Source: Novosphingobium sp. FSW06-99 (GTDB taxonomy: Bacteria; Pseudomonadota; Alphaproteobacteria; Sphingomonadales; Sphingomonadaceae). From it: a stretch of 64,000 bases of DNA. How positions within the stretch are numbered: the stretch's first letter is position 1; each line of letters opens with the position of its first letter. This document shows, one piece after another, positions 1-64,000 of the stretch. The notes beneath the pieces were generated by a model. That model saw only the letters and a list, made by a program, of their open reading frames with translations. It was not told the DNA's origin and searched no databases. The position numbers were made by a program, and so were the translations under genes. The stretch spans positions 199,432-263,431 of the forward strand of contig NZ_KQ954256.1 in assembly GCF_001519065.1 (NCBI RefSeq), read 5' to 3'.

Positions 1-4
1 ACCG

Positions 5-340
5 TTAAGAGGAATGGTAGATATAGTATTCCTTCAATGAGCCAAAAAATCCACGCCGTGCGAGGGACTGTTGCGTTTCACCCCGACCGATGGCCTTTAT
101 CAACTGCTGGTTCTTCCGCTTATGGACAAAATTTTGTATATTATTTCTGCCAAATGAGCGGTAATTGAGTAAAGATGGCTGGCCTCCAGCTAATAATATC
201 CGCCGCATTCGCCTAATTATGGATACATAACGCTGAGCGTCCCGCGCGGGGTAGGGTCCGAGCGCTTTGCGCCGTTGCGAGAATTCAACTTGCCATAGAA
301 ATTGATATTCATCGCAAGCTGGATCTAAAAAATAGCTCAT
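5..340 (-). CDS. Hypothetical protein, 111 aa
   Basis: I do not recognise this protein. It is basic and has no signal peptide or membrane segment that I can see. The ATG at 340 was chosen because GAGGAA lies 5 bases before it; a GTG at 379 would give 124 aa but lacks a visible ribosome site. The stretch 1-430 is clearly richer in AT than the rest of the window, with non-preferred codons (many A/T third positions), which suggests acquired DNA. It could be a real orphan gene or a fragment of a larger foreign gene, and no function is assigned. Confidence 0.45.
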   Translation of the reverse strand: MSYFLDPACDEYQFLWQVEFSQRRKALGPYPARDAQRYVSIIRRMRRILLAGGQPSLLNYRSFGRNNIQNFVHKRKNQQLIKAIGRGETQQSLARRGFFGSLKEYYIYHSS

Positions 341-555
341 CTGTTTCCTCGCTGTTGAAGGTCGTTCAACCGTTAGCACGCCTATGATCCCCCTCGAATG
401 ACCAAGCTGGACCCGTTTTGGTTTGGCTCAAAGCCGACAAACCAATGCATTATGAAGATAATTGCCCATCGGAGGAAAAGCCACCGGGCAACGGAACGGC
501 AATATCTGGGCGATACCAGCCGCTACAACGCAGTGCATCACACCTGATCACCCCC

Positions 556-1230
556 TCAGGACGCCACCGGCTCCCGGCGCACGGTCAGCACTTTGACCGG
601 GTCGGCCAGCATCTGGCCGCGCATCACGCCTTCGCCGGCGGTGGGGGAGATCGGCGCGTCCCAGATCTTGCGCACCACGTCCATGCCCGACACGACATGG
701 CCGAACACTGCATAACCCAGCGCCAGATCGGGGTCGGCGTTCTTGGGATCGGCGTCAAGGCCGGTCATGTCGGACAGCAGGATCGAGAAATCGGCGGTCG
801 CGGTGCCCGGCGCGTTGCGCGCCATCGATAGCGATCCGGCCTTGTGCGACAGGCCGGTCTGGCTGGTTGGTTCATGCGCGATCGGCGGGAACAGCTTGCG
901 CGGATCGCGGATGCCGCCTTGCACCAGTCCGTTGGGCTGATCGCCCCAGGCCAGATGCATCGCGCGGTAGAAGGTGATGCCGTCGAACCGTTTTGTATCG
1001 ACATAGTGCAGGAAATTGGCGGCGGTGATCGGCGCATGCTTGCCATCGAGTTCGATCTCGATCGTGCCCAGCGTCGTCACCATCGCCACGCGCACGGTAT
1101 CGGCCAGCGGGATCGGCGCAGGTTCGGGCGGGGCCTTGTGGGTGGGGTGCGTGGCATGGCCGGTTGCGGCCAGGGCGGGCAGCGCAAACAGCGCGAAAAC
1201 GAGCGACAGGGCGAATCGGCGGATCATCAT
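556..1230 (-). CDS. Cyclophilin-type peptidyl-prolyl cis-trans isomerase, exported
   Basis: This is a peptidyl-prolyl isomerase of the cyclophilin family, expected to help fold proteins in the periplasm. From the ATG at 1230 the protein begins with a basic pair and a hydrophobic stretch ending in ALA (residues 1-21), a standard signal peptide, followed by a Pro/His-rich linker. The cyclophilin fold covers roughly residues 40-215 and shows the family's NFLHYVD, TFYRAM and QGG segments; the catalytic-type Arg is in FYR. Two adjacent ATG codons (1225-1230) are possible starts. A longer frame from 1278 would put a non-signal extension before the signal peptide and is unlikely. It is monocistronic, with the divergent chemotaxis gene on its right. 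Confidence 0.9.
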   Translation of the reverse strand: MMIRRFALSLVFALFALPALAATGHATHPTHKAPPEPAPIPLADTVRVAMVTTLGTIEIELDGKHAPITAANFLHYVDTKRFDGITFYRAMHLAWGDQPNGLVQGGIRDPRKLFPPIAHEPTSQTGLSHKAGSLSMARNAPGTATADFSILLSDMTGLDADPKNADPDLALGYAVFGHVVSGMDVVRKIWDAPISPTAGEGVMRGQMLADPVKVLTVRREPVAS

Positions 1231-1395
1231 CGCGCGACCGTGCCGCAGCAGGGGCCCTGCTGCCAAGGGCGTTAACACCCCCTTTCGCGCATCTACCCAT
1301 GTGGTGCCTTACGCTTCGGCCAAAGGTCGTGGGCTACATCCGGCAAACCGGCGATTGCATCGTCCACGCGCCGGTTGTCAGTTACCGGAGCCACC

Positions 1396-3255
1396 ATGAT
1401 CCGATTCAACATTTCCGCCAAACTGTTGACCGCCTTTTCGCTGTTGCTGGCGATCATGGCCCTGACCGGGCTGTTCGCGATGCAGAAGATGGGCGAAGTC
1501 GATGCGCTGTCGGGCGAACTGCGCGGGCGCTGGTTGCCTGCCGCGCAATCGCTGGGCGATGTTCACGCCTATCTGTCGCAATACCGCATCAAGCAGGGCG
1601 ATCTGATCGACGCCCCGTCCGATCGCACCGAAAAGCTGGTGCGCAATGCGCAGGCGGTGATCGGCGGATTGCTCGACGATTACGCCAAGCACGCCGATGG
1701 CAGGCAAAAGGCCGCGCTCGACCAGTTGCGCGCCAACTGGACCGCCTATACCGACGAAAACGCCAAGATCGTCAAACTGGCGCGCAGCGGCGATGCCTCG
1801 GCCCGCACGCTGTTTCAGGGCGAAGCGCTCGACCAGTTCTACGGCATGGAAGACAATGTCCTGGCGATGATCGATCAGGACAGCAAAGCGGTGGCCGACG
1901 TGTCGAACCGCAGCACGCAGATCTACGCCGCCGCGCGCACTGTACTGATCGGCGCGATTGTCGGCGGGCTGGCGGCGGCGATCGCGCTGATGGCCATGAT
2001 GATGGCCAATGTCGCGCGTCCGCTGGCGCGGATGAGCGATGCGGTGGCGCGGCTGGTCGGCGGCGATATGCGGGTGCATCTGCCCGGTGTCGGGCGCAGC
2101 GATGAAATCGGCGCGCTGGCCCGCGCGCTCGAACAGTTCAAGGATCTGGTCAGCGCCGATACCGACCGTGCCGAAGCCGAAAAGGCGCGCGCCGCGCAGA
2201 CCCAGATCACGATCGAGGCGATCGGCGGCGGGCTCGCCGCGCTGGCCGCGGGCGATCTGCGCCATCGCGTACCCGAAAATGGCGAGGGCGCGCTGGCCAA
2301 GCTGCACGTCGATTACAACACCGCGGTGGGCGAACTGACCGCCGTGTTGGCCAAGATCGTGCAAGGATGCACCACCATCCAGACCGGCACGATGGAAATC
2401 GCCGAGGCCGCCAACGATCTGGCGCTGCGCAGCGAACAGCAGGCCTCCTCGATTGCCGAAACCGCGCGCACGCTGGGCACGTTCACCGGCACCGTGCGCA
2501 TCACCGCCGACAACGCGCGCCAGACCAGCAGCCGGCTGAGCGTCGCGCGCAGCACCGCCGGATCGGTCGAGGATATCGCGCGCAAGGCGATCGAGGCGAT
2601 GCGATCGATCGAAGGTTCATCGCGCGAGATGTCCGAAATCGTCAACGTGATCGATGGCATCGCGTTCCAGACCAACCTGCTGGCGCTCAACGCCGGGGTC
2701 GAGGCGGCGCGCGCAGGCGATTCGGGCAAGGGTTTTGCCGTGGTCGCCAACGAAGTGCGCGCACTCGCCGCGCGCAGCGCCGATGCGGCCAAAGATATCA
2801 AGGCGCTGATTTCAACCAGCACCGAACAGATCGGCGGCGGGGTGAGCCTGGTCGAATCGAGCGGCGATGCGATGCGGCAGATCGTCGGCGAAGTCAGCGC
2901 GGTGTCCGACCTGGTCGACGAAATCGCCGAAGCGGCGGAAAAACAGGCCACCGGCATTGCCGAGATTTCCGACATGGTCAGTTCGATGGACCGCTTCACC
3001 CAGGCCAATGCCGCGATGGTCGAACAGACTTCGGCGGGAACGCGCAATTTGTCCGAAGAGACCGGGCGGCTGGTCGACCAGTTGCAACGGTTCAATGTCG
3101 GCGACGCCGATCACGGCCCCGCGCATATGCCCGCGCCCACGCGTGCCGCCTGGCAGGATGATGCGCCCGTGGTCCGTGCACAGGCCGCACCCGCCTTTGA
3201 CGGCAATGCCGCGCTCAAGGCCGCGCCACAGGATGACGAATGGTCCGAATTCTGA
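1396..3255 (+). CDS. Methyl-accepting chemotaxis protein, 619 aa
   Basis: This is an inner-membrane chemoreceptor that would signal through CheW/CheA. From the ATG at 1396 (GGAG 5 bases upstream) it has a first membrane segment at about residues 10-29, a four-helix-type periplasmic domain to about 175, a second membrane segment at about 178-200, a HAMP region (possibly duplicated) to about 330, and a long coiled-coil signalling domain. The hairpin tip lies around NVIDGIAFQTNLLALNAGVE-type sequence, typical of the family. It ends in DDEWSEF, like the C-terminal tails of alphaproteobacterial receptors. No che genes are adjacent, so it is an orphan receptor; its ligand is unknown. Confidence 0.95.
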   Translation: MIRFNISAKLLTAFSLLLAIMALTGLFAMQKMGEVDALSGELRGRWLPAAQSLGDVHAYLSQYRIKQGDLIDAPSDRTEKLVRNAQAVIGGLLDDYAKHADGRQKAALDQLRANWTAYTDENAKIVKLARSGDASARTLFQGEALDQFYGMEDNVLAMIDQDSKAVADVSNRSTQIYAAARTVLIGAIVGGLAAAIALMAMMMANVARPLARMSDAVARLVGGDMRVHLPGVGRSDEIGALARALEQFKDLVSADTDRAEAEKARAAQTQITIEAIGGGLAALAAGDLRHRVPENGEGALAKLHVDYNTAVGELTAVLAKIVQGCTTIQTGTMEIAEAANDLALRSEQQASSIAETARTLGTFTGTVRITADNARQTSSRLSVARSTAGSVEDIARKAIEAMRSIEGSSREMSEIVNVIDGIAFQTNLLALNAGVEAARAGDSGKGFAVVANEVRALAARSADAAKDIKALISTSTEQIGGGVSLVESSGDAMRQIVGEVSAVSDLVDEIAEAAEKQATGIAEISDMVSSMDRFTQANAAMVEQTSAGTRNLSEETGRLVDQLQRFNVGDADHGPAHMPAPTRAAWQDDAPVVRAQAAPAFDGNAALKAAPQDDEWSEF

Positions 3256-3412
3256 CCGGCACCCTCGCGCGAATACCTAGCTCGCGATTGGCAGCAAACT
3301 AACGCCGGACTGCAATAAGCGATTCAGGTCATTCGAAAACAGCCCCCCGAACGTCCCCCGCGCCAGTCCCCGGCCCCCCTTGCCCTCCCTTCCCCATCGA
3401 AAGGACGACACG

Positions 3413-3757
3413 ATGCCCAAATCTCTGGCCCTGACCATTGCCCTGTCTGCGCTGGCCCTCGCCCCCATTGCGGCCAATGCGCAATCAGCCGACTGGATCA
3501 AATCGGTCGCGCGCACGATCGCCGCCAAGCAGACTTATCCGCGCAGCGCCCAGATGCGCGGCGAGGAAGGCACCGCCAAAGTGAAGATCTATATCAGCGC
3601 CGCCGGTGCGGTCGAACGCACCGAACTGGTCAGCCCTTCGGGATCGTCCACGCTCGACAAGGAAGCGCTCGCGCTGCCGACCCGCGCCGGACAAGTGCCC
3701 GCACCGCCGAGCGGCGCGACCACGGTGATCGTGCCGATCACCTGGAAACTGCTTTAG
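3413..3757 (+). CDS. Small exported TonB C-terminal-domain protein
   Basis: The 114-residue product has a signal peptide ending in ANAQ (about residues 1-23) followed by a TonB_C-like domain: YPRSAQMRGEEGTAKVKI, then AAGAVERTELVSPSG, then a C-terminal strand PITWKLL. The ATG at 3413 has AAGGAC just upstream. Unlike true TonB there is no uncleaved membrane anchor, no ExbB-contacting SxxxH segment and no proline-rich spacer, so it probably cannot transmit energy alone. Small proteins of this shape are known as TonB-family proteins, but their role is unclear. A strong terminator follows at 3842. Confidence 0.85.
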   Translation: MPKSLALTIALSALALAPIAANAQSADWIKSVARTIAAKQTYPRSAQMRGEEGTAKVKIYISAAGAVERTELVSPSGSSTLDKEALALPTRAGQVPAPPSGATTVIVPITWKLL

Positions 3758-3841
3758 GATTTCCAGACGGCCGCAGCGTTCCCCCCTCTCTGCTGTGGCC
3801 CACATTCCCTGGAAGACCACCGCGTTATCGCGGGGGCCATC

Positions 3842-3872
3842 GGGGGGCGGAGCGATCCGCCCCCCCTTTTTT
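3842..3872 (+). terminator. Rho-independent terminator after the TonB-domain gene
   Basis: A 10-bp perfect G/C stem (GGGGGGCGGA with TCCGCCCCCC) encloses a GCGA tetraloop and is followed by six T residues, 85 bases after the stop codon at 3757. This is a textbook intrinsic terminator for the plus strand. Confidence 0.9.
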
Positions 3873-3907
3873 GCGCCCGGTTACACCAAGGCTGCACTGA
3901 CGTGCAG

Positions 3908-3996
3908 TCAGACCTCCCACCCCACCTCCCCACCCGACCACCAATGATACCATCAGGCTATGGTGGTCGGGTGGGGAGGTGGGGTGGGAGGTCTGA
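3908..3996. repeat. Perfect long palindrome, 36-bp arms and 17-base loop (copy 1 of a pair)
   Basis: Positions 3908-3943 and 3961-3996 are exact reverse complements over 36 bp; the loop is 3944-3960. There is no T tract on either side. It lies between convergent genes, 23 bases past the minus-strand glycosyltransferase stop codon. The inner arm core GGTGGTCGGGTG (3962-3973) recurs exactly at 58311-58322 in a second long palindrome. The outer arms of the two copies differ in sequence yet remain self-complementary, which implies that pairing is conserved. It may be a REP-like element or a T-less terminator. Confidence 0.9.
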
Positions 3997-4019
3997 ACAG
4001 CGCTTTGCGCGACCTCGTA

Positions 4020-4904
4020 TTAAAGATCCTCGATCCGTTCGGGGGTCAACCGACCACGCAGCACATCGGCAAAGCCCAGCCAATTGCCGCGGACGCGGCC
4101 GATGCGATCGACCCAGGGTTCGGGCCACAGGCTGCGCGCGTGGTTGCTCAGCACATTGCGCACCATCAGGCGCAGCGCCTTGGCACGGGGCATTGTGCCC
4201 TTGCGCCACAGATAGAGCGGATTGTGCACCTGGCTATAGCCAAGCCGCACCCCCGATGTGCGTCCTGCCTTGGTGCCGAGATGCACCCCGACAAAGGCAT
4301 CGGTCTTGACCGTGCGCCCGCGCCGGGCGACCTGCACCGCAAAATCGACATCTTCCTGCCAGCCATACAGCTTCAACCGTTCGTCAAAGCGCAGGCCATC
4401 GAGCGCCGACAGGCGATAGGCCATGTTGCACCCATAGAGATCGGGCACATCGACGATCAGCGCGGGCGGGTGCGCCCCCTTGCGGTCATGCGCGGCAACG
4501 ATCGTTTCGGCGCGGGTATAGGGAATGCCGGGCGTCTTGATCCCGTCGGCCAGCACCACCCCGGTCGCCCCGACAATCGGCGGATGATCGCCGAACAGCG
4601 CGGCCAATCCGGCAATGGCGTGGCGCGAGGGCACGAAATCGTCGTCGAAAAACACCACCACATCGGCATCGCCCGCCAACCGGTCGAGCCCGGCATTGCG
4701 CTGCGCCGGCAATCCGCGCCGCGCCAGCACGACTTCGGCGTCTTTGCGCGTGTGCGGCGGCGGCAAATCGCGATCGCCGGTGACCGCCAGGATGATCCGC
4801 GATGGGGGCAAAGTCTGGCGCCGCAGATCGCCCAGCACGCTGGCAATGCATGCCGGGCGCCCGGTCGAGGCAATGATCACCGCAACGCGCAAGGACAAGG
4901 TCAT
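4020..4904 (-). CDS. Family 2 glycosyltransferase
   Basis: This 294-residue GT-A fold enzyme should transfer a sugar from a nucleotide-sugar donor at the cytoplasmic face of the membrane during polysaccharide assembly. The N-terminus VAVIIASTGRP is the nucleotide-binding strand, FFDDDF (residues 85-90) is the metal-binding DXD-type motif, and GWQEDVDF near residue 185 matches the acceptor-site ED motif. The ATG at 4904 has AAAGGAG 8 bases upstream and overlaps the flippase stop codon (TGATG), so the two are translationally coupled. Its donor and acceptor cannot be told from sequence. Confidence 0.9.
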   Translation of the reverse strand: MTLSLRVAVIIASTGRPACIASVLGDLRRQTLPPSRIILAVTGDRDLPPPHTRKDAEVVLARRGLPAQRNAGLDRLAGDADVVVFFDDDFVPSRHAIAGLAALFGDHPPIVGATGVVLADGIKTPGIPYTRAETIVAAHDRKGAHPPALIVDVPDLYGCNMAYRLSALDGLRFDERLKLYGWQEDVDFAVQVARRGRTVKTDAFVGVHLGTKAGRTSGVRLGYSQVHNPLYLWRKGTMPRAKALRLMVRNVLSNHARSLWPEPWVDRIGRVRGNWLGFADVLRGRLTPERIEDL

Positions 4905-6493
4905 CACAGAGGCTCCTTTGGATAAGGCAGGCGGGGTGGCAACGTTCGGCGAAGGACCAATTGCACACCGGCAAACACGATCAGCAGCGCCAGCCCGTTG
5001 CGCGCCAGCAGCACCACGCCGACCAGACCATGCGCCGCGCCCAGCGGCGGCAGCACGCCGGCCAGCGCCGCAACCGCCAAGCCCGATACCAGCGCCAGCG
5101 CAAACGGTCGCAGCACCTGCCGCGCCGACAGCCCGCCATCGATCACCAGGGTCAGCAGCAGCGGCCCCAGCATCAGGATCGCGGCGACCATGTCGGCCAG
5201 CGCCACCATGGTCAGCCCGAACGGCAGCGCGATCAGGAAACAGGCAAGCCCCGTGCCCGATGTCAGCAGCGCCAGCCGCCGCGTCAGCCAGGCCTTGCCC
5301 AGCAGCGGAAACAGCGGTTCGGCCAACGCCTGCGGCAGGCGGGCAATCATGCCCAGCGACAACAGCATGACCAGACCTGCCGCATCGGTCCATCTGGCCC
5401 CCAGCAGGATCTGCACCACGCCGCCCGCTTCAAACGCAAGCACCACCAGCAGCGCGGCACCGACGGTCACCGCCAGATCGAAAAACTGGTGCGCGGCGGC
5501 CAACAGCCGTCGTGACGGCGCACCTGGACCGGCTGCGCGCGCGGTGATGTCCTGATCCATCGCGGTGCGCAGCCAGGACCAGCCGACCATGCGCGCCGGT
5601 TCGCGAATCACTTCCTGCGCCGTGCCGCCCAGCCGCATCGCCGCGCGATAGAGCCCCACCAGCGCAGGCGAAAACACCGCGCCGATCACCAGCGTGGTCA
5701 GATTGCCCTGCAAATAGGTCAGCACCCGCGCCGCCGTGATATGCATAGAAAACCCGATCATCGCGCGCGCCGCCTTGCGCCCCGGCAATGCCAGCCCCAG
5801 CCGCCCCGCGCCCAGCGTATAGCCGAACAGTTCGACCGCCAGCAGTGCCAGCTTGGCCCAGGCCAGTGCGGCCAGCCCGGCGCCCTGGTGCAGCAGTGCC
5901 AGACCGGTCAGCAGCCCGGCCACTTCACACAGCCATTGCACCACGGCGATGTGCGACAGCCGCCCCGCGCGCGTCAGCACCCCCATCTGCACCGACACCA
6001 GTGGCCGTGCGACGATCCACGGCAACAACAGCGCCGCGATCATAATCAGCGCCGGGTTGATCGCCAGCCGCGCGCCCAGCGCCAGCAGCCCCAGCCCGAC
6101 CGCCACGATGATCGCCCCGGTAACCAGCGCCGCACCGCCCGCCTCGTCAATCTGGCGCGGCGCGATCGCGCACAGCACCCATTCGCGCCACCCCGCCTCG
6201 GCCAGCACGGTCAGTCCCACGATCACCGCATAGGCCAGGCTGAACACGCCGAAATCGGCGGTCGACAGCACCCGCGCGGCATAGAGGAACAGCGCAAACT
6301 GCATCGCCTGCGCGGCAACGCGGGCCAGCGCCAGCCCCCCTGCGCCCATTGCGCGCGATCGCACCCCGCGCCGGTCGGGCCGGGGCAATTCGCGCAAGGG
6401 CGCGGTGGGCGGCAGATCTGCCGCGACGCGGGTGGCGATGGTATCGGGTATCACGCCGCCAAAACACCCGACCTGCGCGCGCCCGGCAACCAT
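4904..6493 (-). CDS. Polysaccharide flippase (Wzx/MATE-like) in the EPS/LPS locus
   Basis: This is a polytopic inner-membrane protein of the lipopolysaccharide/oligosaccharide flippase class, with about 12 hydrophobic helices and the N-terminal pattern (ALARVAAQAMQFALFLYAAR) typical of Wzx-type proteins. It would move lipid-linked oligosaccharide across the inner membrane. The start is uncertain: 6493 gives 529 aa, 6349 gives 481 aa beginning just before the first helix, and the frame stays open to 6688. None has a clear ribosome site. Codons between 6349 and 6580 still look coding, and this part faintly resembles a PfkB-kinase N-terminus (GGVGFNIA). The GT2 gene downstream overlaps it by one base. 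Confidence 0.8.
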   Translation of the reverse strand: MVAGRAQVGCFGGVIPDTIATRVAADLPPTAPLRELPRPDRRGVRSRAMGAGGLALARVAAQAMQFALFLYAARVLSTADFGVFSLAYAVIVGLTVLAEAGWREWVLCAIAPRQIDEAGGAALVTGAIIVAVGLGLLALGARLAINPALIMIAALLLPWIVARPLVSVQMGVLTRAGRLSHIAVVQWLCEVAGLLTGLALLHQGAGLAALAWAKLALLAVELFGYTLGAGRLGLALPGRKAARAMIGFSMHITAARVLTYLQGNLTTLVIGAVFSPALVGLYRAAMRLGGTAQEVIREPARMVGWSWLRTAMDQDITARAAGPGAPSRRLLAAAHQFFDLAVTVGAALLVVLAFEAGGVVQILLGARWTDAAGLVMLLSLGMIARLPQALAEPLFPLLGKAWLTRRLALLTSGTGLACFLIALPFGLTMVALADMVAAILMLGPLLLTLVIDGGLSARQVLRPFALALVSGLAVAALAGVLPPLGAAHGLVGVVLLARNGLALLIVFAGVQLVLRRTLPPRLPYPKEPL

Positions 6494-6699
6494 CGAAGCC
6501 GCGATATTGAACCCAACGCCGCCCTGCAAGTCGTCGCCCCGCACCCCGATCCGACCCCGGCGGCCCGGCGCAAGGGCGGGATCGATTGCGGCCGGTTCCT
6601 CTCGATAATGGTCGAACTCGCGGTTGCCTGTGCAAGGGGGGGCGACAAAGATCGGCCGCAGGGGGGCAAACCGTCTTGCCGCCGCCAACAGGATTCCCG

Positions 6700-7788
6700 G
6701 TGCAGCCGCGCACAGTCATCATCAACGGCAGGTTTCTGCTCGGCGGTTCGACCGGGGTGCACCGTGTCGCCGAAGAGCTGACCCGGCAATGCCACGCGCT
6801 GCTGCGCGAGCGCGCCGATCTGGCCGAACGAATCGCCTTTGAACTGTGGGTTCCGCCCGGCGCGCGCGCCGGGGCAGAGGCGCTGGGGGTGCCCTATCGC
6901 GTTGCCGGGCCGCTCGACGGGCGGGTGTGGGAACAAGTCACGCTGCCGCTGATGGCACGGGGGCGGATGATTCTAAGCCTGTGCAATGTCGGCGTGATCG
7001 CCGCGACGCATTCGGTGACCATGATCCACGATGCCCAGGTGCACAGCACGCCCGCCAGCTATACCCCCGCGTTCCGCGCATGGTACCGGTTCCAGCAGGG
7101 CCTGATCGGTCGCCGCCATCGCCGCATTCTGACCGTTTCGGAATTTTCGAAGGATCAGCTCGCCCATTATGGCGTCGCCCCGCGCGATCGCATCCGGGTG
7201 ATCCACAATGGCATCGACCATCTCGGCCATGCGCAACCCGATCCATCGGTGCTGACGCGGCTGGGGCTGACCCCGGGGCAATTCGTGGTGTCGCTGGCCA
7301 ACACGCAGGCGCACAAGAACATCGCGATGCTGTTGCGCGCCTTCGCCGACCCCGCGCTGCACGATGTCACGCTGGTGCTGTTCGGCACCCACGGCGCCGA
7401 CCAGTTCCGCAGCGCCGGCCATGATGTGCCCGCCAACGTGCGGTTTGCCGGGCGGATCGACGATGCCCAACTGGCCGCGCTGTTTGCCGCCGCGCGTTGC
7501 ATGGCCTTTCCCTCATGCACCGAAGGGTTCGGCCTGCCCCCGCTCGAAGCGATGCGATCGGGCTGCCCCGCCATCGTCGCCCCGGCCGGCGCCCTGCCCG
7601 AAGTGTGCGGATCGGCCGCGCTCTATGCCGACCCCCACCGCCCCGACCTGTGGGTCGATGCGATCACCCGCCTGGGCCACGACACCCCCTTGCGCGCACG
7701 CATGATCGCCGACGGTCACACCCAGGCCGCCCGCTTTACCTGGCGCCAGGCGGCGGAACGGCTGATCGAGGAATTGCTGGCAATTTGA
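6700..7788 (+). CDS. Family 4 glycosyltransferase
   Basis: This GT-B fold glycosyltransferase of about 362 residues is probably involved in exopolysaccharide or O-antigen synthesis. It has a Gly-rich N-terminal loop (GGSTGVHRV), the linker region AHKNIAMLLRAF and the diagnostic EX7E motif in EGFGLPPLEAM (about residues 272-282), which contacts the nucleotide-sugar donor. The GTG at 6700 places the first beta strand (RTVIINGRF) right at the N-terminus; the frame stays open upstream to 6586 but would add a low-complexity leader. It is divergent from the flippase gene. Confidence 0.88.
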   Translation: MQPRTVIINGRFLLGGSTGVHRVAEELTRQCHALLRERADLAERIAFELWVPPGARAGAEALGVPYRVAGPLDGRVWEQVTLPLMARGRMILSLCNVGVIAATHSVTMIHDAQVHSTPASYTPAFRAWYRFQQGLIGRRHRRILTVSEFSKDQLAHYGVAPRDRIRVIHNGIDHLGHAQPDPSVLTRLGLTPGQFVVSLANTQAHKNIAMLLRAFADPALHDVTLVLFGTHGADQFRSAGHDVPANVRFAGRIDDAQLAALFAAARCMAFPSCTEGFGLPPLEAMRSGCPAIVAPAGALPEVCGSAALYADPHRPDLWVDAITRLGHDTPLRARMIADGHTQAARFTWRQAAERLIEELLAI

Positions 7789-7807
7789 GGATGCGCGGGA
7801 GACGCAA

Positions 7808-7870
7808 ATGGCCAATTTTGTGGGAAATCAATCGGTTATGAAGCCTCTGCGCAAGCTTTCCGGCGTCTAA
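7808..7870 (+). CDS. Possible 20-residue basic small protein
   Basis: A 20-codon frame (MANFVGNQSVMKPLRKLSGV) begins at the ATG at 7808 with GGGAGA at 7797-7802, a good ribosome site 5 bases away. It ends at 7870, overlapping the convergent lipoprotein gene by 4 bases. Only the ribosome site and position support it; a second tiny frame at 7791 overlaps it. It may be a chance frame. Confidence 0.2.
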   Translation: MANFVGNQSVMKPLRKLSGV

Positions 7871-8301
7871 AAAATGTGCCCATGCGCACCGTCGTTTGGA
7901 TCGCTTTCGATTTTCAGCACACGGCGTATTCGGAAGCTTCCCGAATACCAATCACCGTCAGATGCTTCGACATTGTACCTGATGTTTTCCTGTAACGGCT
8001 TCGCAGGAGCCGATGACGTTGTACCGCTTGGCAATTTTCCATAAATGAGCGGGAAATCAATCCCGCAGTCCAAATGCGGTAATGGCCGCTCAAAGTGCCA
8101 CATGACTTCGCCGCTTTCACTTCTAACTTCCAAATAGGACAAGCAGCCAGAGCCATGTCTATTCGCCACAAATGAGACTTTTCCCTCATAGAATTCAACG
8201 TCCAGCGGATATCCATACGAACAGCCCGCAAGTGTTAGCGAAGCTGCCGCAGCCAGCAATGCGCACTTGCCGGAAAGCGGCCATGTGAAGCTGCGATGCA
8301 T
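7867..8301 (-). CDS. Putative lipoprotein, AT-richer than its surroundings
   Basis: This 144-residue protein has a lipoprotein signal: a basic N-terminus, a hydrophobic core (LLAAAASLTL) and the lipobox LAGC near residue 25, so it should be lipid-anchored after Lgt/Lsp processing. The mature part contains SFVANRHGSGCLSYLEV and YNVEASDGDWYSGSFRIRRV and looks like a small beta-rich domain; I do not recognise a family. Codon use has many A/T third positions, unlike the flanking glycosyltransferase genes, which suggests insertion into the EPS locus. The ATG at 8301 was preferred over the longer frame from 8421 because it places the signal peptide at the N-terminus. Confidence 0.65.
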   Translation of the reverse strand: MHRSFTWPLSGKCALLAAAASLTLAGCSYGYPLDVEFYEGKVSFVANRHGSGCLSYLEVRSESGEVMWHFERPLPHLDCGIDFPLIYGKLPSGTTSSAPAKPLQENIRYNVEASDGDWYSGSFRIRRVLKIESDPNDGAHGHIF

Positions 8302-8374
8302 GTCGCATCGTCTAACACACTGAAGATTGTCCGCATATGGGCGATACCAGCCTTCGCAGTCTGCCCCTGCATCG

Positions 8375-9529
8375 CTACCCAATCCGCCGCACCGGGCTGC
8401 CCACTGCACGCCAGTCATCATCCATCCCCAGGCCTTGCGCCACGGCGGCGCGGATGCCGGCGTCGAACACTTCGGGGGCGAAGCGGCGGGCGTTGGTGAT
8501 GGCGGCGGCGGGGGAAAAATGGTTCAGCCAGCGTTCGCAGCGTTCGACCGCGTCGATCAGCGAATCGACCGACTGGTCGTCGAAGAACAGGCCGGTTTCG
8601 CCATCGACGATGGTTTCGCGCGCGCCGCCCCCGGCATAGGCCACGACCGGGCGGCCCGAGGCGTTGGCTTCGACCGGGATCAGGCCGAAATCCTCTTCGG
8701 CGGGAAAGATCAGCGCGCGGCATTGCGCATAGGCGCGCGTCAGGTCGGCGAAATCGAGCCGGGGCACGATCGTCACGTTGGGGGTGGCGCGGCGCGCGAC
8801 GTGCGCCGCCAGTTCGCCGGTGCCGACCATCAGCAGCGGCAGCCCCAGCCGGGCAAACGCCTCGACCACCAGATCGGCGCGTTTGTAGGGGGTCATCTGC
8901 CCGACCCACAGATAGTGATCGCCGATGCTGTCGGCAGGGCTGAAGCGCGTAACATCGACCGGGGGGTAGACCACGCCCGCCTCTCGCCCCCAGGCCTTGC
9001 GCACGCGGCGGGCGATGAACGCGCTGTTGGCCAGCACGCGGTCGGGCCGCTGGGCCGAGGCCTGATCCCACTGGCGCAGGCGGTGGAACAGCGGCGGCAT
9101 CAGGTGCCGCGTCAGCCAGCCAGCGCGCGCGTGATAATCGTGGAAATGGTCCCACAGATAGCGCATCGGCGAATGGCAATAACACAAGTGAAACGCATCG
9201 GGCGGCGCGATCACGCCCTTGGCGGGCCCGGATTCGCTGCTGATCACCAGATCATAGCCACGCAGATCGAGGTGTTCGAGCGCCATCGGCATCAGCGGCA
9301 GGTAATGCTGATAGAACCGCTGCGCACCGGGCAGCCGTGCGATGAAGGTGGTCTGGATGCGATGCGCGCGGATCGTGTCGGACATCGCCTCTGGCCGGAC
9401 AACGTGGGTAAAGATGTCGGCGCCGGGGAACAGCCGCAACAGCCGTTCCAGCACGCGTTCGCCGCCGCGCATGCCAACCAGCCAATAATGGATGATCGCC
9501 ACCCGTGGTGCCTGTGTGCTCCGTGCCAT
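8375..9529 (-). CDS. Family 4 glycosyltransferase (EPS type)
   Basis: This 384-residue GT-B fold enzyme has the opening VAIIHYWLVGMRGGERVL, a donor-loop region LWVGQMTPYKRADLVVEAF, and the EX7E motif in EEDFGLIPVEANASGRPVV with the following GGGARETI. These mark a retaining family 4 transferase using a nucleotide-sugar donor at the cytoplasmic face. The ATG at 9529 starts 8 residues before the first strand; an upstream extension to 9619 has no family resemblance. It faces the phosphomannomutase gene across a 270-bp divergent region and belongs to the polysaccharide region. Confidence 0.88.
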   Translation of the reverse strand: MARSTQAPRVAIIHYWLVGMRGGERVLERLLRLFPGADIFTHVVRPEAMSDTIRAHRIQTTFIARLPGAQRFYQHYLPLMPMALEHLDLRGYDLVISSESGPAKGVIAPPDAFHLCYCHSPMRYLWDHFHDYHARAGWLTRHLMPPLFHRLRQWDQASAQRPDRVLANSAFIARRVRKAWGREAGVVYPPVDVTRFSPADSIGDHYLWVGQMTPYKRADLVVEAFARLGLPLLMVGTGELAAHVARRATPNVTIVPRLDFADLTRAYAQCRALIFPAEEDFGLIPVEANASGRPVVAYAGGGARETIVDGETGLFFDDQSVDSLIDAVERCERWLNHFSPAAAITNARRFAPEVFDAGIRAAVAQGLGMDDDWRAVGSPVRRIG

Positions 9530-9799
9530 GCCCGTGTTCCCGAATGATGTCTCTATCGGCACAGTGACCGGCAACGCGGGTGCGAAATACGCCAAGCCGG
9601 TCCGCTTCCGACCGGCCATGGCCGTTTACCCCGCATCAAACCTGCGGATTCTCATGCGCGGGCCGCGCAGGAGGCATGCGCGCTTTGCACCAAAACCGGT
9701 GCATCTTTCGCACTGCCGCAAATGGAGACAATCGCGCTGGCAATCGGGCGACGGCCCGGTCATATGCGCCGGACAAATCCACCGGCAATCGAGGCTGTG

Positions 9800-11278
9800 A
9801 TGACAATCACCGTAAAGGCGCTGATGCAGGAATGTGGCGTCGCATTTGGAACCAGCGGTGCGCGCGGGCTGGTATCGGCGATGACCGACCGGGTCTGCTA
9901 TGGCTATACCGCCGGGTTTCTGGGGCACATGGCCGATGCTGGCGAATTTGCGCCGGGCGGCCGGGTCGCGCTGGCAGGCGATCTGCGCCCCAGCACCCCG
10001 CGCATCCTGGCCGCCTGCGCACGCGCGGTGCGCGATCTGGGCGGGGTGCCGGTGTTCTGCGGCTATGTGCCCACCCCGGCGCTGGCGCTCTATGCCTTTG
10101 CCGAGCACATCCCTTCGCTGATGGTGACCGGCAGCCATATCCCCGCCGATCGCAACGGCATCAAGTTCTACCGTTCGGCGGGCGAAGTGCTGAAAGCCGA
10201 CGAAGCCGGGATGAGCGCGCAAGTGGTCGATCTTGACGGTGGCCGGTTCGATGCGGCGGGCATGCTGGTCGAACCCGAGGCGCTGCCCCCGGTCACCGAT
10301 GTCGGCAAAGCCTATGTGCAGCGCTATATCGACCATTTCGGGCGCGGCGCGCTGACCGGCAAGCGGATCGGGGTCTATCAGCATTCCGCCGTGGGCCGCG
10401 ACATCCTGGCGCGGATCCTGACCGAACTGGGTGCCGAAATCGAACTGCTGGGCCGATCAGACGTGTTCGTGCCGGTCGATACCGAGGCAATCCGTCCCGA
10501 AGATGTCGTGCTGGCGCGGCAATGGGCGGCGGCGGGCGCACTCGATGCAATCGTATCGACCGACGGCGATTCGGATCGACCGCTGATCGCCGATGAAACC
10601 GGCAAGTGGCTGCGCGGCGATGTGCTGGGCATCCTGTGCGCGGCGGGGGTCGGCGCCACCAGCGTGGTCACCCCGGTCAGCAGCAACAGCGCGGTCGAGG
10701 CATCGGGCCGGTTTGCCAGGGTTTTGCGCACGCGGATCGGATCGCCCTATGTGATCAGCGCGATGGATGCCGAACTCGCCGCTGGGGCGGATTGCGTGGT
10801 GGGGTATGAAGCCAATGGCGGCTTTCTGCTGGGCAGCGCAATCCCCGGCAAGACCGGCACCACGCGCGCGCTGCCCACGCGCGACGCGGTGCTGCCGATG
10901 CTGATCGTGCTGACCGCCGATGCACCCGGCGTCGCCGCGCAACTGGCCAGCCTGCCCGCGCGCTATACCTATTCCGACCGCATCACCCCGTTCCCGCCAG
11001 AGGCGAGCGCCAGCCTGTTCGCGCAATTGACCGCCGGTGACGAGGCCGACCGGATCGCGTTGCAGACCCGCCTGTTTGGCGCCTTTGCAGGTGCGGCGCA
11101 GGCGATCGACATGACCGACGGGGTGCGCACGCGCTTCGCCGGGGGCGGTGTGATCCATCTGCGCGGATCGGGCAACGCGCCCGAACTGCGCTGCTATACC
11201 GAAGCGGGCAGCGAGGCCGAGGCGGTCGCGCTCAACGCCGATGCCTGTGCCGCGATCAGGGGCCTGTTGCGCCTATAA
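9800..11278 (+). CDS. Phosphomannomutase/phosphoglucomutase
   Basis: This alpha-D-phosphohexomutase (492 aa) interconverts hexose 6-phosphate and hexose 1-phosphate, feeding GDP-mannose or UDP-glucose synthesis for the nearby glycosyltransferases. It shows the N-terminal FGTSGARG, the active-site loop MVTGSHIPADRNGIKFY (phospho-serine near residue 112), the metal loop DGDSDRP (near 254) and the substrate-binding EANGGF region. The Asp-Gly-Asp-Ser-Asp variant replaces the more common DGDGDR. The ATG at 9800 has GAGG 6 bases upstream. Its 3' end overlaps the convergent rhaR gene by 6 bases. Confidence 0.93.
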   Translation: MTITVKALMQECGVAFGTSGARGLVSAMTDRVCYGYTAGFLGHMADAGEFAPGGRVALAGDLRPSTPRILAACARAVRDLGGVPVFCGYVPTPALALYAFAEHIPSLMVTGSHIPADRNGIKFYRSAGEVLKADEAGMSAQVVDLDGGRFDAAGMLVEPEALPPVTDVGKAYVQRYIDHFGRGALTGKRIGVYQHSAVGRDILARILTELGAEIELLGRSDVFVPVDTEAIRPEDVVLARQWAAAGALDAIVSTDGDSDRPLIADETGKWLRGDVLGILCAAGVGATSVVTPVSSNSAVEASGRFARVLRTRIGSPYVISAMDAELAAGADCVVGYEANGGFLLGSAIPGKTGTTRALPTRDAVLPMLIVLTADAPGVAAQLASLPARYTYSDRITPFPPEASASLFAQLTAGDEADRIALQTRLFGAFAGAAQAIDMTDGVRTRFAGGGVIHLRGSGNAPELRCYTEAGSEAEAVALNADACAAIRGLLRL

Positions 11279-12061
11279 TTCCGCGACGATCAGCCGCACC
11301 CCGGCGCCGCGCACCATCGCGGCGTCGGCCTCGGTAATCCCGGGATCGGTGACCAGCACGTCGACTTCGTCAAGACCGCAGACGATCGCCCCCGACGACG
11401 AGGCGAATTTGGTCGAATCGACCAGCAGGATCACTTCGTCGGCGCGCGTCAGCAGGCGGCGTTCGGCGGCGACAAGGATCACATCCTGCTGCATCACACC
11501 GCGCGGGCCCACCGCGGCTGCGCCCATGAACAGGCGCGGGGCGTGAAAGCGCGGCATCGAATCTTCGCCCGCCGGGGCCAGGATGATGTTCTGTTCGCGA
11601 AACACCGCGCCCGAAGGGACCAGGATGCGCGTGCCCGGCTGGGCCAGCAGCGCATCGACGATATGCAGCGAATTGGTCAGCACCTGGCAATCGAGCCCTT
11701 GCAGATGCGGGCACATCTGGAACGTGGTGGTGCCGCCATCGATCATCACCGCCTCGCCCGGCTGGCACAAGGCGGCAGCGGCGCGCCCGATCGCGCGCTT
11801 GGCGGGCAGGTTGCGGGTGATCGCCAGGTCGAACGGCGTGCCGGTCAGGCGTTGTCCGCGATCGGCCGCGCCTTCGCCGCCTTCGACCAGCCGGGCGCCG
11901 CCGTGCACGCGCACGATCTGCCCCGCCGATTCCAGCCGGGCCAGATCGCGCCGGATGGTCGCGGGCGAGGCATCGAGCCGCGCCTCGAGATCACGATAGG
12001 TCACAAACCCGCTGGGGCCCAGCGCGGCCAGGATCAGCCTCTCGCGTTCGGTAGCATGCAT
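11273..12061 (-). CDS. rhaR: DeoR-family regulator, probable rhamnose repressor
   Basis: This 262-residue DeoR-type regulator has an N-terminal winged helix-turn-helix (residues 5-57; ASPATIRRDLARLESAGQIVRVHGGA is the family signature region, of which ATIRRDL is the recognition helix) and a C-terminal sugar-phosphate sensing domain (DGGTTTFQ, VLTNSLHI). It lies downstream of rhaT on the same strand, with 61 bases between. DeoR-type RhaR proteins are known to control rhamnose genes in Rhizobium, so the role is well supported by context though not proven. The likely effector is a rhamnose-pathway intermediate. Confidence 0.85.
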   Translation of the reverse strand: MHATERERLILAALGPSGFVTYRDLEARLDASPATIRRDLARLESAGQIVRVHGGARLVEGGEGAADRGQRLTGTPFDLAITRNLPAKRAIGRAAAALCQPGEAVMIDGGTTTFQMCPHLQGLDCQVLTNSLHIVDALLAQPGTRILVPSGAVFREQNIILAPAGEDSMPRFHAPRLFMGAAAVGPRGVMQQDVILVAAERRLLTRADEVILLVDSTKFASSSGAIVCGLDEVDVLVTDPGITEADAAMVRGAGVRLIVAEL

Positions 12062-12122
12062 GGTGGTGTAACAAGGCCCCTCTTCAGGGCCCCCTTATGC
12101 CGCCACAAACGGTCAAAAGCCA

Positions 12123-13184
12123 TCACGAACCGGTGGCCAGCATGTTGCCCCCGCCGATCACCACGGTCGCCGCGATCAACAGGCCGATCCCGGTCCATAC
12201 CCGCGCCCGTGTCCGCCCGCTTGCCTGCGCCCATTCGCCCAGTGCAAAGCCCCACAGCGTCGAGAACAGGATGATGCTGGCCATGTGCAGGGTCCAGCTC
12301 GAAAAGCCGAACCGGCCCATCTGGCTTTCCCCCATGGTGTAGAAAAAGAACTGCCCGTACCACAGCGTGCCGCCCAGCGCGGCCAGCAGCCAGTTGCGCC
12401 CCAGCGGCGCACGCGCCACCGCCGGATCATTGGTGGCGCCGAAAAACTGCGCGGCGCTGCGGTTGCGCGCGATCAGGATCGCACACCAGACCAGATTGGT
12501 GGTCAACCCGCCCGCCAGCACCACGCACAGCACCGGCAATCCTTGCGCCAGAGGATCGGTCCCGGCCTTGAGCGCCAGATCGCGGATCGGTTGCCCGGCA
12601 TCGAGCCCCCAGGCAAAACACCCCGACATCACGCCCGAAAACACCGCGATCAGCAGGCCCTTGACCACGTTGAATTCGCTTTTGTCCCCCCGTTCGCCGA
12701 TTTCGCGCGCCTTGGCCTGCCCGGCGCGGGCCACCACGACAATGCCGATCAGCGTCACGACGATGCCCGCCAGGGTCAGTTGCCCGCTGGTCTTGCCCGC
12801 AATCGCGCCGATCGTGCCGTGGAAGATCGGCGGCCCCAACGTTCCGATCACCGTGGTCAGCCCCAGCGCCACCGCCATGCCCAGCGACAGCCCGAGATAG
12901 CGCATGGTCAACCCGAAGGTCAGCCCGCCAAACCCCCACATCACGCCCCAGAACCAGCACCAGAACAGCGTCTGGTGCGGCACGCCGGCCAGCACGCCAA
13001 TCAGATCGGGCGTGCGCGCAAAGGCCATGACCCATGGCGCGATCAGCCAACTGAACAGGCCTCCGGCAAGCCAGAACACTTCCCACGACCACAGCCGGAT
13101 GCGTTTGTAGGGGACATAGAAACTGGCCGAGGAAAAACCGCCGATCCAGTGAAACACCACGCCGAGTGCGGGATTGGGTACCAT
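12123..13184 (-). CDS. rhaT: L-rhamnose:H+ symporter RhaT
   Basis: This 353-residue inner-membrane protein with about ten helices matches the RhaT family (drug/metabolite transporter superfamily). Typical segments are VFHWIGGFSSASFYVPYKRI at the N-terminus, WSWEVFWL, WGFGGLTFGLTMRYLGLSLG and the C-terminal WYGQFFFYTMGE. It would import L-rhamnose with protons. The ATG at 13184 follows GGGGGAG by about 9 bases. It sits in the leftward arm rhaK-lldD-rhaT-rhaR, 28 bases after lldD. Confidence 0.95.
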   Translation of the reverse strand: MVPNPALGVVFHWIGGFSSASFYVPYKRIRLWSWEVFWLAGGLFSWLIAPWVMAFARTPDLIGVLAGVPHQTLFWCWFWGVMWGFGGLTFGLTMRYLGLSLGMAVALGLTTVIGTLGPPIFHGTIGAIAGKTSGQLTLAGIVVTLIGIVVVARAGQAKAREIGERGDKSEFNVVKGLLIAVFSGVMSGCFAWGLDAGQPIRDLALKAGTDPLAQGLPVLCVVLAGGLTTNLVWCAILIARNRSAAQFFGATNDPAVARAPLGRNWLLAALGGTLWYGQFFFYTMGESQMGRFGFSSWTLHMASIILFSTLWGFALGEWAQASGRTRARVWTGIGLLIAATVVIGGGNMLATGS

Positions 13185-13212
13185 GATTGTTGTGCTCTCC
13201 CCCAGGTCCGAT

Positions 13213-14358
13213 TTATGGCGCGGCCAGCGCGGACCGGTCGATCTGATCAATCCGCGTAAACCCGCCCAGCGCCATCGCCACCCGCAGTTCGGCGGCGATC
13301 AGTTTCAGCATTTTGGCCACCCCGGCCTCGCCATCGGCGCCCAGCGCATAGGCCCAGGCGCGCCCGAGCATGACCCCGCGCGCGCCCAGCGCCAGCATCC
13401 GCGCGACATCGAGCCCCGAACGGACCCCGCCATCGGCCAGCACCGTCAAGCGGTGACCGACTGCATCGGCGATCGGCGGCAGGGCGCGCGCCGACGACAG
13501 CACGCCGTCGAGCTGTCGCCCGCCATGGTTCGACACGACAATCCCGTCGGCGCCCCGATCGGCCGCCTGGCGCGCATCTTCGGGATCGAGGATGCCCTTG
13601 ATGATCAGCGGCCCATCCCATTCGGCACGGATGAAATCGAGATCGGCCCAGGTGATCGTGGGATCGAAATTGCGCCCCATCCACGCCATGAAATCGTTGA
13701 GGCCGGTCTTGCCCTTGAGCACCGGCACGACATTTCCCAGGTGATGCGGCCGCCCGAACAGGCCCACATCCCACGCCCAGCCGGGGCGCATCGCCCCCTG
13801 GATCAGGCGCCGCATGTCGCCCCACATGCCCGGCGCACCCGCCAGTCCCGACCGCACATCGCGATAGCGGCTGCCCGGCACCGGCAGATCGACGGTGAAC
13901 ACCAGCGCGCTGCACCCCGCCGCGCGCGCCTGCGCAAGCAGGTCTTTCATGAACACGCGGTCGCGGATCATGTAGAGCTGAAACCAGAACGGCCGGTCCG
14001 ACGCCGCCGCAACTTCGGCAATCGGGCAGACCGACACCGTCGACAGCGTGAACGGCACGCCCGCCGCATTGGCCGCGCGCACCGCCTGCACTTCGCCGCG
14101 CCGCGCGTTCAACCCGGCCAGCCCGACTGGCGCCAGCACCACCGGCAGCGCCTGTTTCACCCCGAACAGTTCGGTCGAAAGGTCGATCTGCGAAATATCG
14201 CGCAACACCCGCTGGCGCAGCGCGATCGCTTCGAGATCGGCCACATTGCGGCGCAGTGTGACTTCGGCATAGCTGCCGCCATCGATATATTCGAACAGGA
14301 AATGCGGGGTGCGGCGGCGCGAGGCTTCACGGAAATCGGGAATCGAGGCGATGATCAT
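13213..14358 (-). CDS. lldD: FMN-dependent L-lactate dehydrogenase
   Basis: This 381-residue member of the FMN-dependent alpha-hydroxy-acid dehydrogenase family oxidises L-lactate to pyruvate, passing electrons to quinone at the membrane. It has the N-terminal [17 protein letters not shown], the FMN-contacting [11 protein letters not shown] and FTVDLP, and the catalytic [10 protein letters not shown] (active-site His) with LADGGVRSG. The ATG at 14358 overlaps the rhaK stop codon (ATGA). Its place in the rhamnose operon fits oxidation of the L-lactate released by RhaD. Confidence 0.95.
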
Positions 14359-15812
14359 CGGGCATCCTTCCGGGCCGCCACTTCGGCGGTCCACGCCTTT
14401 CTGTACCCGGAAAGATCAACGTCAAGCGGAATGACCCGCGCCAGCCCGCCCGGCGGCGCCAACCCCGGATCGACCAGTCGCAAGGCGCCGAACGACACGT
14501 CGGTATCGGCATGCGCGACATGGACCGCCAGATCAGGGCGCAGGCTGGCCAGCGCGCGCACGAACACTTCGGCACGGGCAAAACGTCCTTCGACCAGCAG
14601 CGTGCCCCGCGCACCGACCAGCCCGAGCGCGACATCGGCGAGCAGCGCGGCATAGAGACACGCCGCCGCGCGCCGTTCGTACCAGTCGCCGGGCTGGTTG
14701 ATCCAGCACCCGGCCTGATCGGGAAACGGGCCGCACCCCGGCGCCAGCGTCGGCAGATGCATTGCACCCCTGGCCAGCACGCGCGGCACGGCGGCGATCA
14801 GGTGCGGCTGATCGGGGCGGATATCGACGCGGCGCGTGTCGATTTCGATCAGGCTTTCGATCTCGCGCCCGCCCATGAACCGGGCCGAGGGCACCGGATC
14901 GCCCGCGCAATCGACATTGACCAGACAATCGCGCGCCTCGGGCAAGGCGGCCAGATCGGCCGGATCGGCCCCGGTGCGCATGGCGATGAACCAGGTGCCG
15001 GTCGACAGCACGGTGGCAGACCCCGCCCCCACTGATGCAAACCCGCGCGCGGCGTGCAGCGCGGCGTTCGAATCGTGCAGCCCCGCCAGCACGCGGATCT
15101 GCGGCGACAGACCGGTGCGCGCGGCCAGATCGGGGCGCAGCGTGCCGATCACGTGCGCCGCCGGAACCACGCGCGCAAACCGCGCGGCCCAGCCACGATC
15201 ATGCGCCAAAGTCGAAAAATCCCCCGCCGCCGGGTTCCACAGATCGGTGTGGCAGCCCAAACTGGTCACTTCGCTGACCGCGACCCCCGACAGCCACCAC
15301 GCCCAGTATTGCGCCCAGGGCACCAGCGTGGCGCGCGCCATCGCGGCGCCATGGACATGATCCATCCACCACAGATGCGCGCCCAGATTGAGGCCCTGCG
15401 GCAGCGCGGGCGAGCCGGTCTGCGCAAACGGCGCGCGTAACGCACGGTATTGGCGCATCAGGTCGGCCGGCGGATCGGCCTCGTAATCAAACGGCGCAAA
15501 GGCCAGCGCATCATCCACCAGCGCCGCCGCCCCCGCGCCGTGGCCGACCGGCACGATCGCGCCAATCGGCCGATCACGCCAGGTGGCCAGCACCGTCTCC
15601 AGCCATGCCGCGATACCGCCCGCATCGAGCCGCGCGATCCCGTCTTGAGCAAGGCGCGTGTTGGGCCGCGCATGGCGGTCAAGGCACGTACCGTCGGCCG
15701 ACCACAATGACACTTTGGCCAGCGTCTTGCCCAAGTCGACCACGACAACCAGCGCGCGGGGATCGGCAGCAGAGGCTGGAATCGACGTCAGGGGAACCTC
15801 TCCGATGATCAT
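14355..15812 (-). CDS. rhaK: FGGY-family kinase, L-rhamnulokinase
   Basis: This 485-residue FGGY carbohydrate kinase should phosphorylate L-rhamnulose to rhamnulose 1-phosphate in the cytoplasm. The N-terminal ATP-phosphate loop region is [16 protein letters not shown] and the central [14 protein letters not shown] plus STGTWFIAM match the FGGY fold. It belongs to the alphaproteobacterial RhaK type rather than enteric RhaB. It is the first gene of the leftward arm, divergent from rhaD, and overlaps lldD by 4 bases. The ATG at 15812 has no strong ribosome site, so the exact start is tentative. Confidence 0.9.
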
Positions 15813-15921
15813 GCTGCATTAGCGAACTTGATTGTTTATGATTGAATACTATCAACTCCGATTGCCAATGCAATGCCATTTTGCTAGGGGCAACGCAAAT
15901 CAGCATTGATCGGAGATTCCC
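15813..15921. promoter_or_regulatory. Divergent rhaK/rhaD promoter region with candidate RhaR operator
   Basis: The 109-bp intergenic stretch is AT-rich for this genome and must hold both rha promoters. It contains TGATTG at 15829-15834 and again at 15839-15844, a direct repeat with a 10-bp period, and TTGAT/ATCAA (15828-15832 and 15851-15855) as an outer inverted repeat. DeoR-family regulators often bind short direct repeats spaced about one helical turn, so this is the best candidate RhaR operator. The rhaD ribosome site CGGAGA is at 15911-15916. Confidence 0.55.
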
Positions 15922-18033
15922 GTGTCTGCCCTCATTCTCGACCAGGCCGCCGCAATTCCGTTTGCCGTGCCGCACAGCCGCTGGGACCAGGCGCATGCCG
16001 CAACGCTCAGCCCGGAACAGGCCTTGCTCTATCGTTCCAACTTGCTCGGATCGGACCTGACGGTCACCAATTTCGGCGGCGGCAACACTTCGGCCAAGCT
16101 GTCGGCCACCGATCCGCTGACCGGCGATGCGGTCGAAGTGCTGTGGGTCAAGGGATCGGGCGGCGATATCGGCTCGATGAAACTGGACGGGTTTGCCACG
16201 CTCTATCAGGCGAAACTGCTCGCGCTCGAAACGCACTATGCCGGGCCCGACGATGACGACAAGATGGTCGGGTTTCTGCCACATTGCACGTTCAACCTGA
16301 ACGGTCGCGCGGCCAGCATCGACACGCCGCTGCATGCGCTGCTGCCTTATGCCCATGTCGACCATGTCCACCCCGATGCGATCATCGCGCTGGCCGCATC
16401 GTCGGGCGGTGAGGCCGCGACGCAGGACATCTGGGGCGGGCGGATCGGCTGGCTGGGATGGAAACGGCCCGGCTATACGCTGGGCGTGATGCTGCGCGAT
16501 TATGTCGCGGCCAACCCCGGCATAGAGGGCGTGATGCTGGCGGGCCACGGGATCATCTGCTGGGGCGACAGCGCCGAAGGTTGTTATGAACACACCGTCG
16601 CGCTGATTGCCGACGCCGCGCGCTATCTCAACGCCAAGATGGCCGGCAAACCCGCGTTTGGCGGCCAGATCGTCGCACCCCACCCCGACCGTGCAGCGAT
16701 TGCCGCCGATCTGATGCCGCGCCTGCGCGCGCTGATGACCGGCGCCCGGCGCAAGGTGGGGCATTGGTCCGACGATGCCGAAGCGCTGGAATTCACCGGG
16801 TCCGCCGACTTCACGCGGCTGGCCGCGCTGGGCACATCGTGCCCCGACCATTTCCTGCGCACCAAGATCGCGCCGCTGACGCTCGATCCCGCGCGCCTGG
16901 CCGACGATGCCTGGCTGGCCGAACAGATCAGCGCCTATCGCGCGATGTATGCCGCCTATTACGAACGCTGCAAACGCGCCAGCAGCCCGGCGATGCGCGA
17001 TGCCAATCCGGTGGTCGTGCTGGTGCCGGGCGTCGGCCGGATCACCTTTGCCACCGACAAGACCACCGCGCGGCTGGCCGGTGAATTCTATGGCAACGCG
17101 ATCAACGTGATGCGCGGGGCAGAAGCGATCGGCGACTATATCGCGCTCGACGAACAGGAAGCCTTCGATATCGAATACTGGCTGCTTGAAGAGGCCAAGC
17201 TGCAACGCATGCCTGCGCCCCGCGCGCAAGTCGGCCGGATCGTGCTGGTCACCGGCGGCGCCGGCGGGATCGGCGCGGCGACGGCGGCGCGCTTCCTGCG
17301 CGATGGTGCCTGTGTCGTGCTGGCCGACCGCGATGGCGCCGCGCTGGAAGAGGTGCGCGCGGGCTTTGCCAGGCAGTATGGCAAAGACGTGGTGCGCGCG
17401 GCGGTGTGCGATGTCACCAGCGAAGACCAGGTCAAGGCCGCGTTCGATGTGGCAGCGCGCGAATTCGGCGGGCTCGACGTGCTGGTCGCCAATGCCGGGA
17501 TTGCCTCGTCGGCGCCGATCGAGGACACCACCGTGGCGCTGTGGCGCAAGAATTACGACGTGCTGGCCGAGGGCTATTTCCTGACCGCGCGCGCGGCCTG
17601 GCCGCTGCTCAAGGGCATGAACCAGCAGGGCGGCAGCGCGATCGTGTTCATCGGCTCGAAAAACGGTGTCGCGGCGGCAGCCGGCGCTTCGGCCTATGCC
17701 AGTGCCAAGGCGGCGGCCAACCATCTGGCGCGCTGTCTGGCGCTCGAAGGCGCGCCGCACGGCATCCGCGTCAACGTGGTCAACCCCGATGCGGTCATTC
17801 GCGGCAGCCGCATCTGGGATGGCGACTGGCGTAAGGAACGCGCGGGCACCCACGGCATAGATCCGGGCGCCGAACTGGAAGCGCACTATCGCAACCGGTC
17901 CTTGCTCAAACGCGATGTCCTGCCCGAAGACATTGCCGAGGCGACGTATTTTCTTGGCAGCGACGCCTCGGCCAAATCGACGGGCAACATGATCAATGTC
18001 GATGCCGGGAATGTGCAGTCTTTCACGCGCTGA
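15922..18033 (+). CDS. rhaD: Bifunctional rhamnulose-1-phosphate aldolase / lactaldehyde dehydrogenase
   Basis: This 703-residue fusion has an N-terminal class II aldolase/adducin domain (residues about 20-425; NFGGGNTSAKL, HVDHVHPDAIIALAAS metal histidines, GHGIICWG) and a C-terminal short-chain dehydrogenase domain (LVTGGAGGIG near residue 442; NAGIASS; YASAKAA). It cleaves rhamnulose 1-phosphate to DHAP and L-lactaldehyde, and its dehydrogenase half is expected to oxidise lactaldehyde to L-lactate with NAD. This fusion is established in alphaproteobacterial and other non-enteric rhamnose pathways. It starts at a GTG with CGGAGA 5 bases upstream. Confidence 0.96.
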   Translation: MSALILDQAAAIPFAVPHSRWDQAHAATLSPEQALLYRSNLLGSDLTVTNFGGGNTSAKLSATDPLTGDAVEVLWVKGSGGDIGSMKLDGFATLYQAKLLALETHYAGPDDDDKMVGFLPHCTFNLNGRAASIDTPLHALLPYAHVDHVHPDAIIALAASSGGEAATQDIWGGRIGWLGWKRPGYTLGVMLRDYVAANPGIEGVMLAGHGIICWGDSAEGCYEHTVALIADAARYLNAKMAGKPAFGGQIVAPHPDRAAIAADLMPRLRALMTGARRKVGHWSDDAEALEFTGSADFTRLAALGTSCPDHFLRTKIAPLTLDPARLADDAWLAEQISAYRAMYAAYYERCKRASSPAMRDANPVVVLVPGVGRITFATDKTTARLAGEFYGNAINVMRGAEAIGDYIALDEQEAFDIEYWLLEEAKLQRMPAPRAQVGRIVLVTGGAGGIGAATAARFLRDGACVVLADRDGAALEEVRAGFARQYGKDVVRAAVCDVTSEDQVKAAFDVAAREFGGLDVLVANAGIASSAPIEDTTVALWRKNYDVLAEGYFLTARAAWPLLKGMNQQGGSAIVFIGSKNGVAAAAGASAYASAKAAANHLARCLALEGAPHGIRVNVVNPDAVIRGSRIWDGDWRKERAGTHGIDPGAELEAHYRNRSLLKRDVLPEDIAEATYFLGSDASAKSTGNMINVDAGNVQSFTR

Positions 18034-18056
18034 AAGCCAACTGGGAGGGGAATACG

Positions 18057-19001
18057 ATGACAGCCAACCATCGCCGAATGGCGGGATTGCTGACCGGTCT
18101 GGCGAGTGTGGCAACGGCGGTTGCGGCGCAAGCCCAGCCTGCCGACATGCCGGCGGCGGTGGCGGCCCAGGCACCAGCCGAGCCGGGCGCGATCGCTCTT
18201 TATGGCGACAAGACGCCGGGCAGCGTGGCCGGCGAGAACTGGTCGTTGTATTTCGGGCGAGATTACAACGTGCGCAATGTCACGCGCCCGACACTCACCC
18301 CGGTGCTGCCCGACCCGGCCAAGGCGACCGGTGCGGCAGTGATCGTTGCGCCCGGCGGTGCCTTCATGGGCCTGTCGATGAGCCACGAAGGGTGGCAGGT
18401 GGCACATGCACTGGCCGAGCGCGGGATTGCCGCATTTGTGCTCAAATACCGGTTGTTGCCCACCCCGCCCGATGAAAAAACGGCGGGGGCATATATCTGG
18501 CAAAAGCTGTCGGCGGGCCTGGCCGATCCTGACGCAATGCCGACGCTGACCGATCCGTTGGCCACCGAGGACGGTCTGGCCGCGCTCGCGCTGGTGCGCG
18601 CCAACGCGGCGAAATGGGGCATCGCCCCGGCACGCATCGGCATGATCGGGTTTTCCGCCGGGGCGATGACCGCGCTGTCGACCGTGCTGGCCGCCGGGCC
18701 GGGCCAGGGTCCGGCGTTTTTCGGGTATATCTATGGCCCGCAGGCGCGGATCGACGTGCCCGCCGCCGCACCGCCAATGTTCGACGCGATCGCGCTCGAC
18801 GATCCGTTGTTCCCCCATCGCGGCTTTCCCATCGCCGAAGCGTGGCTGGCCGCCAGGCGTCCGGTGGAAATCCATGGCTATCAGAAGGGCAGCCACGGCT
18901 TTGGTCTGGGCGTGCCCGGCACCACCACCACGCTGGTGCTCGACGAATTCATCGCCTGGCTCGGCATGCAAGGGTTCCTGGCGCGAAAGGATGCACAATG
19001 A
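18057..19001 (+). CDS. Exported alpha/beta-hydrolase, probable carbohydrate acetylesterase
   Basis: This 314-residue alpha/beta-hydrolase has a signal peptide ending in AAQAQ (about 1-27). It has an oxyanion-hole PGGAF region, the nucleophile elbow GFSAG (Ser near residue 203), an acidic residue in the DDPLFPHRGF region and a C-terminal GSHGFGLG histidine. Family members are often called xylan or acetyl esterases. Its position between rhaD and rhaI suggests that it removes acyl groups from rhamnosides in the periplasm. GGGAGGGG precedes the ATG at 18057. It overlaps rhaI by 4 bases. The substrate is inferred from context only. Confidence 0.85.
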   Translation: MTANHRRMAGLLTGLASVATAVAAQAQPADMPAAVAAQAPAEPGAIALYGDKTPGSVAGENWSLYFGRDYNVRNVTRPTLTPVLPDPAKATGAAVIVAPGGAFMGLSMSHEGWQVAHALAERGIAAFVLKYRLLPTPPDEKTAGAYIWQKLSAGLADPDAMPTLTDPLATEDGLAALALVRANAAKWGIAPARIGMIGFSAGAMTALSTVLAAGPGQGPAFFGYIYGPQARIDVPAAAPPMFDAIALDDPLFPHRGFPIAEAWLAARRPVEIHGYQKGSHGFGLGVPGTTTTLVLDEFIAWLGMQGFLARKDAQ

Positions 19002-20287
19002 CTCTCCCCGTTTCCGCCGACCTGATTGCCGAACACAACCGCGCCCATGCCGATGCGCTGGAGGATGACTACGCCGCGCTGGGGCGCAAACTGGCGCGCG
19101 GCGGCGTCGATATCGATGCGATCAAGGCGCGCGTGGCCGGTTTCAGCGTGGCCGTGCCCAGTTGGGGCGCGGGGCGCGGGGGCACCCGCTTTGCCAAGTT
19201 CCCGATTCCCGGCGAGCCGACCAATATCCACGAAAAGCTGGAAGATTGCGCCGTCATCAACCAGCTCGGCCGCAGCACGCCACGCGTGTCCCCGCATTTC
19301 CCATGGGACAAAGTCAGCGATTACAAGGCGCTGCGTGAAGAGGCGGCAGAGCTTGGGCTGGGCTGGGACGCGGTCAATTCCAACACTTTTCAGGATCAGC
19401 CGGGGCAGGCGCGCACGTATGCCAATGGCTCGCTGTCGGCGCAGGATGCCGCCACGCGCCAGCAGGCGGTCGATCACAACATCGAATGCATCGAAATCGG
19501 CGTGCAACTGGGATCGACCGACCTGACCGTGTGGGTCGGCGACGGCACCAATTTTCCGGGGCAGCAGGATTTCGCGCGCAGCCTCGACCGCTATCTCGAC
19601 GGGGCATCGCAGATCCATGCCGCCCTGCCCGAGGGCTGGCGGATGCTGCTGGAACACAAGATGTTTGAACCGGCGTTCTATTCGACGGTGATCTCCGACT
19701 GGGGGTCCTCGATCCTCGCCGCACAGGAACTGGGGCCAAAGGCGAAATGCCTGGTCGATCTGGGACATCATGCGCCCAATGTGAACATCGAACAGATCGT
19801 CGCGCGACTGCACCGCTTTGGCAAGCTGGGCGGGTTCCATTTCAACGACAGCAAATATGGCGACGACGATCTCGATTCGGGCAGCATCAACCCGCACCAG
19901 CTATTCCTGGTGTTCAACGAACTGATCGAGGCCGAGCAGAACCCGCGAGACGGGTTCAACCCCAGTTATATGATCGACCAGTCGCACAATGTGACCGACC
20001 CGATCGAATCGATGCTGTCGAGCGCCGAGGCGATTGCCCAGTGCTTTGCCAAGGCCAGCCTGGTCGACCGCCCCGCGCTGCACGCCGCGCAAGCCGACAA
20101 CGACACGATGATGGCGTTTCAGGCGCTGCGCCGCGCCTATGGCATCGATGTCGCGCCGATCCTGGCCAAAGCGCGCGTCGAGGCGGGCGGGGCGTTTGAT
20201 CCGATCGCGGTCTATCGCGCCAGCCAATACCGCGCGCGCAAGGCGCAGATGCGCAAACCGGTCGGCCTGGGTGCAGGAATCGTCTGA
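18998..20287 (+). CDS. rhaI: L-rhamnose isomerase
   Basis: This 429-residue isomerase matches the RhaI (Pseudomonas-type) L-rhamnose isomerases of the xylose-isomerase-like fold and converts L-rhamnose to L-rhamnulose in the cytoplasm. Metal-binding segments are LLEHKMFEPAFY (Glu), CLVDLGHHAPN (Asp and His) and FHFNDSKYGDDDLDSG (His and Asp). The ATG at 18998 overlaps the esterase stop codon (ATGA) and is preceded by AAAGGA. An apparent upstream extension to 18614 lies within the esterase gene and is spurious. Confidence 0.96.
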   Translation: MTLPVSADLIAEHNRAHADALEDDYAALGRKLARGGVDIDAIKARVAGFSVAVPSWGAGRGGTRFAKFPIPGEPTNIHEKLEDCAVINQLGRSTPRVSPHFPWDKVSDYKALREEAAELGLGWDAVNSNTFQDQPGQARTYANGSLSAQDAATRQQAVDHNIECIEIGVQLGSTDLTVWVGDGTNFPGQQDFARSLDRYLDGASQIHAALPEGWRMLLEHKMFEPAFYSTVISDWGSSILAAQELGPKAKCLVDLGHHAPNVNIEQIVARLHRFGKLGGFHFNDSKYGDDDLDSGSINPHQLFLVFNELIEAEQNPRDGFNPSYMIDQSHNVTDPIESMLSSAEAIAQCFAKASLVDRPALHAAQADNDTMMAFQALRRAYGIDVAPILAKARVEAGGAFDPIAVYRASQYRARKAQMRKPVGLGAGIV

Positions 20288-20313
20288 AAAACAAACAGAA
20301 TCGGGAGAGAATC

Positions 20314-23300
20314 ATGAAACATCGCCGCCTGAAACTCGCCGCTTTGGCGGCTTGCGCGCTGATGCCGCTGACTATGGCGCGCGCCGATGATCTGGCCGAC
20401 CAGTTCCGCGACCCGCCCAATAGCGCGCGCCCGCGTGTGTGGTGGCACTGGATGAACGGCAACATCACCAAGGACGGGATCGCCAAGGATCTGGCCTGGA
20501 TGCAGGCGGTGGGCATCGGCGGCGTGCACGTGTTCGATGTCAACCTGCAAACCCCGCAGATTGTCGACCGGCGGCTGGTCTATATGACCCCGGAATGGAA
20601 GGATGCCTTCCACTTTGCGGTGACCGAGGCAGACCGGCGCGGGATGGAACTGGCGGTTGCCTCGTCGCCCGGCTGGAGCGAAACCGGCGGACCCTGGGTC
20701 ACCCCCGAAGACGGACTGAAGAAACTGGTGTGGAGCACGATCCGGCTGGCGCCCGGACAGCGCGCCAGTGCCCCGCTGGCCCCGCCGCCGGGCATCACCG
20801 GCCCGTTCCAGACGATAGCGTACCAACCCGGGCTGGCCGATGCGGTTTCGACCGGCAAGCCATCTGCGCCGCCGCACGATTATGGCGATGTGGCCGTGCT
20901 GGCAGTGCCGGTGCACGAAGCCGCGCTGATTAGACCAAGCGCCACAACCGGCGGCGGGCAGCCGCTCGATGCCACAAGGCTTGCCGGGGCGGATCTTGGC
21001 CAGGGCCTGTCGATCGCGCATCCCGCCGATGGCACCCCGGCGACGGTGATCCTGTCGTGGCCCACCGCGCAGACGGTGCGTTCGGCGCATGTGTTCATCG
21101 CCCATGCAAGCATGATGTTCGGCGGCGCGCTGGTCGCCCCGGTGATCGAGGCCAGCGATGATGGTCAGACCTGGCGCGCGGTCGCCGATGTGCCGGTGTC
21201 CGACGTGCCCACCACGGTCAGCTTTGCCCCGGTCACCGCGCGGCAATTCCGGCTGGTGCTGCGGCCAAAGGCGATGGTGATGGCCAACATGGGCGCGCCC
21301 GCGCCGGGCATCGTGATGCCCACACTGTTCGGCCCGCCGCAAGGCGCAGCGACCCCGCCGTGGGATCTGCGCCAGTTTGCGCTCGATGCCAGTCCGGCGG
21401 TCGACCGGTTCGAAACCAAGGCCGGGTTTGCGCTGACCATGGACTATTACACGCTGGCCGCGCCCGACGACCATGCAGCGGGGGCAAAGCCCGCCGAAGT
21501 GATTGACCTGACCGCGAAACTGGCCCCCGACGGGCATCTCGACTGGACCGCCCCGGCCTTGCCCGCGGGGTGGAACTGGCAGGTGATCCGGCTGGGCCAT
21601 TCGCTGCTGGGCACCACCAACCACCCGGCACCTGCCGAAGCAACCGGGCTGGAAGTCGACAAGTTCGATCCCGCTGCGGTCGAACGCTATATCACCCATT
21701 ACCTCGGCATGGTGCGCGATGCGGCGGGCCCAGGCCTGTTCGGCGCGCATGGCGTGACCGCGCTGCTCAACGATTCGATCGAAGTTGGCGCGGCCAACTG
21801 GACGCCGCGCATGCTCGACGCCTTTCGCGAACGGCGCGGCTATGACGCGACGCCATGGCTGCCTGCGCTCACCGGGGTGCTGATCGGATCGCGCGCCGAT
21901 ACCGACCGGTTCCTGTTCGACTGGCGCCGTACGCTGGCCGACCTGATGGCCTCTGCCCACTATGGCACGATCGCGCGCGTGGCGCATGACAACGGGCTGA
22001 AGCTCTATGGCGAGGCGCTGGAGGACAAGCGCCCCTCGCTGGGCGACGACATGGCGATGCGATCGCACGCCGATATTCCGATGTCGGCGCTATGGACATA
22101 TCCCCAAGGCAGCGCGCCCAACCCCAGTTATCTTGCCGACATGCGCGGTGCGGCCAGCGTGGCGCATGTCTATGGCCAGAACCTGGTCGCCGCCGAATCG
22201 ATGACATCGGCGCTCAGCTATTGGGCCGACAGCCCGCGCACGCTCAAGCATGTGATCGACACCGAATTCCTCAGCGGGGTGAACCGCCCGGTGGTGCACG
22301 AAAGCGCGCACCAGCCGGTCGATGACAAGCAGCCCGGCCTGTCGCTGATGATCTTTGGCCAGTTCTTCAACCGTCACGAAGCCTGGGCGCCGCTGGCGCG
22401 CGCCTGGGTCGACTATATGTCGCGCAATGCGCTGATGCTGCAACAGGGGCACTTTGTTGCCGATCTGGGCTATTTCTATGGCGAAGAGGCGCCGCTGACC
22501 GGGCTTTACGGGGAAACACCGGTGGCCGATGCGCCGGTCACCCATGGCTATGACTTCGTCAACGCCGATGCCCTGTTGCACGTGCTGACGAATGATGGCG
22601 ACACGCTGTCCACGCCGGGCGGCGCGCGCTATCGCGCGCTCTATCTGGGGGGCAGCAGCCGCCACATGTCGCTGATCGCGCTCGAACGTCTTGCCGCGCT
22701 GGTCGATCATGGCGCACGCGTGATCGGCCATCCGCCGGTCGGCGACCCGGGGCTGGCGGGGGCCGATGCGGCGCGTTATGCCGCGCTGGTGGCCCGGCTG
22801 TGGCCCGCCGGCGACGCGCAGGGCAGCGTCACCACAGTCGGCACCGGCCGCGTGGTGGTCGCCGCCGATGCAGAAAGCGGGCTGGCCGCGCTGGGCGTGG
22901 CGCCCGATCTGGCAGTGTCTGGCCGGGCGGACGTGGGCTTTGTTCATCGCCACTGGGCAGGCGGCGACGACTGGTTCGTGGTCAACCGCCAGCAGCACGC
23001 GCAGACATTCGAGGCGCGCTTTCGCATAACCGGCAAAGTGCCCGAACTGTGGCATGCCGAAACCGGGCGCAGCGAACCGGTCAGCTATCGCACCGAAGGC
23101 GGCGATACCGTGGTGCCCCTGGCGCTGACCGGCGAAGAATCGGTGCATGTGGTGTTCCGCCGCGCCGGGCCCGATCAGGCCGTGGTGCCGGTGGTGCAAC
23201 CGCGCGCACTGGCCAGCCTCGACGGCGCGTGGCGCGTGGCGTTTCAACCCGGACGCGGCGCGCCCGCCACGGCCACGCTGGCGCCGCTTGCCCCGCTAAA

Positions 23301-23688
23301 TGCCAATGCCGATTTCGGCATCAGCCATTTCGCCGGGGTGGCCACGTATACCCGCGATCTGGTTGCCCCGCGCGGCTGGCAACCGGGCCGGCCGCTGTGG
23401 CTCAATCTGGGCGATGTGCGCGAAATGGCCGAAGTGGTGGTCAATGGCAGGGTCGTCGGCACGGTCTGGCACGCACCGTTTCGGATCGATATCGGCGCCG
23501 CGCTGCATCCCGGCACCAATGCGCTGGAACTGCGGGTCGCGACGTTGTGGGTCAATCGCCTGATCGGCGATGCCGCGCCCGGGGTCAGCAAAGTCGCGTG
23601 GACCTCGCTGCCCACCTATCGCGCCGATGCGCCGTTGCGCCCGGCGGGGCTGATCGGCCCGGTCACACTGGAGGGCGCAGGGAAATAG
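20314..23688 (+). CDS. GH106 alpha-L-rhamnosidase, exported
   Basis: This 1124-residue enzyme has a signal peptide ending in MARAD (about 1-24) and a GH106 architecture. Catalytic-region sequence is PRVWWHWMNGNITKDGIAKDL-like at residues 40-60, then GIGGVHVFDVNLQTP, SPGWSETGGPWV and LYGEALEDKRPSLGDD. A C-terminal galactose-binding-like beta domain follows (LWLNLGDVREMAEVVVNG, TNALELRVATLWVNRL). GH106 enzymes hydrolyse terminal alpha-L-rhamnose; the family founder RhaM is from Sphingomonas, and a Novosphingobium member (RHA-P) acts on flavonoid glycosides such as naringin and rutin. GGGAGAG precedes the ATG. It lies in the rhaD-esterase-rhaI arm. Confidence 0.94.
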   Translation: MKHRRLKLAALAACALMPLTMARADDLADQFRDPPNSARPRVWWHWMNGNITKDGIAKDLAWMQAVGIGGVHVFDVNLQTPQIVDRRLVYMTPEWKDAFHFAVTEADRRGMELAVASSPGWSETGGPWVTPEDGLKKLVWSTIRLAPGQRASAPLAPPPGITGPFQTIAYQPGLADAVSTGKPSAPPHDYGDVAVLAVPVHEAALIRPSATTGGGQPLDATRLAGADLGQGLSIAHPADGTPATVILSWPTAQTVRSAHVFIAHASMMFGGALVAPVIEASDDGQTWRAVADVPVSDVPTTVSFAPVTARQFRLVLRPKAMVMANMGAPAPGIVMPTLFGPPQGAATPPWDLRQFALDASPAVDRFETKAGFALTMDYYTLAAPDDHAAGAKPAEVIDLTAKLAPDGHLDWTAPALPAGWNWQVIRLGHSLLGTTNHPAPAEATGLEVDKFDPAAVERYITHYLGMVRDAAGPGLFGAHGVTALLNDSIEVGAANWTPRMLDAFRERRGYDATPWLPALTGVLIGSRADTDRFLFDWRRTLADLMASAHYGTIARVAHDNGLKLYGEALEDKRPSLGDDMAMRSHADIPMSALWTYPQGSAPNPSYLADMRGAASVAHVYGQNLVAAESMTSALSYWADSPRTLKHVIDTEFLSGVNRPVVHESAHQPVDDKQPGLSLMIFGQFFNRHEAWAPLARAWVDYMSRNALMLQQGHFVADLGYFYGEEAPLTGLYGETPVADAPVTHGYDFVNADALLHVLTNDGDTLSTPGGARYRALYLGGSSRHMSLIALERLAALVDHGARVIGHPPVGDPGLAGADAARYAALVARLWPAGDAQGSVTTVGTGRVVVAADAESGLAALGVAPDLAVSGRADVGFVHRHWAGGDDWFVVNRQQHAQTFEARFRITGKVPELWHAETGRSEPVSYRTEGGDTVVPLALTGEESVHVVFRRAGPDQAVVPVVQPRALASLDGAWRVAFQPGRGAPATATLAPLAPLNANADFGISHFAGVATYTRDLVAPRGWQPGRPLWLNLGDVREMAEVVVNGRVVGTVWHAPFRIDIGAALHPGTNALELRVATLWVNRLIGDAAPGVSKVAWTSLPTYRADAPLRPAGLIGPVTLEGAGK

Positions 23689-23704
23689 CGCTACGACGGG
23701 CGCG

Positions 23705-24595
23705 ATGATCGATCCTCGCGCCTTGCGCATGTTTCACGAAGTTTGCGTCGCTGGCTCGATCAGCGGCGCAGCACGTGCATTGAACATTTCGCAACCGTCG
23801 GTATCCGCCGCGATCGCCGGGCTGGAATCACGGCTGGGCGTGGTGCTGTTCGAACGCACGCGCGCGGGCGTGGTGCTGACCCCGGCGGGCGAAGCCTTGC
23901 GCATCCGCGCGCAAAACCTCGACCACCTGCTGCGCGATGCAGAGGCCGACGTGGCCGCCGTGCGCGAAGGTGGGGTCGGCGCATTGCGCGTGGGGGGCAC
24001 CCCCGGCGCGCTGGTCAGCATGCTGCCCACCGGGGTTGCCGGTCTGGATCGCGAACTGGCGCACGTCTCGCTGTCGCTGATCGTGCGGTCCGACAGCGAA
24101 TTGACCGACATGTTGCGCTCTGGCGAGATCGAGCTGGCGTTCGTGACCACCGCGATCGAGGAACCCGCGCTCGATATCGCCGAACGCACGTTGCGCCACG
24201 ATCCGTTTGCGCTGCTGGTTGCCGCAGAGCACCCCTTGTCCGACAGCCCGATCTCGCTGAGCCAGACCGAAGGCCTGCGCTGGGTCCTGCCCGAAGCCGA
24301 AGGCGGGTTCCGCCGCCAGATCGAGGCGCTGTTCCTGGCCGCGGGGGTTGGCATTCCGCGCGATGTGGTGCGCTGTGATTCGCTGCTGGCGATGAAGGCG
24401 ATCGTGCGTGAAAGCCTGCGCGCGACCATCCTGCCGATCCATGTCGCGGCCAGCGAATTGCGCGACGGCGCCTTGCGCGCCATCCCGCTGGCCGAAGCGG
24501 CGACCAACCGTTCGGTCGGCGTCCATTGGTACAAGCCACGCGGGCTGTCCCCGCTGGCCAGCCGGCTGCTGGATCTGATCGAACATCATCCATAG
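23705..24595 (+). CDS. LysR-family regulator between the rhamnose and aromatic gene groups
   Basis: This 296-residue LysR-type regulator has an N-terminal winged helix-turn-helix (residues 1-60; GSISGAARALNISQPSVSAAI) and a C-terminal two-lobe effector domain. It starts 16 bases after the GH106 stop codon and may be transcribed with it. Its stop codon lies inside a perfect dyad (24590-24608) of the LysR T-N11-A type, about 85 bases before the amidohydrolase gene, so it probably controls the operon downstream. The ligand is unknown; a phenolic or ring-cleavage product is plausible from context. Confidence 0.92.
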   Translation: MIDPRALRMFHEVCVAGSISGAARALNISQPSVSAAIAGLESRLGVVLFERTRAGVVLTPAGEALRIRAQNLDHLLRDAEADVAAVREGGVGALRVGGTPGALVSMLPTGVAGLDRELAHVSLSLIVRSDSELTDMLRSGEIELAFVTTAIEEPALDIAERTLRHDPFALLVAAEHPLSDSPISLSQTEGLRWVLPEAEGGFRRQIEALFLAAGVGIPRDVVRCDSLLAMKAIVRESLRATILPIHVAASELRDGALRAIPLAEAATNRSVGVHWYKPRGLSPLASRLLDLIEHHP

Positions 24596-24656
24596 GCCAG
24601 GCCTATGGTAAGCGCAAAATCGCATATTTTACGCGATGCCTGAAACAGGCGTAAAA
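24590..24656. promoter_or_regulatory. Operator/promoter region of the aromatic operon with LysR-type dyad
   Basis: CCATAGGCCAGGCCTATGG at 24590-24608 is a perfect palindrome and contains ATAGGCCAGGCCTAT, an exact T-N11-A LysR motif. Further right are ATCGC/GCGAT (24619-24623 and 24633-24637) and the nested dyad TTTTACGC/GCGTAAAA (24627-24634 and 24649-24656), which encloses GCCTG-AAA-CAGGC. Together they form a dense control region before the GTG start at 24694, whose ribosome site is GGGAGAG near 24680. Confidence 0.6.
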
Positions 24657-24693
24657 CACCCCCAACAAGAATGCAAAACGGGAGAGACCTCGC

Positions 24694-25935
24694 GTGACCA
24701 CGCTGTTCACCAACGTGCGGATTTTCGACGGCACGGCCAATGCGCCCCGCCCCGGCAGCGTGCTGGTCGATGGCGATACCATCGCGCAAGTTGCCTATGA
24801 TCCCGCAACCATCGCACCCGCAGCGCACACGCACGTGATCGACGGCGATGGCCGCACGCTGATGCCCGGCATGATCGATGCCCACACGCACCTGACCTGG
24901 GGGTCGTCGGTCGAAAAGATCTATCACGCGTTCATCCTGCCCCCCGACGAACTGGAAGTGGCCGCCACGCGCAACGCGCGTGTGCTGCTCGATCATGGCT
25001 TTACCAGCCTGTGGTCTGGCGGGGCACTGGGCGATGGCATCGAAACCCGGCTGGCGGCGCGCATCGCGGCGGGCGAAACGCCCGGCCCCCGGCTGATCCC
25101 GTCGACGCTCGAACGCAGCCCCGAAGGCGATGGCATCGACACCGGCGACGTGTTCAATGGGCGCGGGCCCGACGCGATGCGCGCCTTCATGGCCTATTGC
25201 GCCGACCAAGGGGTAAAGACGGTCAAGCTGGTGGTGTCGGGCGAATCCGCGCTGAAACCGAACAGCCACACCGAAATCAACTACACACCCGAAGAAATGG
25301 ATGCCGCGCGCGAGGCGGCGCAGGCGCATGACCTGACCATCACCTGCCATGCCTATACCGATGAAGCGGTCGATCTGGCGCTGCGCGCCGGCGCGCGGAT
25401 CATCTATCACATGAGCTATATCAGCGATGCGATGGTCGAACGCCTCGCCGGGCTGAAGGACAGCGTGTTCTATGGCCCCGGCTGCGGCGTGTCGGTCGCC
25501 GCGCTCGAAGCGAGCCCACCGCCGCATATCGACATGAGCGGCATGAAGCATTCCGCCGCCGAGCGCATGGCGCTCGAATGCGCGCTGGTGCCCCGGCTGA
25601 AGGATGCGGGCCTGCGCGTGCTGATCGGCGGCGACTATGGCTTTCCGTTCAATCCGATCGGCCGCAATGCGCGTGATCTGGCGCATTTCGTCGATCATTT
25701 CGGCTATTCCCCGATCGAGGCGCTGGCCGCCGCGACCAGCCTGGGCGGGCAACTGACCGGGGCAAAAGTCGGCGAAATCCGCGCGGGCTGGCTGGCCGAC
25801 CTGCTGCTGGTCGATGGCGATCCCACCACCGATGTGACCGTTTTGCAGGATAAGGACCGCCTGAGCGCGATCATGCTGGGAGGGGCGTTTCACAAGCTGA
25901 CTTTGCCCGAAACGACCCCGGCGGCGGCAGGTTGA
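24694..25935 (+). CDS. Amidohydrolase-superfamily enzyme
   Basis: This 413-residue metal-dependent hydrolase is of the imidazolonepropionase/prolidase-like amidohydrolase branch. The metal-binding HxH is DAHTHLTWG (residues 62-70); further ligands are likely in KTVKLVVSG, TCHAYTD, IIYHMSYIS and GGDYGFPFNP. It has no signal peptide and should be cytoplasmic. It is the first gene of an eight-gene operon with aromatic-degradation enzymes. Superfamily members in aromatic pathways can be lactonases, amidases or decarboxylases, and the reaction here cannot be fixed. The start is a GTG with GGGAGAG upstream. Confidence 0.85.
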   Translation: MTTLFTNVRIFDGTANAPRPGSVLVDGDTIAQVAYDPATIAPAAHTHVIDGDGRTLMPGMIDAHTHLTWGSSVEKIYHAFILPPDELEVAATRNARVLLDHGFTSLWSGGALGDGIETRLAARIAAGETPGPRLIPSTLERSPEGDGIDTGDVFNGRGPDAMRAFMAYCADQGVKTVKLVVSGESALKPNSHTEINYTPEEMDAAREAAQAHDLTITCHAYTDEAVDLALRAGARIIYHMSYISDAMVERLAGLKDSVFYGPGCGVSVAALEASPPPHIDMSGMKHSAAERMALECALVPRLKDAGLRVLIGGDYGFPFNPIGRNARDLAHFVDHFGYSPIEALAAATSLGGQLTGAKVGEIRAGWLADLLLVDGDPTTDVTVLQDKDRLSAIMLGGAFHKLTLPETTPAAAG

Positions 25936-25941
25936 GGATCG

Positions 25942-27474
25942 ATGATGTCCACAAGTCCTGCCTATGACGTTGCGATTATCGGCTGTGGCCCGGTCGGCGC
26001 GCTGGCCGCCTGCCTGCTTGGCAAGGCCGGGCTGTCGGTCGTCGTGCTCGAACAGGAACTGACGCATTATCCGCTGCCGCGCGCGGTGCACCTCGATCAC
26101 GAGATGATGCGGCTGTTCCAGACCGCCGGCGTGATCGACCGAGTGCTGCCCGATATGATCGATACCGACGGGCACCTGCATGTTGGCGCGGATCACCAGG
26201 CCATCCGCTATATGGGCACGGTCGGGCTGGCGCGCCCGTTCGGCTGGTCGAACGACTGGTTCTTCTATCAGCCCGAACTTGAAACGCATCTGCGCGCAGG
26301 CTTTGCGGCCTTTGCGCATGTTTCGCTCAAACTGGGTGCGGAATTCGCCGCGATCGATCAGGACGAACACGGCGTGCGCGTCGGGTTCGATCAGGACGGC
26401 ACGGCGCACACCGTCACCGCGCGCTGGGCGATTGCCTGCGATGGGTCGCGCAGCCCGGTGCGCAAGGCGCTGGGGATCACGCTCGACGATCTCGATTTCG
26501 AGGAACCCTGGCTGGTGGTCGACGCGCATGTCGATGGGCCGGTGGCGTTCCCCGCGATTGCCGGGGTGCCGCCCGAGGCGGATCTGCAACGCCTGTCGGT
26601 GATGATGTGCGATCCCCGTCGCCCCGCGACGGTGGTGCCGGGCCGGGGCAACCATCGCCGCTGGGAACTGATGCTGCTGCCCGGCGAAGACGATGCGGCG
26701 ATGATGGCGCCCGACCGGGTTGCCGAACTGCTCAAGCCCTATGTCGGCGAAGTGCCGCACACCATCGTGCGTTCGGCGACGTATCGCTTTCACGGGCTGG
26801 TGGCGCACCGCTGGCAACAGGGCCGGGTGTTTCTGGCGGGCGACGCCGCGCACCAGACCCCACCGTTCTTTGGCCAGGGCATGTGCCATGGACTGCGCGA
26901 TGTGGCCAATCTGGCGTGGAAGATGGCGGCGATCGTGCAGGACGGCGCCAATGCGGCCATTCTCGATACCTACCAGGGCGAACGCGATCCGCATGTGCGC
27001 GCGGTGATCGGCGCGGCGGTCGCGACGGGGCGCTATATCTGCGAACTCGATCCCGCCAAGGCCGCCGCGCGCGATGCCGAGATGGTGGCGCGCGCCGCGG
27101 CCCAGGCCGGGACGCCCCAGACCGCCGCCGATCTGGTGCCGCCGATCAGCCACGGCGTGGTGCTGACCGGCAGCGCGGGCGCGGGCGAACGCTTCATCCA
27201 GCCGGTGCTGGCCGACGGGCGCAAGCTTGATGACGCCACCGGGCAAGGCTGGCGGCTGTTTGCCGCCGCCACCGTCCCCCCGGCCGCAGGTATCACCACC
27301 GTCGATGCAACCCTGTTGGACGATGCCGGGGCCGTGGTCCAATGGCTGGCCGCACGAAATGCCCCGGCGGTGCTGGTGCGCCCCGATCACTATGTGTTCG
27401 GCACCGGTACACCCGCCGCGCTGATCGCGGCACACACCGCCGCGCTTGGCCTGATGGCGGAGACTGTCGCATGA
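25942..27474 (+). CDS. FAD-dependent aromatic hydroxylase (MhpA/PHBH-like)
   Basis: This 510-residue class A flavoprotein monooxygenase has all three fingerprints: the dinucleotide loop GCGPVGALAA (residues 14-23), the DG motif ACDGSRSPVRK (about 165) and the GD motif FLAGDAAHQTPPFFGQG (about 296-312). Its length and C-terminal thioredoxin-like tail resemble MhpA and related phenol or phenylpropionate hydroxylases rather than the shorter PHBH. It would use NAD(P)H and O2 to hydroxylate a phenolic ring before cleavage. It follows the amidohydrolase by 6 bases and overlaps the next gene by 4. Confidence 0.92.
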   Translation: MMSTSPAYDVAIIGCGPVGALAACLLGKAGLSVVVLEQELTHYPLPRAVHLDHEMMRLFQTAGVIDRVLPDMIDTDGHLHVGADHQAIRYMGTVGLARPFGWSNDWFFYQPELETHLRAGFAAFAHVSLKLGAEFAAIDQDEHGVRVGFDQDGTAHTVTARWAIACDGSRSPVRKALGITLDDLDFEEPWLVVDAHVDGPVAFPAIAGVPPEADLQRLSVMMCDPRRPATVVPGRGNHRRWELMLLPGEDDAAMMAPDRVAELLKPYVGEVPHTIVRSATYRFHGLVAHRWQQGRVFLAGDAAHQTPPFFGQGMCHGLRDVANLAWKMAAIVQDGANAAILDTYQGERDPHVRAVIGAAVATGRYICELDPAKAAARDAEMVARAAAQAGTPQTAADLVPPISHGVVLTGSAGAGERFIQPVLADGRKLDDATGQGWRLFAAATVPPAAGITTVDATLLDDAGAVVQWLAARNAPAVLVRPDHYVFGTGTPAALIAAHTAALGLMAETVA

Positions 27475-27899
27475 TCACGCTCGCCTCGGCCCAGGCCATC
27501 ATCACCGCCGCGCTGGCCCATGCCCGTGCCAGCGCGCTCAAGCCGCTGGCCGTGGTGGTGCTCGATGCCGGGGGGCATGCGGTGGCTCTGGCGCGCGAAG
27601 ACGGCGCCAGTTTCGGGCGCGAGACGATTGCCCGGGCCAAGGCGCACGGCGCGCTGGCAATGGGTGACGACACCGCCGCCATCGCCGAACGGGCCAAAGG
27701 CAATCCGGTGTTTTATGCCAGTCTGGTCGGCGTGTTCGATGGCGGCCTGGCGCTGTCGCCCGGCGGCATGCTGGTGCGCGATGGCGATGGCGCGGTGATC
27801 GGCGCGGTGGGCATTTCGGGCGACACCGGCCCGGCCGACGCGACCGCCGCCATCGCCGGAATTGTGGCCGCCGGATTTGCAGCGGGAGCGACAGCATGA
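27471..27899 (+). CDS. HbpS/GlcG-like (DUF336) protein
   Basis: This 142-residue protein of the GlcG/HbpS (DUF336) family has the typical AVVVLDAGGHAVALAREDGA segment, SPGGMLVRDGDGAVIGAVGISGD-like C-terminal half and alternating helices. Some relatives bind haem. Others are found beside catabolic oxidoreductases without an assigned activity. It has no signal peptide and overlaps both neighbours by ATGA junctions, so its level is tied to the hydroxylase and dioxygenase. An accessory role in ring oxidation is a guess. Confidence 0.85.
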   Translation: MITLASAQAIITAALAHARASALKPLAVVVLDAGGHAVALAREDGASFGRETIARAKAHGALAMGDDTAAIAERAKGNPVFYASLVGVFDGGLALSPGGMLVRDGDGAVIGAVGISGDTGPADATAAIAGIVAAGFAAGATA

Positions 27900-28819
27900 T
27901 GAACTTGCGCAGCATCGAACTGGCGCTGCCCAGCGCCGCCGAGGCGCATCGCTGGATGATCGACGTGTGGGGACTTGCCGACGGCGGGCAGCATGGCGAC
28001 ACCTGGTATCTGCGCGGCAGCGGATCCTATCCCTATCTGGTCAGCCTGTCCGAAAACGCCGACCGCTTCGTGCGCTCGACCACGTTCGTCTGTTCGCCCG
28101 ATCGTCTGGACCACGTGGCGCGCGCGGCCGCCGCGCACGGGCTCAACGCGGCCACTTGCACCTCGTCCGATCCGGGTGGTGGCGCAGGGATCGTGGTCGA
28201 ACTGGCCGAGGGCGAGATTCTGCGCTTCCTGGTCGGCGCCGCCGAGGTCGAAACCATCGCGGGCCACGCCAAAGCCAGCCGCCGGGTCATGCCGGTCAAG
28301 CTGACACACGTGGTGTTCAACGCCGCCGATGCCGAAAACAGCGGGAATCTGGCCGAACAGGTGCTGGGTTTCCGCGTGTCGGACCGCACGCGCGGCATGG
28401 TCTTCGTACGCTGCAACACCGCGCACCATTCCACCGCGTTTGCCCGCGCCGGGTTTTCCAGCCTGAACCATATCGCATTTGAAATGGACGATCTCGATGC
28501 GGTGATGCGCGGCATCGGCAACATGCGCGACCATGGTTTTGCCCCCGCCTGGGGCCCCGGTCGGCATGGGCCGGGCGACAATGTCTATGCCTATTACATC
28601 GCGCCGTTCGGCCCGGTGATCGAATATTCGACCGCCGTCGAAAAAGTGCCCGACGATTATCGCGCGGGCGAACCCGATGACTGGACCTGGCCTGACAAGC
28701 GGATTGACCAATGGGGCGTGTCCGACAAGGACTTCGCAGGTTTGCGCGTTGCCGAGGAGACATTCCGTTTTCGCCGGGAATGGCAACCCGCGCCGATAAC
28801 CCTGCCAGTGGGAGCCTGA
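27896..28819 (+). CDS. VOC-family extradiol-type ring-cleavage dioxygenase
   Basis: This 307-residue two-domain vicinal-oxygen-chelate protein has the length and layout of type I extradiol dioxygenases. The three expected iron ligands are visible: His in KLTHVVF (about residue 139), His in LNHIAFE (about 191) and Glu in VIEYST (about 243). It would cleave a catechol formed by the neighbouring hydroxylase. Two ATG codons (27896 and 27899) overlap the preceding stop codon. A glyoxalase-like or epimerase role is less likely given the ligand spacing and context. Confidence 0.88.
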   Translation: MMNLRSIELALPSAAEAHRWMIDVWGLADGGQHGDTWYLRGSGSYPYLVSLSENADRFVRSTTFVCSPDRLDHVARAAAAHGLNAATCTSSDPGGGAGIVVELAEGEILRFLVGAAEVETIAGHAKASRRVMPVKLTHVVFNAADAENSGNLAEQVLGFRVSDRTRGMVFVRCNTAHHSTAFARAGFSSLNHIAFEMDDLDAVMRGIGNMRDHGFAPAWGPGRHGPGDNVYAYYIAPFGPVIEYSTAVEKVPDDYRAGEPDDWTWPDKRIDQWGVSDKDFAGLRVAEETFRFRREWQPAPITLPVGA

Positions 28820-28822
28820 TTC

Positions 28823-29647
28823 ATGCGTTTCATTTCCTTTCTTCGCCCGGACCGCAGCGCCTCATGGGGCCGCCTCGACGGCACGACCGTCACCGACCTC
28901 GGCGCCCATGCCGCCGATCTGAAGGCCGCCATCGCGGCTGGCCTGCCCGATGATGCAACCGGCCCCGAACTGGCGTTGGCAGCGGTCACGCTGCTGCCGG
29001 TAATCCCCAATCCGGGCAAGATCCTGTGCGTCGGGCTGAACTATGCCACGCACGTCGCCGAAACCGGGCGCGAACAAAAGGAACACCCGGCGATTTTCCA
29101 TCGCTGGGCGGATTCGCTGGTTGCCGACGGCGCCGCGCTGATCCACCCGCCCGAAACCGCGCGGTTCGACTATGAAGGCGAACTGGCCGTGGTGATCGGC
29201 AAAGGCGGGCGCCGCATCAAGGCCGCAGATGCCTGGGAGCATGTGGCCGGGTTTGCCCCGTTCAACGACGGGTCGATTCGCGACTGGCAACGCCACAACA
29301 TCCAGTTCACGCCGGGCAAGACCTGGCCCGGCACCGGCGGTTTCGGCCCGGCGCTGGTCACCCCCGACGAAGTGGCCGACCTGGGCAGCCAGCGCGTGCA
29401 GACCCGCGTCAATGGCCAGCTCGTGCAGGATCAGCCGATCAGCGACCTGATCTGGGATATCCCCACGGTCATCGCCTATTGCTCCACCTTCACCGAGCTG
29501 GCGCCGGGCGATGTGATCGCCACCGGCACCCCCGGCGGCGTCGGCGACAAGCGCAACCCGCCGCTTTACCTCCATCCCGGGGACACCGTCACCGTATCGA
29601 TCGGCACGATCGGCACGCTGACCAACCCGGTCATTGCCGAAACCTGA
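28823..29647 (+). CDS. Fumarylacetoacetate-hydrolase-family enzyme
   Basis: This 274-residue FAH-fold enzyme has the characteristic KILCVGLNYATHVAETG, the metal-binding FDYEGELAVVIG (Glu residues) and the GDVIATGTPGGVG loop. Members hydrolyse or decarboxylate acylpyruvates, or hydrate 2-oxo-pentenoates, after meta-cleavage of aromatics. It lies 3 bases after the dioxygenase gene, which fits a late step on the ring-cleavage product. TGGGAG precedes the ATG at 28823. Which of the three reactions it performs is not clear. Confidence 0.92.
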   Translation: MRFISFLRPDRSASWGRLDGTTVTDLGAHAADLKAAIAAGLPDDATGPELALAAVTLLPVIPNPGKILCVGLNYATHVAETGREQKEHPAIFHRWADSLVADGAALIHPPETARFDYEGELAVVIGKGGRRIKAADAWEHVAGFAPFNDGSIRDWQRHNIQFTPGKTWPGTGGFGPALVTPDEVADLGSQRVQTRVNGQLVQDQPISDLIWDIPTVIAYCSTFTELAPGDVIATGTPGGVGDKRNPPLYLHPGDTVTVSIGTIGTLTNPVIAET

Positions 29648-29726
29648 CCCCAACCACCGACCAAACCAACGGATGCTGATGCCGGGTCCGACCGACGGAA
29701 AGCATCTTCAAAAAGGGAGAGTACCC

Positions 29727-32018
29727 ATGTCCATTCACAAGCATGCCCGTCTGCTCATCAGCAGCGCGACGATCGCGCTGGCGGTGATGTCCGCCCCGGC
29801 GCTGGCCGCCGATGCGGCCACCACCACCACCGCCAGCGACCCGGCGCCGGGCGAAATCATCGTCACCGCGCAGCGCCGCGCCGAAAAAGTGACCGAAGTG
29901 CCAATCTCGATCACCGTGGCCGACGCCGCGCAGCTTGAACGCGAACAGATCGACACCGTCGGCGACTTGTCGCGCATCGCGCCCAGCCTCGAAATCAACA
30001 GCGCACCGGGCCAGACGGCGGGCGGTGGCGGCACCATCCGCGGCATTGGCACGCAGACGTTTTCGGCAGGCGCCGTGCCTTCGGTCGGGCTGGTGGTCGA
30101 TCAGGTCAGCCAGGGCAATGCCAACATCGCCAATCTGTTCGACGTCGCCCGGGTCGAAGTGCTCAAAGGGCCACAGGGCACACTGTTCGGCCTGACCACC
30201 TCGGCCGGCGTGATCAACATCACCACCAACAAGCCCGATTTCAACGCCTTCTCGATGCGTGTGCGCACCGAACTGTCGAGCGCGGGGTTTGCCGGGTCGG
30301 AATATGGCGACCAGATCGTGCAAGGCGTAGTCAACCTGCCGCTGGCGGCCAATGCGGCGCTGCGCGTATCGGCGTTCACCAACACCCGGCAGGGGCCCGA
30401 TTACAACCTGACCGACGGGAAATACGTCGCCAACGATACCTATGGCGTGCGCGGCCATCTGCTGTGGGAACCGACCAGCGCGCTGTCGATCAACCTGATC
30501 GGCGATTACAGCCAGACCCGCATCACCGATGGCGGCGACTTCTTCACGTTCATTGCCGCCAGCGGGGCGGGGATCAATCCGGTGATCCTGGGGGCGACCG
30601 GCGGCGCAGTGCAATTGCCCGACAACGTGAACGCGAACCTGCAAAGCTGCGGCATCACCGCGCAGACCGGCAATCGCAATTTCTGCATGGCCAACAGCTT
30701 TGTCGATCATCAATATATCGGCGGGGTGTCGCTGCAAGTCGACTACAAGGCCCCGGCGTTCACGGTCACCTCGATCACCGCCTATCGTCGCAGCATTGAA
30801 TCGGGCTATGGCGCAGCCAGCGACGTGTTCCGCGCCGACCCGCTCGAATTGCAGGTGACCAACGGCCCGTTCGACCATCCGGTCGATCTGCTCAGCGAAG
30901 AACTGCGGCTGTCTTCGCCCGGTTCGACCCGCCTCGAATATACCGCGGGCGTCTATCTTTCGAGCCAGATCCAGCATGTCAGCGGGGAAACGCTGCAAAT
31001 CCAGCCGGCCGAGGGCATCATCCCGATCGTGATCAATTCGGGCACCGGCGAATACCGCGTCACCGACAGTTCGGCGGCGGTGTTCGGGCAGACCACCTTC
31101 CACGCGACCGACAAATTGCGCCTGCTGGCCGGTGGTCGCTACACCTGGGACGATCTGGCGCTGACCACGACAGCCGATGCCATCCCCGGCTCGGTCAGCA
31201 GCTATACCAAGCTCGATGTCGGCAAGTTCTCGTGGAAAGTCGGCGCGCAATACGATGTCGCGCGGCGCACGATGGCCTATGCGACGATCTCGCACGGGTT
31301 CAAGGGCGGCCAGATCACCGAGCCTTCGGCCGGCACCGCGCCGACCGTGCTGCTGCCCGAAATCCCCACCGCCTATGAACTTGGCCTCAAGTCGACGCTG
31401 CTGGGCACCTGGGTGCTCGATGCCAACTTGTTTTATGAAACGATCAAGAACTTCCAGGCCCAGACTTGTGCCAGTTCCAGCTCGGGCGATCTGGTCTGCA
31501 ACCAGGTCAATGTGCCCTCGGTCAAGACCCGTGGTGGCGAAATCGACCTGTTCGGCAAAGTCACCCCCAATCTGTCGCTCAACACCGGGTTCATCCTGGC
31601 CAAGGCGACCTATCCCGGCAACTTCATCGGCAGCGACGGCACCAATATCGGCGGCACCCAACTGGCCAATGCGCCCGAATACAAGTTCACCATGTCGGGC
31701 GAATACACCGTGCCGGTCAGCCAGAGCGTGAACAGCTTTGTCGCGCTCGACACGATCTGGAAATCGCGCGTGCGCTATGAAGAAACCTCGGTCGAACAGA
31801 GCACGTTCGGTCCGCACTGGACGGTGGGTGGCCGGATCGGCGCACGCACTGCCGACCAGCGCTATACGATCGCGCTGTTCGTGCGCAACTTGTTCAACGT
31901 GCATGAACCGATCGCGATGCAAAGCGGATTTCCCTACAGCGGGGCATCGAACATCGGCGCGATGTACGGCCCCAACGGGTTCCGCCAGGTCGGTCTGTCG
32001 CTCGACGGCAAGTTCTGA
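29727..32018 (+). CDS. TonB-dependent outer-membrane receptor
   Basis: This 763-residue receptor has a signal peptide ending in ALAAD (about 1-27), a TonB-box-like GEIIVTAQRRAEKVTEVPISI, a plug domain (VGDLSRIAPSLEINS, FDVARVEVLKGPQGTLFG), and a 22-strand-type beta barrel ending in a C-terminal aromatic (LSLDGKF). It belongs to the sphingomonad receptor group often tied to plant-derived or aromatic substrates. It follows the FAH gene by 79 bases with AAAAGGGAGA before the ATG, within the catabolic operon, and would bring the glycoside or phenolic across the outer membrane. Confidence 0.94.
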   Translation: MSIHKHARLLISSATIALAVMSAPALAADAATTTTASDPAPGEIIVTAQRRAEKVTEVPISITVADAAQLEREQIDTVGDLSRIAPSLEINSAPGQTAGGGGTIRGIGTQTFSAGAVPSVGLVVDQVSQGNANIANLFDVARVEVLKGPQGTLFGLTTSAGVINITTNKPDFNAFSMRVRTELSSAGFAGSEYGDQIVQGVVNLPLAANAALRVSAFTNTRQGPDYNLTDGKYVANDTYGVRGHLLWEPTSALSINLIGDYSQTRITDGGDFFTFIAASGAGINPVILGATGGAVQLPDNVNANLQSCGITAQTGNRNFCMANSFVDHQYIGGVSLQVDYKAPAFTVTSITAYRRSIESGYGAASDVFRADPLELQVTNGPFDHPVDLLSEELRLSSPGSTRLEYTAGVYLSSQIQHVSGETLQIQPAEGIIPIVINSGTGEYRVTDSSAAVFGQTTFHATDKLRLLAGGRYTWDDLALTTTADAIPGSVSSYTKLDVGKFSWKVGAQYDVARRTMAYATISHGFKGGQITEPSAGTAPTVLLPEIPTAYELGLKSTLLGTWVLDANLFYETIKNFQAQTCASSSSGDLVCNQVNVPSVKTRGGEIDLFGKVTPNLSLNTGFILAKATYPGNFIGSDGTNIGGTQLANAPEYKFTMSGEYTVPVSQSVNSFVALDTIWKSRVRYEETSVEQSTFGPHWTVGGRIGARTADQRYTIALFVRNLFNVHEPIAMQSGFPYSGASNIGAMYGPNGFRQVGLSLDGKF

Positions 32019-32037
32019 CCCCTTGGGAGCCGACGCC

Positions 32038-32895
32038 ATGCCATCGCGCGACATTGCCCGGGCGATTGCCGCGATGGGGCAGGGCCTTGGCCCCGATACC
32101 CTGGCGGCCTGCCGCGCGCTGTTCGATACCGAACAGCGCGCGCTGGCCCACGCCGTGCCGGTGCTGGCGGCGGATCTGGCCTATGGGCCCGATGCACGAC
32201 ACCGGCTCGATCTTTATGGCACGCCGGAGGCAGCGCTCAAACCGGTGCTGCTGTTCGTCCACGGCGGCGGCTTTGTGCTGGGCGACAAGGGCGATGCGGA
32301 CAACTGGGCCAATGCCGCCGTGGGCCGCATGGCTGCGCGGCGCGGATGGATCGGCGCGGTGATCAACTATCGCCTGGCGCCCGATCACCCCTGGCCTGCG
32401 GGCAGCGAGGATGTCGCCGCCGCGATCGACTATCTGATTGCCAATGTCGCGCGTTTTGGCGGCGATCCGGCGCGGATCGTGGCGATGGGCACATCGGCGG
32501 GCGCGGTGCATGTGGCAGGCTATCTGCGGCACGAGCCCAACCATGCGCAGCAGATCGCGGGCGCGGTGCTGCTGTCGGGGCTCTATGGCTATACGCCGAT
32601 CGATGCCCGCGACGAACGCTATTACGGTGCCCCCGCGACATATCCCGACAAGGCCCCGCGCGAAGCGGTGGCAACCACGCCGCTGCCGCTGCTGGTGGCC
32701 AGTGCCCAATATGATCCCGACCGGTTCCAGGCCGAATTCCTGGCGCTGCTGAGCGACCGCCGCGCGCGCCACGGGGCAATGCCGCGCAGCGTGATCATGA
32801 CCGACCACAACCATTACACCATGGCGATGCACCTGGGCACCGGCGACACCCGGCTGGAACAGGAAATCGCCCATTTTATCGAGGATTTGCCATGA
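32038..32895 (+). CDS. Alpha/beta-hydrolase, HSL-type esterase
   Basis: This 285-residue esterase of the hormone-sensitive-lipase type has the oxyanion HGGG motif in LLFVHGGGFVLGDKGD, the NYRLAPDHPWPAG segment, the nucleophile elbow GTSAG (Ser near residue 160), and a late His in DHNHYTMAMH. It has no signal peptide and should be cytoplasmic. It may hydrolyse ester bonds of phenolic esters or act on a pathway intermediate. TGGGAG precedes the ATG at 32038, and it overlaps the GH1 gene by 4 bases. Confidence 0.9.
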   Translation: MPSRDIARAIAAMGQGLGPDTLAACRALFDTEQRALAHAVPVLAADLAYGPDARHRLDLYGTPEAALKPVLLFVHGGGFVLGDKGDADNWANAAVGRMAARRGWIGAVINYRLAPDHPWPAGSEDVAAAIDYLIANVARFGGDPARIVAMGTSAGAVHVAGYLRHEPNHAQQIAGAVLLSGLYGYTPIDARDERYYGAPATYPDKAPREAVATTPLPLLVASAQYDPDRFQAEFLALLSDRRARHGAMPRSVIMTDHNHYTMAMHLGTGDTRLEQEIAHFIEDLP

Positions 32896-34208
32896 TCGAT
32901 CGCCGTGCGTTGCTGGCCGGAACCGTCGCCCTGTCGGCCAGTCCCGCGCTGGCCGGGATCGCCGCCAAAGCGTTCGACCCGGCGTTCCCCAAGGGGTTCC
33001 TGTGGGGCGCGGCGACATCGGGGCACCAGATCGAGGGCAACAACACCAACGCCGACAGTTGGGTGCTGGAAAACGTCCATCCGTCGATCTACGCCCAGCC
33101 CTCGGGCGATGCCGACAACAGTTTCGAACTGTGGCGCGCAGATCTCGATCTGGTCAAGGCAATCGGGCTCAACACCTATCGTTTCAGCCTGGAATGGCCA
33201 CGCATCGAGCCGGTGCAGGGACAGTTTTCGCGCGCCATGCTCGACCATTACAAGGCCATGATCGATGGATGCCGCGCGCGCGACCTGATCCCGGTGGTGA
33301 CCTTCAACCATTACACCACGCCGATCTGGTTTGCCGCGATGGGCGGCTGGACCAACCCGCAGGCGCCCGCGCTGTTTGCGCGGTTCTGCGAAACGGCGGC
33401 GCGCGCGCTGGCGGGCGGCATCGGCTATGCGCTGACGCTGAACGAACCCAACATCATGAACATTCTCAAGGTGGTGCTGCCACCGCAGGCCATCGCCGGG
33501 CAGCATGCCATGCTCGAAGCCGCCGCGCGCGCGCACGGCACCGCCAAGTTTGCAGCCGGCAACGCGATCGAGATCGACGATATCCCGACTTCGACCCGCC
33601 TGCTGATCGCCGGGCACAAGGCCGCGCGCGCCGCGATCAAGGCGGTGCGCCCCGACCTGCCCGTCGGCGTCAGCCTGTCGATGTTCGACGATCAGGCCGT
33701 CGGCGCCCATTCGATCCGCGACCGGATGCGCGGCGAACTCTACGGGCCGTGGCTCGATGCGGTCAAAGGCGACGATTTCCTGGGCGTGCAAAACTATGAA
33801 CGCATGGTGTGGGACGACGAGGGCCGCGTAGCGGTGCCCGCCGACGCGGTGCGCGGCGTGGGCGGGGCCGAAATCTATCCCGCTTCGCTCGGCGCCTGTG
33901 TGCGCTATGCCCATGCCGCCACCGGCTGTCCGATCATGGTTACCGAAAATGGCGCCTCGGTCGATGACGATGCGATTCGCGCGCGCTATATCCCCGCCGC
34001 GCTGCACGGTCTGAAAACCGTGATCGACGAGGGCGTGCCGGTGCTCGGCTATGTTCACTGGTCGCTGCTCGACAATTTCGAATGGATCTTCGGCTATCGC
34101 GTCCACTTCGGGCTGGCCAGCGTCGATCGGGAGACGTTCGCGCGCACGCCCAAACCCAGCGCCGGCGTCTATGGCGCGATCGCCCGCGCCAACCGGCTGC
34201 CCGCCTGA
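32892..34208 (+). CDS. Exported GH1 beta-glucosidase
   Basis: This 438-residue family 1 glycoside hydrolase has the substrate-binding FLWGAATSGHQIEGNN, acid/base Glu in LTLNEPN, nucleophile Glu in MVTENGAS, and YVHWSLLDNFEW. The N-terminus MIDRRALLAG followed by a hydrophobic stretch to ALAG looks like a twin-arginine or Sec signal, so it probably acts in the periplasm, unlike most cytoplasmic GH1 enzymes. With GH106 it could strip rhamnose and then glucose from plant diglycosides. It is the last catabolic gene of the operon. Confidence 0.93.
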   Translation: MIDRRALLAGTVALSASPALAGIAAKAFDPAFPKGFLWGAATSGHQIEGNNTNADSWVLENVHPSIYAQPSGDADNSFELWRADLDLVKAIGLNTYRFSLEWPRIEPVQGQFSRAMLDHYKAMIDGCRARDLIPVVTFNHYTTPIWFAAMGGWTNPQAPALFARFCETAARALAGGIGYALTLNEPNIMNILKVVLPPQAIAGQHAMLEAAARAHGTAKFAAGNAIEIDDIPTSTRLLIAGHKAARAAIKAVRPDLPVGVSLSMFDDQAVGAHSIRDRMRGELYGPWLDAVKGDDFLGVQNYERMVWDDEGRVAVPADAVRGVGGAEIYPASLGACVRYAHAATGCPIMVTENGASVDDDAIRARYIPAALHGLKTVIDEGVPVLGYVHWSLLDNFEWIFGYRVHFGLASVDRETFARTPKPSAGVYGAIARANRLPA

Positions 34209-34257
34209 CCCCAATTGGCAGGTGGCGCGCCGACGGTTCGCGCGCCACCTTGTGCCC

Positions 34258-34629
34258 ATGATGTCTTCCCCGCCACAGGTCACCGTCTGGTTCGACGGCG
34301 GATGCCCGCTGTGTCGGCGCGAAATCGCGCTGATGCGCAGGCTCGACCGGCGCGGGCGGATCGCATTTGTCGATGCGATGGATACCGACGCCACCTGTCC
34401 GATCGATCGCGCCGGTCTGCTCGCGCGGTTTCATGCGCGCGAAGGCACCGTGCTGCTGTCGGGCGCAGCGGCGTTCGCGGCAATGTGGCGCGCCATCCCG
34501 CTATTGCGTCCGTTCGGCCTCGCCGCGCGATGGAAACCGCTCGAATGGGTGCTCGAACGCGCCTATCGCCGGTTTCTGCGCTGGCGGCCGAGGCTTACCA
34601 GCCGCCGCCGAGCGCCAGGAACAGATTGA
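34258..34629 (+). CDS. DCC-family (DUF393) thiol-disulfide oxidoreductase-like protein
   Basis: This protein of about 123 residues carries the DxxCxxC motif of the family in WFDGGCPLCRREI near the N-terminus, then FVDAMD and a basic C-terminal tail. Members are predicted thioredoxin-fold redox proteins without a firm function. The start is the first of two adjacent ATG codons, 49 bases after the GH1 gene. The 3' end overlaps the convergent outer-membrane factor gene by about 35 bases. Confidence 0.8.
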   Translation: MMSSPPQVTVWFDGGCPLCRREIALMRRLDRRGRIAFVDAMDTDATCPIDRAGLLARFHAREGTVLLSGAAAFAAMWRAIPLLRPFGLAARWKPLEWVLERAYRRFLRWRPRLTSRRRAPGTD

Positions 34630-36019
34630 CCTGATCCAGGGCGACCGCTTCGCGTGCGGCGGTTTCGGCAGCGCGTGCCGACAGCGTGCCTTGCGCCGCA
34701 CCGATGGTGGCAGACAGCGGGCTGCGTCCGGCATCGCGCATCGCCTTGGTTTCGGCGGCTTCGCGTTCGGCGGCTTCGCGCGCATGGGCCAGATCGACCG
34801 CACGGTTGTGATCTTCGGCATAAGTCGCCAGCGCGGTTTCGGTGTCACGCAGTGCGCCCAGCACGGTGGCGTCGAACTGCGCCAGCGCGGCATCGGTTTC
34901 GGCATCGGCGGCGCGCACCCGCGCGCGTGCCCCGCCGGTGGGGATCGACCATTCGATCAATCCGCCGATGCTCCACATGTTGGCGGGCGCGGTGCCCAGA
35001 TCCTTGAGGAACCCGAACGAGCCGCCCGACAGCCCGATCCCGACATGCGGATAGAGCGCCGCCGTGGCCACCCCGATCCGCGCGGTGGCGGCGGCCAGGC
35101 GGCGTTCGGCGCCATGCACATCGGGGCGCCGCGCGAGCAAGGCCGCACCGTCGCCCACCGGCAGCGGGTGGGCAATCGTCGGGATCACCGTGCAACGTTC
35201 CGCTGCGCGCGGATAGTCCGCCGGCGCACGCCCCAGCAGATAGGCCAGGCGATAGAGCGCCGCGCGTGATCGGGCGCGCTGCACCGGAACCATCGCCTCG
35301 ACTTGCGCCAGCCGCGCCTCGGCGCGGGTCACATCGCTCTGTGCGCCGCGGCCTGCAGCCTGCAACCGCTGCGCGATGTCGAGCGCGCGGGCATCGACCT
35401 TGATCGCCGCCTCGCCCACGTCCAGCGCTTCGGCAGCCGCGCATTGGGCCAGATAGGCGCGCGCCACTTCGGCGGCGAGCGTCACCTTGACCGCACCGAC
35501 GGTCGCCTCGCTGGCCGCCGCATCGGCCCGCGCCGCCTCGATCGAACGGCGGATCTGGCCGAACAGATCGACCTGATAGCTGGCCCCGACGTTGACTTCG
35601 CCCAGATTGGACACCGGCAGCGGGCTGTCGAGCAGATAGGATTCGCCCGACAGACGCGCGCGCTCGGCCTCGAAACTTGCGCCGAATTCGGGCGTGCGTG
35701 CCGACCGCGCAACGTCGATCGCCGCGCGCGCGCGCGCCAGATTGGCCCCGGCAATGCGCAGATCGGTGTTGGCGGCCAGGGCCTGCTGCTCCAGATCGTC
35801 GAGCACCGGATCGTCATAGAGATGCCACCAGCGCGGCGGCAGCGGATCGGCCACCACGCCCGTTCCTGCCACTCCGTCTGCGCCCGCCTCGCGGAACGGC
35901 GCCTTGGCCGCAGGTGCATTGACCGCCGCTGCGGCGGGCACGTGGTAATCGGGCCCGACCGTGGTGCAACCGGCCAGCATCAGCGCCGCCAGCCCCGGCA
36001 CAACCGCGCGCATCGTCAT
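34595..36019 (-). CDS. NodT-family outer-membrane efflux lipoprotein
   Basis: This 474-residue TolC/OprM-type outer-membrane factor has a lipoprotein signal (AALMLAGC, lipobox near residue 18), then VGPDYHVP, the duplicated helical-barrel repeats (NTDLRIAGANLARARAAID; DVTRAEARLAQVEA) and the ADYP insertion. It would form the exit duct for the pump encoded upstream. The ATG at 36019 overlaps the membrane-fusion gene's stop codon (ATGA). Confidence 0.93.
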   Translation of the reverse strand: MTMRAVVPGLAALMLAGCTTVGPDYHVPAAAAVNAPAAKAPFREAGADGVAGTGVVADPLPPRWWHLYDDPVLDDLEQQALAANTDLRIAGANLARARAAIDVARSARTPEFGASFEAERARLSGESYLLDSPLPVSNLGEVNVGASYQVDLFGQIRRSIEAARADAAASEATVGAVKVTLAAEVARAYLAQCAAAEALDVGEAAIKVDARALDIAQRLQAAGRGAQSDVTRAEARLAQVEAMVPVQRARSRAALYRLAYLLGRAPADYPRAAERCTVIPTIAHPLPVGDGAALLARRPDVHGAERRLAAATARIGVATAALYPHVGIGLSGGSFGFLKDLGTAPANMWSIGGLIEWSIPTGGARARVRAADAETDAALAQFDATVLGALRDTETALATYAEDHNRAVDLAHAREAAEREAAETKAMRDAGRSPLSATIGAAQGTLSARAAETAAREAVALDQVNLFLALGGGW

Positions 36020-37002
36020 GGCCGTTTGCCCGCCATGTCGAGCGTTACCGTCGCCGTGCGCCCGGGGATCAGCGCCAGATCGGCGGGCGGATGGTCGATC
36101 GCGATGCGCACCGGCACGCGCTGCGCCAGCCGCACCCAACTGAAATTGGGATTGATCGCGGGCAGCATGCTGGGGGTCACCGCGCGATCATGGTCCTCGA
36201 TCGCGGTGGCGATCGACATGACATGCCCGCTGACCGTGCGTTCATCGCCCATCATGTGGATCAACGCGCGCTGCCCGACATGCACCGCCCCCAGCTTGGT
36301 TTCCTCGAAATAGCCCTCGATCCGCAAGGTCGCGCTGTCGACCAGCGCCATCACCGGTTTGCCCGGCGTGACATAATCACCCACGCGCAACGCGACATCC
36401 GACAGGCGGCCATCGGTGGGCGCGATCACGCGCGTGCGTTCGAGATTGAGCCGCGCCAGATCGCGCGCGCTGCGCGCGGCGGCAACCCCGGCATCGGCCA
36501 GCGCGACCGCGCCTTGCGCATCGGCCAGCGCGGCCTGCGCGCTGGCCACTTTGGTTTCGCTCTGCTGGGTCACTTCGGTCGACACCAGTTCGTGCAACGA
36601 TCGGTTGCGCACCGCCTCGCGCTGCGCTTCGGCCAGATCGGCGCGGGCGCGCACCACACCGGCACCCGATCGCTGCGCCGTGGCAAGGGCCTGCGCCAGG
36701 CTGGCCTCGGCCTGGGCCAATGCGATGGTAAAGCGCGGCCGGTCGATTTCGAACAGCACCTCGCCGCGATGCACGACGGCATCGTTGCCGACATTGACTG
36801 CCGTTACCAGCCCCGACACATCGGGCGCGATCTGCACCACTTCGGCGCGGATGCGGCCATCGCGGGTCCACGGATCGGCCTCGTAATGGGTCCATAGCCG
36901 CCATCCGGCCAGCACTGCCGCGATCACAATCACAGCGGTCAGCACAAACCGGATCGTCATCGCAACGACAGGGGCCGGAACAGTCAGACGCGGGGCATTC
37001 AT
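36016..37002 (-). CDS. HlyD/EmrA-type membrane fusion protein, AaeA-like
   Basis: This 328-residue periplasmic adaptor has one N-terminal membrane anchor (residues 14-34), then TRDGRIRAEVVQIAPDVSG (lipoyl half), a helical hairpin rich in Ala and Arg, and the returning RTRVIAPTDGRLSDVALRVG and barrel domains. This pattern matches AaeA/EmrA proteins that pair with FUSC or MFS pumps. It overlaps both neighbours by 4 bases, giving a tight FUSC-DUF1656-adaptor-OMF operon. Confidence 0.93.
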   Translation of the reverse strand: MNAPRLTVPAPVVAMTIRFVLTAVIVIAAVLAGWRLWTHYEADPWTRDGRIRAEVVQIAPDVSGLVTAVNVGNDAVVHRGEVLFEIDRPRFTIALAQAEASLAQALATAQRSGAGVVRARADLAEAQREAVRNRSLHELVSTEVTQQSETKVASAQAALADAQGAVALADAGVAAARSARDLARLNLERTRVIAPTDGRLSDVALRVGDYVTPGKPVMALVDSATLRIEGYFEETKLGAVHVGQRALIHMMGDERTVSGHVMSIATAIEDHDRAVTPSMLPAINPNFSWVRLAQRVPVRIAIDHPPADLALIPGRTATVTLDMAGKRP

Positions 37003-37220
37003 GGCAACAATCCCTGAGGTATCGGCAAAGGATGAAACGTGATGAACGTCCACACCAGCACGAACAGCGCGGTGTCGAACAGCACGGGGTGCCAGACCCA
37101 GCGGTAGAACCGCAAGGCCACCAGCACGCGGTGCACCACCAGCGCGATCGCCAGCGCGATGCAGGCGGTGAACGGGGCGGCGGCGATCAGCACGCCGTGG
37201 ATGGTATATTCCTGGATCAT
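36999..37220 (-). CDS. DUF1656 small membrane protein, AaeX-like
   Basis: This 73-residue protein has two hydrophobic helices separated by a short basic loop (VALRFYRWVWHP) and matches the DUF1656/AaeX family. It is always found between FUSC and membrane-fusion genes in aromatic-acid efflux operons; its exact role is unknown. ATGA overlaps join it to the genes on both sides. Confidence 0.88.
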   Translation of the reverse strand: MIQEYTIHGVLIAAAPFTACIALAIALVVHRVLVALRFYRWVWHPVLFDTALFVLVWTFITFHPLPIPQGLLP

Positions 37221-39286
37221 GCCGTCCGCTCCGGCTGAAAATCGGCGCCCTGCGGGAACAAGTTGCGCCGGAATGCGACCAGCGCGGCGCGCCCGGTGGC
37301 CCTATCCGACCCGATCAGTTCACCGGCATGGCCGGTATGCGGCGCGGCGCCGCCCAGCGTGAAGCGCAGCGCCCGATCGATATGCACCAGCAAGGCAGGC
37401 GGCGGCGGGGTGCCGGGCGCGCTCTGCGCAAAATGGCGCGCGGCGGTCTGCAGCAGGCGGGTGCAGGCCACCCGCAACGGCCGATCGGCATTGGCGCGCA
37501 AGACCTGGATCTGCGCGATATTGACCGCGATCCGCACTTCGCGCAGCCCCATCGTCGCCGCCGCATCGCCCGCCCCCAGCCGCTGGGTGATCAGCGCCAA
37601 CTGGTCGTTGGCGTGGCTGAGCACGTGCGCCGGATCGGGCGGCGTGCGGGCCGAAGCCAGTCGCCCCAGCTCGGCGCGCTGGCGCCGTGCCAGCCGGGCC
37701 ACCGCGGCGCCGGTGGCCACACTGCGCACGGTCGCCGTCACCCCGGCCGAGGCAATCACCGCCAGCACCTGGCCGATGTTGCTGTTGATGAAGCGTTCGA
37801 GATCGGCGGTATATTCCTGTTGCAGCGCCAGCGCGGAAAAGAACCCCATCATGAACGCAGTGGCCAGTTGACCATGGCGCGGATTGAGCAGGAATGCGCC
37901 GACAAACAGCATCGGCGGCAACAGCACCAGGCACAGCGGCACAAACCCGTCGACATTGGGCAGAAAGCCGAACAGCCAGATCCCCGCCAGCGGCACACCC
38001 GCCGTGATCGCGACCCCAAACGCCAGGATCATCGGCACCGGGTTGTCCATCGCCGCAAACAGACAGCAGAACACCCCGGTCAGCACCGCCGCCCCAGAGC
38101 CATCGGGCCACCCGGTGAGAATCCAGAACGCACAGACCAGCAGGATCGCGATGGTGGCAGACAGCCCCGACAGCAGCGCCAGGCCGGGGTCGCTGTTCAA
38201 CCGCAATTGCACGCGTTCGCCAGTCAGCGCGGGCGGCAACGGCAATGTCGGATCATCAAGCCGCGCCTTGAGCATGCGCGCTTCGCCCAGCACGGTCCCA
38301 GCCTGACCCAGCCGCACTAGAAAGCTTTCGCGCAGCAGATCGCTCCACCCGCGTGCCGGGCCCTCGTCGGCCAGGAAATCGGGCTGTGCCGCAGGGTTGG
38401 CGCCCGCGTCGAGCCAGGTGCGTGCATGGGCCATCGCCGGTTGCAACGCGTCGTCCTGGCCCAGACCACGGCGCCGGTCGGCCAGCCCGGACAGCACCGG
38501 CAGCAGCAACAGCATGCGATAGAGCAGTGCCTGCACCGTGCGGTTGGCTTCGCGCCAGTGCGAGGTGTCATAGGGCACGTGGCTGGCCAGCAACAGGCAA
38601 TCGACCGCGTCGACCGCCAGCCTTTGCCGGTCGCGCACGCCGGCCTGAAGACTTGGCACATCGCCCGTTTCCAGAATGTCGCGCAGCCAGGTTTCGGCAT
38701 CATCCAGCCACGCCGCCAGCCTGGGCCCGAGCCGCGCACCCAGCGATTGCGGCAGGATCAGACTGTGCACGACCGTCGCACAGGTGATGCCCAGCAGGAT
38801 TTCGGTCACCCGCGCGGCGGCCACATCGAACACCGCTTCGGGTCGGGTCACGCTGGGAAAGCCGATGATCGTCGCGGTATAGCCCGCCAGCATCAGCACA
38901 TAGGCGCGCGGACTGCGATCGAGCAGCGACACCGCCAGGCACCCGCCCACCCACAGCGCCAGCGCCAGACTGAGCATCAGCGGCCAATCGACCAGCATCG
39001 GCACCAGCGCGACCGCAACAGCCGCGCCGATCACCGTGCCGAACGCGCGATAGACCGCCTTTGACCGGGTGGCCGCAGAAACCGGATTGGCGACAATATA
39101 AACCGTGGTCATCGCCCAGAACGGCAGGGGCTGGCCGACCGAAAGGCTGATCCCCAGCGCCATCAGCGCCGCAAGCGCGTTCTTGGCCGAATAGAGCAGG
39201 GCCGGCCACCAGCGCGGTACCAGCCAGACCCCACGGGGCCATTGCACGGCGATCAACGAAACCCTCCAGACGATGAATGCGCGCAT
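37217..39286 (-). CDS. FUSC-family inner-membrane pump, AaeB-like
   Basis: This 689-residue FUSC protein has two hydrophobic halves, each of about five to six helices (PFWAMTTVYIVANPVSAATRSK in the first; SGLSATIAILLVCAFWILTGWP in the second), separated by cytoplasmic helical domains. AaeB of E. coli exports aromatic carboxylic acids such as p-hydroxybenzoate. Its place next to an aromatic catabolic operon suggests relief from phenolic acid overload. It is the first gene of the leftward pump operon. A LysR gene lies about 600 bp away in divergent orientation, as with E. coli aaeR. Confidence 0.9.
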   Translation of the reverse strand: MRAFIVWRVSLIAVQWPRGVWLVPRWWPALLYSAKNALAALMALGISLSVGQPLPFWAMTTVYIVANPVSAATRSKAVYRAFGTVIGAAVAVALVPMLVDWPLMLSLALALWVGGCLAVSLLDRSPRAYVLMLAGYTATIIGFPSVTRPEAVFDVAAARVTEILLGITCATVVHSLILPQSLGARLGPRLAAWLDDAETWLRDILETGDVPSLQAGVRDRQRLAVDAVDCLLLASHVPYDTSHWREANRTVQALLYRMLLLLPVLSGLADRRRGLGQDDALQPAMAHARTWLDAGANPAAQPDFLADEGPARGWSDLLRESFLVRLGQAGTVLGEARMLKARLDDPTLPLPPALTGERVQLRLNSDPGLALLSGLSATIAILLVCAFWILTGWPDGSGAAVLTGVFCCLFAAMDNPVPMILAFGVAITAGVPLAGIWLFGFLPNVDGFVPLCLVLLPPMLFVGAFLLNPRHGQLATAFMMGFFSALALQQEYTADLERFINSNIGQVLAVIASAGVTATVRSVATGAAVARLARRQRAELGRLASARTPPDPAHVLSHANDQLALITQRLGAGDAAATMGLREVRIAVNIAQIQVLRANADRPLRVACTRLLQTAARHFAQSAPGTPPPPALLVHIDRALRFTLGGAAPHTGHAGELIGSDRATGRAALVAFRRNLFPQGADFQPERTA

Positions 39287-39385
39287 ACCATACCGCGCCC
39301 GACCGCAAGCCGCCAGTCATGCGGGAACCGAAACAACCGCGGGTTGATCAAGGGCGGTAAATCCCCACGCCGTGCCCCGCGAATT

Positions 39386-39511
39386 GCCGCCCGTTGGGCG
39401 AGTCGAAAAGGCTGGCGCCCGTTGGGCGTGCCAGTCGAATGCCGCCCGTTGGGCGTGCCAGTTCGAATGCCGCCCGTTGGGCGTGCCAGTTCGAATGCCG
39501 CCCGTTGGGCG
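39386..39511. repeat. 28-bp tandem repeat, about five copies
   Basis: Two exact 28-bp units occupy 39441-39468 and 39469-39496. Shorter or diverged copies lie at 39386-39410 and 39415-39440, and a partial copy at 39497-39511. Each unit contains the dyad GCCCGTTGGGC, and the full units also contain TTCGAA. There are no spacers, so it is not a CRISPR array. The period is not a multiple of 3, so it is not a coding repeat. Confidence 0.85.
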
Positions 39512-39759
39512 GCGAGGCATCGCGGTGGGATTGGGGCGGGTGCGATGCCTCGCCGCAGCACCGGGCCTGCCTTGGGGGGGCTTGGGGTGGGTGGCCCGGG
39601 CTATTCCGGCAAACTTGAACAAGTCCTGCTTCACGTTGCGTGGCCAACGGTGCCTCGCCTGCTTGCGCATACGATGTACAACGCAGTCGGCTACTCCAGT
39701 GACCGTGTTTCGACCAACCGGACTTGTCGTCCGACCAGCCGCAACGCGTTAGGCCGACG

Positions 39760-39799
39760 AGCACCCCGCCAGCGGTTCAAGTACCGCCGGCGGGGTGCT
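39760..39799. repeat. Extended hairpin without T tract
   Basis: AGCACCCCGCC (39760-39770) pairs with GGCGGGGTGCT (39789-39799) and, across one A-C mismatch, GCGGT pairs with ACCGC around a six-base TCAAGT loop. The stem is 16 pairs plus one mismatch. No T run follows on either strand, so a terminator role is unproven. Confidence 0.6.
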
Positions 39800-39870
39800 G
39801 CCGTCTATTCTGGGATCTCACTTAACATAGGTTAGGTGGTGAACGCTCACAAGTGGACTGGTCAATACTC

Positions 39871-39884
39871 ATAAATATATTTAT
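39871..39884. promoter_or_regulatory. AT-rich perfect palindrome before the LysR gene
   Basis: ATAAATATATTTAT is a perfect 14-bp palindrome ending 9 bases before the LysR ATG and directly before its AGAGGGGGG ribosome site. Such AT richness is exceptional here. It could be a promoter -10 region or an autoregulatory operator. Confidence 0.45.
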
Positions 39885-39893
39885 AGAGGGGGG

Positions 39894-40802
39894 ATGCTGA
39901 TCCGTCTGCGCACTTTTGTCGAAGTCTATCGCCAACGATCGATCAGCGGAGCGGCCCGCGCGCTCGATCTGACCCAACCGGCCATATCGCAACATGTCGC
40001 CAGTCTGGAAGGGGCAATCGGTCGCCAATTGTTCGAACGCCATGCCCAGGGCGTTACCCCCACCGCCGCCGCCGACGAACTGGCCAAGGATATCGGCGAC
40101 CGGCTCGATCTGGCCGAGGCCGCACTGGCCACCGCGCGCGCGCGGTCGGCGGCCATGGCGGGCGCGGTGCGGATCATCGGCCACGCCGATTTCCTGTCCG
40201 AAATGATCGCCCCACTGCTGGTTCCCCTGCTCGAAACGGGCATGCGCGTCCGGCTCGAAACCGCCAATCATGATGGGGTGATGCACAGCCTGGTCGAAGG
40301 GCATTGCGATCTCGGGCTGTCGGCCTCGCCCATCAACGACCGCCGGTTGCGCAGCGAACTGGTCCATTGCGAGCGCGTGATCGCGGTGGCCGCGCCTGCC
40401 GTGGCCGCGCGCATCGCCGCAGCGGGCGATCTGGTCACCGCGCTGGCAAGCGAACCGGTGCTGGCCTACAACATCGAACAGTCGCTGATCGATGAATGGC
40501 TGGAAACCAACCGTCTCCACCGCGAACCGGTCAGCCCCGCGCTGGTCGCGCCCGATCTGCGCGGCCTGCGCGCGCTGCTGGGGGTCGGGTTCGGCTGGAC
40601 CGTGCTGCCGATCTATCTGTGCGCCGCCGAACTGGCGCGCGGCGATCTGGTCGAGATACCGGCGCCGATCGGCCCCGGCACCAATTCCTATTTCCTGGTC
40701 TGGCTGCCGGCCGCGCTGCGCCAGCCGCGTATCGCCCATGCCCGCCAGACGCTGATCCGGCAATTGCGCCACGATCTGCCGCTGGATGCTGTCCCGGCAT
40801 AG
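39894..40802 (+). CDS. LysR-family regulator, candidate controller of the aromatic efflux operon
   Basis: This 302-residue LysR regulator has an N-terminal helix-turn-helix (RSISGAARALDLTQPAISQHVASLE, of which TQPAISQHV is the recognition part) and an effector domain to the C-terminus. It is divergent from the FUSC pump operon across the repeat-rich 607-bp region. In E. coli a LysR protein (AaeR) divergent from aaeXAB activates it in response to aromatic acids, so a similar role is inferred. It could also regulate the dehydrogenase gene 82 bases downstream. Confidence 0.9.
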   Translation: MLIRLRTFVEVYRQRSISGAARALDLTQPAISQHVASLEGAIGRQLFERHAQGVTPTAAADELAKDIGDRLDLAEAALATARARSAAMAGAVRIIGHADFLSEMIAPLLVPLLETGMRVRLETANHDGVMHSLVEGHCDLGLSASPINDRRLRSELVHCERVIAVAAPAVAARIAAAGDLVTALASEPVLAYNIEQSLIDEWLETNRLHREPVSPALVAPDLRGLRALLGVGFGWTVLPIYLCAAELARGDLVEIPAPIGPGTNSYFLVWLPAALRQPRIAHARQTLIRQLRHDLPLDAVPA

Positions 40803-40884
40803 CGAAACTAACCGATCGCCCGATTATTTTCAGTTGTCCGCCAGTGCCCCCCGCCGCAGGTTCGCCGCGACGGAGGCGATCATC

Positions 40885-41838
40885 ATGCGTATCGGATTTA
40901 TCGGGCTGGGCAATGTCGGGGGCAAGCTGGCGGGTAGCCTGCTGCGCAACGGGCACGATGTGGTGGTGCGCGATCTCAACCCCGATCTGGTCGCGGAATT
41001 CGTGGCGCGCGGGGCCAGCGCCGCCGAGACCCCGCGCGCGCTGGCGCAAGCGGTCGAAATCGTCATCACCTGCCTGCCCTCGCCCGCCGCCAGCGCGGCG
41101 GTGGCCGAAGGCACCGACGGGTTTCTGCCCGTGTTGCGGCCCGGACAAGTGTGGATGGAAATGTCCACCACCGACTATGCCGAAGTGCTGCGGCTGGGCG
41201 CGGCGGTCGAAGCGACCGGCGCGCTGTTCATGGAATGCCCGGTTTCGGGCGGGTGTCACCGCGCCGAAACCGGCAATATCTCGATCTTTGCCGGGGGCCC
41301 GCGCGAAGGGTTCGACCGCGTGCTGCCGGTGCTGACCACGCTCGGGCGCCGCGTGCTGCACACCGGGCCGCTGGGCACCGCCTCGCGGCTGAAAGTCATG
41401 ACCAACTATCTGTGCACGGTCCACCTCGTCGCGCTGGCCGAGGCGCTGACCACCTGCAAGGCCGCCGGGCTCGACATGAACACCACGTATGAGGCAATCC
41501 GCATTTCGTCGGGCAACAGCTTTGTCCACGAAACCGAAAGCCAGGTGATCCTGAACGGCAGCCGCGACATCAATTTCACCATGGATCTGGTGTCGAAAGA
41601 CATCGGCCTGTTCGACGATCTGGCGCAGGCGCACGGCGTGCCGCTGGAAATGTCGCCGCTGATCGTGCGCCTGTTCAACGAAGCGCGCGCCAGGTATGGC
41701 GACCGCGAATTTTCGCCCAACATCATCCGCCGCTATGAAGAACCGCTGGGCCTCAAAGTGCTGGGCAGCGGCTTTCCCGACCAGATGGTCGACGATGAAC
41801 CCGAAGAACCCGGCTACGAAGTCGTGCCCAGGCGCTGA
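40885..41838 (+). CDS. 3-Hydroxyisobutyrate-dehydrogenase-family oxidoreductase
   Basis: This 317-residue beta-hydroxyacid dehydrogenase has the N-terminal NAD(P) fold GFIGLGNVGGKLAGSL (residues 4-19), the substrate-binding ECPVSGGCHRAETG motif near 125 and a catalytic-type Lys in SRLKVMTNYL near 170. Family members act on 3-hydroxyisobutyrate, tartronate semialdehyde, glyoxylate or related acids. CGGAGG precedes the ATG. It converges with the next LysR gene and overlaps it by 25 bases. Confidence 0.9.
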   Translation: MRIGFIGLGNVGGKLAGSLLRNGHDVVVRDLNPDLVAEFVARGASAAETPRALAQAVEIVITCLPSPAASAAVAEGTDGFLPVLRPGQVWMEMSTTDYAEVLRLGAAVEATGALFMECPVSGGCHRAETGNISIFAGGPREGFDRVLPVLTTLGRRVLHTGPLGTASRLKVMTNYLCTVHLVALAEALTTCKAAGLDMNTTYEAIRISSGNSFVHETESQVILNGSRDINFTMDLVSKDIGLFDDLAQAHGVPLEMSPLIVRLFNEARARYGDREFSPNIIRRYEEPLGLKVLGSGFPDQMVDDEPEEPGYEVVPRR

Positions 41839-42734
41839 TTGGCTGCCAGCCAGTCGATGAACAGGCGCACCGGCAACCGCTCTGCCGCCTCGCGGCGACA
41901 GATCAGCCCCCACGCGCCGGGACAGACGACGGTGTGGCCGCCCGCGCGCACCAGCCGCCCGGCGGCCAGATCGGCCTCGGCAAAGGGCCCGTTGACCAGC
42001 GCCACGCCGCGCCCGGCCAGCGCCATTTCCAGCGCCACCGCCAGCGTATCGACCATCAGATAGGGCGCGCCCGGCACGAAATCGACCCCCGCCGCCGCGA
42101 ACCATTTGGCCCAGTTGTGCTCTTCGGTGTAATTGGCCACCAGCGGCTGACGCATCAGCGCGGCGGCATCGATATGGCCCCCCGCGCGCTCCAGAAACGC
42201 AGGGCTGCACACCGGATCGAGCGTGTAATCGAACAGCGGCACCCAGTGATAGCGTTCGGGATCAGGCGCGACCTCGCAATAGATCAGCCCGAGATCGGCG
42301 TGCGCCTCGTCAAATGTCCAGTCGACCGCGCATGTCGTCAGCGACAGCGTGATGCCCGGATGATCCTGCAAAAACAGCGGAACGCGCGGCGCCAGCCAGC
42401 GGATCGAGGCGGTGACATACGTCTGCACGCGCAGCGGCGCATCCTGCGCCTGGCGACGCACCGCCTCCACCCCTTCGATCAGCGATTCGAACGCGGCGCG
42501 CACATAAGGATAGAACACCTGTCCGGCATCCGATGACACGACATGCCGCCCGTCCTGCGCAAACAGCCGCACCCCCAGCATGTCTTCGATCGCCTGGATC
42601 TGGTGGTTGATCGCGGGCGGGGTCAGGCACAACTCGCTCGCCGCAGCGCGGATGCTCTGGTGCCGCGTCGCCGCTTCGAACCCGCGCAAGGCCTTGAGCG
42701 GCGGCAGGGCGCGCAAATTGATCCCGGAACCCAT
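41814..42734 (-). CDS. LysR regulator, GcvA type
   Basis: This 306-residue LysR regulator is of the GcvA-like subgroup, with [20 protein letters not shown] and [14 protein letters not shown] in the helix-turn-helix and [18 protein letters not shown] linking to the effector domain. It is 30 bases downstream of the GMC oxidoreductase gene on the same strand and is probably part of that operon, controlling its own three-gene unit. Confidence 0.92.
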
Positions 42735-42764
42735 GACTGCTCCCCATGTGGAAGAGCGCCCGCG

Positions 42765-44390
42765 CTATCGCAGATTGCGGTCCTGGGCCAGCATTGCCGC
42801 GCCTTTTTCAGCCACCATCACCGTCGGCGCATTGGTGTTGCCGCTGGTCACCTGGGGAAACACCGAGGCGTCGATCACCCGCAACCCCTGCACCCCATGC
42901 ACGCGCAGCCGCGCATCGACCACCGCATCGCGCGGATCGGGCCCCATCCGGCACGTCGAGGTGGGGTGATAAACGGTGTCGGCACGGGCGCGAAAATCGG
43001 CAAACAGCGCGTCTTCGTCGGCCACGGCTGGGCCGGGCACCAGTTCCTCGACGATGATATCGGCCAGCGGCTTGCTGCGCGCGATCGTGCGCAACAGCCG
43101 CACGCCGATGCGCGCTTCGGCAATGTCCTGTTCGGTCGCCAGATAGTTGGGATGGATCAGCGGCGGGGCGAACGGATCGGCCGAGCGGATTTCCAGATGG
43201 CCCCGGCTGGTCGGCCGGCACGCATTGAACGACAGCAGAAACGCGGGGAACGGATCGGGATTGAGCAGCCGCCGTGCCGCGATCGGCGTTTTGGTATAAC
43301 TGACCGGGCTGAAATAGAGCTGAAACGTCGGGTGCGGGTCTTCGGGCCGGGCGCGCACGAACCCGCCGGCCTGGTTCACGCTCATCGACAAAGGCCCGCG
43401 CCGGTCGATCATATAGCGGATCGCCGCCGCCAGCTTGCCGGTGAACGGGCGCAGCACATTGTTGAGCGTGGGCACCGAGGTGCGATAGAAATAGCTGACC
43501 GCCAGATGGTCCTGCAGGTTCCGGCCCACCGCCGGCAGATCGGCCACCACCGGAATGCCGTGGCGCATCAGCAATTGCGCATCACCCACCCCCGACAGTT
43601 GCAGCAATTGCGGCGATCCGATCGCGCCCGCGCACAGCACCACTTCGCGCCGCGCGCGGATCACGCGTTCGCGCCCGCCCTGGATATAGGCGACGCCGAC
43701 CGCGCGGCGCCCCTCGAACACCACACGCAAGACCCGCGCCTTGCGGATCAGCGTCAGGTTCTGGCGATGGCGCACCGGCCAGTAATAGGCATTGGCGGTC
43801 GAGGCACGCCAGCCGCCGCGCGTGTTGATCTGATAGATGCCGAACCCTTCGCCGTGGGGTCCGTTGAAATCGGCGGTGACGGGGTAGCCCATCGCCCGCC
43901 CGGTTTCGAGGAACCAGTTGCACAACGGGTGTACCGAGCCCGAGATATCGGTGACATGCTGCGGCCCGCCGCGCCCGTGGAAGCCCTCGTCGACCAGATC
44001 GTGATCTTCCGAACGGCGAAAGAACGGCAGCACATCGTCCCAGCCCCAGCCGGGATTGCCCGCCGCCGCCCAGGCGTCGTAATCGTGGGGAAACCCGCGC
44101 ACATGCACCATCGCGTTGATCGAGCCCGACCCGCCGACCACTTTGCCGCGCGGCCAGTAACTGGTGCGCCCGCCCAGCGCGGGCACCGCCTCGGTCTCGA
44201 ACATCCAGTTGATACGCTTGTCGAAAAACGTGCGACCATAGCCGATCGGCAACTGGATCCAGATCGACAGGTCGGACCCGCCCGCTTCGAGCAGCGCGAC
44301 TTTGGTCCACGGGTCTTCGGACAGGCGGCTGGCCACGACACACCCGGCGGTGCCCGCCCCGATCACCACATAATCGGCTTCTTCGATCAT
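42765..44390 (-). CDS. GMC oxidoreductase (choline-dehydrogenase-like)
   Basis: This 541-residue FAD enzyme of the glucose-methanol-choline family has the FAD-binding [19 protein letters not shown] at the N-terminus, the GMC signature [21 protein letters not shown]-like stretch near residue 85, and the C-terminal active-site His in [10 protein letters not shown] with [14 protein letters not shown]. It oxidises an alcohol to an aldehyde. The partner enolase-superfamily gene overlaps it by 4 bases. The actual alcohol is unknown; sugar acids or aromatic alcohols are plausible. Confidence 0.92.
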
Positions 44391-45574
44391 CGAACGGGGT
44401 GCTGGGTCATGTCGAGGTGCAGCATGTCGCCGGCATAGGGATGCGCCAGCGCCACCGCGTCGTCCAGTTCGACGCCCAGCCCTGGTGCAGTGGGCGGGAT
44501 CACCCGGCCCTGTTCAAAGCGGATCGGGGTCTTCAAGATCTGCGCATGGAACCCGCCCCAGTCCTCGATCCCTTCGAGGATCAGGAAATTGGGCGATGCG
44601 GTGGCCAGGTGGATATTGGCCGCGCCGACCACCGGCCCGCAATAGAGATGCGGCGCGATCTGGACATGGCGCACTTCGGCCATCCCGGCGATCTTCTTGG
44701 CTTCGAGCAAGCCGCCGACCCGGCCCAGATTGAGCTGCCAGATCGCCGCCGCCCCGCAATCGAGCAGGCGCGCAAAATCGTATTTGGTGGCCAGCCGTTC
44801 GCCGGTCGCGATCGGGATCGTGGTGCCGCGCGCCACCCGCGCGGTCTCTTCGGGCGCATCGGGCGGCACCGGTTCTTCAAGCCACAGCGGATCATAGGGT
44901 TCCAGCCGCCGGGCCAGCCGGATCGCACCCGCCGCCGTCATCTGCCCGTGCGTGCCGAACAGCAGATCGGCGCGGCTGCCCACCGCCTCACGCAAGGTGC
45001 GGGCGAACCGTTCGCTCAGATCGAGCGCTTCGAGCGACAGTTGCCGCCCGTCAAACGCCGAATAAGGTCCGGCGGGATCGAACTTGAGCGCGGTGAATCC
45101 CATGTCGAGATACGTCTGCGCACGCTCGGCGGCCAGATCGGGATCGTGATAGACATCGGTCGCATCGCCGGGGCGCGGATAGATATAGGTATAGGCGCGC
45201 AGGCTTTCGTGCACTTGCCCGCCAAGCAACTTGTAGACCGGCTGGCCCGCCGCCTTGCCGATGATATCCCAGCAGGCCATTTCCAGCGCCGACAGCACGC
45301 CCATCACGGTCAGATCGGGATGCTGGGTAAACCCCGCCGAATAGACCCGGCGCCACAAGGCCTCGATATCGTGCGGATCGGTGCCTTGCGCATAGCGCGC
45401 GAACACGTCCTCGCACAGCTTTGCCACCAGATGCGGCGAAAACGGCACGCAATAGGCCTCACCCAGCCCGGTAATCCCGCAGGCCGTGGTCAGCCGCACA
45501 AACACGAAATAGCGTCCGCCGAAATGCGGCGGCGGATTGCCCACGACAAACGTCTCGATGTGGGTCAGCCGCAT
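44387..45574 (-). CDS. Enolase-superfamily sugar-acid dehydratase-like enzyme
   Basis: This 395-residue member of the mandelate racemase/muconate-lactonizing family has the capping domain at the N-terminus (HIETFVVGNPPPHFGGR), TALKFDPAG (catalytic Lys region), then acidic metal ligands in LLFGTHGQMT, LWLEEPVPP and IATGERL, and the late HLYCGP (His). It resembles galactonate/gluconate dehydratase types. The ATG at 45574 has no adjacent ribosome site; a strong AGGAGAGGA lies in front of an out-of-frame 9-codon mini-ORF that overlaps this start. It begins the MLE-GMC-LysR operon. Confidence 0.9.
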   Translation of the reverse strand: MRLTHIETFVVGNPPPHFGGRYFVFVRLTTACGITGLGEAYCVPFSPHLVAKLCEDVFARYAQGTDPHDIEALWRRVYSAGFTQHPDLTVMGVLSALEMACWDIIGKAAGQPVYKLLGGQVHESLRAYTYIYPRPGDATDVYHDPDLAAERAQTYLDMGFTALKFDPAGPYSAFDGRQLSLEALDLSERFARTLREAVGSRADLLFGTHGQMTAAGAIRLARRLEPYDPLWLEEPVPPDAPEETARVARGTTIPIATGERLATKYDFARLLDCGAAAIWQLNLGRVGGLLEAKKIAGMAEVRHVQIAPHLYCGPVVGAANIHLATASPNFLILEGIEDWGGFHAQILKTPIRFEQGRVIPPTAPGLGVELDDAVALAHPYAGDMLHLDMTQHPVR

Positions 45575-45594
45575 GCCGGTTCGCGCTTGTCCAT
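45565..45594 (-). other. 9-codon upstream mini-ORF overlapping the dehydratase start
   Basis: MDKREPACG-stop is preceded by AGGAGAGGA at a 6-base spacing, the best ribosome site in the leader, and its TGA lies just past the main ATG (45572-45574) in another frame. It may couple translation or sense ribosome status, or it may mark a sequence or start-site error. Confidence 0.35.
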
Positions 45595-45731
45595 TGGGGA
45601 TCCTCTCCTGGTCGGGCTGTCCTGCCAGAGTGAAAGCCCCGCGCGCGGGCGGCAAGTGAAGCTTTTTGCCGGACCGGACAATTTCCTTATTGCCATAGCC
45701 CGATCCGGTGCGCGCCGCTATGGGCGGGGCC

Positions 45732-46187
45732 ATGCCCGGCCCCCTATCCATCCTCGTCGATGCCGACGCCTGTCCGGTCAAGGACGAGATCTACAAAGTC
45801 GCGTTGCGCCGCATGGTCCCGGTCACCGTGGTCAGCAACAGCCGCATGCGCCTGCCTGATCATCCGCTGATCGGCCGCATGGTGGTCAGCGACGCGTTCG
45901 ATGCCGCCGACGACTGGATTGCACAGGCCTGCGACACCGGCAGCGTGGTGATCACCGCCGATATCCTGCTGGCCGACCGTTGCCTGAAGGCCGGGGCCAC
46001 GGTGATCGGGCCCAACGGCAAACCGTTCACGATGGCCTCGATCGGCGCGGCGATTGCCACCCGCGCGATCATGGCCGACTTGCGCGCGGGCGGCGATGCG
46101 ATCGGCGGGCCGCCGCCGTTTGCCAAAGCCGACCGGTCGCGGTTCCTCCAGGCGCTTGACGAGGCGCTGGTGCGGCTGTCGCGATGA
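45732..46187 (+). CDS. YaiI/YqxD (DUF188) family protein
   Basis: This 151-residue protein belongs to the YaiI/YqxD (DUF188) family, a PIN-like fold of unknown activity. It shows the conserved ILVDADACPVKDEIY, DAADDWIA, VITADILLADRC and FTMASIGAAI segments. The ATG at 45732 was chosen because the conserved core starts six residues later. It overlaps the flavoprotein gene by 4 bases, giving a small housekeeping operon. Confidence 0.93.
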   Translation: MPGPLSILVDADACPVKDEIYKVALRRMVPVTVVSNSRMRLPDHPLIGRMVVSDAFDAADDWIAQACDTGSVVITADILLADRCLKAGATVIGPNGKPFTMASIGAAIATRAIMADLRAGGDAIGGPPPFAKADRSRFLQALDEALVRLSR

Positions 46188-47341
46188 CGTACGACGCCAT
46201 CATTCTGGGCGCAGGCGCCGCCGGGCTGATGTGCGCGGCCCAGGCCGGGCAACGCGGTCGCCGCGTGCTGGTGCTCGACCATGCGCCCGAAGTGGGCCGC
46301 AAGATCCTGATTTCGGGCGGCGGACGGTGCAATTTCACCAATCTGGGCACCAGCCCCGACCGGTTTCTGTCGCAAAACCCGCATTTCGCCAAATCGGCGC
46401 TCAGCCGCTATACCCCCGCCGATTTCCTGGCGCTGGTCGAACGCCACGCCATCGCCTGGCATGAGAAGACGCTGGGGCAATTGTTCTGCGACGGATCGGC
46501 CCGGCAGATCGTGGCGATGCTGTTGGACGAATGCGCGCGGGGCGCGGTCGATATTCGCTGCAACGCGCAGATTGGCGAAGTCGGTCATGCCGATGGCCGG
46601 TTCCAGGTCGGCGATGCCAGCGCACCCGCGCTGGTGATCGCCACCGGTGGGCCGTCGATCCCCAAAATGGGCGCCACCGGTTTTGCCTATGAGCTGGCGC
46701 GGCGGTTCGGGCTGAAAGTCGTGCAGCCGCGCCCGGCACTGGTGCCGCTGACTTTGGCGGGCGAAGACCTGCTGTTCCGCGAACTGTCGGGGGTATCCGC
46801 CGATGTCATCGCGCGCTGTGGCAAGGCCGCCTTTCGCGAGGCGGCGCTGTTCACCCATCGCGGGCTGTCGGGCCCGGCAATCCTGCAGGTTTCCAGTTAC
46901 TGGCAGCATGGCACGGCCATCGACGTGAATTTTCTGCCCGACCGCGCCCCCGGCTGGCTGCTGGCGGCCAAGGCGGCGCATCCGCGCGCGGGCCTTCGCC
47001 GTCTGTTGCGCGAAGGCTTGCCCGAACGGCTGGCCGATGTGCTGTGCGACCGGCTGGCGATCGATGGCGAACTGGGCGCGACCACCGACCGCGCACTGGC
47101 CGCCGCGCAAACGCACCTGGCGCAATGGCGCTTTACCCCCAATGGCAGCGAAGGCTATGCCAAGGCTGAAGTAACCGCAGGCGGCATCGCCACCGGCGAC
47201 CTGTCATCAAAGACGATGGAGGCCCGCCGCGTGCCCGGCCTTTACGCCATCGGTGAAGCGGTCGATGTGACAGGCTGGCTGGGCGGCTACAACTTTCAAT
47301 GGGCATGGGCCAGCGGCTGGGCCGCTGCGCAGGAGATATAG
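46184..47341 (+). CDS. HI0933/YhiN-like FAD-dependent oxidoreductase
   Basis: This 385-residue flavoprotein (TIGR03862/HI0933-type) has the dinucleotide loop LGAGAAGLMCAAQAGQRG (residues 7-24), the family signature KILISGGGRCNFTN, the mid VIATGGPSIPKMGATG and the C-terminal LYAIGEAVDVTGWLGGYNFQ-type FAD motif. Its reaction is not established; bacterial relatives include bile-acid reductase-like flavoproteins. It is translationally coupled to the DUF188 gene and 2 bases ahead of the next gene. Confidence 0.92.
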   Translation: MTYDAIILGAGAAGLMCAAQAGQRGRRVLVLDHAPEVGRKILISGGGRCNFTNLGTSPDRFLSQNPHFAKSALSRYTPADFLALVERHAIAWHEKTLGQLFCDGSARQIVAMLLDECARGAVDIRCNAQIGEVGHADGRFQVGDASAPALVIATGGPSIPKMGATGFAYELARRFGLKVVQPRPALVPLTLAGEDLLFRELSGVSADVIARCGKAAFREAALFTHRGLSGPAILQVSSYWQHGTAIDVNFLPDRAPGWLLAAKAAHPRAGLRRLLREGLPERLADVLCDRLAIDGELGATTDRALAAAQTHLAQWRFTPNGSEGYAKAEVTAGGIATGDLSSKTMEARRVPGLYAIGEAVDVTGWLGGYNFQWAWASGWAAAQEI

Positions 47342-47343
47342 AC

Positions 47344-48018
47344 ATGATTCCCCGCGAACTGATCGCCACGGCGCAAGTGCCCGATGGCGAAGAGCTGCGG
47401 CTCTATCGCCATGGGCGCGATTTCATGATCGTGCTCGATCGCAACGAACTGATGAGCACGCGCCAGCGCGGATCGGAAGAGGCGCTGGCGACGATGACAT
47501 GCGCGCGCATCGCCGCAACGCCGCGCCCGCATGTGCTGGTCGGCGGTTATGGCATGGGTTTCACCTTGCGCGCCGCGCTGGCCGCCCTGCCCGCCCATGC
47601 CACGGTCACCGTGGCCGAAGTGCTGCCCGATATCATCGAATGGGCGCGCGGGCCGATGGCCGAAGTCGCCGCCGGGTGCCTCGACGATCCGCGCGTGCAC
47701 CTGGTGGTGGGCGACGTGGTCAAAGTGATCGACACCTCGCCGGGCACGTTCGATGCGATCCTGCTCGATGTCGACAACGGCCCCGACGGGCTGGTCCGCC
47801 CCGACAACAACCGGCTCTATTCGCGGCGCGGGCTGGCGACGGCGGGCGAGGCACTGCGCCCTGGTGGGGTGCTGGCAATCTGGTCCGCCGCCAAGGACGA
47901 ACGCTTTGTGCGCCGGCTGCACGAAGCGGGCTTTGCGGTCGACGAAATCACCGTGCGCGCGCGCTCGAACGGCAAAGGCGCCAAGCACGTGATCTGGTTC
48001 GCCACGCTGCAGCCCTGA
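47344..48018 (+). CDS. Spermidine-synthase-like methyltransferase-fold protein
   Basis: This 224-residue protein has a Rossmann fold of the spermine/spermidine synthase type: HVLVGGYGMGFTLRAAL (nucleoside-binding Gly motif), VTVAEVLPDIIEWARG (acidic residue), DAILLDVDNGPDGL (active-site Asp region) and LRPGGVLAIW. It is shorter than true SpeE and lacks its N-terminal beta domain, so the substrate is uncertain. The AGGAG near 47331 supports the ATG at 47344. Confidence 0.85.
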   Translation: MIPRELIATAQVPDGEELRLYRHGRDFMIVLDRNELMSTRQRGSEEALATMTCARIAATPRPHVLVGGYGMGFTLRAALAALPAHATVTVAEVLPDIIEWARGPMAEVAAGCLDDPRVHLVVGDVVKVIDTSPGTFDAILLDVDNGPDGLVRPDNNRLYSRRGLATAGEALRPGGVLAIWSAAKDERFVRRLHEAGFAVDEITVRARSNGKGAKHVIWFATLQP

Positions 48019-48078
48019 TCGCCCGTGCGCCACGACAGCCCTTCAACCGCCGCGCCGCGCGCGCTATGCGCGGGCGCC

Positions 48079-49032
48079 ATGCCCCAGACCGACCCCTTGC
48101 GCGTGGCCGCGCTGTATCATTTCTGCCGGTTCGACGATTGCGCCACGTTGCGCATCGGGCTGGACCGCGTGTGCCGCGACCATGGCGTGCGCGGAACGCT
48201 GCTGCTGGCGCAAGAGGGCATCAACGGCACGATTGCCGCCAACCCCGCCGGGATCGACGCGGTGCTGGCGCATATCCGCGCCCTGCCCGGCTGTGCCACG
48301 CTGGAGGCAAAGTTCTCGACCGCCGCGACGATGCCGTTTCATCGCCTGAAAGTGCGCATCAAGCGCGAGATCGTGACGATGGGTCAGCCCGACATCGACC
48401 CGCTGTTGTCGGTCGGCACATATGTCGATCCGCATGACTGGAACGCGCTGATCGCCGATCCGCAGACCATCGTCATCGACACGCGCAACGATTACGAGGT
48501 CGCGGTGGGCAGCTTTGCCGGGGCGGTCGATCCGCACACGCGGTCATTCCGCGAATTCCCGGCCTGGTTCCGCGCCAACCGCGAAGCCCTGCTGGCCGGC
48601 AAGGCCAAAGTGGCGATGTTCTGCACCGGCGGCATCCGCTGCGAGAAATCGACCGCATTCCTGCGCGCCGAAGGGGTGGAACAGGTCTATCACCTGAAAG
48701 GCGGCATTCTCAAATATCTTGAGGACGTGCCCGCGCAAGACAGCCTGTGGCAGGGCGAATGCTTCGTGTTCGATCAACGCGTCAGCGTCGGGCACGGGCT
48801 GGCGCAGGGCACCCACGCGCTGTGCCATGCCTGCCGCATGCCGGTCAGCCCGATCGACACGCGGTCACCGCTTTATGAGCCCGGCGTCAGTTGCCCCGCC
48901 TGCCACGCCGAACGCACCGATGCGCAACGCGAAGCCTATCGCGAACGCCACCGGCAGGAGGCGCTGGCCAGTGCACAAGGCCGCGCGCATGTCGGCGCGG
49001 TGCTGCCCGATCAGGCCCAGGCCTCGCGATAG
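48079..49032 (+). CDS. trhO: tRNA uridine-34 hydroxylase, rhodanese family
   Basis: This 317-residue TrhO (YceA) protein hydroxylates uridine 34 in tRNA wobble positions, using the rhodanese-domain cysteine. The N-terminal acylphosphatase-like domain contains [10 protein letters not shown], the middle rhodanese domain [15 protein letters not shown] and the catalytic [12 protein letters not shown] (Cys near residue 180), and the C-terminal part has a CxxC pair ([10 protein letters not shown]) and CPACH. The ATG at 48079 starts just before the conserved core. The 3' end overlaps the convergent ADH gene by 22 bases. Confidence 0.95.
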
Positions 49033-50168
49033 AGCGCCACGATCGTCGCCGCATCGGGCACGCGCGGGTTGTTGGCGGGCGATCCCGATGCCAGCGCCTG
49101 TTCGGCCATCAACGGCAGCAACTCGGTCCAGCGCGCCGCGTCGATGCCGTATGTCCTGGGGCTGGGCACGGCCAGATCGCGGTTGACCGCGTGCAGCGTC
49201 TCGACCAGCCGCGCCACCGCCGCCTGATCGCCTTCGTCGGCGCGGGCCAGGTCCATCGCGCGCGCGCAATCGGCATAACGCCCCAGCGCGGCCGGCGCCG
49301 ACCAGGCGGTCACCACCGGCAACAGCATCGCGTTCGACAGGCCATGCGCAACATGGAAATGCGCGCCGATCGGGCGGCTCATGCCATGCACCAGCGCCAC
49401 CGAGGCGTTGGAAAAGGCAATCCCCGCCTGCAAGGCGCCTATCATCATCGCCTCGCGCGCGGCGCGGTCATCGGGCGCGCTGCACACCCGGCGCAGATTG
49501 GGCCAGATCGCGCGCATCGCCGCCAGCGCCATCGAGTCCGAAAACGGGTTGGCGCGGGTAGAGACATAGGCCTCGATCGCATGAGTCAATGAATCGATGC
49601 CGGTGTCGGCGGTCAGCCGCAGCGGCTTGGTCAGCGTCAGTTCGTAATCGACGATCGCCAGCACGGGCATATAGGCCAGCCCCGCGCAGAGCATTTTCTC
49701 GTCATTGGCCTGATCGGTGATGATCGTGAAGCGCGTCGCTTCCGAGCCGGTGCCCGCCGTGGTCGGAATGGCCACGATCGGCAGCCCCGGCGCGTCTTCC
49801 TGATGGGGTGCCTTGAGCGCGCGCATGGTGCCGCCACGCGCGGCCAGCACCGCCACCGCCTTGGCCGTATCGATCGCGCTGCCCCCGCCAAAGCCGATCA
49901 CGCAATCGTGCGCGCCCGCCACAACGAATGCCACCGCCGCATCGACCGAAGCGACCGTGGGATCGGGGCTGACTTCGCCAAATGCGCGGGCAGGCACGCC
50001 CGCTTGCGCCAGAATGCCCAGCACCCGGTCAAGCGCACCGCTGCCCGCCAGCCATGGGTCGGTCAGGATCGCGGGTGCGCGCAGGCCCAGTTGGGCCAGC
50101 GCCTCGGGCAGTTCCTTCAGCGCCCCGGCACCGATGCGCATCGCGCGCGGCAGGACAATCGTCGACAT
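49011..50168 (-). CDS. Iron-containing alcohol dehydrogenase
   Basis: This 385-residue group III metal alcohol dehydrogenase has the NAD-binding [16 protein letters not shown], the [15 protein letters not shown] loop, and metal ligands in [16 protein letters not shown] (Asp and His), VHGMSRPIG (His) and [10 protein letters not shown] (His). Relatives include FucO-type lactaldehyde reductases, so a role in reducing L-lactaldehyde from rhamnose is possible but unproven. GAAAGG precedes the ATG. It is 19 bases downstream of the GH31 gene. Confidence 0.92.
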
Positions 50169-50187
50169 GGGCAACCTTTCGCGAGGG

Positions 50188-52596
50188 TTATTCGGGGGTA
50201 AAGGTGATCGTCGTTCCCTTGGGCTGATCGGGCACGACAAACCGCGCCCCTGCCGGCGCCGCCAGCGCGTGCCCGTCGATCTGCGCGCGATACTGCCCTT
50301 CGCCGTGAACGACGATTGCGATCTGGTGCCACCACGGCGCATAAGAACCGGTGCGCGGCGCCAGCGTCAGGCTGCGCAGGCGGCCATCGACGCTGATGCA
50401 GGTGATCGTCTGGCGCAGCGCCACGCCGCGCGCAAAGGCCATCGAATGGCCATCGTCGTCATAGATCGCCCCGCCGCAATCGGGGCCGGGATAGACATCG
50501 AGTTCCAGCGGGCCATCGGGCCGTTGCGCGGTCGATTGCACCAGCGGCTGACGCACCAGCACCGTGCCCGCGCGCACAAACACCGGCAGCACTGCCGGAT
50601 CGGGGGTGATCGTCAACAGGCCATACCCGCCCAGCGATGCGGGCGTTTTCACGGTGGTCCCGGTCCAGTAATCATACCATTGCCCGGTTGGCAGGCACGC
50701 CTGCCAGGCATTGTGCTGTTCGGGCCGGGGTGCGCCTGCCACCAGCAGCCGCCCGCCCAGCGTAAAGCTCATCTCGGTACGGCAATCCTCTCCGACCGCG
50801 GCCGGCCAGTCATAGATCACCGGCCGGGCAATCGGATCGCCGGTGCGCGCACTGGTTTCCGCCAGGGCATAGAGTGTCGGCATCAGGCGATAGCGTTCCT
50901 CGACATAGCGACGCCGGATGGCCAGTTGTTCGGGCCCGTCGACCCACGGTTCGGCGCGCGGCGCGCCCTTTTGCGAATGGTCGCGCATGATCGGCAGGAA
51001 CGCCGAATACTCGAACCAGCGAGTCATCAGTTCGGGCGTCGGCCCGCCGGTAAACCCGCCGACATCGGTGCCTACCCAGGCAAACCCCGACAGCCCCAGC
51101 GACAATGTCTGCGATATCGCCAGCTTCAGATGGTCCCACGTTGCCGAATTGTCTCCGGTCCAGGTCGCGGCATAGCGCTGCCCCCCGGCATAAGAGGCGC
51201 GCGTCATCACAAAGGCCCGCTCGTCGGGCGCCAGCGCGCGCAACCCGTCATACGTCGCGCGCGTGTTCAGCATGCCGAACACATTGTGGATTTCGGCATG
51301 GGTCGCAGTGCGCGGGGCAAAATCATCGCTGGCGATGCGATGCACCACGTCCTCGGGCATCGTCTTGGTCGGTGTGTCAAAAATCGCTGGCTCGTTCATG
51401 TCATTCCAGATGCCGGCAACCCCGTCCTTTACCAGCGGCGCAAACAGACTGCCCCACCAGGCGCGCGTGCTGGCGCGAGTGAATTCGGGAAACACCGCAG
51501 GGCCCGGCCACACCGTCCCGACATAGACCGACCCATCGGCGCGATGGACAAACTGGTCGCCCGCCATACCGCTGTCATAGGGCCCATAGCCCTGCCCCGG
51601 CGCAGACGCGACATGCAGATCGGTGATCGCCACGGTCTTGATGCCCAGGCCGTCAAGATCGTGCACCATCCCCGCAAAATCGGGAAATGTCTGATGATCG
51701 ACCGTGAACGGCCGGTTGCGATCCTGATAATCGATATCCAGCCAGATCACATCGGTCGGCACATGTTCGGCACGCAGGCGCGTGGCCAGCGCGCGCACTT
51801 CTGCCTCTGACATATAGGACCAGCGCGACTGCTGATACCCCAGCGCCCAGCGCGGCGGCAGCGGCGCGCGGCCGGTCAGCGCAGTATAGCGATGGACCAC
51901 ATCAGGCAGCGTCGGCCCGGCGATCACATAGTAATCGATCGGCCCGGCCTCGGCACCCATTTCCAGCGTGGTCTGCGCGCGGTGCCCGAAATCGAACCAG
52001 GTGCGCCAGGTCGAATCGAGCAGCACGCCATAGGCACCACCACGGCCCCCGGTGCTGATGAAAAACGGGATCGATTTGTAGAGCGGATCGGTCCCGCTGC
52101 CGAAACCAAAGGAATCCGAATTCCACAAGGCATAGCTCTGCCCGCGCCGGTCAAGCGGCCCGGTCTTGTCGCCTAGCCCCAGGATATGTTCGCCCAGCGG
52201 CAGATCGGCGCGCAGCGTAAAACGCGCACCGTCACGCTCGATCGGGTGCGCCGCTTCGCCCAGCACGGTGTGGCCTGCCGCATCCTCGAAATGGAGCCGC
52301 GCGGTGGCGGGATCATAGACCGCGCGCAACAGCGCCGTGGACAGCACATTGCCCGCCAGTGTCACCGGGGTCGCGCCGTGGCGCACGTCCGCCGGCACCG
52401 CCCAACTGGCATCTTGCGCCGGGGCGCCGACCGGCGCGATCCGCACGCGCATCACGCCCGGCGCGATGGCGTGTACCGTGACGGTCGTGCCGTCGCGGTC
52501 AACCACCAGATCATCGGCGTGTGCCGGGGTTGCTGTCATCGTGCATAGCGCCACCGCGCCAAACACGCCTGCGTACCATTTTTGCGGCAATGTCAT
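50188..52596 (-). CDS. Exported GH31 glycoside hydrolase (alpha-glucosidase/xylosidase type)
   Basis: This 802-residue family 31 enzyme has a signal peptide ending in AHAD (about 1-28), an N-terminal beta domain, and a TIM barrel with PLPPRWALGYQQSRWSYMSE, DVIWLDIDYQDR, nucleophile Asp in GIWNDMNEPAIF and acid/base Asp in TWTGDNSATWDHL. It hydrolyses alpha-linked glucosides or xylosides in the periplasm. The ATG at 52596 has GGAAAGG 8 bases upstream; a GTG at 52614 is less likely. It lies between the aldehyde and alcohol dehydrogenase genes on one strand. Confidence 0.93.
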   Translation of the reverse strand: MTLPQKWYAGVFGAVALCTMTATPAHADDLVVDRDGTTVTVHAIAPGVMRVRIAPVGAPAQDASWAVPADVRHGATPVTLAGNVLSTALLRAVYDPATARLHFEDAAGHTVLGEAAHPIERDGARFTLRADLPLGEHILGLGDKTGPLDRRGQSYALWNSDSFGFGSGTDPLYKSIPFFISTGGRGGAYGVLLDSTWRTWFDFGHRAQTTLEMGAEAGPIDYYVIAGPTLPDVVHRYTALTGRAPLPPRWALGYQQSRWSYMSEAEVRALATRLRAEHVPTDVIWLDIDYQDRNRPFTVDHQTFPDFAGMVHDLDGLGIKTVAITDLHVASAPGQGYGPYDSGMAGDQFVHRADGSVYVGTVWPGPAVFPEFTRASTRAWWGSLFAPLVKDGVAGIWNDMNEPAIFDTPTKTMPEDVVHRIASDDFAPRTATHAEIHNVFGMLNTRATYDGLRALAPDERAFVMTRASYAGGQRYAATWTGDNSATWDHLKLAISQTLSLGLSGFAWVGTDVGGFTGGPTPELMTRWFEYSAFLPIMRDHSQKGAPRAEPWVDGPEQLAIRRRYVEERYRLMPTLYALAETSARTGDPIARPVIYDWPAAVGEDCRTEMSFTLGGRLLVAGAPRPEQHNAWQACLPTGQWYDYWTGTTVKTPASLGGYGLLTITPDPAVLPVFVRAGTVLVRQPLVQSTAQRPDGPLELDVYPGPDCGGAIYDDDGHSMAFARGVALRQTITCISVDGRLRSLTLAPRTGSYAPWWHQIAIVVHGEGQYRAQIDGHALAAPAGARFVVPDQPKGTTITFTPE

Positions 52597-52656
52597 GGGC
52601 GCACCTTTCCGCACTTTGGCGCGCCAGACAATCAGAACCTTAGATGTGGCAGAACC

Positions 52657-54006
52657 TTAAGTGTGGCGATAGACCGCCCGTTCGTGGCTGAAACAGCGAA
52701 ATCCGAACACCCCGTGATAGCTGCCCATGCCGCTGGTGTTGACGCCGCCAAACGGCAGATTGTTTTCCAGATAGTGCGAAAACAGGCCATTGACCGTCAC
52801 CCCGCCCGACGATGTGCGCGCCAGGATCTTTTCGACATTGGCCGCATCGGCGCTGTAGATATACAGCGCCAGCGGCTTGTCGCGCGCGGCCACATAGCCG
52901 ATCGCCTGATCGAGCGTGTCATAGGTCATCACCGGGATCACCGGGGCAAAGATTTCGTCCTGCAGGATGGTCATCTGCGGGGTCACCCCGGTCAGCATCG
53001 TCGGGTGGATGGTCAGATCTTCGCTATCGAATTCGCCGCCCACCGCCACCGTCGCGCCCTGGGCAACCGCATCGTCGAACATCGCCTTCACCCGGTCGAA
53101 ATTGGCGCGGTTGACGATCTGCGCGATGCCGTCCTTGCGCAAGTCGCCCGCCGCATCATAGAGATTGGCGCGCGTGCCGGCCCTGAACCCTTCGACCAGC
53201 GCGGCCTGCTGGTCGTGCTTCACCAACACATAGTCCGGGCTGATACAGGCCTGACCACCATTGAACTGTTTGGCGGCGGCCAGTTGCGCGGCGACCTGGC
53301 CGATATCGGCAGTGTCATCGATGATCACCGGCGACTTGCCGCCCAGTTCGAGCGTCACGCTGGCAAGGTGGCGCGCGGCGGCGGCCATCACGATCCTGCC
53401 GACGCGCGGGCTGCCGGTGAAGAAGATATGGTTGAACGGCAGATCGAGCAGCGCGGTGGCGACCGACACATCGCCCTCGAACAGCGCGACATCCTTCTCA
53501 TCGAACGCCTCGCGGATGATCTGCGCGCCGATCCGCGCGGTCGTCGGGCAAAGATCGGTCAGCTTGACGATGCAGGTGTTGCCCGCCGCAATGGCCGCCG
53601 CGACCGGGCCGAGCGCCAGGCCGAGCGGGAAATTCCATGGCCCCAGGATCAGGCAGACCCCGCGCGCTTCGTGAACAATCTGCGCACGATCGGCCGGGTT
53701 GAGCGTGGTGGCGACGTCGGTCGGCTGCATCCACGTATCGAGATTGTCGATGTTGCGCTGGATATTGGCCGTGACATTGAGCACTTCGGTGACCCGGATT
53801 TCGCCAACCGGTTTGCGCGTGTCGGCCAGCACGGCGGCCACGATATCGTCCGCATGCGCCTCAACTGCCGCCTTGAGCCGCGCCAGCTTGTCCTTGCGTT
53901 GCGCGGCACCGGATGCCTTGGCCTCCCACTGATACGCCTGCTGAAGCGCGAAGACGCGCTGGATATCGGCGGCAAGATCGGCCGCAGTGGGGACAGATGG
54001 GGTCAT
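52657..54006 (-). CDS. Aldehyde dehydrogenase, coniferyl-aldehyde type
   Basis: This class 3-like NAD(P) aldehyde dehydrogenase of about 449 residues has LGPWNFPLGLALGPVAAAIA, FTGSPRVGRIV, the Glu-containing VTLELGGKSPVI and the catalytic Cys in NGGQACISPDYVLV, as in coniferyl-aldehyde dehydrogenases. It would oxidise an aromatic or aliphatic aldehyde. Three ATG codons (54027, 54018, 54006) are possible; 54006 is preferred because AGGA lies upstream, but this is tentative. It appears first in an ALDH-GH31-ADH operon. Confidence 0.9.
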   Translation of the reverse strand: MTPSVPTAADLAADIQRVFALQQAYQWEAKASGAAQRKDKLARLKAAVEAHADDIVAAVLADTRKPVGEIRVTEVLNVTANIQRNIDNLDTWMQPTDVATTLNPADRAQIVHEARGVCLILGPWNFPLGLALGPVAAAIAAGNTCIVKLTDLCPTTARIGAQIIREAFDEKDVALFEGDVSVATALLDLPFNHIFFTGSPRVGRIVMAAAARHLASVTLELGGKSPVIIDDTADIGQVAAQLAAAKQFNGGQACISPDYVLVKHDQQAALVEGFRAGTRANLYDAAGDLRKDGIAQIVNRANFDRVKAMFDDAVAQGATVAVGGEFDSEDLTIHPTMLTGVTPQMTILQDEIFAPVIPVMTYDTLDQAIGYVAARDKPLALYIYSADAANVEKILARTSSGGVTVNGLFSHYLENNLPFGGVNTSGMGSYHGVFGFRCFSHERAVYRHT

Positions 54007-54534
54007 CGGCTGTGGCATCCTGCGCATGGTTATATTTGTATGTCTTGCTAACAAACCAAGGCAGCAAACGCAACGGCAGCCACCACCACGACCGCAACCA
54101 TGCGGTCCCCGGAGGGATATTGTCTGTTTCGTAAGGATCTCTGAATTGACTGGTGCCCAAGATGATGACTCGAAGTTCTTCTCCGTTTTGACCACAACCC
54201 GCAAATTTCGTCCCGCAATGTCCGGGGCTTGTGGTGGCAAAGATGTTGCTGTCAGTCCTCAGCGATTGGCTCACATGAATGCATCCCATCGCCTCCCGCA
54301 GATCGACCGGAACTTTGACCCGAAACTGATAAACCGACCCTCGCAACCACAGTCCCCGCGCTGGTATTGGGTATGACGATTTGGTGCTACAGTCCTCGCG
54401 ACGATTTTTCGAACGATTTGAGAGTGTTAAGCCCGACTTTAATGCATCGCGGGATGACGTTTGGGGACCACAAGCATGGGAATCCGCCCGTTTAGTGGCA
54501 GATTTTCTTGATTTTTCAGATGTTTGGGGAGGCG
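54007..54534. other. 528-bp AT-richer gap with integrase remnant beside tRNA-Gly
   Basis: This stretch has no intact gene. It is AT-richer than its neighbours and holds a decayed integrase N-terminus (54227-54376). The rest shows nothing I can support, apart from the probable promoter of the aldehyde dehydrogenase gene toward its left end. Confidence 0.7.
54227..54376 (-). pseudogene. Truncated tyrosine-recombinase (phage-type integrase) N-terminus
   Basis: On the minus strand the frame reads LWLRGSVYQFRVKVPVDLRE followed by AMGCIHVSQSLRTDSNIFAT, which matches the N-terminal DUF6538-like domain of alphaproteobacterial phage integrases (YxFR-x-VPxDLR ... xRSLxT). No start codon precedes it in a usable place, and the homology stops after about 45 residues; the core-binding and catalytic domains are missing. 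It lies about 160 bases past the 3' end of tRNA-Gly, in the position an integrase would occupy after integration. It is therefore a probable scar of a lost integrative element. Confidence 0.6.
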
Positions 54535-54608
54535 TGGAGCGGGTAGCGGGAATCGAACCCGCCTAGCTAGCTTGGAAGGCTAGTGCATTACCACTATGCT
54601 ATACCCGC
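54535..54608 (-). tRNA. tRNA-Gly(TCC)
   Basis: The minus-strand sequence folds as a full cloverleaf: acceptor GCGGGTA/TACCCGC, D stem GCAT/ATGC, anticodon stem CTAGC/GCTAG around loop CTTCCAA (anticodon TCC), T stem GCGGG/CCCGC around TTCGATT, discriminator T and encoded CCA. The 74-base length is normal for tRNA-Gly. Its 3' half could have served as an attB site. Confidence 0.97.
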
Positions 54609-54645
54609 TTGTTGGGGTCGCATTTGCATGGTTGGGCCCGGTTCG

Positions 54646-55182
54646 TCAATGTCCTGCAAAGCTGACCAGGGCATCGACGGTCAGGTTGGCGGCGCGCAGG
54701 CGGTCGGCGCCGCCGAGGTCTGGCAGGTCGATCACGAATAGCGCGTGGGTGATCTCGGCGCCGGCCTGGCGCAACAGTTGCGTGGCGGCGAGCGCGGTGC
54801 CGCCGGTGGCGATCAGATCGTCGATGACCACCACGCGGGCGCCGGGGCGGATTGCTGCGGGATCGATTTCCAGCCGGTCCGTGCCATATTCCAGCGCATA
54901 ATCGATGCCCAGCGTCGGCACCGGCAGCTTGCCCGGTTTGCGCACCGGAACAAAGCCCAGGCCCATCTGTGCCGCGACGGCGGCGCCAAAGATAAAACCG
55001 CGGGCTTCCATCCCGGCGATCATCGTGGCCTGGGCGGCCGCGGCGCGTTCGGCCAGGTGGCGTACGGCGGCGGCCAGGCCTTCGCCGTGGCCGATCAGCG
55101 TGGTGACATCGCGGAACAGAATGCCGGGGCTGGGGAAATCGGGCACGGTGCGGATCAGGGTCTTGATCTGTTCGGGGGTCAT
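54646..55182 (-). CDS. apt: Adenine phosphoribosyltransferase
   Basis: This 178-residue enzyme salvages adenine to AMP using PRPP. It shows the family core DFPSPGILFRDVTTLI, the flexible-loop RKPGKLP with YALEYGTD, and the PRPP-binding VVVIDDLIATGGTALA. The length is typical. It lies downstream of the petABC operon on the same strand, separated by a terminator, and upstream of tRNA-Gly. Confidence 0.97.
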   Translation of the reverse strand: MTPEQIKTLIRTVPDFPSPGILFRDVTTLIGHGEGLAAAVRHLAERAAAAQATMIAGMEARGFIFGAAVAAQMGLGFVPVRKPGKLPVPTLGIDYALEYGTDRLEIDPAAIRPGARVVVIDDLIATGGTALAATQLLRQAGAEITHALFVIDLPDLGGADRLRAANLTVDALVSFAGH

Positions 55183-55215
55183 GCAGGGGTGTCCAGGAAT
55201 GAAGGGGCGGGCACG

Positions 55216-55240
55216 AAAAAGGCCACCGTTGCCGGTGGCC
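55216..55240 (-). terminator. Rho-independent terminator of the petABC operon
   Basis: Reading on the minus strand, GGCCACCG pairs with CGGTGGCC around a four-base loop and is followed by TTTTT, about 32 bases past the petC stop codon. Confidence 0.88.
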
Positions 55241-55271
55241 TCTGTTCGTTGGCAGGCGTCGTTGCCTGTGA

Positions 55272-56090
55272 TCAGTGCACGTCGGCCCAGATGTTGCGCT
55301 TGGCCAGATAGGCGAGCGAGGTTGCCGCGATCAGGAACAGCACCACGGCCCAGCCGGTTTGCTTGCGCTTTTCCATCTTTGGCTCGGCGGTCCAGGTCAG
55401 GAACGCGGCCACGTCCTTGGCCATCTGGCCTACGGTCGCCTTGGTGCCGTCGGAATAGGTCACCTGGCCATCGGTGGTCAGCGGCGGGGGCATCGCGATG
55501 TTCAGATTGGCGAAGTAGGGGTTGTAGTACAGCCCGTCCGGAGTCTTGGAATCCGGGTACTTCTTGAGTAGCGCGGCAGGCTGATCGGTATAGCCGGTCA
55601 GCAGCGAATAGACATAGTTGGCCCCGCCGTGACGCGCCTTGGTGATCAGCGACAGATCGGGCGGGTTGCCGGTGCCCGCGTAATAGACCGGCGGGATATG
55701 GTCGGACGGAATGTTCGGGCGTTCACCGGCATCACCGGTCTTGACGTCAAAGGTCTTGGCCTTGGTGGCCCAATCTTTGGCGATCGCCTTCACTTCGGCC
55801 GGGGTATAGCCCAGGTCGGCCAGATTGCGGAACGCGATCTGCTTGAGCGAATGGCAGTTGTTGCACACTTCCTTGTAAACCTGGAAGCCGCGCTGCAACT
55901 GGCGGTTGTTGAACGTGCCGAACGGGCCGTCGAAGGTGAACTTCACATCTTCCTTGGGGTCGAGGTGAAAGTCCTTCGCCGCCGTCGACGGATCGGGCTC
56001 GCGAATTTGCTGCACCACGCCGACCCCGAAGGACCAGAGCAGGGCTGCCGCGAAGAAAAGGCCAACCAGAGGGCCAAAGATACGGACCAT
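55272..56090 (-). CDS. petC: Cytochrome c1 of the bc1 complex
   Basis: This 272-residue subunit has an N-terminal membrane/signal segment (residues 5-26), the haem-binding CNNCH at 76-80, a late AMPPPL with the axial Met, and a C-terminal membrane anchor (TGWAVVLFLIAATSLAYLA) ending in NIWADVH. It passes electrons from the Rieske centre to cytochrome c. It is the last of the three-gene operon, 30 bases after petB. Confidence 0.97.
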   Translation of the reverse strand: MVRIFGPLVGLFFAAALLWSFGVGVVQQIREPDPSTAAKDFHLDPKEDVKFTFDGPFGTFNNRQLQRGFQVYKEVCNNCHSLKQIAFRNLADLGYTPAEVKAIAKDWATKAKTFDVKTGDAGERPNIPSDHIPPVYYAGTGNPPDLSLITKARHGGANYVYSLLTGYTDQPAALLKKYPDSKTPDGLYYNPYFANLNIAMPPPLTTDGQVTYSDGTKATVGQMAKDVAAFLTWTAEPKMEKRKQTGWAVVLFLIAATSLAYLAKRNIWADVH

Positions 56091-56120
56091 TGCGCAGTCT
56101 CGCTTTCGTTTCCTGGCCGC

Positions 56121-57389
56121 TTAGGCGGCTACGGCTTCATCGGTGCCGAGCACGGCTTGCGTGATCGAGAACGGAAGCGGTTCCGGTTTCTCGATCGACG
56201 AAACGATCGGCAGGATGACGAGGAAGTGGAGGAAATAATACGTCGCGGCGATCTGCGAGATCAGCACGTATTTGGTTTCCGCCGGCGAACCACCGCAATA
56301 GCCCAGCACGAGCACGTCGATGACCAGCAGCCAATAGAACTTGCGGAACAGCGGACGATAGTGCCCCGAACGCACCGGCGAGGTATCCAGCCAGGGCAGG
56401 AAGAACCACACCAGGATTGCCGAGAACATCGCCAGCACGCCCATCAGCTTTGCCGGGAAGAACAGGAAATCGGCAGTGAAGGCGCGCAGGATCGCGTAGA
56501 ACGGCCAGAAATACCATTCGGGCACGATATGCGCGGGCGTCGACATCGGATTGGCGGCGATATAGTTGTCGGGGTGACCCAGCGCGTTCGGAAAGAAGAA
56601 CAGGAACGTGCAATAGAGCACCAGGAACACGCCCAGCCCGAACCCGTCCTTGGCCGTGTAATACGGGTGGAACGGCACGGTGTCGGATTCGCTTTTCACT
56701 TCCACACCGGTCGGGTTCGATGAACCGGGAATGTGCAGCGCCCAGATGTGCAGGATGATCACCGCCGCGATCACGAAGGGCAGCAGGAAGTGGAGCGAGA
56801 AAAAGCGGTTGAGCGCGGCGTTGTCGGGCGCAAACCCACCCAGCAGCCACTGTTGCAGTGGTTCGCCCACCAGCGGGATGGCCGAAAACAGCCCGGTGAT
56901 CACTTTGGCGCCCCAAAAGCTCATCTGCCCCCAGGGCAGCACATAGCCCATGAACGCGGTCGCCATCATCAGCAGGAAGATCACCACGCCCAGCAGCCAG
57001 ATCATTTCGCGCGGCGGCTTGTACGAGGCGTAGAAGAACCCGCGGAAGATATGGATATAGACCACCACGAAGAACGCCGAGGCGCCGTTGGCATGCGCAT
57101 AACGCAGCATCCAGCCCCAGTTCACGTCGCGCATGATGTGTTCGACACTGTCGAAGGCCACGAGCTGATTGGCGGCATAATGCATCGCCAGAATTACGCC
57201 GGTGACGATCTGCAGCACCAGGCAGAACCCGGCGAGCACGCCGAAATTCCAGGCATAGTTGAGATTGCGGGGGACCGGAAATCCGCCACCGACGGCATTG
57301 TAGACGAACCGCGGCAACGGCAGCTTTTCGTCAAGATAGACCATCAGGGGATGGGTCGGCTTGTAGTGTTTAGCCCACGGAAAGCTCAT
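56121..57389 (-). CDS. petB: Cytochrome b of the bc1 complex
   Basis: This 422-residue protein with eight membrane helices carries the haem-ligating histidines in MHYAANQL-/RYAHANGAS-/YIHIFRG- and HFLLPFV-/ILHIWALH-regions and the quinol-site [13 protein letters not shown] motif. It oxidises ubiquinol and reduces quinone at the two Q sites. TGAGGATA precedes the ATG at 57389, 11 bases after petA. The length is typical of alphaproteobacterial fused-type cytochrome b. Confidence 0.98.
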
Positions 57390-57400
57390 CGCCGGTATCC

Positions 57401-57979
57401 TCAGCCGATCTTCACGACAGTGTCGGAAGAAAATTCATACGGAGGCACCTCAAGATTCTTGGGCGCCGGGCCTTTGCGGATGCGCGCTGCGGTGTCGTAG
57501 ACCGAGCCGTGGCAGGGACAGAAATACCCGCCATATTCACCCTTTACCTCACCGGGCCCCGCGCCGAGCGGAACGCAGCCGAGATGGGTGCACACCCCCA
57601 TGGTGATCAGCCAGTTGGTCTTGTTCGGCTTGGTGCGCTGTTCCAGCGTAGCGGGATCGCGCAACGTGGCGGGATTGACCGCATCGGCCTCGGCGATTTC
57701 CACCGGGGTCAGATTGCGGACAAACACTGGCTGTTTGCGGAACATCGTCTTGATCGCCTGCCCCGGCGCGATCGCCGAGATGTCGACTTCGGTCGAGCTT
57801 TCCGCGAGCACGTCGGCCGATGCGCTCATTTGCGAAATCAACGGAACCAGCACGGCGATCCCGCCGACACCGGCGAAACTGACTGCGGCAATATTGATGA
57901 AATCGCGTCGCCTGACGCCTTCGCCGTGAATTTCAGAAGAGGCGACTGTCGCCCCGTCAGCCTTGAGCAGGTCCGTCAT
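57401..57979 (-). CDS. petA: Rieske iron-sulfur subunit of the bc1 complex
   Basis: This 192-residue subunit has a twin-arginine signal anchor ([20 protein letters not shown]), a hinge, and the 2Fe-2S cluster motifs CTHLGC and CPCHGS. It heads the petABC operon. AAGGAC precedes the ATG at 57979. Confidence 0.98.
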
Positions 57980-57993
57980 TGAAAGTCCTTGCC

Positions 57994-58068
57994 TTATGCT
58001 TCACGCACACACGTTAACCGTGCAGGCGCGGCTGCATTGATCCTTTTTGCTCCCCAGATGAAGCATAA
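57994..58068. repeat. Inverted repeat TTATGCTTCA/TGAAGCATAA in the petA leader
   Basis: The two 10-base arms (57994-58003 and 58059-58068) are exact reverse complements separated by 55 bases, starting 15 bases upstream of the petA ATG. They could form a leader structure or an operator; chance is not excluded. Confidence 0.45.
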
Positions 58069-58231
58069 CGAGGACCGTAATGCTCCATTTATTTCAAGGT
58101 TGCGACTGCCCAAGCGCGCAATGGCGACAGACGTGCGACCCCGACTTTCGACCGGCGTGATAGCCATAAACAAGCTGCTTTGCCAACAGCCATTTTGGTC
58201 TTTGCGGGCAGCCCTTGTTAAGAGTCCGATG

Positions 58232-58257
58232 CAAAATCCGCGCGAGAGCGGATTTTG
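58232..58257 (-). terminator. Bidirectional hairpin CAAAATCCGC/GCGGATTTTG
   Basis: A perfect 10-bp stem around GCGAGA, with A4 and T4 at its base, lies next to the long palindrome. On the minus strand it is about 100 bases past the midA-like stop codon and probably completes termination of that transcript. Confidence 0.6.
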
Positions 58258-58346
58258 AAGACGGCCCCGGCCCCCTTCCCCACCTGACCACCCTACGATA
58301 GTACCTGATGGGTGGTCGGGTGCGGGAGCGGGCCGGGGCCGTCTTC
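58257..58346. repeat. Long imperfect palindrome, 37-bp arms and 16-base loop (copy 2 of a pair)
   Basis: Arms 58257-58293 and 58310-58346 match at 33 of 37 positions; two of the four exceptions are G-U compatible in RNA. It starts 9 bases past the minus-strand methyltransferase stop codon. The inner core shares GGTGGTCGGGTG (58311-58322) and a CCCCACC-GACCACC counterpart with the palindrome at 3908-3996, while the outer arms differ in sequence but still pair. Confidence 0.88.
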
Positions 58347-58355
58347 CTTAATAGC

Positions 58356-59411
58356 TCAGGTTTGAAATCCGGCGCCATCGGGCCAGTCGGGTGCGGCCAG
58401 ACCCAAGACCTTGAACAGCGTCCCCATCGCCTCTGGCGCGGCCAGCCGGTGCGCGGCGGCCCGTATCGTCGGTGCCTGATCAGGCGCGGCCGCGCATAGC
58501 GCTGCTACCCGCGCGCCCAGCCCGAGCGCGATCAGGAACGTGCCCTGTTCGGCCGTGCCCAGCCAGCGCGCGCCACTGCCCGTGGCGATTGCGGGCAGAT
58601 CCGAAAAATCGACGTGTGCGGTCAGATCGGCCTCGCCGGGCCAGGCGAACGGATCGACTTTGGCATGCGCGCGCAAGGCCTGGAGCGAACTGCCGTGTGC
58701 CGGCGCGCTACGCCCGTAATCGATGATCAGCGCGGCACCGCCCTGCGCCGCCAGCCGTCGCGCCACTTCGCCGGTGATCGCGGCCGCGGCGGGGCAGGTT
58801 TCGATGATCGCGCCCGGCTGTGCATCGGCCAGTGCGGGCGGCACTGCCGCATCCATCGGGCGCTCACCCGCAACCGGCACCAGCCGATCGCCACCTTGCG
58901 TACGTTCGAGCCCGACCATGCGTTCGCGCCAGCCAGCTTCGGTGCGCACCAGTTGCCGCACCGGCAGCGCGTCGAGAAATTCGTTGGCCACGATCAGCAG
59001 CGGTGCGTCGTCGGGCAGGCTGGCCATGTCCTGGTGCCATTGCGCTTGGGGGAACAGCCGGGCCTGCACTCTGCGCAAGGCGGTGCTGGCCTCGACGAAA
59101 TGTACCTGGGGGATCAGGCCGAACCGCCGCGCCGCGCCCAGCGCATCGCGCGCCAGGGTACCGCGTCCGGGGCCGAGTTCGACGTAATGCACGGGGGCGG
59201 GCCGCCCGGCGCGGTCCCACACGTCGGCCAGCCACAGCCCGATCAGTTCGCCGAACATCTGGCTGATTTCGGGCGCCGTGATGAAGTCGCCCGCGCTGCC
59301 CAGCGGATCGCGGCTGTCGTAATAGCGCGCGTTCGATTCGGCCATGAATTGCGCCACGCTGATCGGGCCGGTGGCCGCGATCAGGCGAACGAAGCGGTCT
59401 TTGGCAGTCAT
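58356..59411 (-). CDS. MidA/NDUFAF7-family SAM-dependent methyltransferase
   Basis: This 351-residue protein of the COG1565 family has GPISVAQFMAE, the YYDSRDPLGSAGDFITAPEISQ-type signature, the SAM-binding ELGPGRGTLARD and ANEFLDALPV. The mitochondrial homologue NDUFAF7 methylates an arginine of a complex I subunit, so a respiratory assembly role is plausible. It lies 13 bases after lgt on the same strand. The ATG at 59411 begins directly before the conserved core. Confidence 0.93.
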   Translation of the reverse strand: MTAKDRFVRLIAATGPISVAQFMAESNARYYDSRDPLGSAGDFITAPEISQMFGELIGLWLADVWDRAGRPAPVHYVELGPGRGTLARDALGAARRFGLIPQVHFVEASTALRRVQARLFPQAQWHQDMASLPDDAPLLIVANEFLDALPVRQLVRTEAGWRERMVGLERTQGGDRLVPVAGERPMDAAVPPALADAQPGAIIETCPAAAAITGEVARRLAAQGGAALIIDYGRSAPAHGSSLQALRAHAKVDPFAWPGEADLTAHVDFSDLPAIATGSGARWLGTAEQGTFLIALGLGARVAALCAAAPDQAPTIRAAAHRLAAPEAMGTLFKVLGLAAPDWPDGAGFQT

Positions 59412-59424
59412 CGCGCGGGGATCG

Positions 59425-60372
59425 TCAGGCCGGCATCGATTGCACCGCAACGCCCAGCGGCGGGCGACGCAGCGCACGCACGATCAGCGCCACGCCGATC
59501 GCGATCATCGGCAACGTCAGCCACTGACCCATCGACAGCCCGGTGGCGTGGGCAAAATCTTCCAATTGGCGATCGGGCTCGCGGAAATATTCGACCACGA
59601 ACCGCGCCATGCCATAGCCGGTGGCAAAAGTGCCCACCAGCAACCCCTGGCGCCAGCGCGCGCGGGTGGTCCAGAACAGCGTGATCAGCACGGTGCCCAG
59701 CACGATCCCTTCGAGCCCGGCCTCATAAAGCTGGCTGGGATGGCGCGCGATATCACCGCCGCCGGGGAACACGATCGCCCAGGGCAGCGCGGGGTCGGCG
59801 GCGCGCCCCCACAGCTCGCCATTGACGAAATTGGCGCAACGTCCAAGGAACAGGCCGACCGGCACGCATGGCGCGATGTAATCGCACACCCGTATGAAAT
59901 CGAGCCGCCCGCGCCACGACACCCACGCGATTGCCAGCGTCGTGCCGATCAGCCCGCCGTGAAAGCTCATCCCGCCCTGCCACAGCTTTAGCAGGTCGAG
60001 CGGATTGGCAAACAGTTCGGGCGCGTAGAACGTGGCATAGCCCAGCCGTCCGCCGAAGATCACCCCCAGCGTGGCATAGAAGAACAAGTCTTCGGCATGG
60101 CGCTGTGCCATCGGCGCGCCGGGCAGGCGCAATTCGCGGGTAACGTGCCAATAGGCAAAAATGATCCCCACCAGATAGGCCAGCGAATACCATTTTATCG
60201 TGAAAAAGCCCAGATCGAGCGCAATCGGCGACAAATGCAGATTTTCAAAACGGATCGGCGTGTGCGCGCCAGCCAAGGATGCCGCAGCGTCACTCAGCAC
60301 CGGCAGCATGCCGGCGACCGACTGGGCCACCCATTGTGCGACATCGGGGGTTGCGACCGATAGTGACAGCAC
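59425..60372 (-). CDS. lgt: Prolipoprotein diacylglyceryl transferase
   Basis: This 315-residue inner-membrane enzyme adds diacylglycerol to the lipobox cysteine of prolipoproteins. It shows the family's SFHGGLIG (essential His), the Lgt signature GRCANFVNGELWG and RHPSQLYEA, with about seven helices. The start is uncertain: 60372 gives a 21-residue leader before a second ATG; the conserved region begins at LSPIALDLGFF. Confidence 0.95.
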   Translation of the reverse strand: MLSLSVATPDVAQWVAQSVAGMLPVLSDAAASLAGAHTPIRFENLHLSPIALDLGFFTIKWYSLAYLVGIIFAYWHVTRELRLPGAPMAQRHAEDLFFYATLGVIFGGRLGYATFYAPELFANPLDLLKLWQGGMSFHGGLIGTTLAIAWVSWRGRLDFIRVCDYIAPCVPVGLFLGRCANFVNGELWGRAADPALPWAIVFPGGGDIARHPSQLYEAGLEGIVLGTVLITLFWTTRARWRQGLLVGTFATGYGMARFVVEYFREPDRQLEDFAHATGLSMGQWLTLPMIAIGVALIVRALRRPPLGVAVQSMPA

Positions 60373-60460
60373 GCTGCGAACTCCTTAAACGTTTTGAAAC
60401 GGGACCTTTCCGGTGCCGGCGGCCCGGGTCACGGCGCGCCGCCTTTTGGCACAAGGGTGG

Positions 60461-62251
60461 GTGACTGTGAACGTGCAAACGACAATGGGCGAAGCCGAAT
60501 TCCGCGTGGCGGAAGGCAGGTTGGAAACGCCGCTGGAGATGGTGCCGACAATGAAGACCGAACTCGATCTTGCCCTGTCACAGGTCATGGACAGCCTGGT
60601 GGCGCCGGGCGGCATGATGCAACTTGGCACCCATCGGCAATACGATCGCGACCTGCCGATCATCGCGGCGGCACCGCCCAGCCTGGCGCATTATTTCGCG
60701 CATTTCTGCACCCTGCATGGCGACCGGGAATTCCTGGTTGATGATGGCGTGCGGCTGACTTTTGCGCAGACCCTGGCCGCAGCGCGTGCGGCGGCGGGCG
60801 GGCTGATCGTCAGCCATGGCCTGGCGCGGGGCGATCGGGTGGGCATTGCCGCGCGCAATTCGGCCAACTGGGTGGTGGCCTATATGGCCGTGCTGATGGC
60901 CGGCGGGGTGGCGGTGCTGCTCAATGGCTGGTGGTCGGGCGAAGAACTGGCGCATGGTCTCGATCTGGTCGGGTGCCGGCTGGTGCTGGCCGATCGGCAG
61001 CGCGCCGAACGGTTGGCCGCACATGGGCATGGCGCGCAAGTGCTGCCGATCGTGCACGATTGCCTGCCCGAACAGGGCCTGGCCGCGCTGGGCCACGACA
61101 CCGATGTCGCGTTGCCCGTGCTGACCGCCGACGATCCGGCCACCGTGCTGTTCACTTCGGGATCGACCGGCACGTCAAAGGGCGCGCTGTCCGATCATCG
61201 CGGGGTGGTGCAGGGCACGTTCAACTATATCGCGCAGACGGTGATGGCGCTGGGGGTGATGACCGCGCGCGGCGAGGCGCCCGATCCATCGACCCAGCCC
61301 TGTGCGCTGGTCAATGTGCCGTTGTTCCACGTGACCGGCGAAGTGCCGGTGCTGTTGCAGTCGTTTGCCATCGCGCGCAAACTCGTGATCATGGCGCGCT
61401 GGGACGCGGCGCGCGCGATGGACCTGATCCAGCGCGAGCGAGTGACCTATTTTGTCGGTGTGCCGCTGATGAGTTTCGAGATCGCCACGCACCCCGATCG
61501 CGGCCAATACGATCTGTCGTCGTGCGTCACGTTTGCCGCCGGAGGGGCGCCGCGCCCGGTCGATCATGTCGCGCGCATCCGCCGCGAATTGCCCCATGCC
61601 TTTCCAATCCTGGGTTATGGCCTGACCGAAACCAACGGGGTGGGCTGCGGCAACTTCAACGAAAACTATCTGGCCAAGCCCGGCAGCACCGGATCGGCTT
61701 CGCGCCCGCTGGTCGATCTGGCGATTCTCGATGACGACGGCAATGCCCTGGCGCAGGGCGCCACGGGTGAAGTCGCGATCCGCAGCGTGGCCAATTTCAT
61801 CGGCTATTGGAACAATCCCGAGGCCACCCGCGCGGCGATCATGCCCGATGGCTATTTCCGCACCGGCGATCTGGGCTATATCGACGAGGAAGGCTATCTG
61901 TTCATCGTCGACCGCAAGAAGGATATCATCATTCGCGGCGGCGAGAACATCAGTTGTATCGAGGTGGAAAGCGCCATCTATGGCCACCCAGCGATTGCCG
62001 AAGCGAGCGTGTTCGGCCTGCCGCACGAGCTTTACGGCGAAGTTCCGGCGGTGGTCTATCTGGCCAAGCCGGGCACCAGCCTTGATGGCGAAGCGCTGCG
62101 TGCCTGGCTGGCGGACCGAATCGCCGCGTTCAAGATCCCGGTCAAATTCTGGCAGGTGACCACCCCGCTGCCGCGGCTGGGCACTGAAAAGGTTGATAAA
62201 CGCGCACTCCGCGAAACCTACCAGCGCGAATGGGCAGAGACTGGTAAGTGA
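60461..62251 (+). CDS. AMP-binding acyl-CoA synthetase
   Basis: This adenylate-forming enzyme of about 596 residues has the phosphate loop FTSGSTGTSKGA, the A5 motif GYGLTETNG, the A7 YFRTGDLGYIDEEG and A8 DRKKDIIIRGGENIS signatures, and a C-terminal catalytic Lys region TEKVDKRALR. It activates a carboxylic acid to its CoA thioester; the acid is unknown. A GTG at 60461 is taken as the start because AAGG is just upstream, but GTG at 60467 or the ATG at 60485 are possible. Confidence 0.9.
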   Translation: MTVNVQTTMGEAEFRVAEGRLETPLEMVPTMKTELDLALSQVMDSLVAPGGMMQLGTHRQYDRDLPIIAAAPPSLAHYFAHFCTLHGDREFLVDDGVRLTFAQTLAAARAAAGGLIVSHGLARGDRVGIAARNSANWVVAYMAVLMAGGVAVLLNGWWSGEELAHGLDLVGCRLVLADRQRAERLAAHGHGAQVLPIVHDCLPEQGLAALGHDTDVALPVLTADDPATVLFTSGSTGTSKGALSDHRGVVQGTFNYIAQTVMALGVMTARGEAPDPSTQPCALVNVPLFHVTGEVPVLLQSFAIARKLVIMARWDAARAMDLIQRERVTYFVGVPLMSFEIATHPDRGQYDLSSCVTFAAGGAPRPVDHVARIRRELPHAFPILGYGLTETNGVGCGNFNENYLAKPGSTGSASRPLVDLAILDDDGNALAQGATGEVAIRSVANFIGYWNNPEATRAAIMPDGYFRTGDLGYIDEEGYLFIVDRKKDIIIRGGENISCIEVESAIYGHPAIAEASVFGLPHELYGEVPAVVYLAKPGTSLDGEALRAWLADRIAAFKIPVKFWQVTTPLPRLGTEKVDKRALRETYQREWAETGK

Positions 62252-62272
62252 TCATGCGCTAAGGGTGGCGGC

Positions 62273-64000
62273 ATGCTGCCCCGGATTGCCAACCAGCGTG
62301 CGATCATCGATCGACGTGCCCTTGCCGATGATATCACTGCGCTGGTCGCCCAGCGTGGCGATGCCGCGCAGGCGCGTGCGACGATTGTCGAAATGTTGCG
62401 CGCCAGCCTGGCGGCGGGCCGTGAAGAGCTGGTGCGGCGGCTGGCGCTGCACCCCTCGCACGGTACCGAATGTGTCGAGGGACAGGCCTTCCTGATCGAC
62501 CAACTGGTGCGCGTGATCCACGATCATGTGGTGGCGCGGGTCTATCCGGCGCGCAACCGGTCGACCGGCGAACGCATCGCGATCGTCGCGGTGGGCGGCT
62601 ATGGCCGGGGCGAAATGGCCCCGCATTCGGATGTCGATATCGCCTTTGTCACGCCCAACAAGCCGACCGCCTGGTGCGAACAGGTGATCGAGGCGATGCT
62701 TTATTTCCTGTGGGATCTGGGGCTGAAGATCGGGCATTCGACTCGCTCGCTCGACGATCTGGTGCGCCAGGCCAAGGCTGATCTGACCATCCGCACTGCC
62801 TTGCTCGAAGGGCGCTATGTGTGGGGTGACCGGCCCTTGCACGAAGAGGCCCAGCGCCGGTTCTGGACCGATGTCGCCGCCGGGACCGAGCGGCAGTTCG
62901 TCGCGCAGAAGCTGGCCGAACGCAACGAACGGCACAAACGGCTGGGTGACAGCCGCTATGTCGTCGAACCCAATGTCAAGGAAGGCAAAGGGGGCCTGCG
63001 CGATCTGCACACGCTGTACTGGATCGGCAAATATATCCACAAAGTGCGCGATCCGTCGGAACTGGTCGATGTCGGGCTGTTGACCGGGATCGAATATCGC
63101 GCGTTCCGCCGCGCGGAAAATTTCTTCTGGGCGGTGCGCTGCCATCTGCACATCATCACCCGCAGACCCGAAGACCGGCTGACGTTTGATCTGCAACGCG
63201 AGGTGGCGCTGCGCATGAACTTTGCCGACCGCCCGGGCAAGAGCGCGGTCGAACGGTTCATGCAACTGTTCTTTCTTCACGCACGCCAGGTGGGGTCGTT
63301 GACCGGGGTGTTCCTGGCGCAGCTCGACGAACAGTGGGCGACGCAGCGGCTGGGCTTTTTTGCCAAGCTGCGCGCGCGGCGGCGGGCGCGGCGCAAGATC
63401 GGGGTGTTCACCATCATCGCTGACAAGATCGCCGCCGGAGGGGACGATTTCTTTGCGCAGGACCCGGTGCGGCTGATCGAGCTGTTCCATGTTGCCGACC
63501 GCGAAGGGATGGAAATCCATCCCGAAACGATGCGCCAGGCGCATCGCGATGCCGGGCTGATCGATGCCGCGGTGCGGCGCGATCCGCGCGCCAACCAGTT
63601 GTTCATGGATATCCTGACCAGCCGCCGTGATCCCGAAACGGTGCTGCGCTGGATGAGCGAGGCGGGCGTGTTCGGCCGCTTCGTGCCCGATTTCGGCCGG
63701 GTCGTGGCGCAGATGCAGTTCGACATGTACCACCATTACACCGTCGACGAGCACACCATCCGCGCAATCGGCCTGCTGGCGCGGATCGAACGGGGCGAGG
63801 AAAGCACCGTGCACCCGCTGGCCAGCGCGATGATCGGGCGGATCGTATCGCGCCGGGCGCTCTATGTCGCCACGCTGCTGCACGACATTGCCAAAGGGCG
63901 GCAGGGCGATCATTCGGTGCTGGGTGCCGAAGTTGCGTTCAAGCTGTGTCCCCGGCTGGGACTGAACCCGGCCGAAACCGAAATGGTCGCATGGCTGGTG
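62273..64000 (+). CDS. glnD: PII uridylyltransferase/uridylyl-removing enzyme, 5' part
   Basis: The frame from the ATG at 62273 stays open to the window edge, so at least 576 residues are present and the C-terminus is missing. The nucleotidyltransferase signature GGYGRGEMAPHSDVDIAF is at about residues 105-122 and the HD hydrolase motif LLHDIAKGRQGDHS at about 535. GlnD senses glutamine and modifies PII to control nitrogen metabolism. GGGTGG lies before the ATG. Confidence 0.95.
   Translation, partial: MLPRIANQRAIIDRRALADDITALVAQRGDAAQARATIVEMLRASLAAGREELVRRLALHPSHGTECVEGQAFLIDQLVRVIHDHVVARVYPARNRSTGERIAIVAVGGYGRGEMAPHSDVDIAFVTPNKPTAWCEQVIEAMLYFLWDLGLKIGHSTRSLDDLVRQAKADLTIRTALLEGRYVWGDRPLHEEAQRRFWTDVAAGTERQFVAQKLAERNERHKRLGDSRYVVEPNVKEGKGGLRDLHTLYWIGKYIHKVRDPSELVDVGLLTGIEYRAFRRAENFFWAVRCHLHIITRRPEDRLTFDLQREVALRMNFADRPGKSAVERFMQLFFLHARQVGSLTGVFLAQLDEQWATQRLGFFAKLRARRRARRKIGVFTIIADKIAAGGDDFFAQDPVRLIELFHVADREGMEIHPETMRQAHRDAGLIDAAVRRDPRANQLFMDILTSRRDPETVLRWMSEAGVFGRFVPDFGRVVAQMQFDMYHHYTVDEHTIRAIGLLARIERGEESTVHPLASAMIGRIVSRRALYVATLLHDIAKGRQGDHSVLGAEVAFKLCPRLGLNPAETEMVAWLV

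Follow-up and report, generated by a model that had tools for sequence, protein, structure and literature searches.

The window, a 64,000-nt stretch of Novosphingobium sp. FSW06-99 DNA, carries two copies of a long hairpin. One lies between a gene for a Rieske iron-sulphur subunit (57401-57979, minus strand) and a Methyltransf_28 gene; the other is found beside a glycosyltransferase-2 ORF. The features at the two sites are as follows.

58221-58229, unstranded: left terminal sequence AGAGTCCGA, judged from the consensus ends to be a variant of AGAGTCTGA, with a GAGTC (GANTC) site
58232-58257, unstranded: left side hairpin CAAAATCCGC..GCGGATTTTG, from the fold; the module type recurs in other copies
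58257-58346, unstranded: central long hairpin, subfamily I arms with a few mismatches and a 16-nt loop, from sequence and fold
58356-58358, minus strand: TGA stop codon that ends the Methyltransf_28 gene (58356-59477), with 9 nt between it and the hairpin
3892-3907, unstranded: left side hairpin CTGCACTGACGTGCAG, from sequence, fold and module typing
3907-3997, unstranded: central long hairpin, subfamily II arms (3908-3943 and 3961-3996)
4000-4010, unstranded: right side hairpin GCGCTTTGCGC, from sequence, fold and module typing
4020-4022, minus strand: stop codon that ends the glycosyltransferase-2 ORF (4020-5393); the arm lies 23 nt away

The first-pass annotation had linked the two hairpins through a shared core, similar loop lengths and closeness to minus-strand stop codons, and these observations hold. 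The pattern GACCACC-N8..30-GGTGGTC occurs exactly in the window only at the 58257 and 3908 copies (0 in 100 shuffles), the loops measure 16 and 17 nt, and the distances to the stop codons are indeed 9 and 23 nt. The 58257 copy matches a covariance model (R1, described below) at 86.9 bits on the plus strand and 80.4 on the minus strand, and the fold of the region 58240-58360, minus strand, has an energy of -81.9 kcal/mol relative to a shuffle mean of -47.7 (z -8.5, 0/200 shuffles). In the 3908 copy, the two arms of 36 nt are 100% complementary and form 36 perfect pairs with 17 nt between them; the region 3890-4015 folds at -105.4 kcal/mol (z -13.6, 0/200 shuffles). This copy has both side hairpins, and the 58257 copy is without the right one. 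The coordinates assigned at first cover the central arm only, and the element extends further out. The outer arms had been described as unrelated in sequence yet paired through compensatory change. Many pairs are altered on both sides, in agreement with the latter part, but the arms are partly alignable, and "unrelated" is too strong. Alignment of the window copies with 23 others separates two subfamilies that have 26 of 92 columns invariant in common, spread everywhere except over the outermost ~10 columns of each arm. The two window copies are representatives of two arm subfamilies built on one plan.

Genome-wide, the core (allowing one mismatch at most) matched 79 times in the forward and 66 times in the reverse orientation, compared with 31 and 25 for a reversed control, and a search for the paired core gave 56 matches compared with 27. 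The covariance model represents the central arm in 25 aligned copies; it gave 107 strand-wise matches in the 4.79 Mb FSW06-99 genome, and the fetched loci comprise 55 sites, two of them inside the window. The early suggestion of a dispersed structured element is thus supported: rather than two isolated sites with no consistent position, there are 55, and they are biased to gene 3′ ends and convergent gaps. Full-length subfamily I copies (n=16, our selection from the 55), aligned from AGAGTCTGA to TCAGACTCT, are 154-166 nt long and show the order GTCTGA end, side hairpin, central arm of ~35 pairs, second side hairpin and TCAGAC end. The full-length element can fold into a cloverleaf. For the 41 of 55 copies in which the model match spans 86-95 nt, between 26 and 37 of the 37 outermost positions are paired and the loop is 16-19 nt. 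Several types of side hairpin and at least four types of loop recur in differing combinations. In addition, 8/55 copies carry a near-identical extra hairpin of ~46 nt, located in one arm or the other (L024, L028, L030, L045, L053, L060:1929, L061 and L062).

Pairing of the arms is maintained as their sequences change. Over the 25 copies, 98.4% of the cells pair, double-sided changes are seen in 18 of the 35 central pairs, and the covariation score was matched by 0/500 shuffles, counts that overstate the number of independent events because copies within a genome are not independent. Shifting the partner by one column halved the pairing. The number of further pair types is not unusual (55/500 shuffles; 124/500 in a second test). 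Among the full-length copies (n=16), 96.6% of the cells pair for the side hairpin and 79.9% for the terminal stem, the latter being weaker evidence of pairing because its sequence is mostly conserved. The orientation of the loop relative to the side hairpins could be typed in 32 of the 55 copies (the count leaves out the other 23), and 15 loops face one way and 17 the other. Moreover, at one orthologous gap two genomes (G529 and G508) have the same loop type in opposite orientation, as judged by eye. Modules are shuffled and loops inverted among the copies.

Template-switch correction of quasi-palindromes is established. Template switching at replication that corrects palindromes, together with gene conversion that spreads them among copies, might generate covariation without selection or transposition. 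The near-perfect arms despite diverging sequences and the free exchange of modules are what these processes would give. Nevertheless, they cannot alone create new sites, and the conservation of core and arms across the class would be left unexplained, which makes this a very unlikely account of the family.

The position of the copies relative to genes was determined with a purpose-written codon-usage caller, which missed the gene beside 3908-3996. Four sites called inside an ORF and one without a left gene were dropped, and of the remaining 50 FSW06-99 sites, 22 are in convergent, 22 in tandem and 6 in divergent gaps, compared with 11, 63 and 33 for the other gaps of at least 60 nt (n=107). 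The convergent enrichment (22/50 vs 11/107) has a Fisher p of 4e-6; in three of the 22 sites the second gene is >900 nt off, and L029 at least looks tandem by eye, and with the three doubtful calls removed the value is 4e-5 (19/47). At 39/55 sites the caller places a gene 3′ end no more than 70 nt away, giving 54 ends in total. At 10 of these ends a terminal hexamer such as GTCTGA begins 1-2 nt past the stop codon, and at 35 none was recognized. Among 35 sites in five other genomes, classified with the same caller, 7 are convergent, 22 tandem, 2 divergent, 2 inside a gene and 2 unclassified; hence, the convergent excess is clearest in FSW06-99.

These data bear on the possibility that the hairpin is a transcribed 3′-end RNA element, acting in end protection, RNase III processing or blocking of read-through, that is under RNA selection and has dispersed only secondarily. 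The bias to convergent gaps under both counts, the covariation of the arms and the presence of a copy between rpsL and rpsG in five genomes (see below) are in keeping with such a role, and on the transcript strand G-T mismatches outnumber A-C mismatches (24 vs 13), a difference that is not significant (p 0.10). However, insertions at gene 3′ ends would be the best tolerated regardless of function, a T-run directly follows the stem in 0/55 copies, a canonical terminator is present within 180 nt of 3/55, and genomes of the same genus in which the element was not found (3/25 and 6/24 in two sets) speak against it. Collectively, RNA selection is unlikely to be the primary reason for the family. 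An intrinsic terminator was considered as well and rejected, the T-run being absent in all 55 copies; because three copies have a canonical terminator nearby, element and terminator can coexist. Between 57800 and 58800, a terminator scan picked up two terminator-like sites, both located away from the hairpin. A canonical intrinsic terminator is situated at 3843-3874, just ahead of the subfamily II element.

GANTC (CcrM) sites are over-represented at the ends of the element. The 55 FSW06-99 elements together have 38 of them within the 20-40 nt flanking the central arm, against an expectation of 2.3, and the 35 elements in the five other genomes have 17, against 1.5; the expectation is the density of the surrounding loci with genes and gaps pooled, and since the copies are related by descent the counts overstate independent events. 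Inside the central hairpin, only four were seen over the 55 sites. In this context, the CcrM-associated CIR elements of Caulobacter are described in PMC2229807 as two arms joined by a linker with GANTC at the terminal loop. Like the present family, they are alphaproteobacterial, ~110 bp or more in length, built as inverted repeats, intergenic and associated with GANTC. In contrast, the GANTC sites of our element are concentrated at the outer ends and not in the terminal loop, a comparison with CIR1-CIR4 that is based on their description.

The family is widespread and patchy. With FSW06-99 included, it was found in 24/41 genomes of a sample of relatives, in 31/385 genomes across Alphaproteobacteria and in 16/398 across the phylum; in a second same-genus set, 18/24 genomes carry it, or, with the three that are shared with the first set removed, 15 of the 21 new genomes. 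Within one genus the number ranges from none found (G003, G006 and G022) to ~46-50 copies (G005, G010 and FSW06-99). Not every candidate was scored in these searches, and filtering was tighter when there were >40 genomes, so the counts in copy-rich genomes are lower bounds and "none found" does not equal absence. A pattern scan listed at least 104 stretches, and the carriers among them include Novosphingobium, Sphingomonas, Sphingobium, Erythrobacter, Kordiimonadales, Hellea and Minwuia. The element had been proposed to be one of sphingomonads; its presence in several other alphaproteobacterial orders and families shows that this was too narrow. Among the matches listed are also a contig labelled Bacillus sp. 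2B10 with a typical element (L067), a record that is possibly mislabelled, and two Streptomyces contigs (L122 and L161), the first of which looks like a chance match, its arms being missing.

Orthologous sites give a view of gain or loss. At one gap between convergent genes, the stop codons are 144 nt apart in two genomes with the element (G529 and G508), 3 nt apart in G484 and 8 nt apart in G554, that is, the element is present or absent at orthologous positions, as for MITEs. No target-site duplication is visible there, with flanks that differ by 11-23%. FSW06-99 has a subfamily II copy beside the orthologous left-hand (FAD-protein) gene, and in G557 a copy adjoins the other gene of this gap. 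Precise loss could also account for the short gap in G484, because this genome, judged at a different locus, is more closely related to G529. At a second gap, with flanks 95% identical, G015 has the element and G437 a different structured sequence of 175 nt. This sequence (L274/L275) fills exactly the gap of the G015 element, and a 103-nt part matches L078 (2486-2587) at 79%. As to the window copy at 58257, the nearest relative for which both flanks were retrieved (G557) has no such hairpin at the site, and the divergence of its flanks prevents placing of the ends.

Five sphingomonad genomes have the hairpin in the rpsL-rpsG gap, upstream of rpsG, namely Novosphingobium colocasiae, a Pontixanthobacter, a Porphyrobacter, G391 and G171 (loci L145, L071, L137, L200 and L202), with S12 and S7 confirmed through Pfam for N. 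colocasiae only. The Porphyrobacter gap has two copies in tandem, and in G391 and G171 this copy is the only one found. The corresponding gap in one Hellea is short and the hairpin is absent from it. A fixed insertion and a local role are both possible for the rpsL-rpsG copy, and its presence in five genomes suggests that some copies are old and have been kept.

The first-pass annotation had raised the possibility of a REP-like element, to be checked by looking for a REP-associated transposase. PF01797 (Y1_Tnp) was found in 13/41 genomes. Eleven genomes gave 20 or more strand-wise matches; PF01797 was found in four of them (FSW06-99, G001, G010 and G036) and not found in the other seven (G002, G005, G009, G012, G013, G014 and G024). 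The covariance model, run on all 23 Y1_Tnp loci, matched near Y1_Tnp in one of the 13 genomes (G010). The single Y1_Tnp gene found in FSW06-99 is, by eye, flanked by other repeats. These are GTCCCCGGAACTCC-type repeats (L064 1-1100), apparently a separate family.

That the family consists of REPs or REPINs moved by a RAYT (Y1_Tnp) transposase would agree with its hairpin form and 3′ location, which are as in REPINs (PMC3116915 and PMC3733652), and with the one Y1_Tnp gene in FSW06-99. The absence of a PF01797 match from the seven copy-rich genomes, the lack of the model near most Y1_Tnp genes, that of FSW06-99 among them, and the fact that a GTAG or CGTC head is not seen in the element make this highly improbable. 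RAYT as a general mobilizer was rejected on the PF01797 distribution in the 41 genomes and the scan of Y1_Tnp loci. The REP-like label stands for behavior (dispersed, near gene 3′ ends) but not for a general link to the REP-associated tyrosine transposase.

The features can be set beside those of known repeats as their sources describe them. REPINs, too, are dispersed hairpin elements with compensatory changes and a proposed movement as folded single strands (PMC3116915); they differ in that our element lacks Y1_Tnp in most high-copy genomes tested and its arms are not paired REPs. CGTC-tagged REPs have stems of 8-9 bp, loops of 4-5 nt, a CGTC head and a CCA-like tail (PMC3733652). They share with the present family an alphaproteobacterial, patchy, palindromic nature, a location near the 3′ ends of convergent or tandem genes, and, as far as that source goes, no known dedicated transposase. 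In contrast, our element has an arm of ~35 pairs, a 16-19-nt loop, side hairpins and GTCTGA..TCAGAC ends; it thus agrees with the CGTC class in its location at gene 3′ ends in convergent and tandem gaps and departs from it in head, stem and loop size. By the features tested, the element falls outside both the RAYT-linked and the CGTC REP classes. MITEs (ERIC, NEMIS and RUP) are likewise short, non-coding and patchy with inverted ends (PMC2229807, PMC10969869), but our element forms a cloverleaf instead of having one terminal repeat pair, and neither a parent transposase nor a target duplication was found. The bacterial intrastrand triplex motifs (PMC4666352) are a different motif and were set aside. 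A literature search that included sequence strings, in which subscription journals were mostly outside the coverage, gave no description of the family.

Searches for other mobilizing genes were made by clustering of neighboring reading frames. No recurrent transposase beside the copies was recognized by eye in the best 30 clusters from 5089 frames, nor next to 158 hairpins in the best 25 clusters from 715 adjacent frames. The largest adjacent groups in these best clusters are a short-chain dehydrogenase type, the rpsL-rpsG context and the FAD-protein gap.

Taken together, the hairpins probably belong to a non-autonomous mobile palindromic element of Alphaproteobacteria that settles close behind stop codons and has multiplied in some genomes, and that resembles REPINs or MITEs. 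This reading is preferred because of the many sites in FSW06-99 and the range from none found to ~50 copies within one genus, the filled and empty states of the G529/G508 and G484/G554 gap, and the combination of double-changed pairs, near-equal loop orientations and closeness to gene 3′ ends. It is weakened by the failure to find a mobilizing gene or a visible target duplication, by the single filled/empty gap with its possible loss in G484, by the rpsL-rpsG copies, some of which seem old, and by the G015/G437 comparison, in which the alternative state is the other 175-nt sequence and not an empty site. For a mobile element of this kind, insertion would take place a short distance past stop codons, with convergent and tandem gaps as the usual sites, and the element would pass through a folded single strand, either cloverleaf or long hairpin, when it is copied or moved. 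A mobilizing enzyme might recognize this shape together with the GTCTGA..TCAGAC ends. Copying of a folded strand would renew both arms together, such that divergent arms stay complementary, and would allow the loop to be read in either orientation. Once in place, the element would persist as a long hairpin within 3′ untranslated regions.

A bolder version, which we consider quite unlikely, is a class-wide cloverleaf that replicates through a folded single strand without RAYT, has the stop-codon region as its target and is coupled by its GANTC ends to the CcrM cycle behind the replication fork. If mobility is the right explanation, a repeat class that differs in architecture from the REP classes compared here, and that has no known mobilizer, is widespread in Alphaproteobacteria. 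The filled/empty gap, the inverting loop and the GANTC-tipped ends make the replication mechanism, and any link to CcrM, testable. Strong hairpins would moreover be placed in the 3′ regions of many genes and, in some genera, inside the ribosomal str operon.

Rfam matches amount to one tRNA in the window and one tRNA across seven element loci. One full-length FSW06-99 copy, used as query, had no match among 50,697 records of a phage collection and matched 2/72,556 plasmid records, one matched region being a plain gene gap. In IMG/VR, the exact core pattern occurs in two contigs only (L325 and L326). Both have phage-type terminase, portal, capsid or tail genes, which we take to be gene-transfer-agent clusters, and the copies lie between the structural genes.
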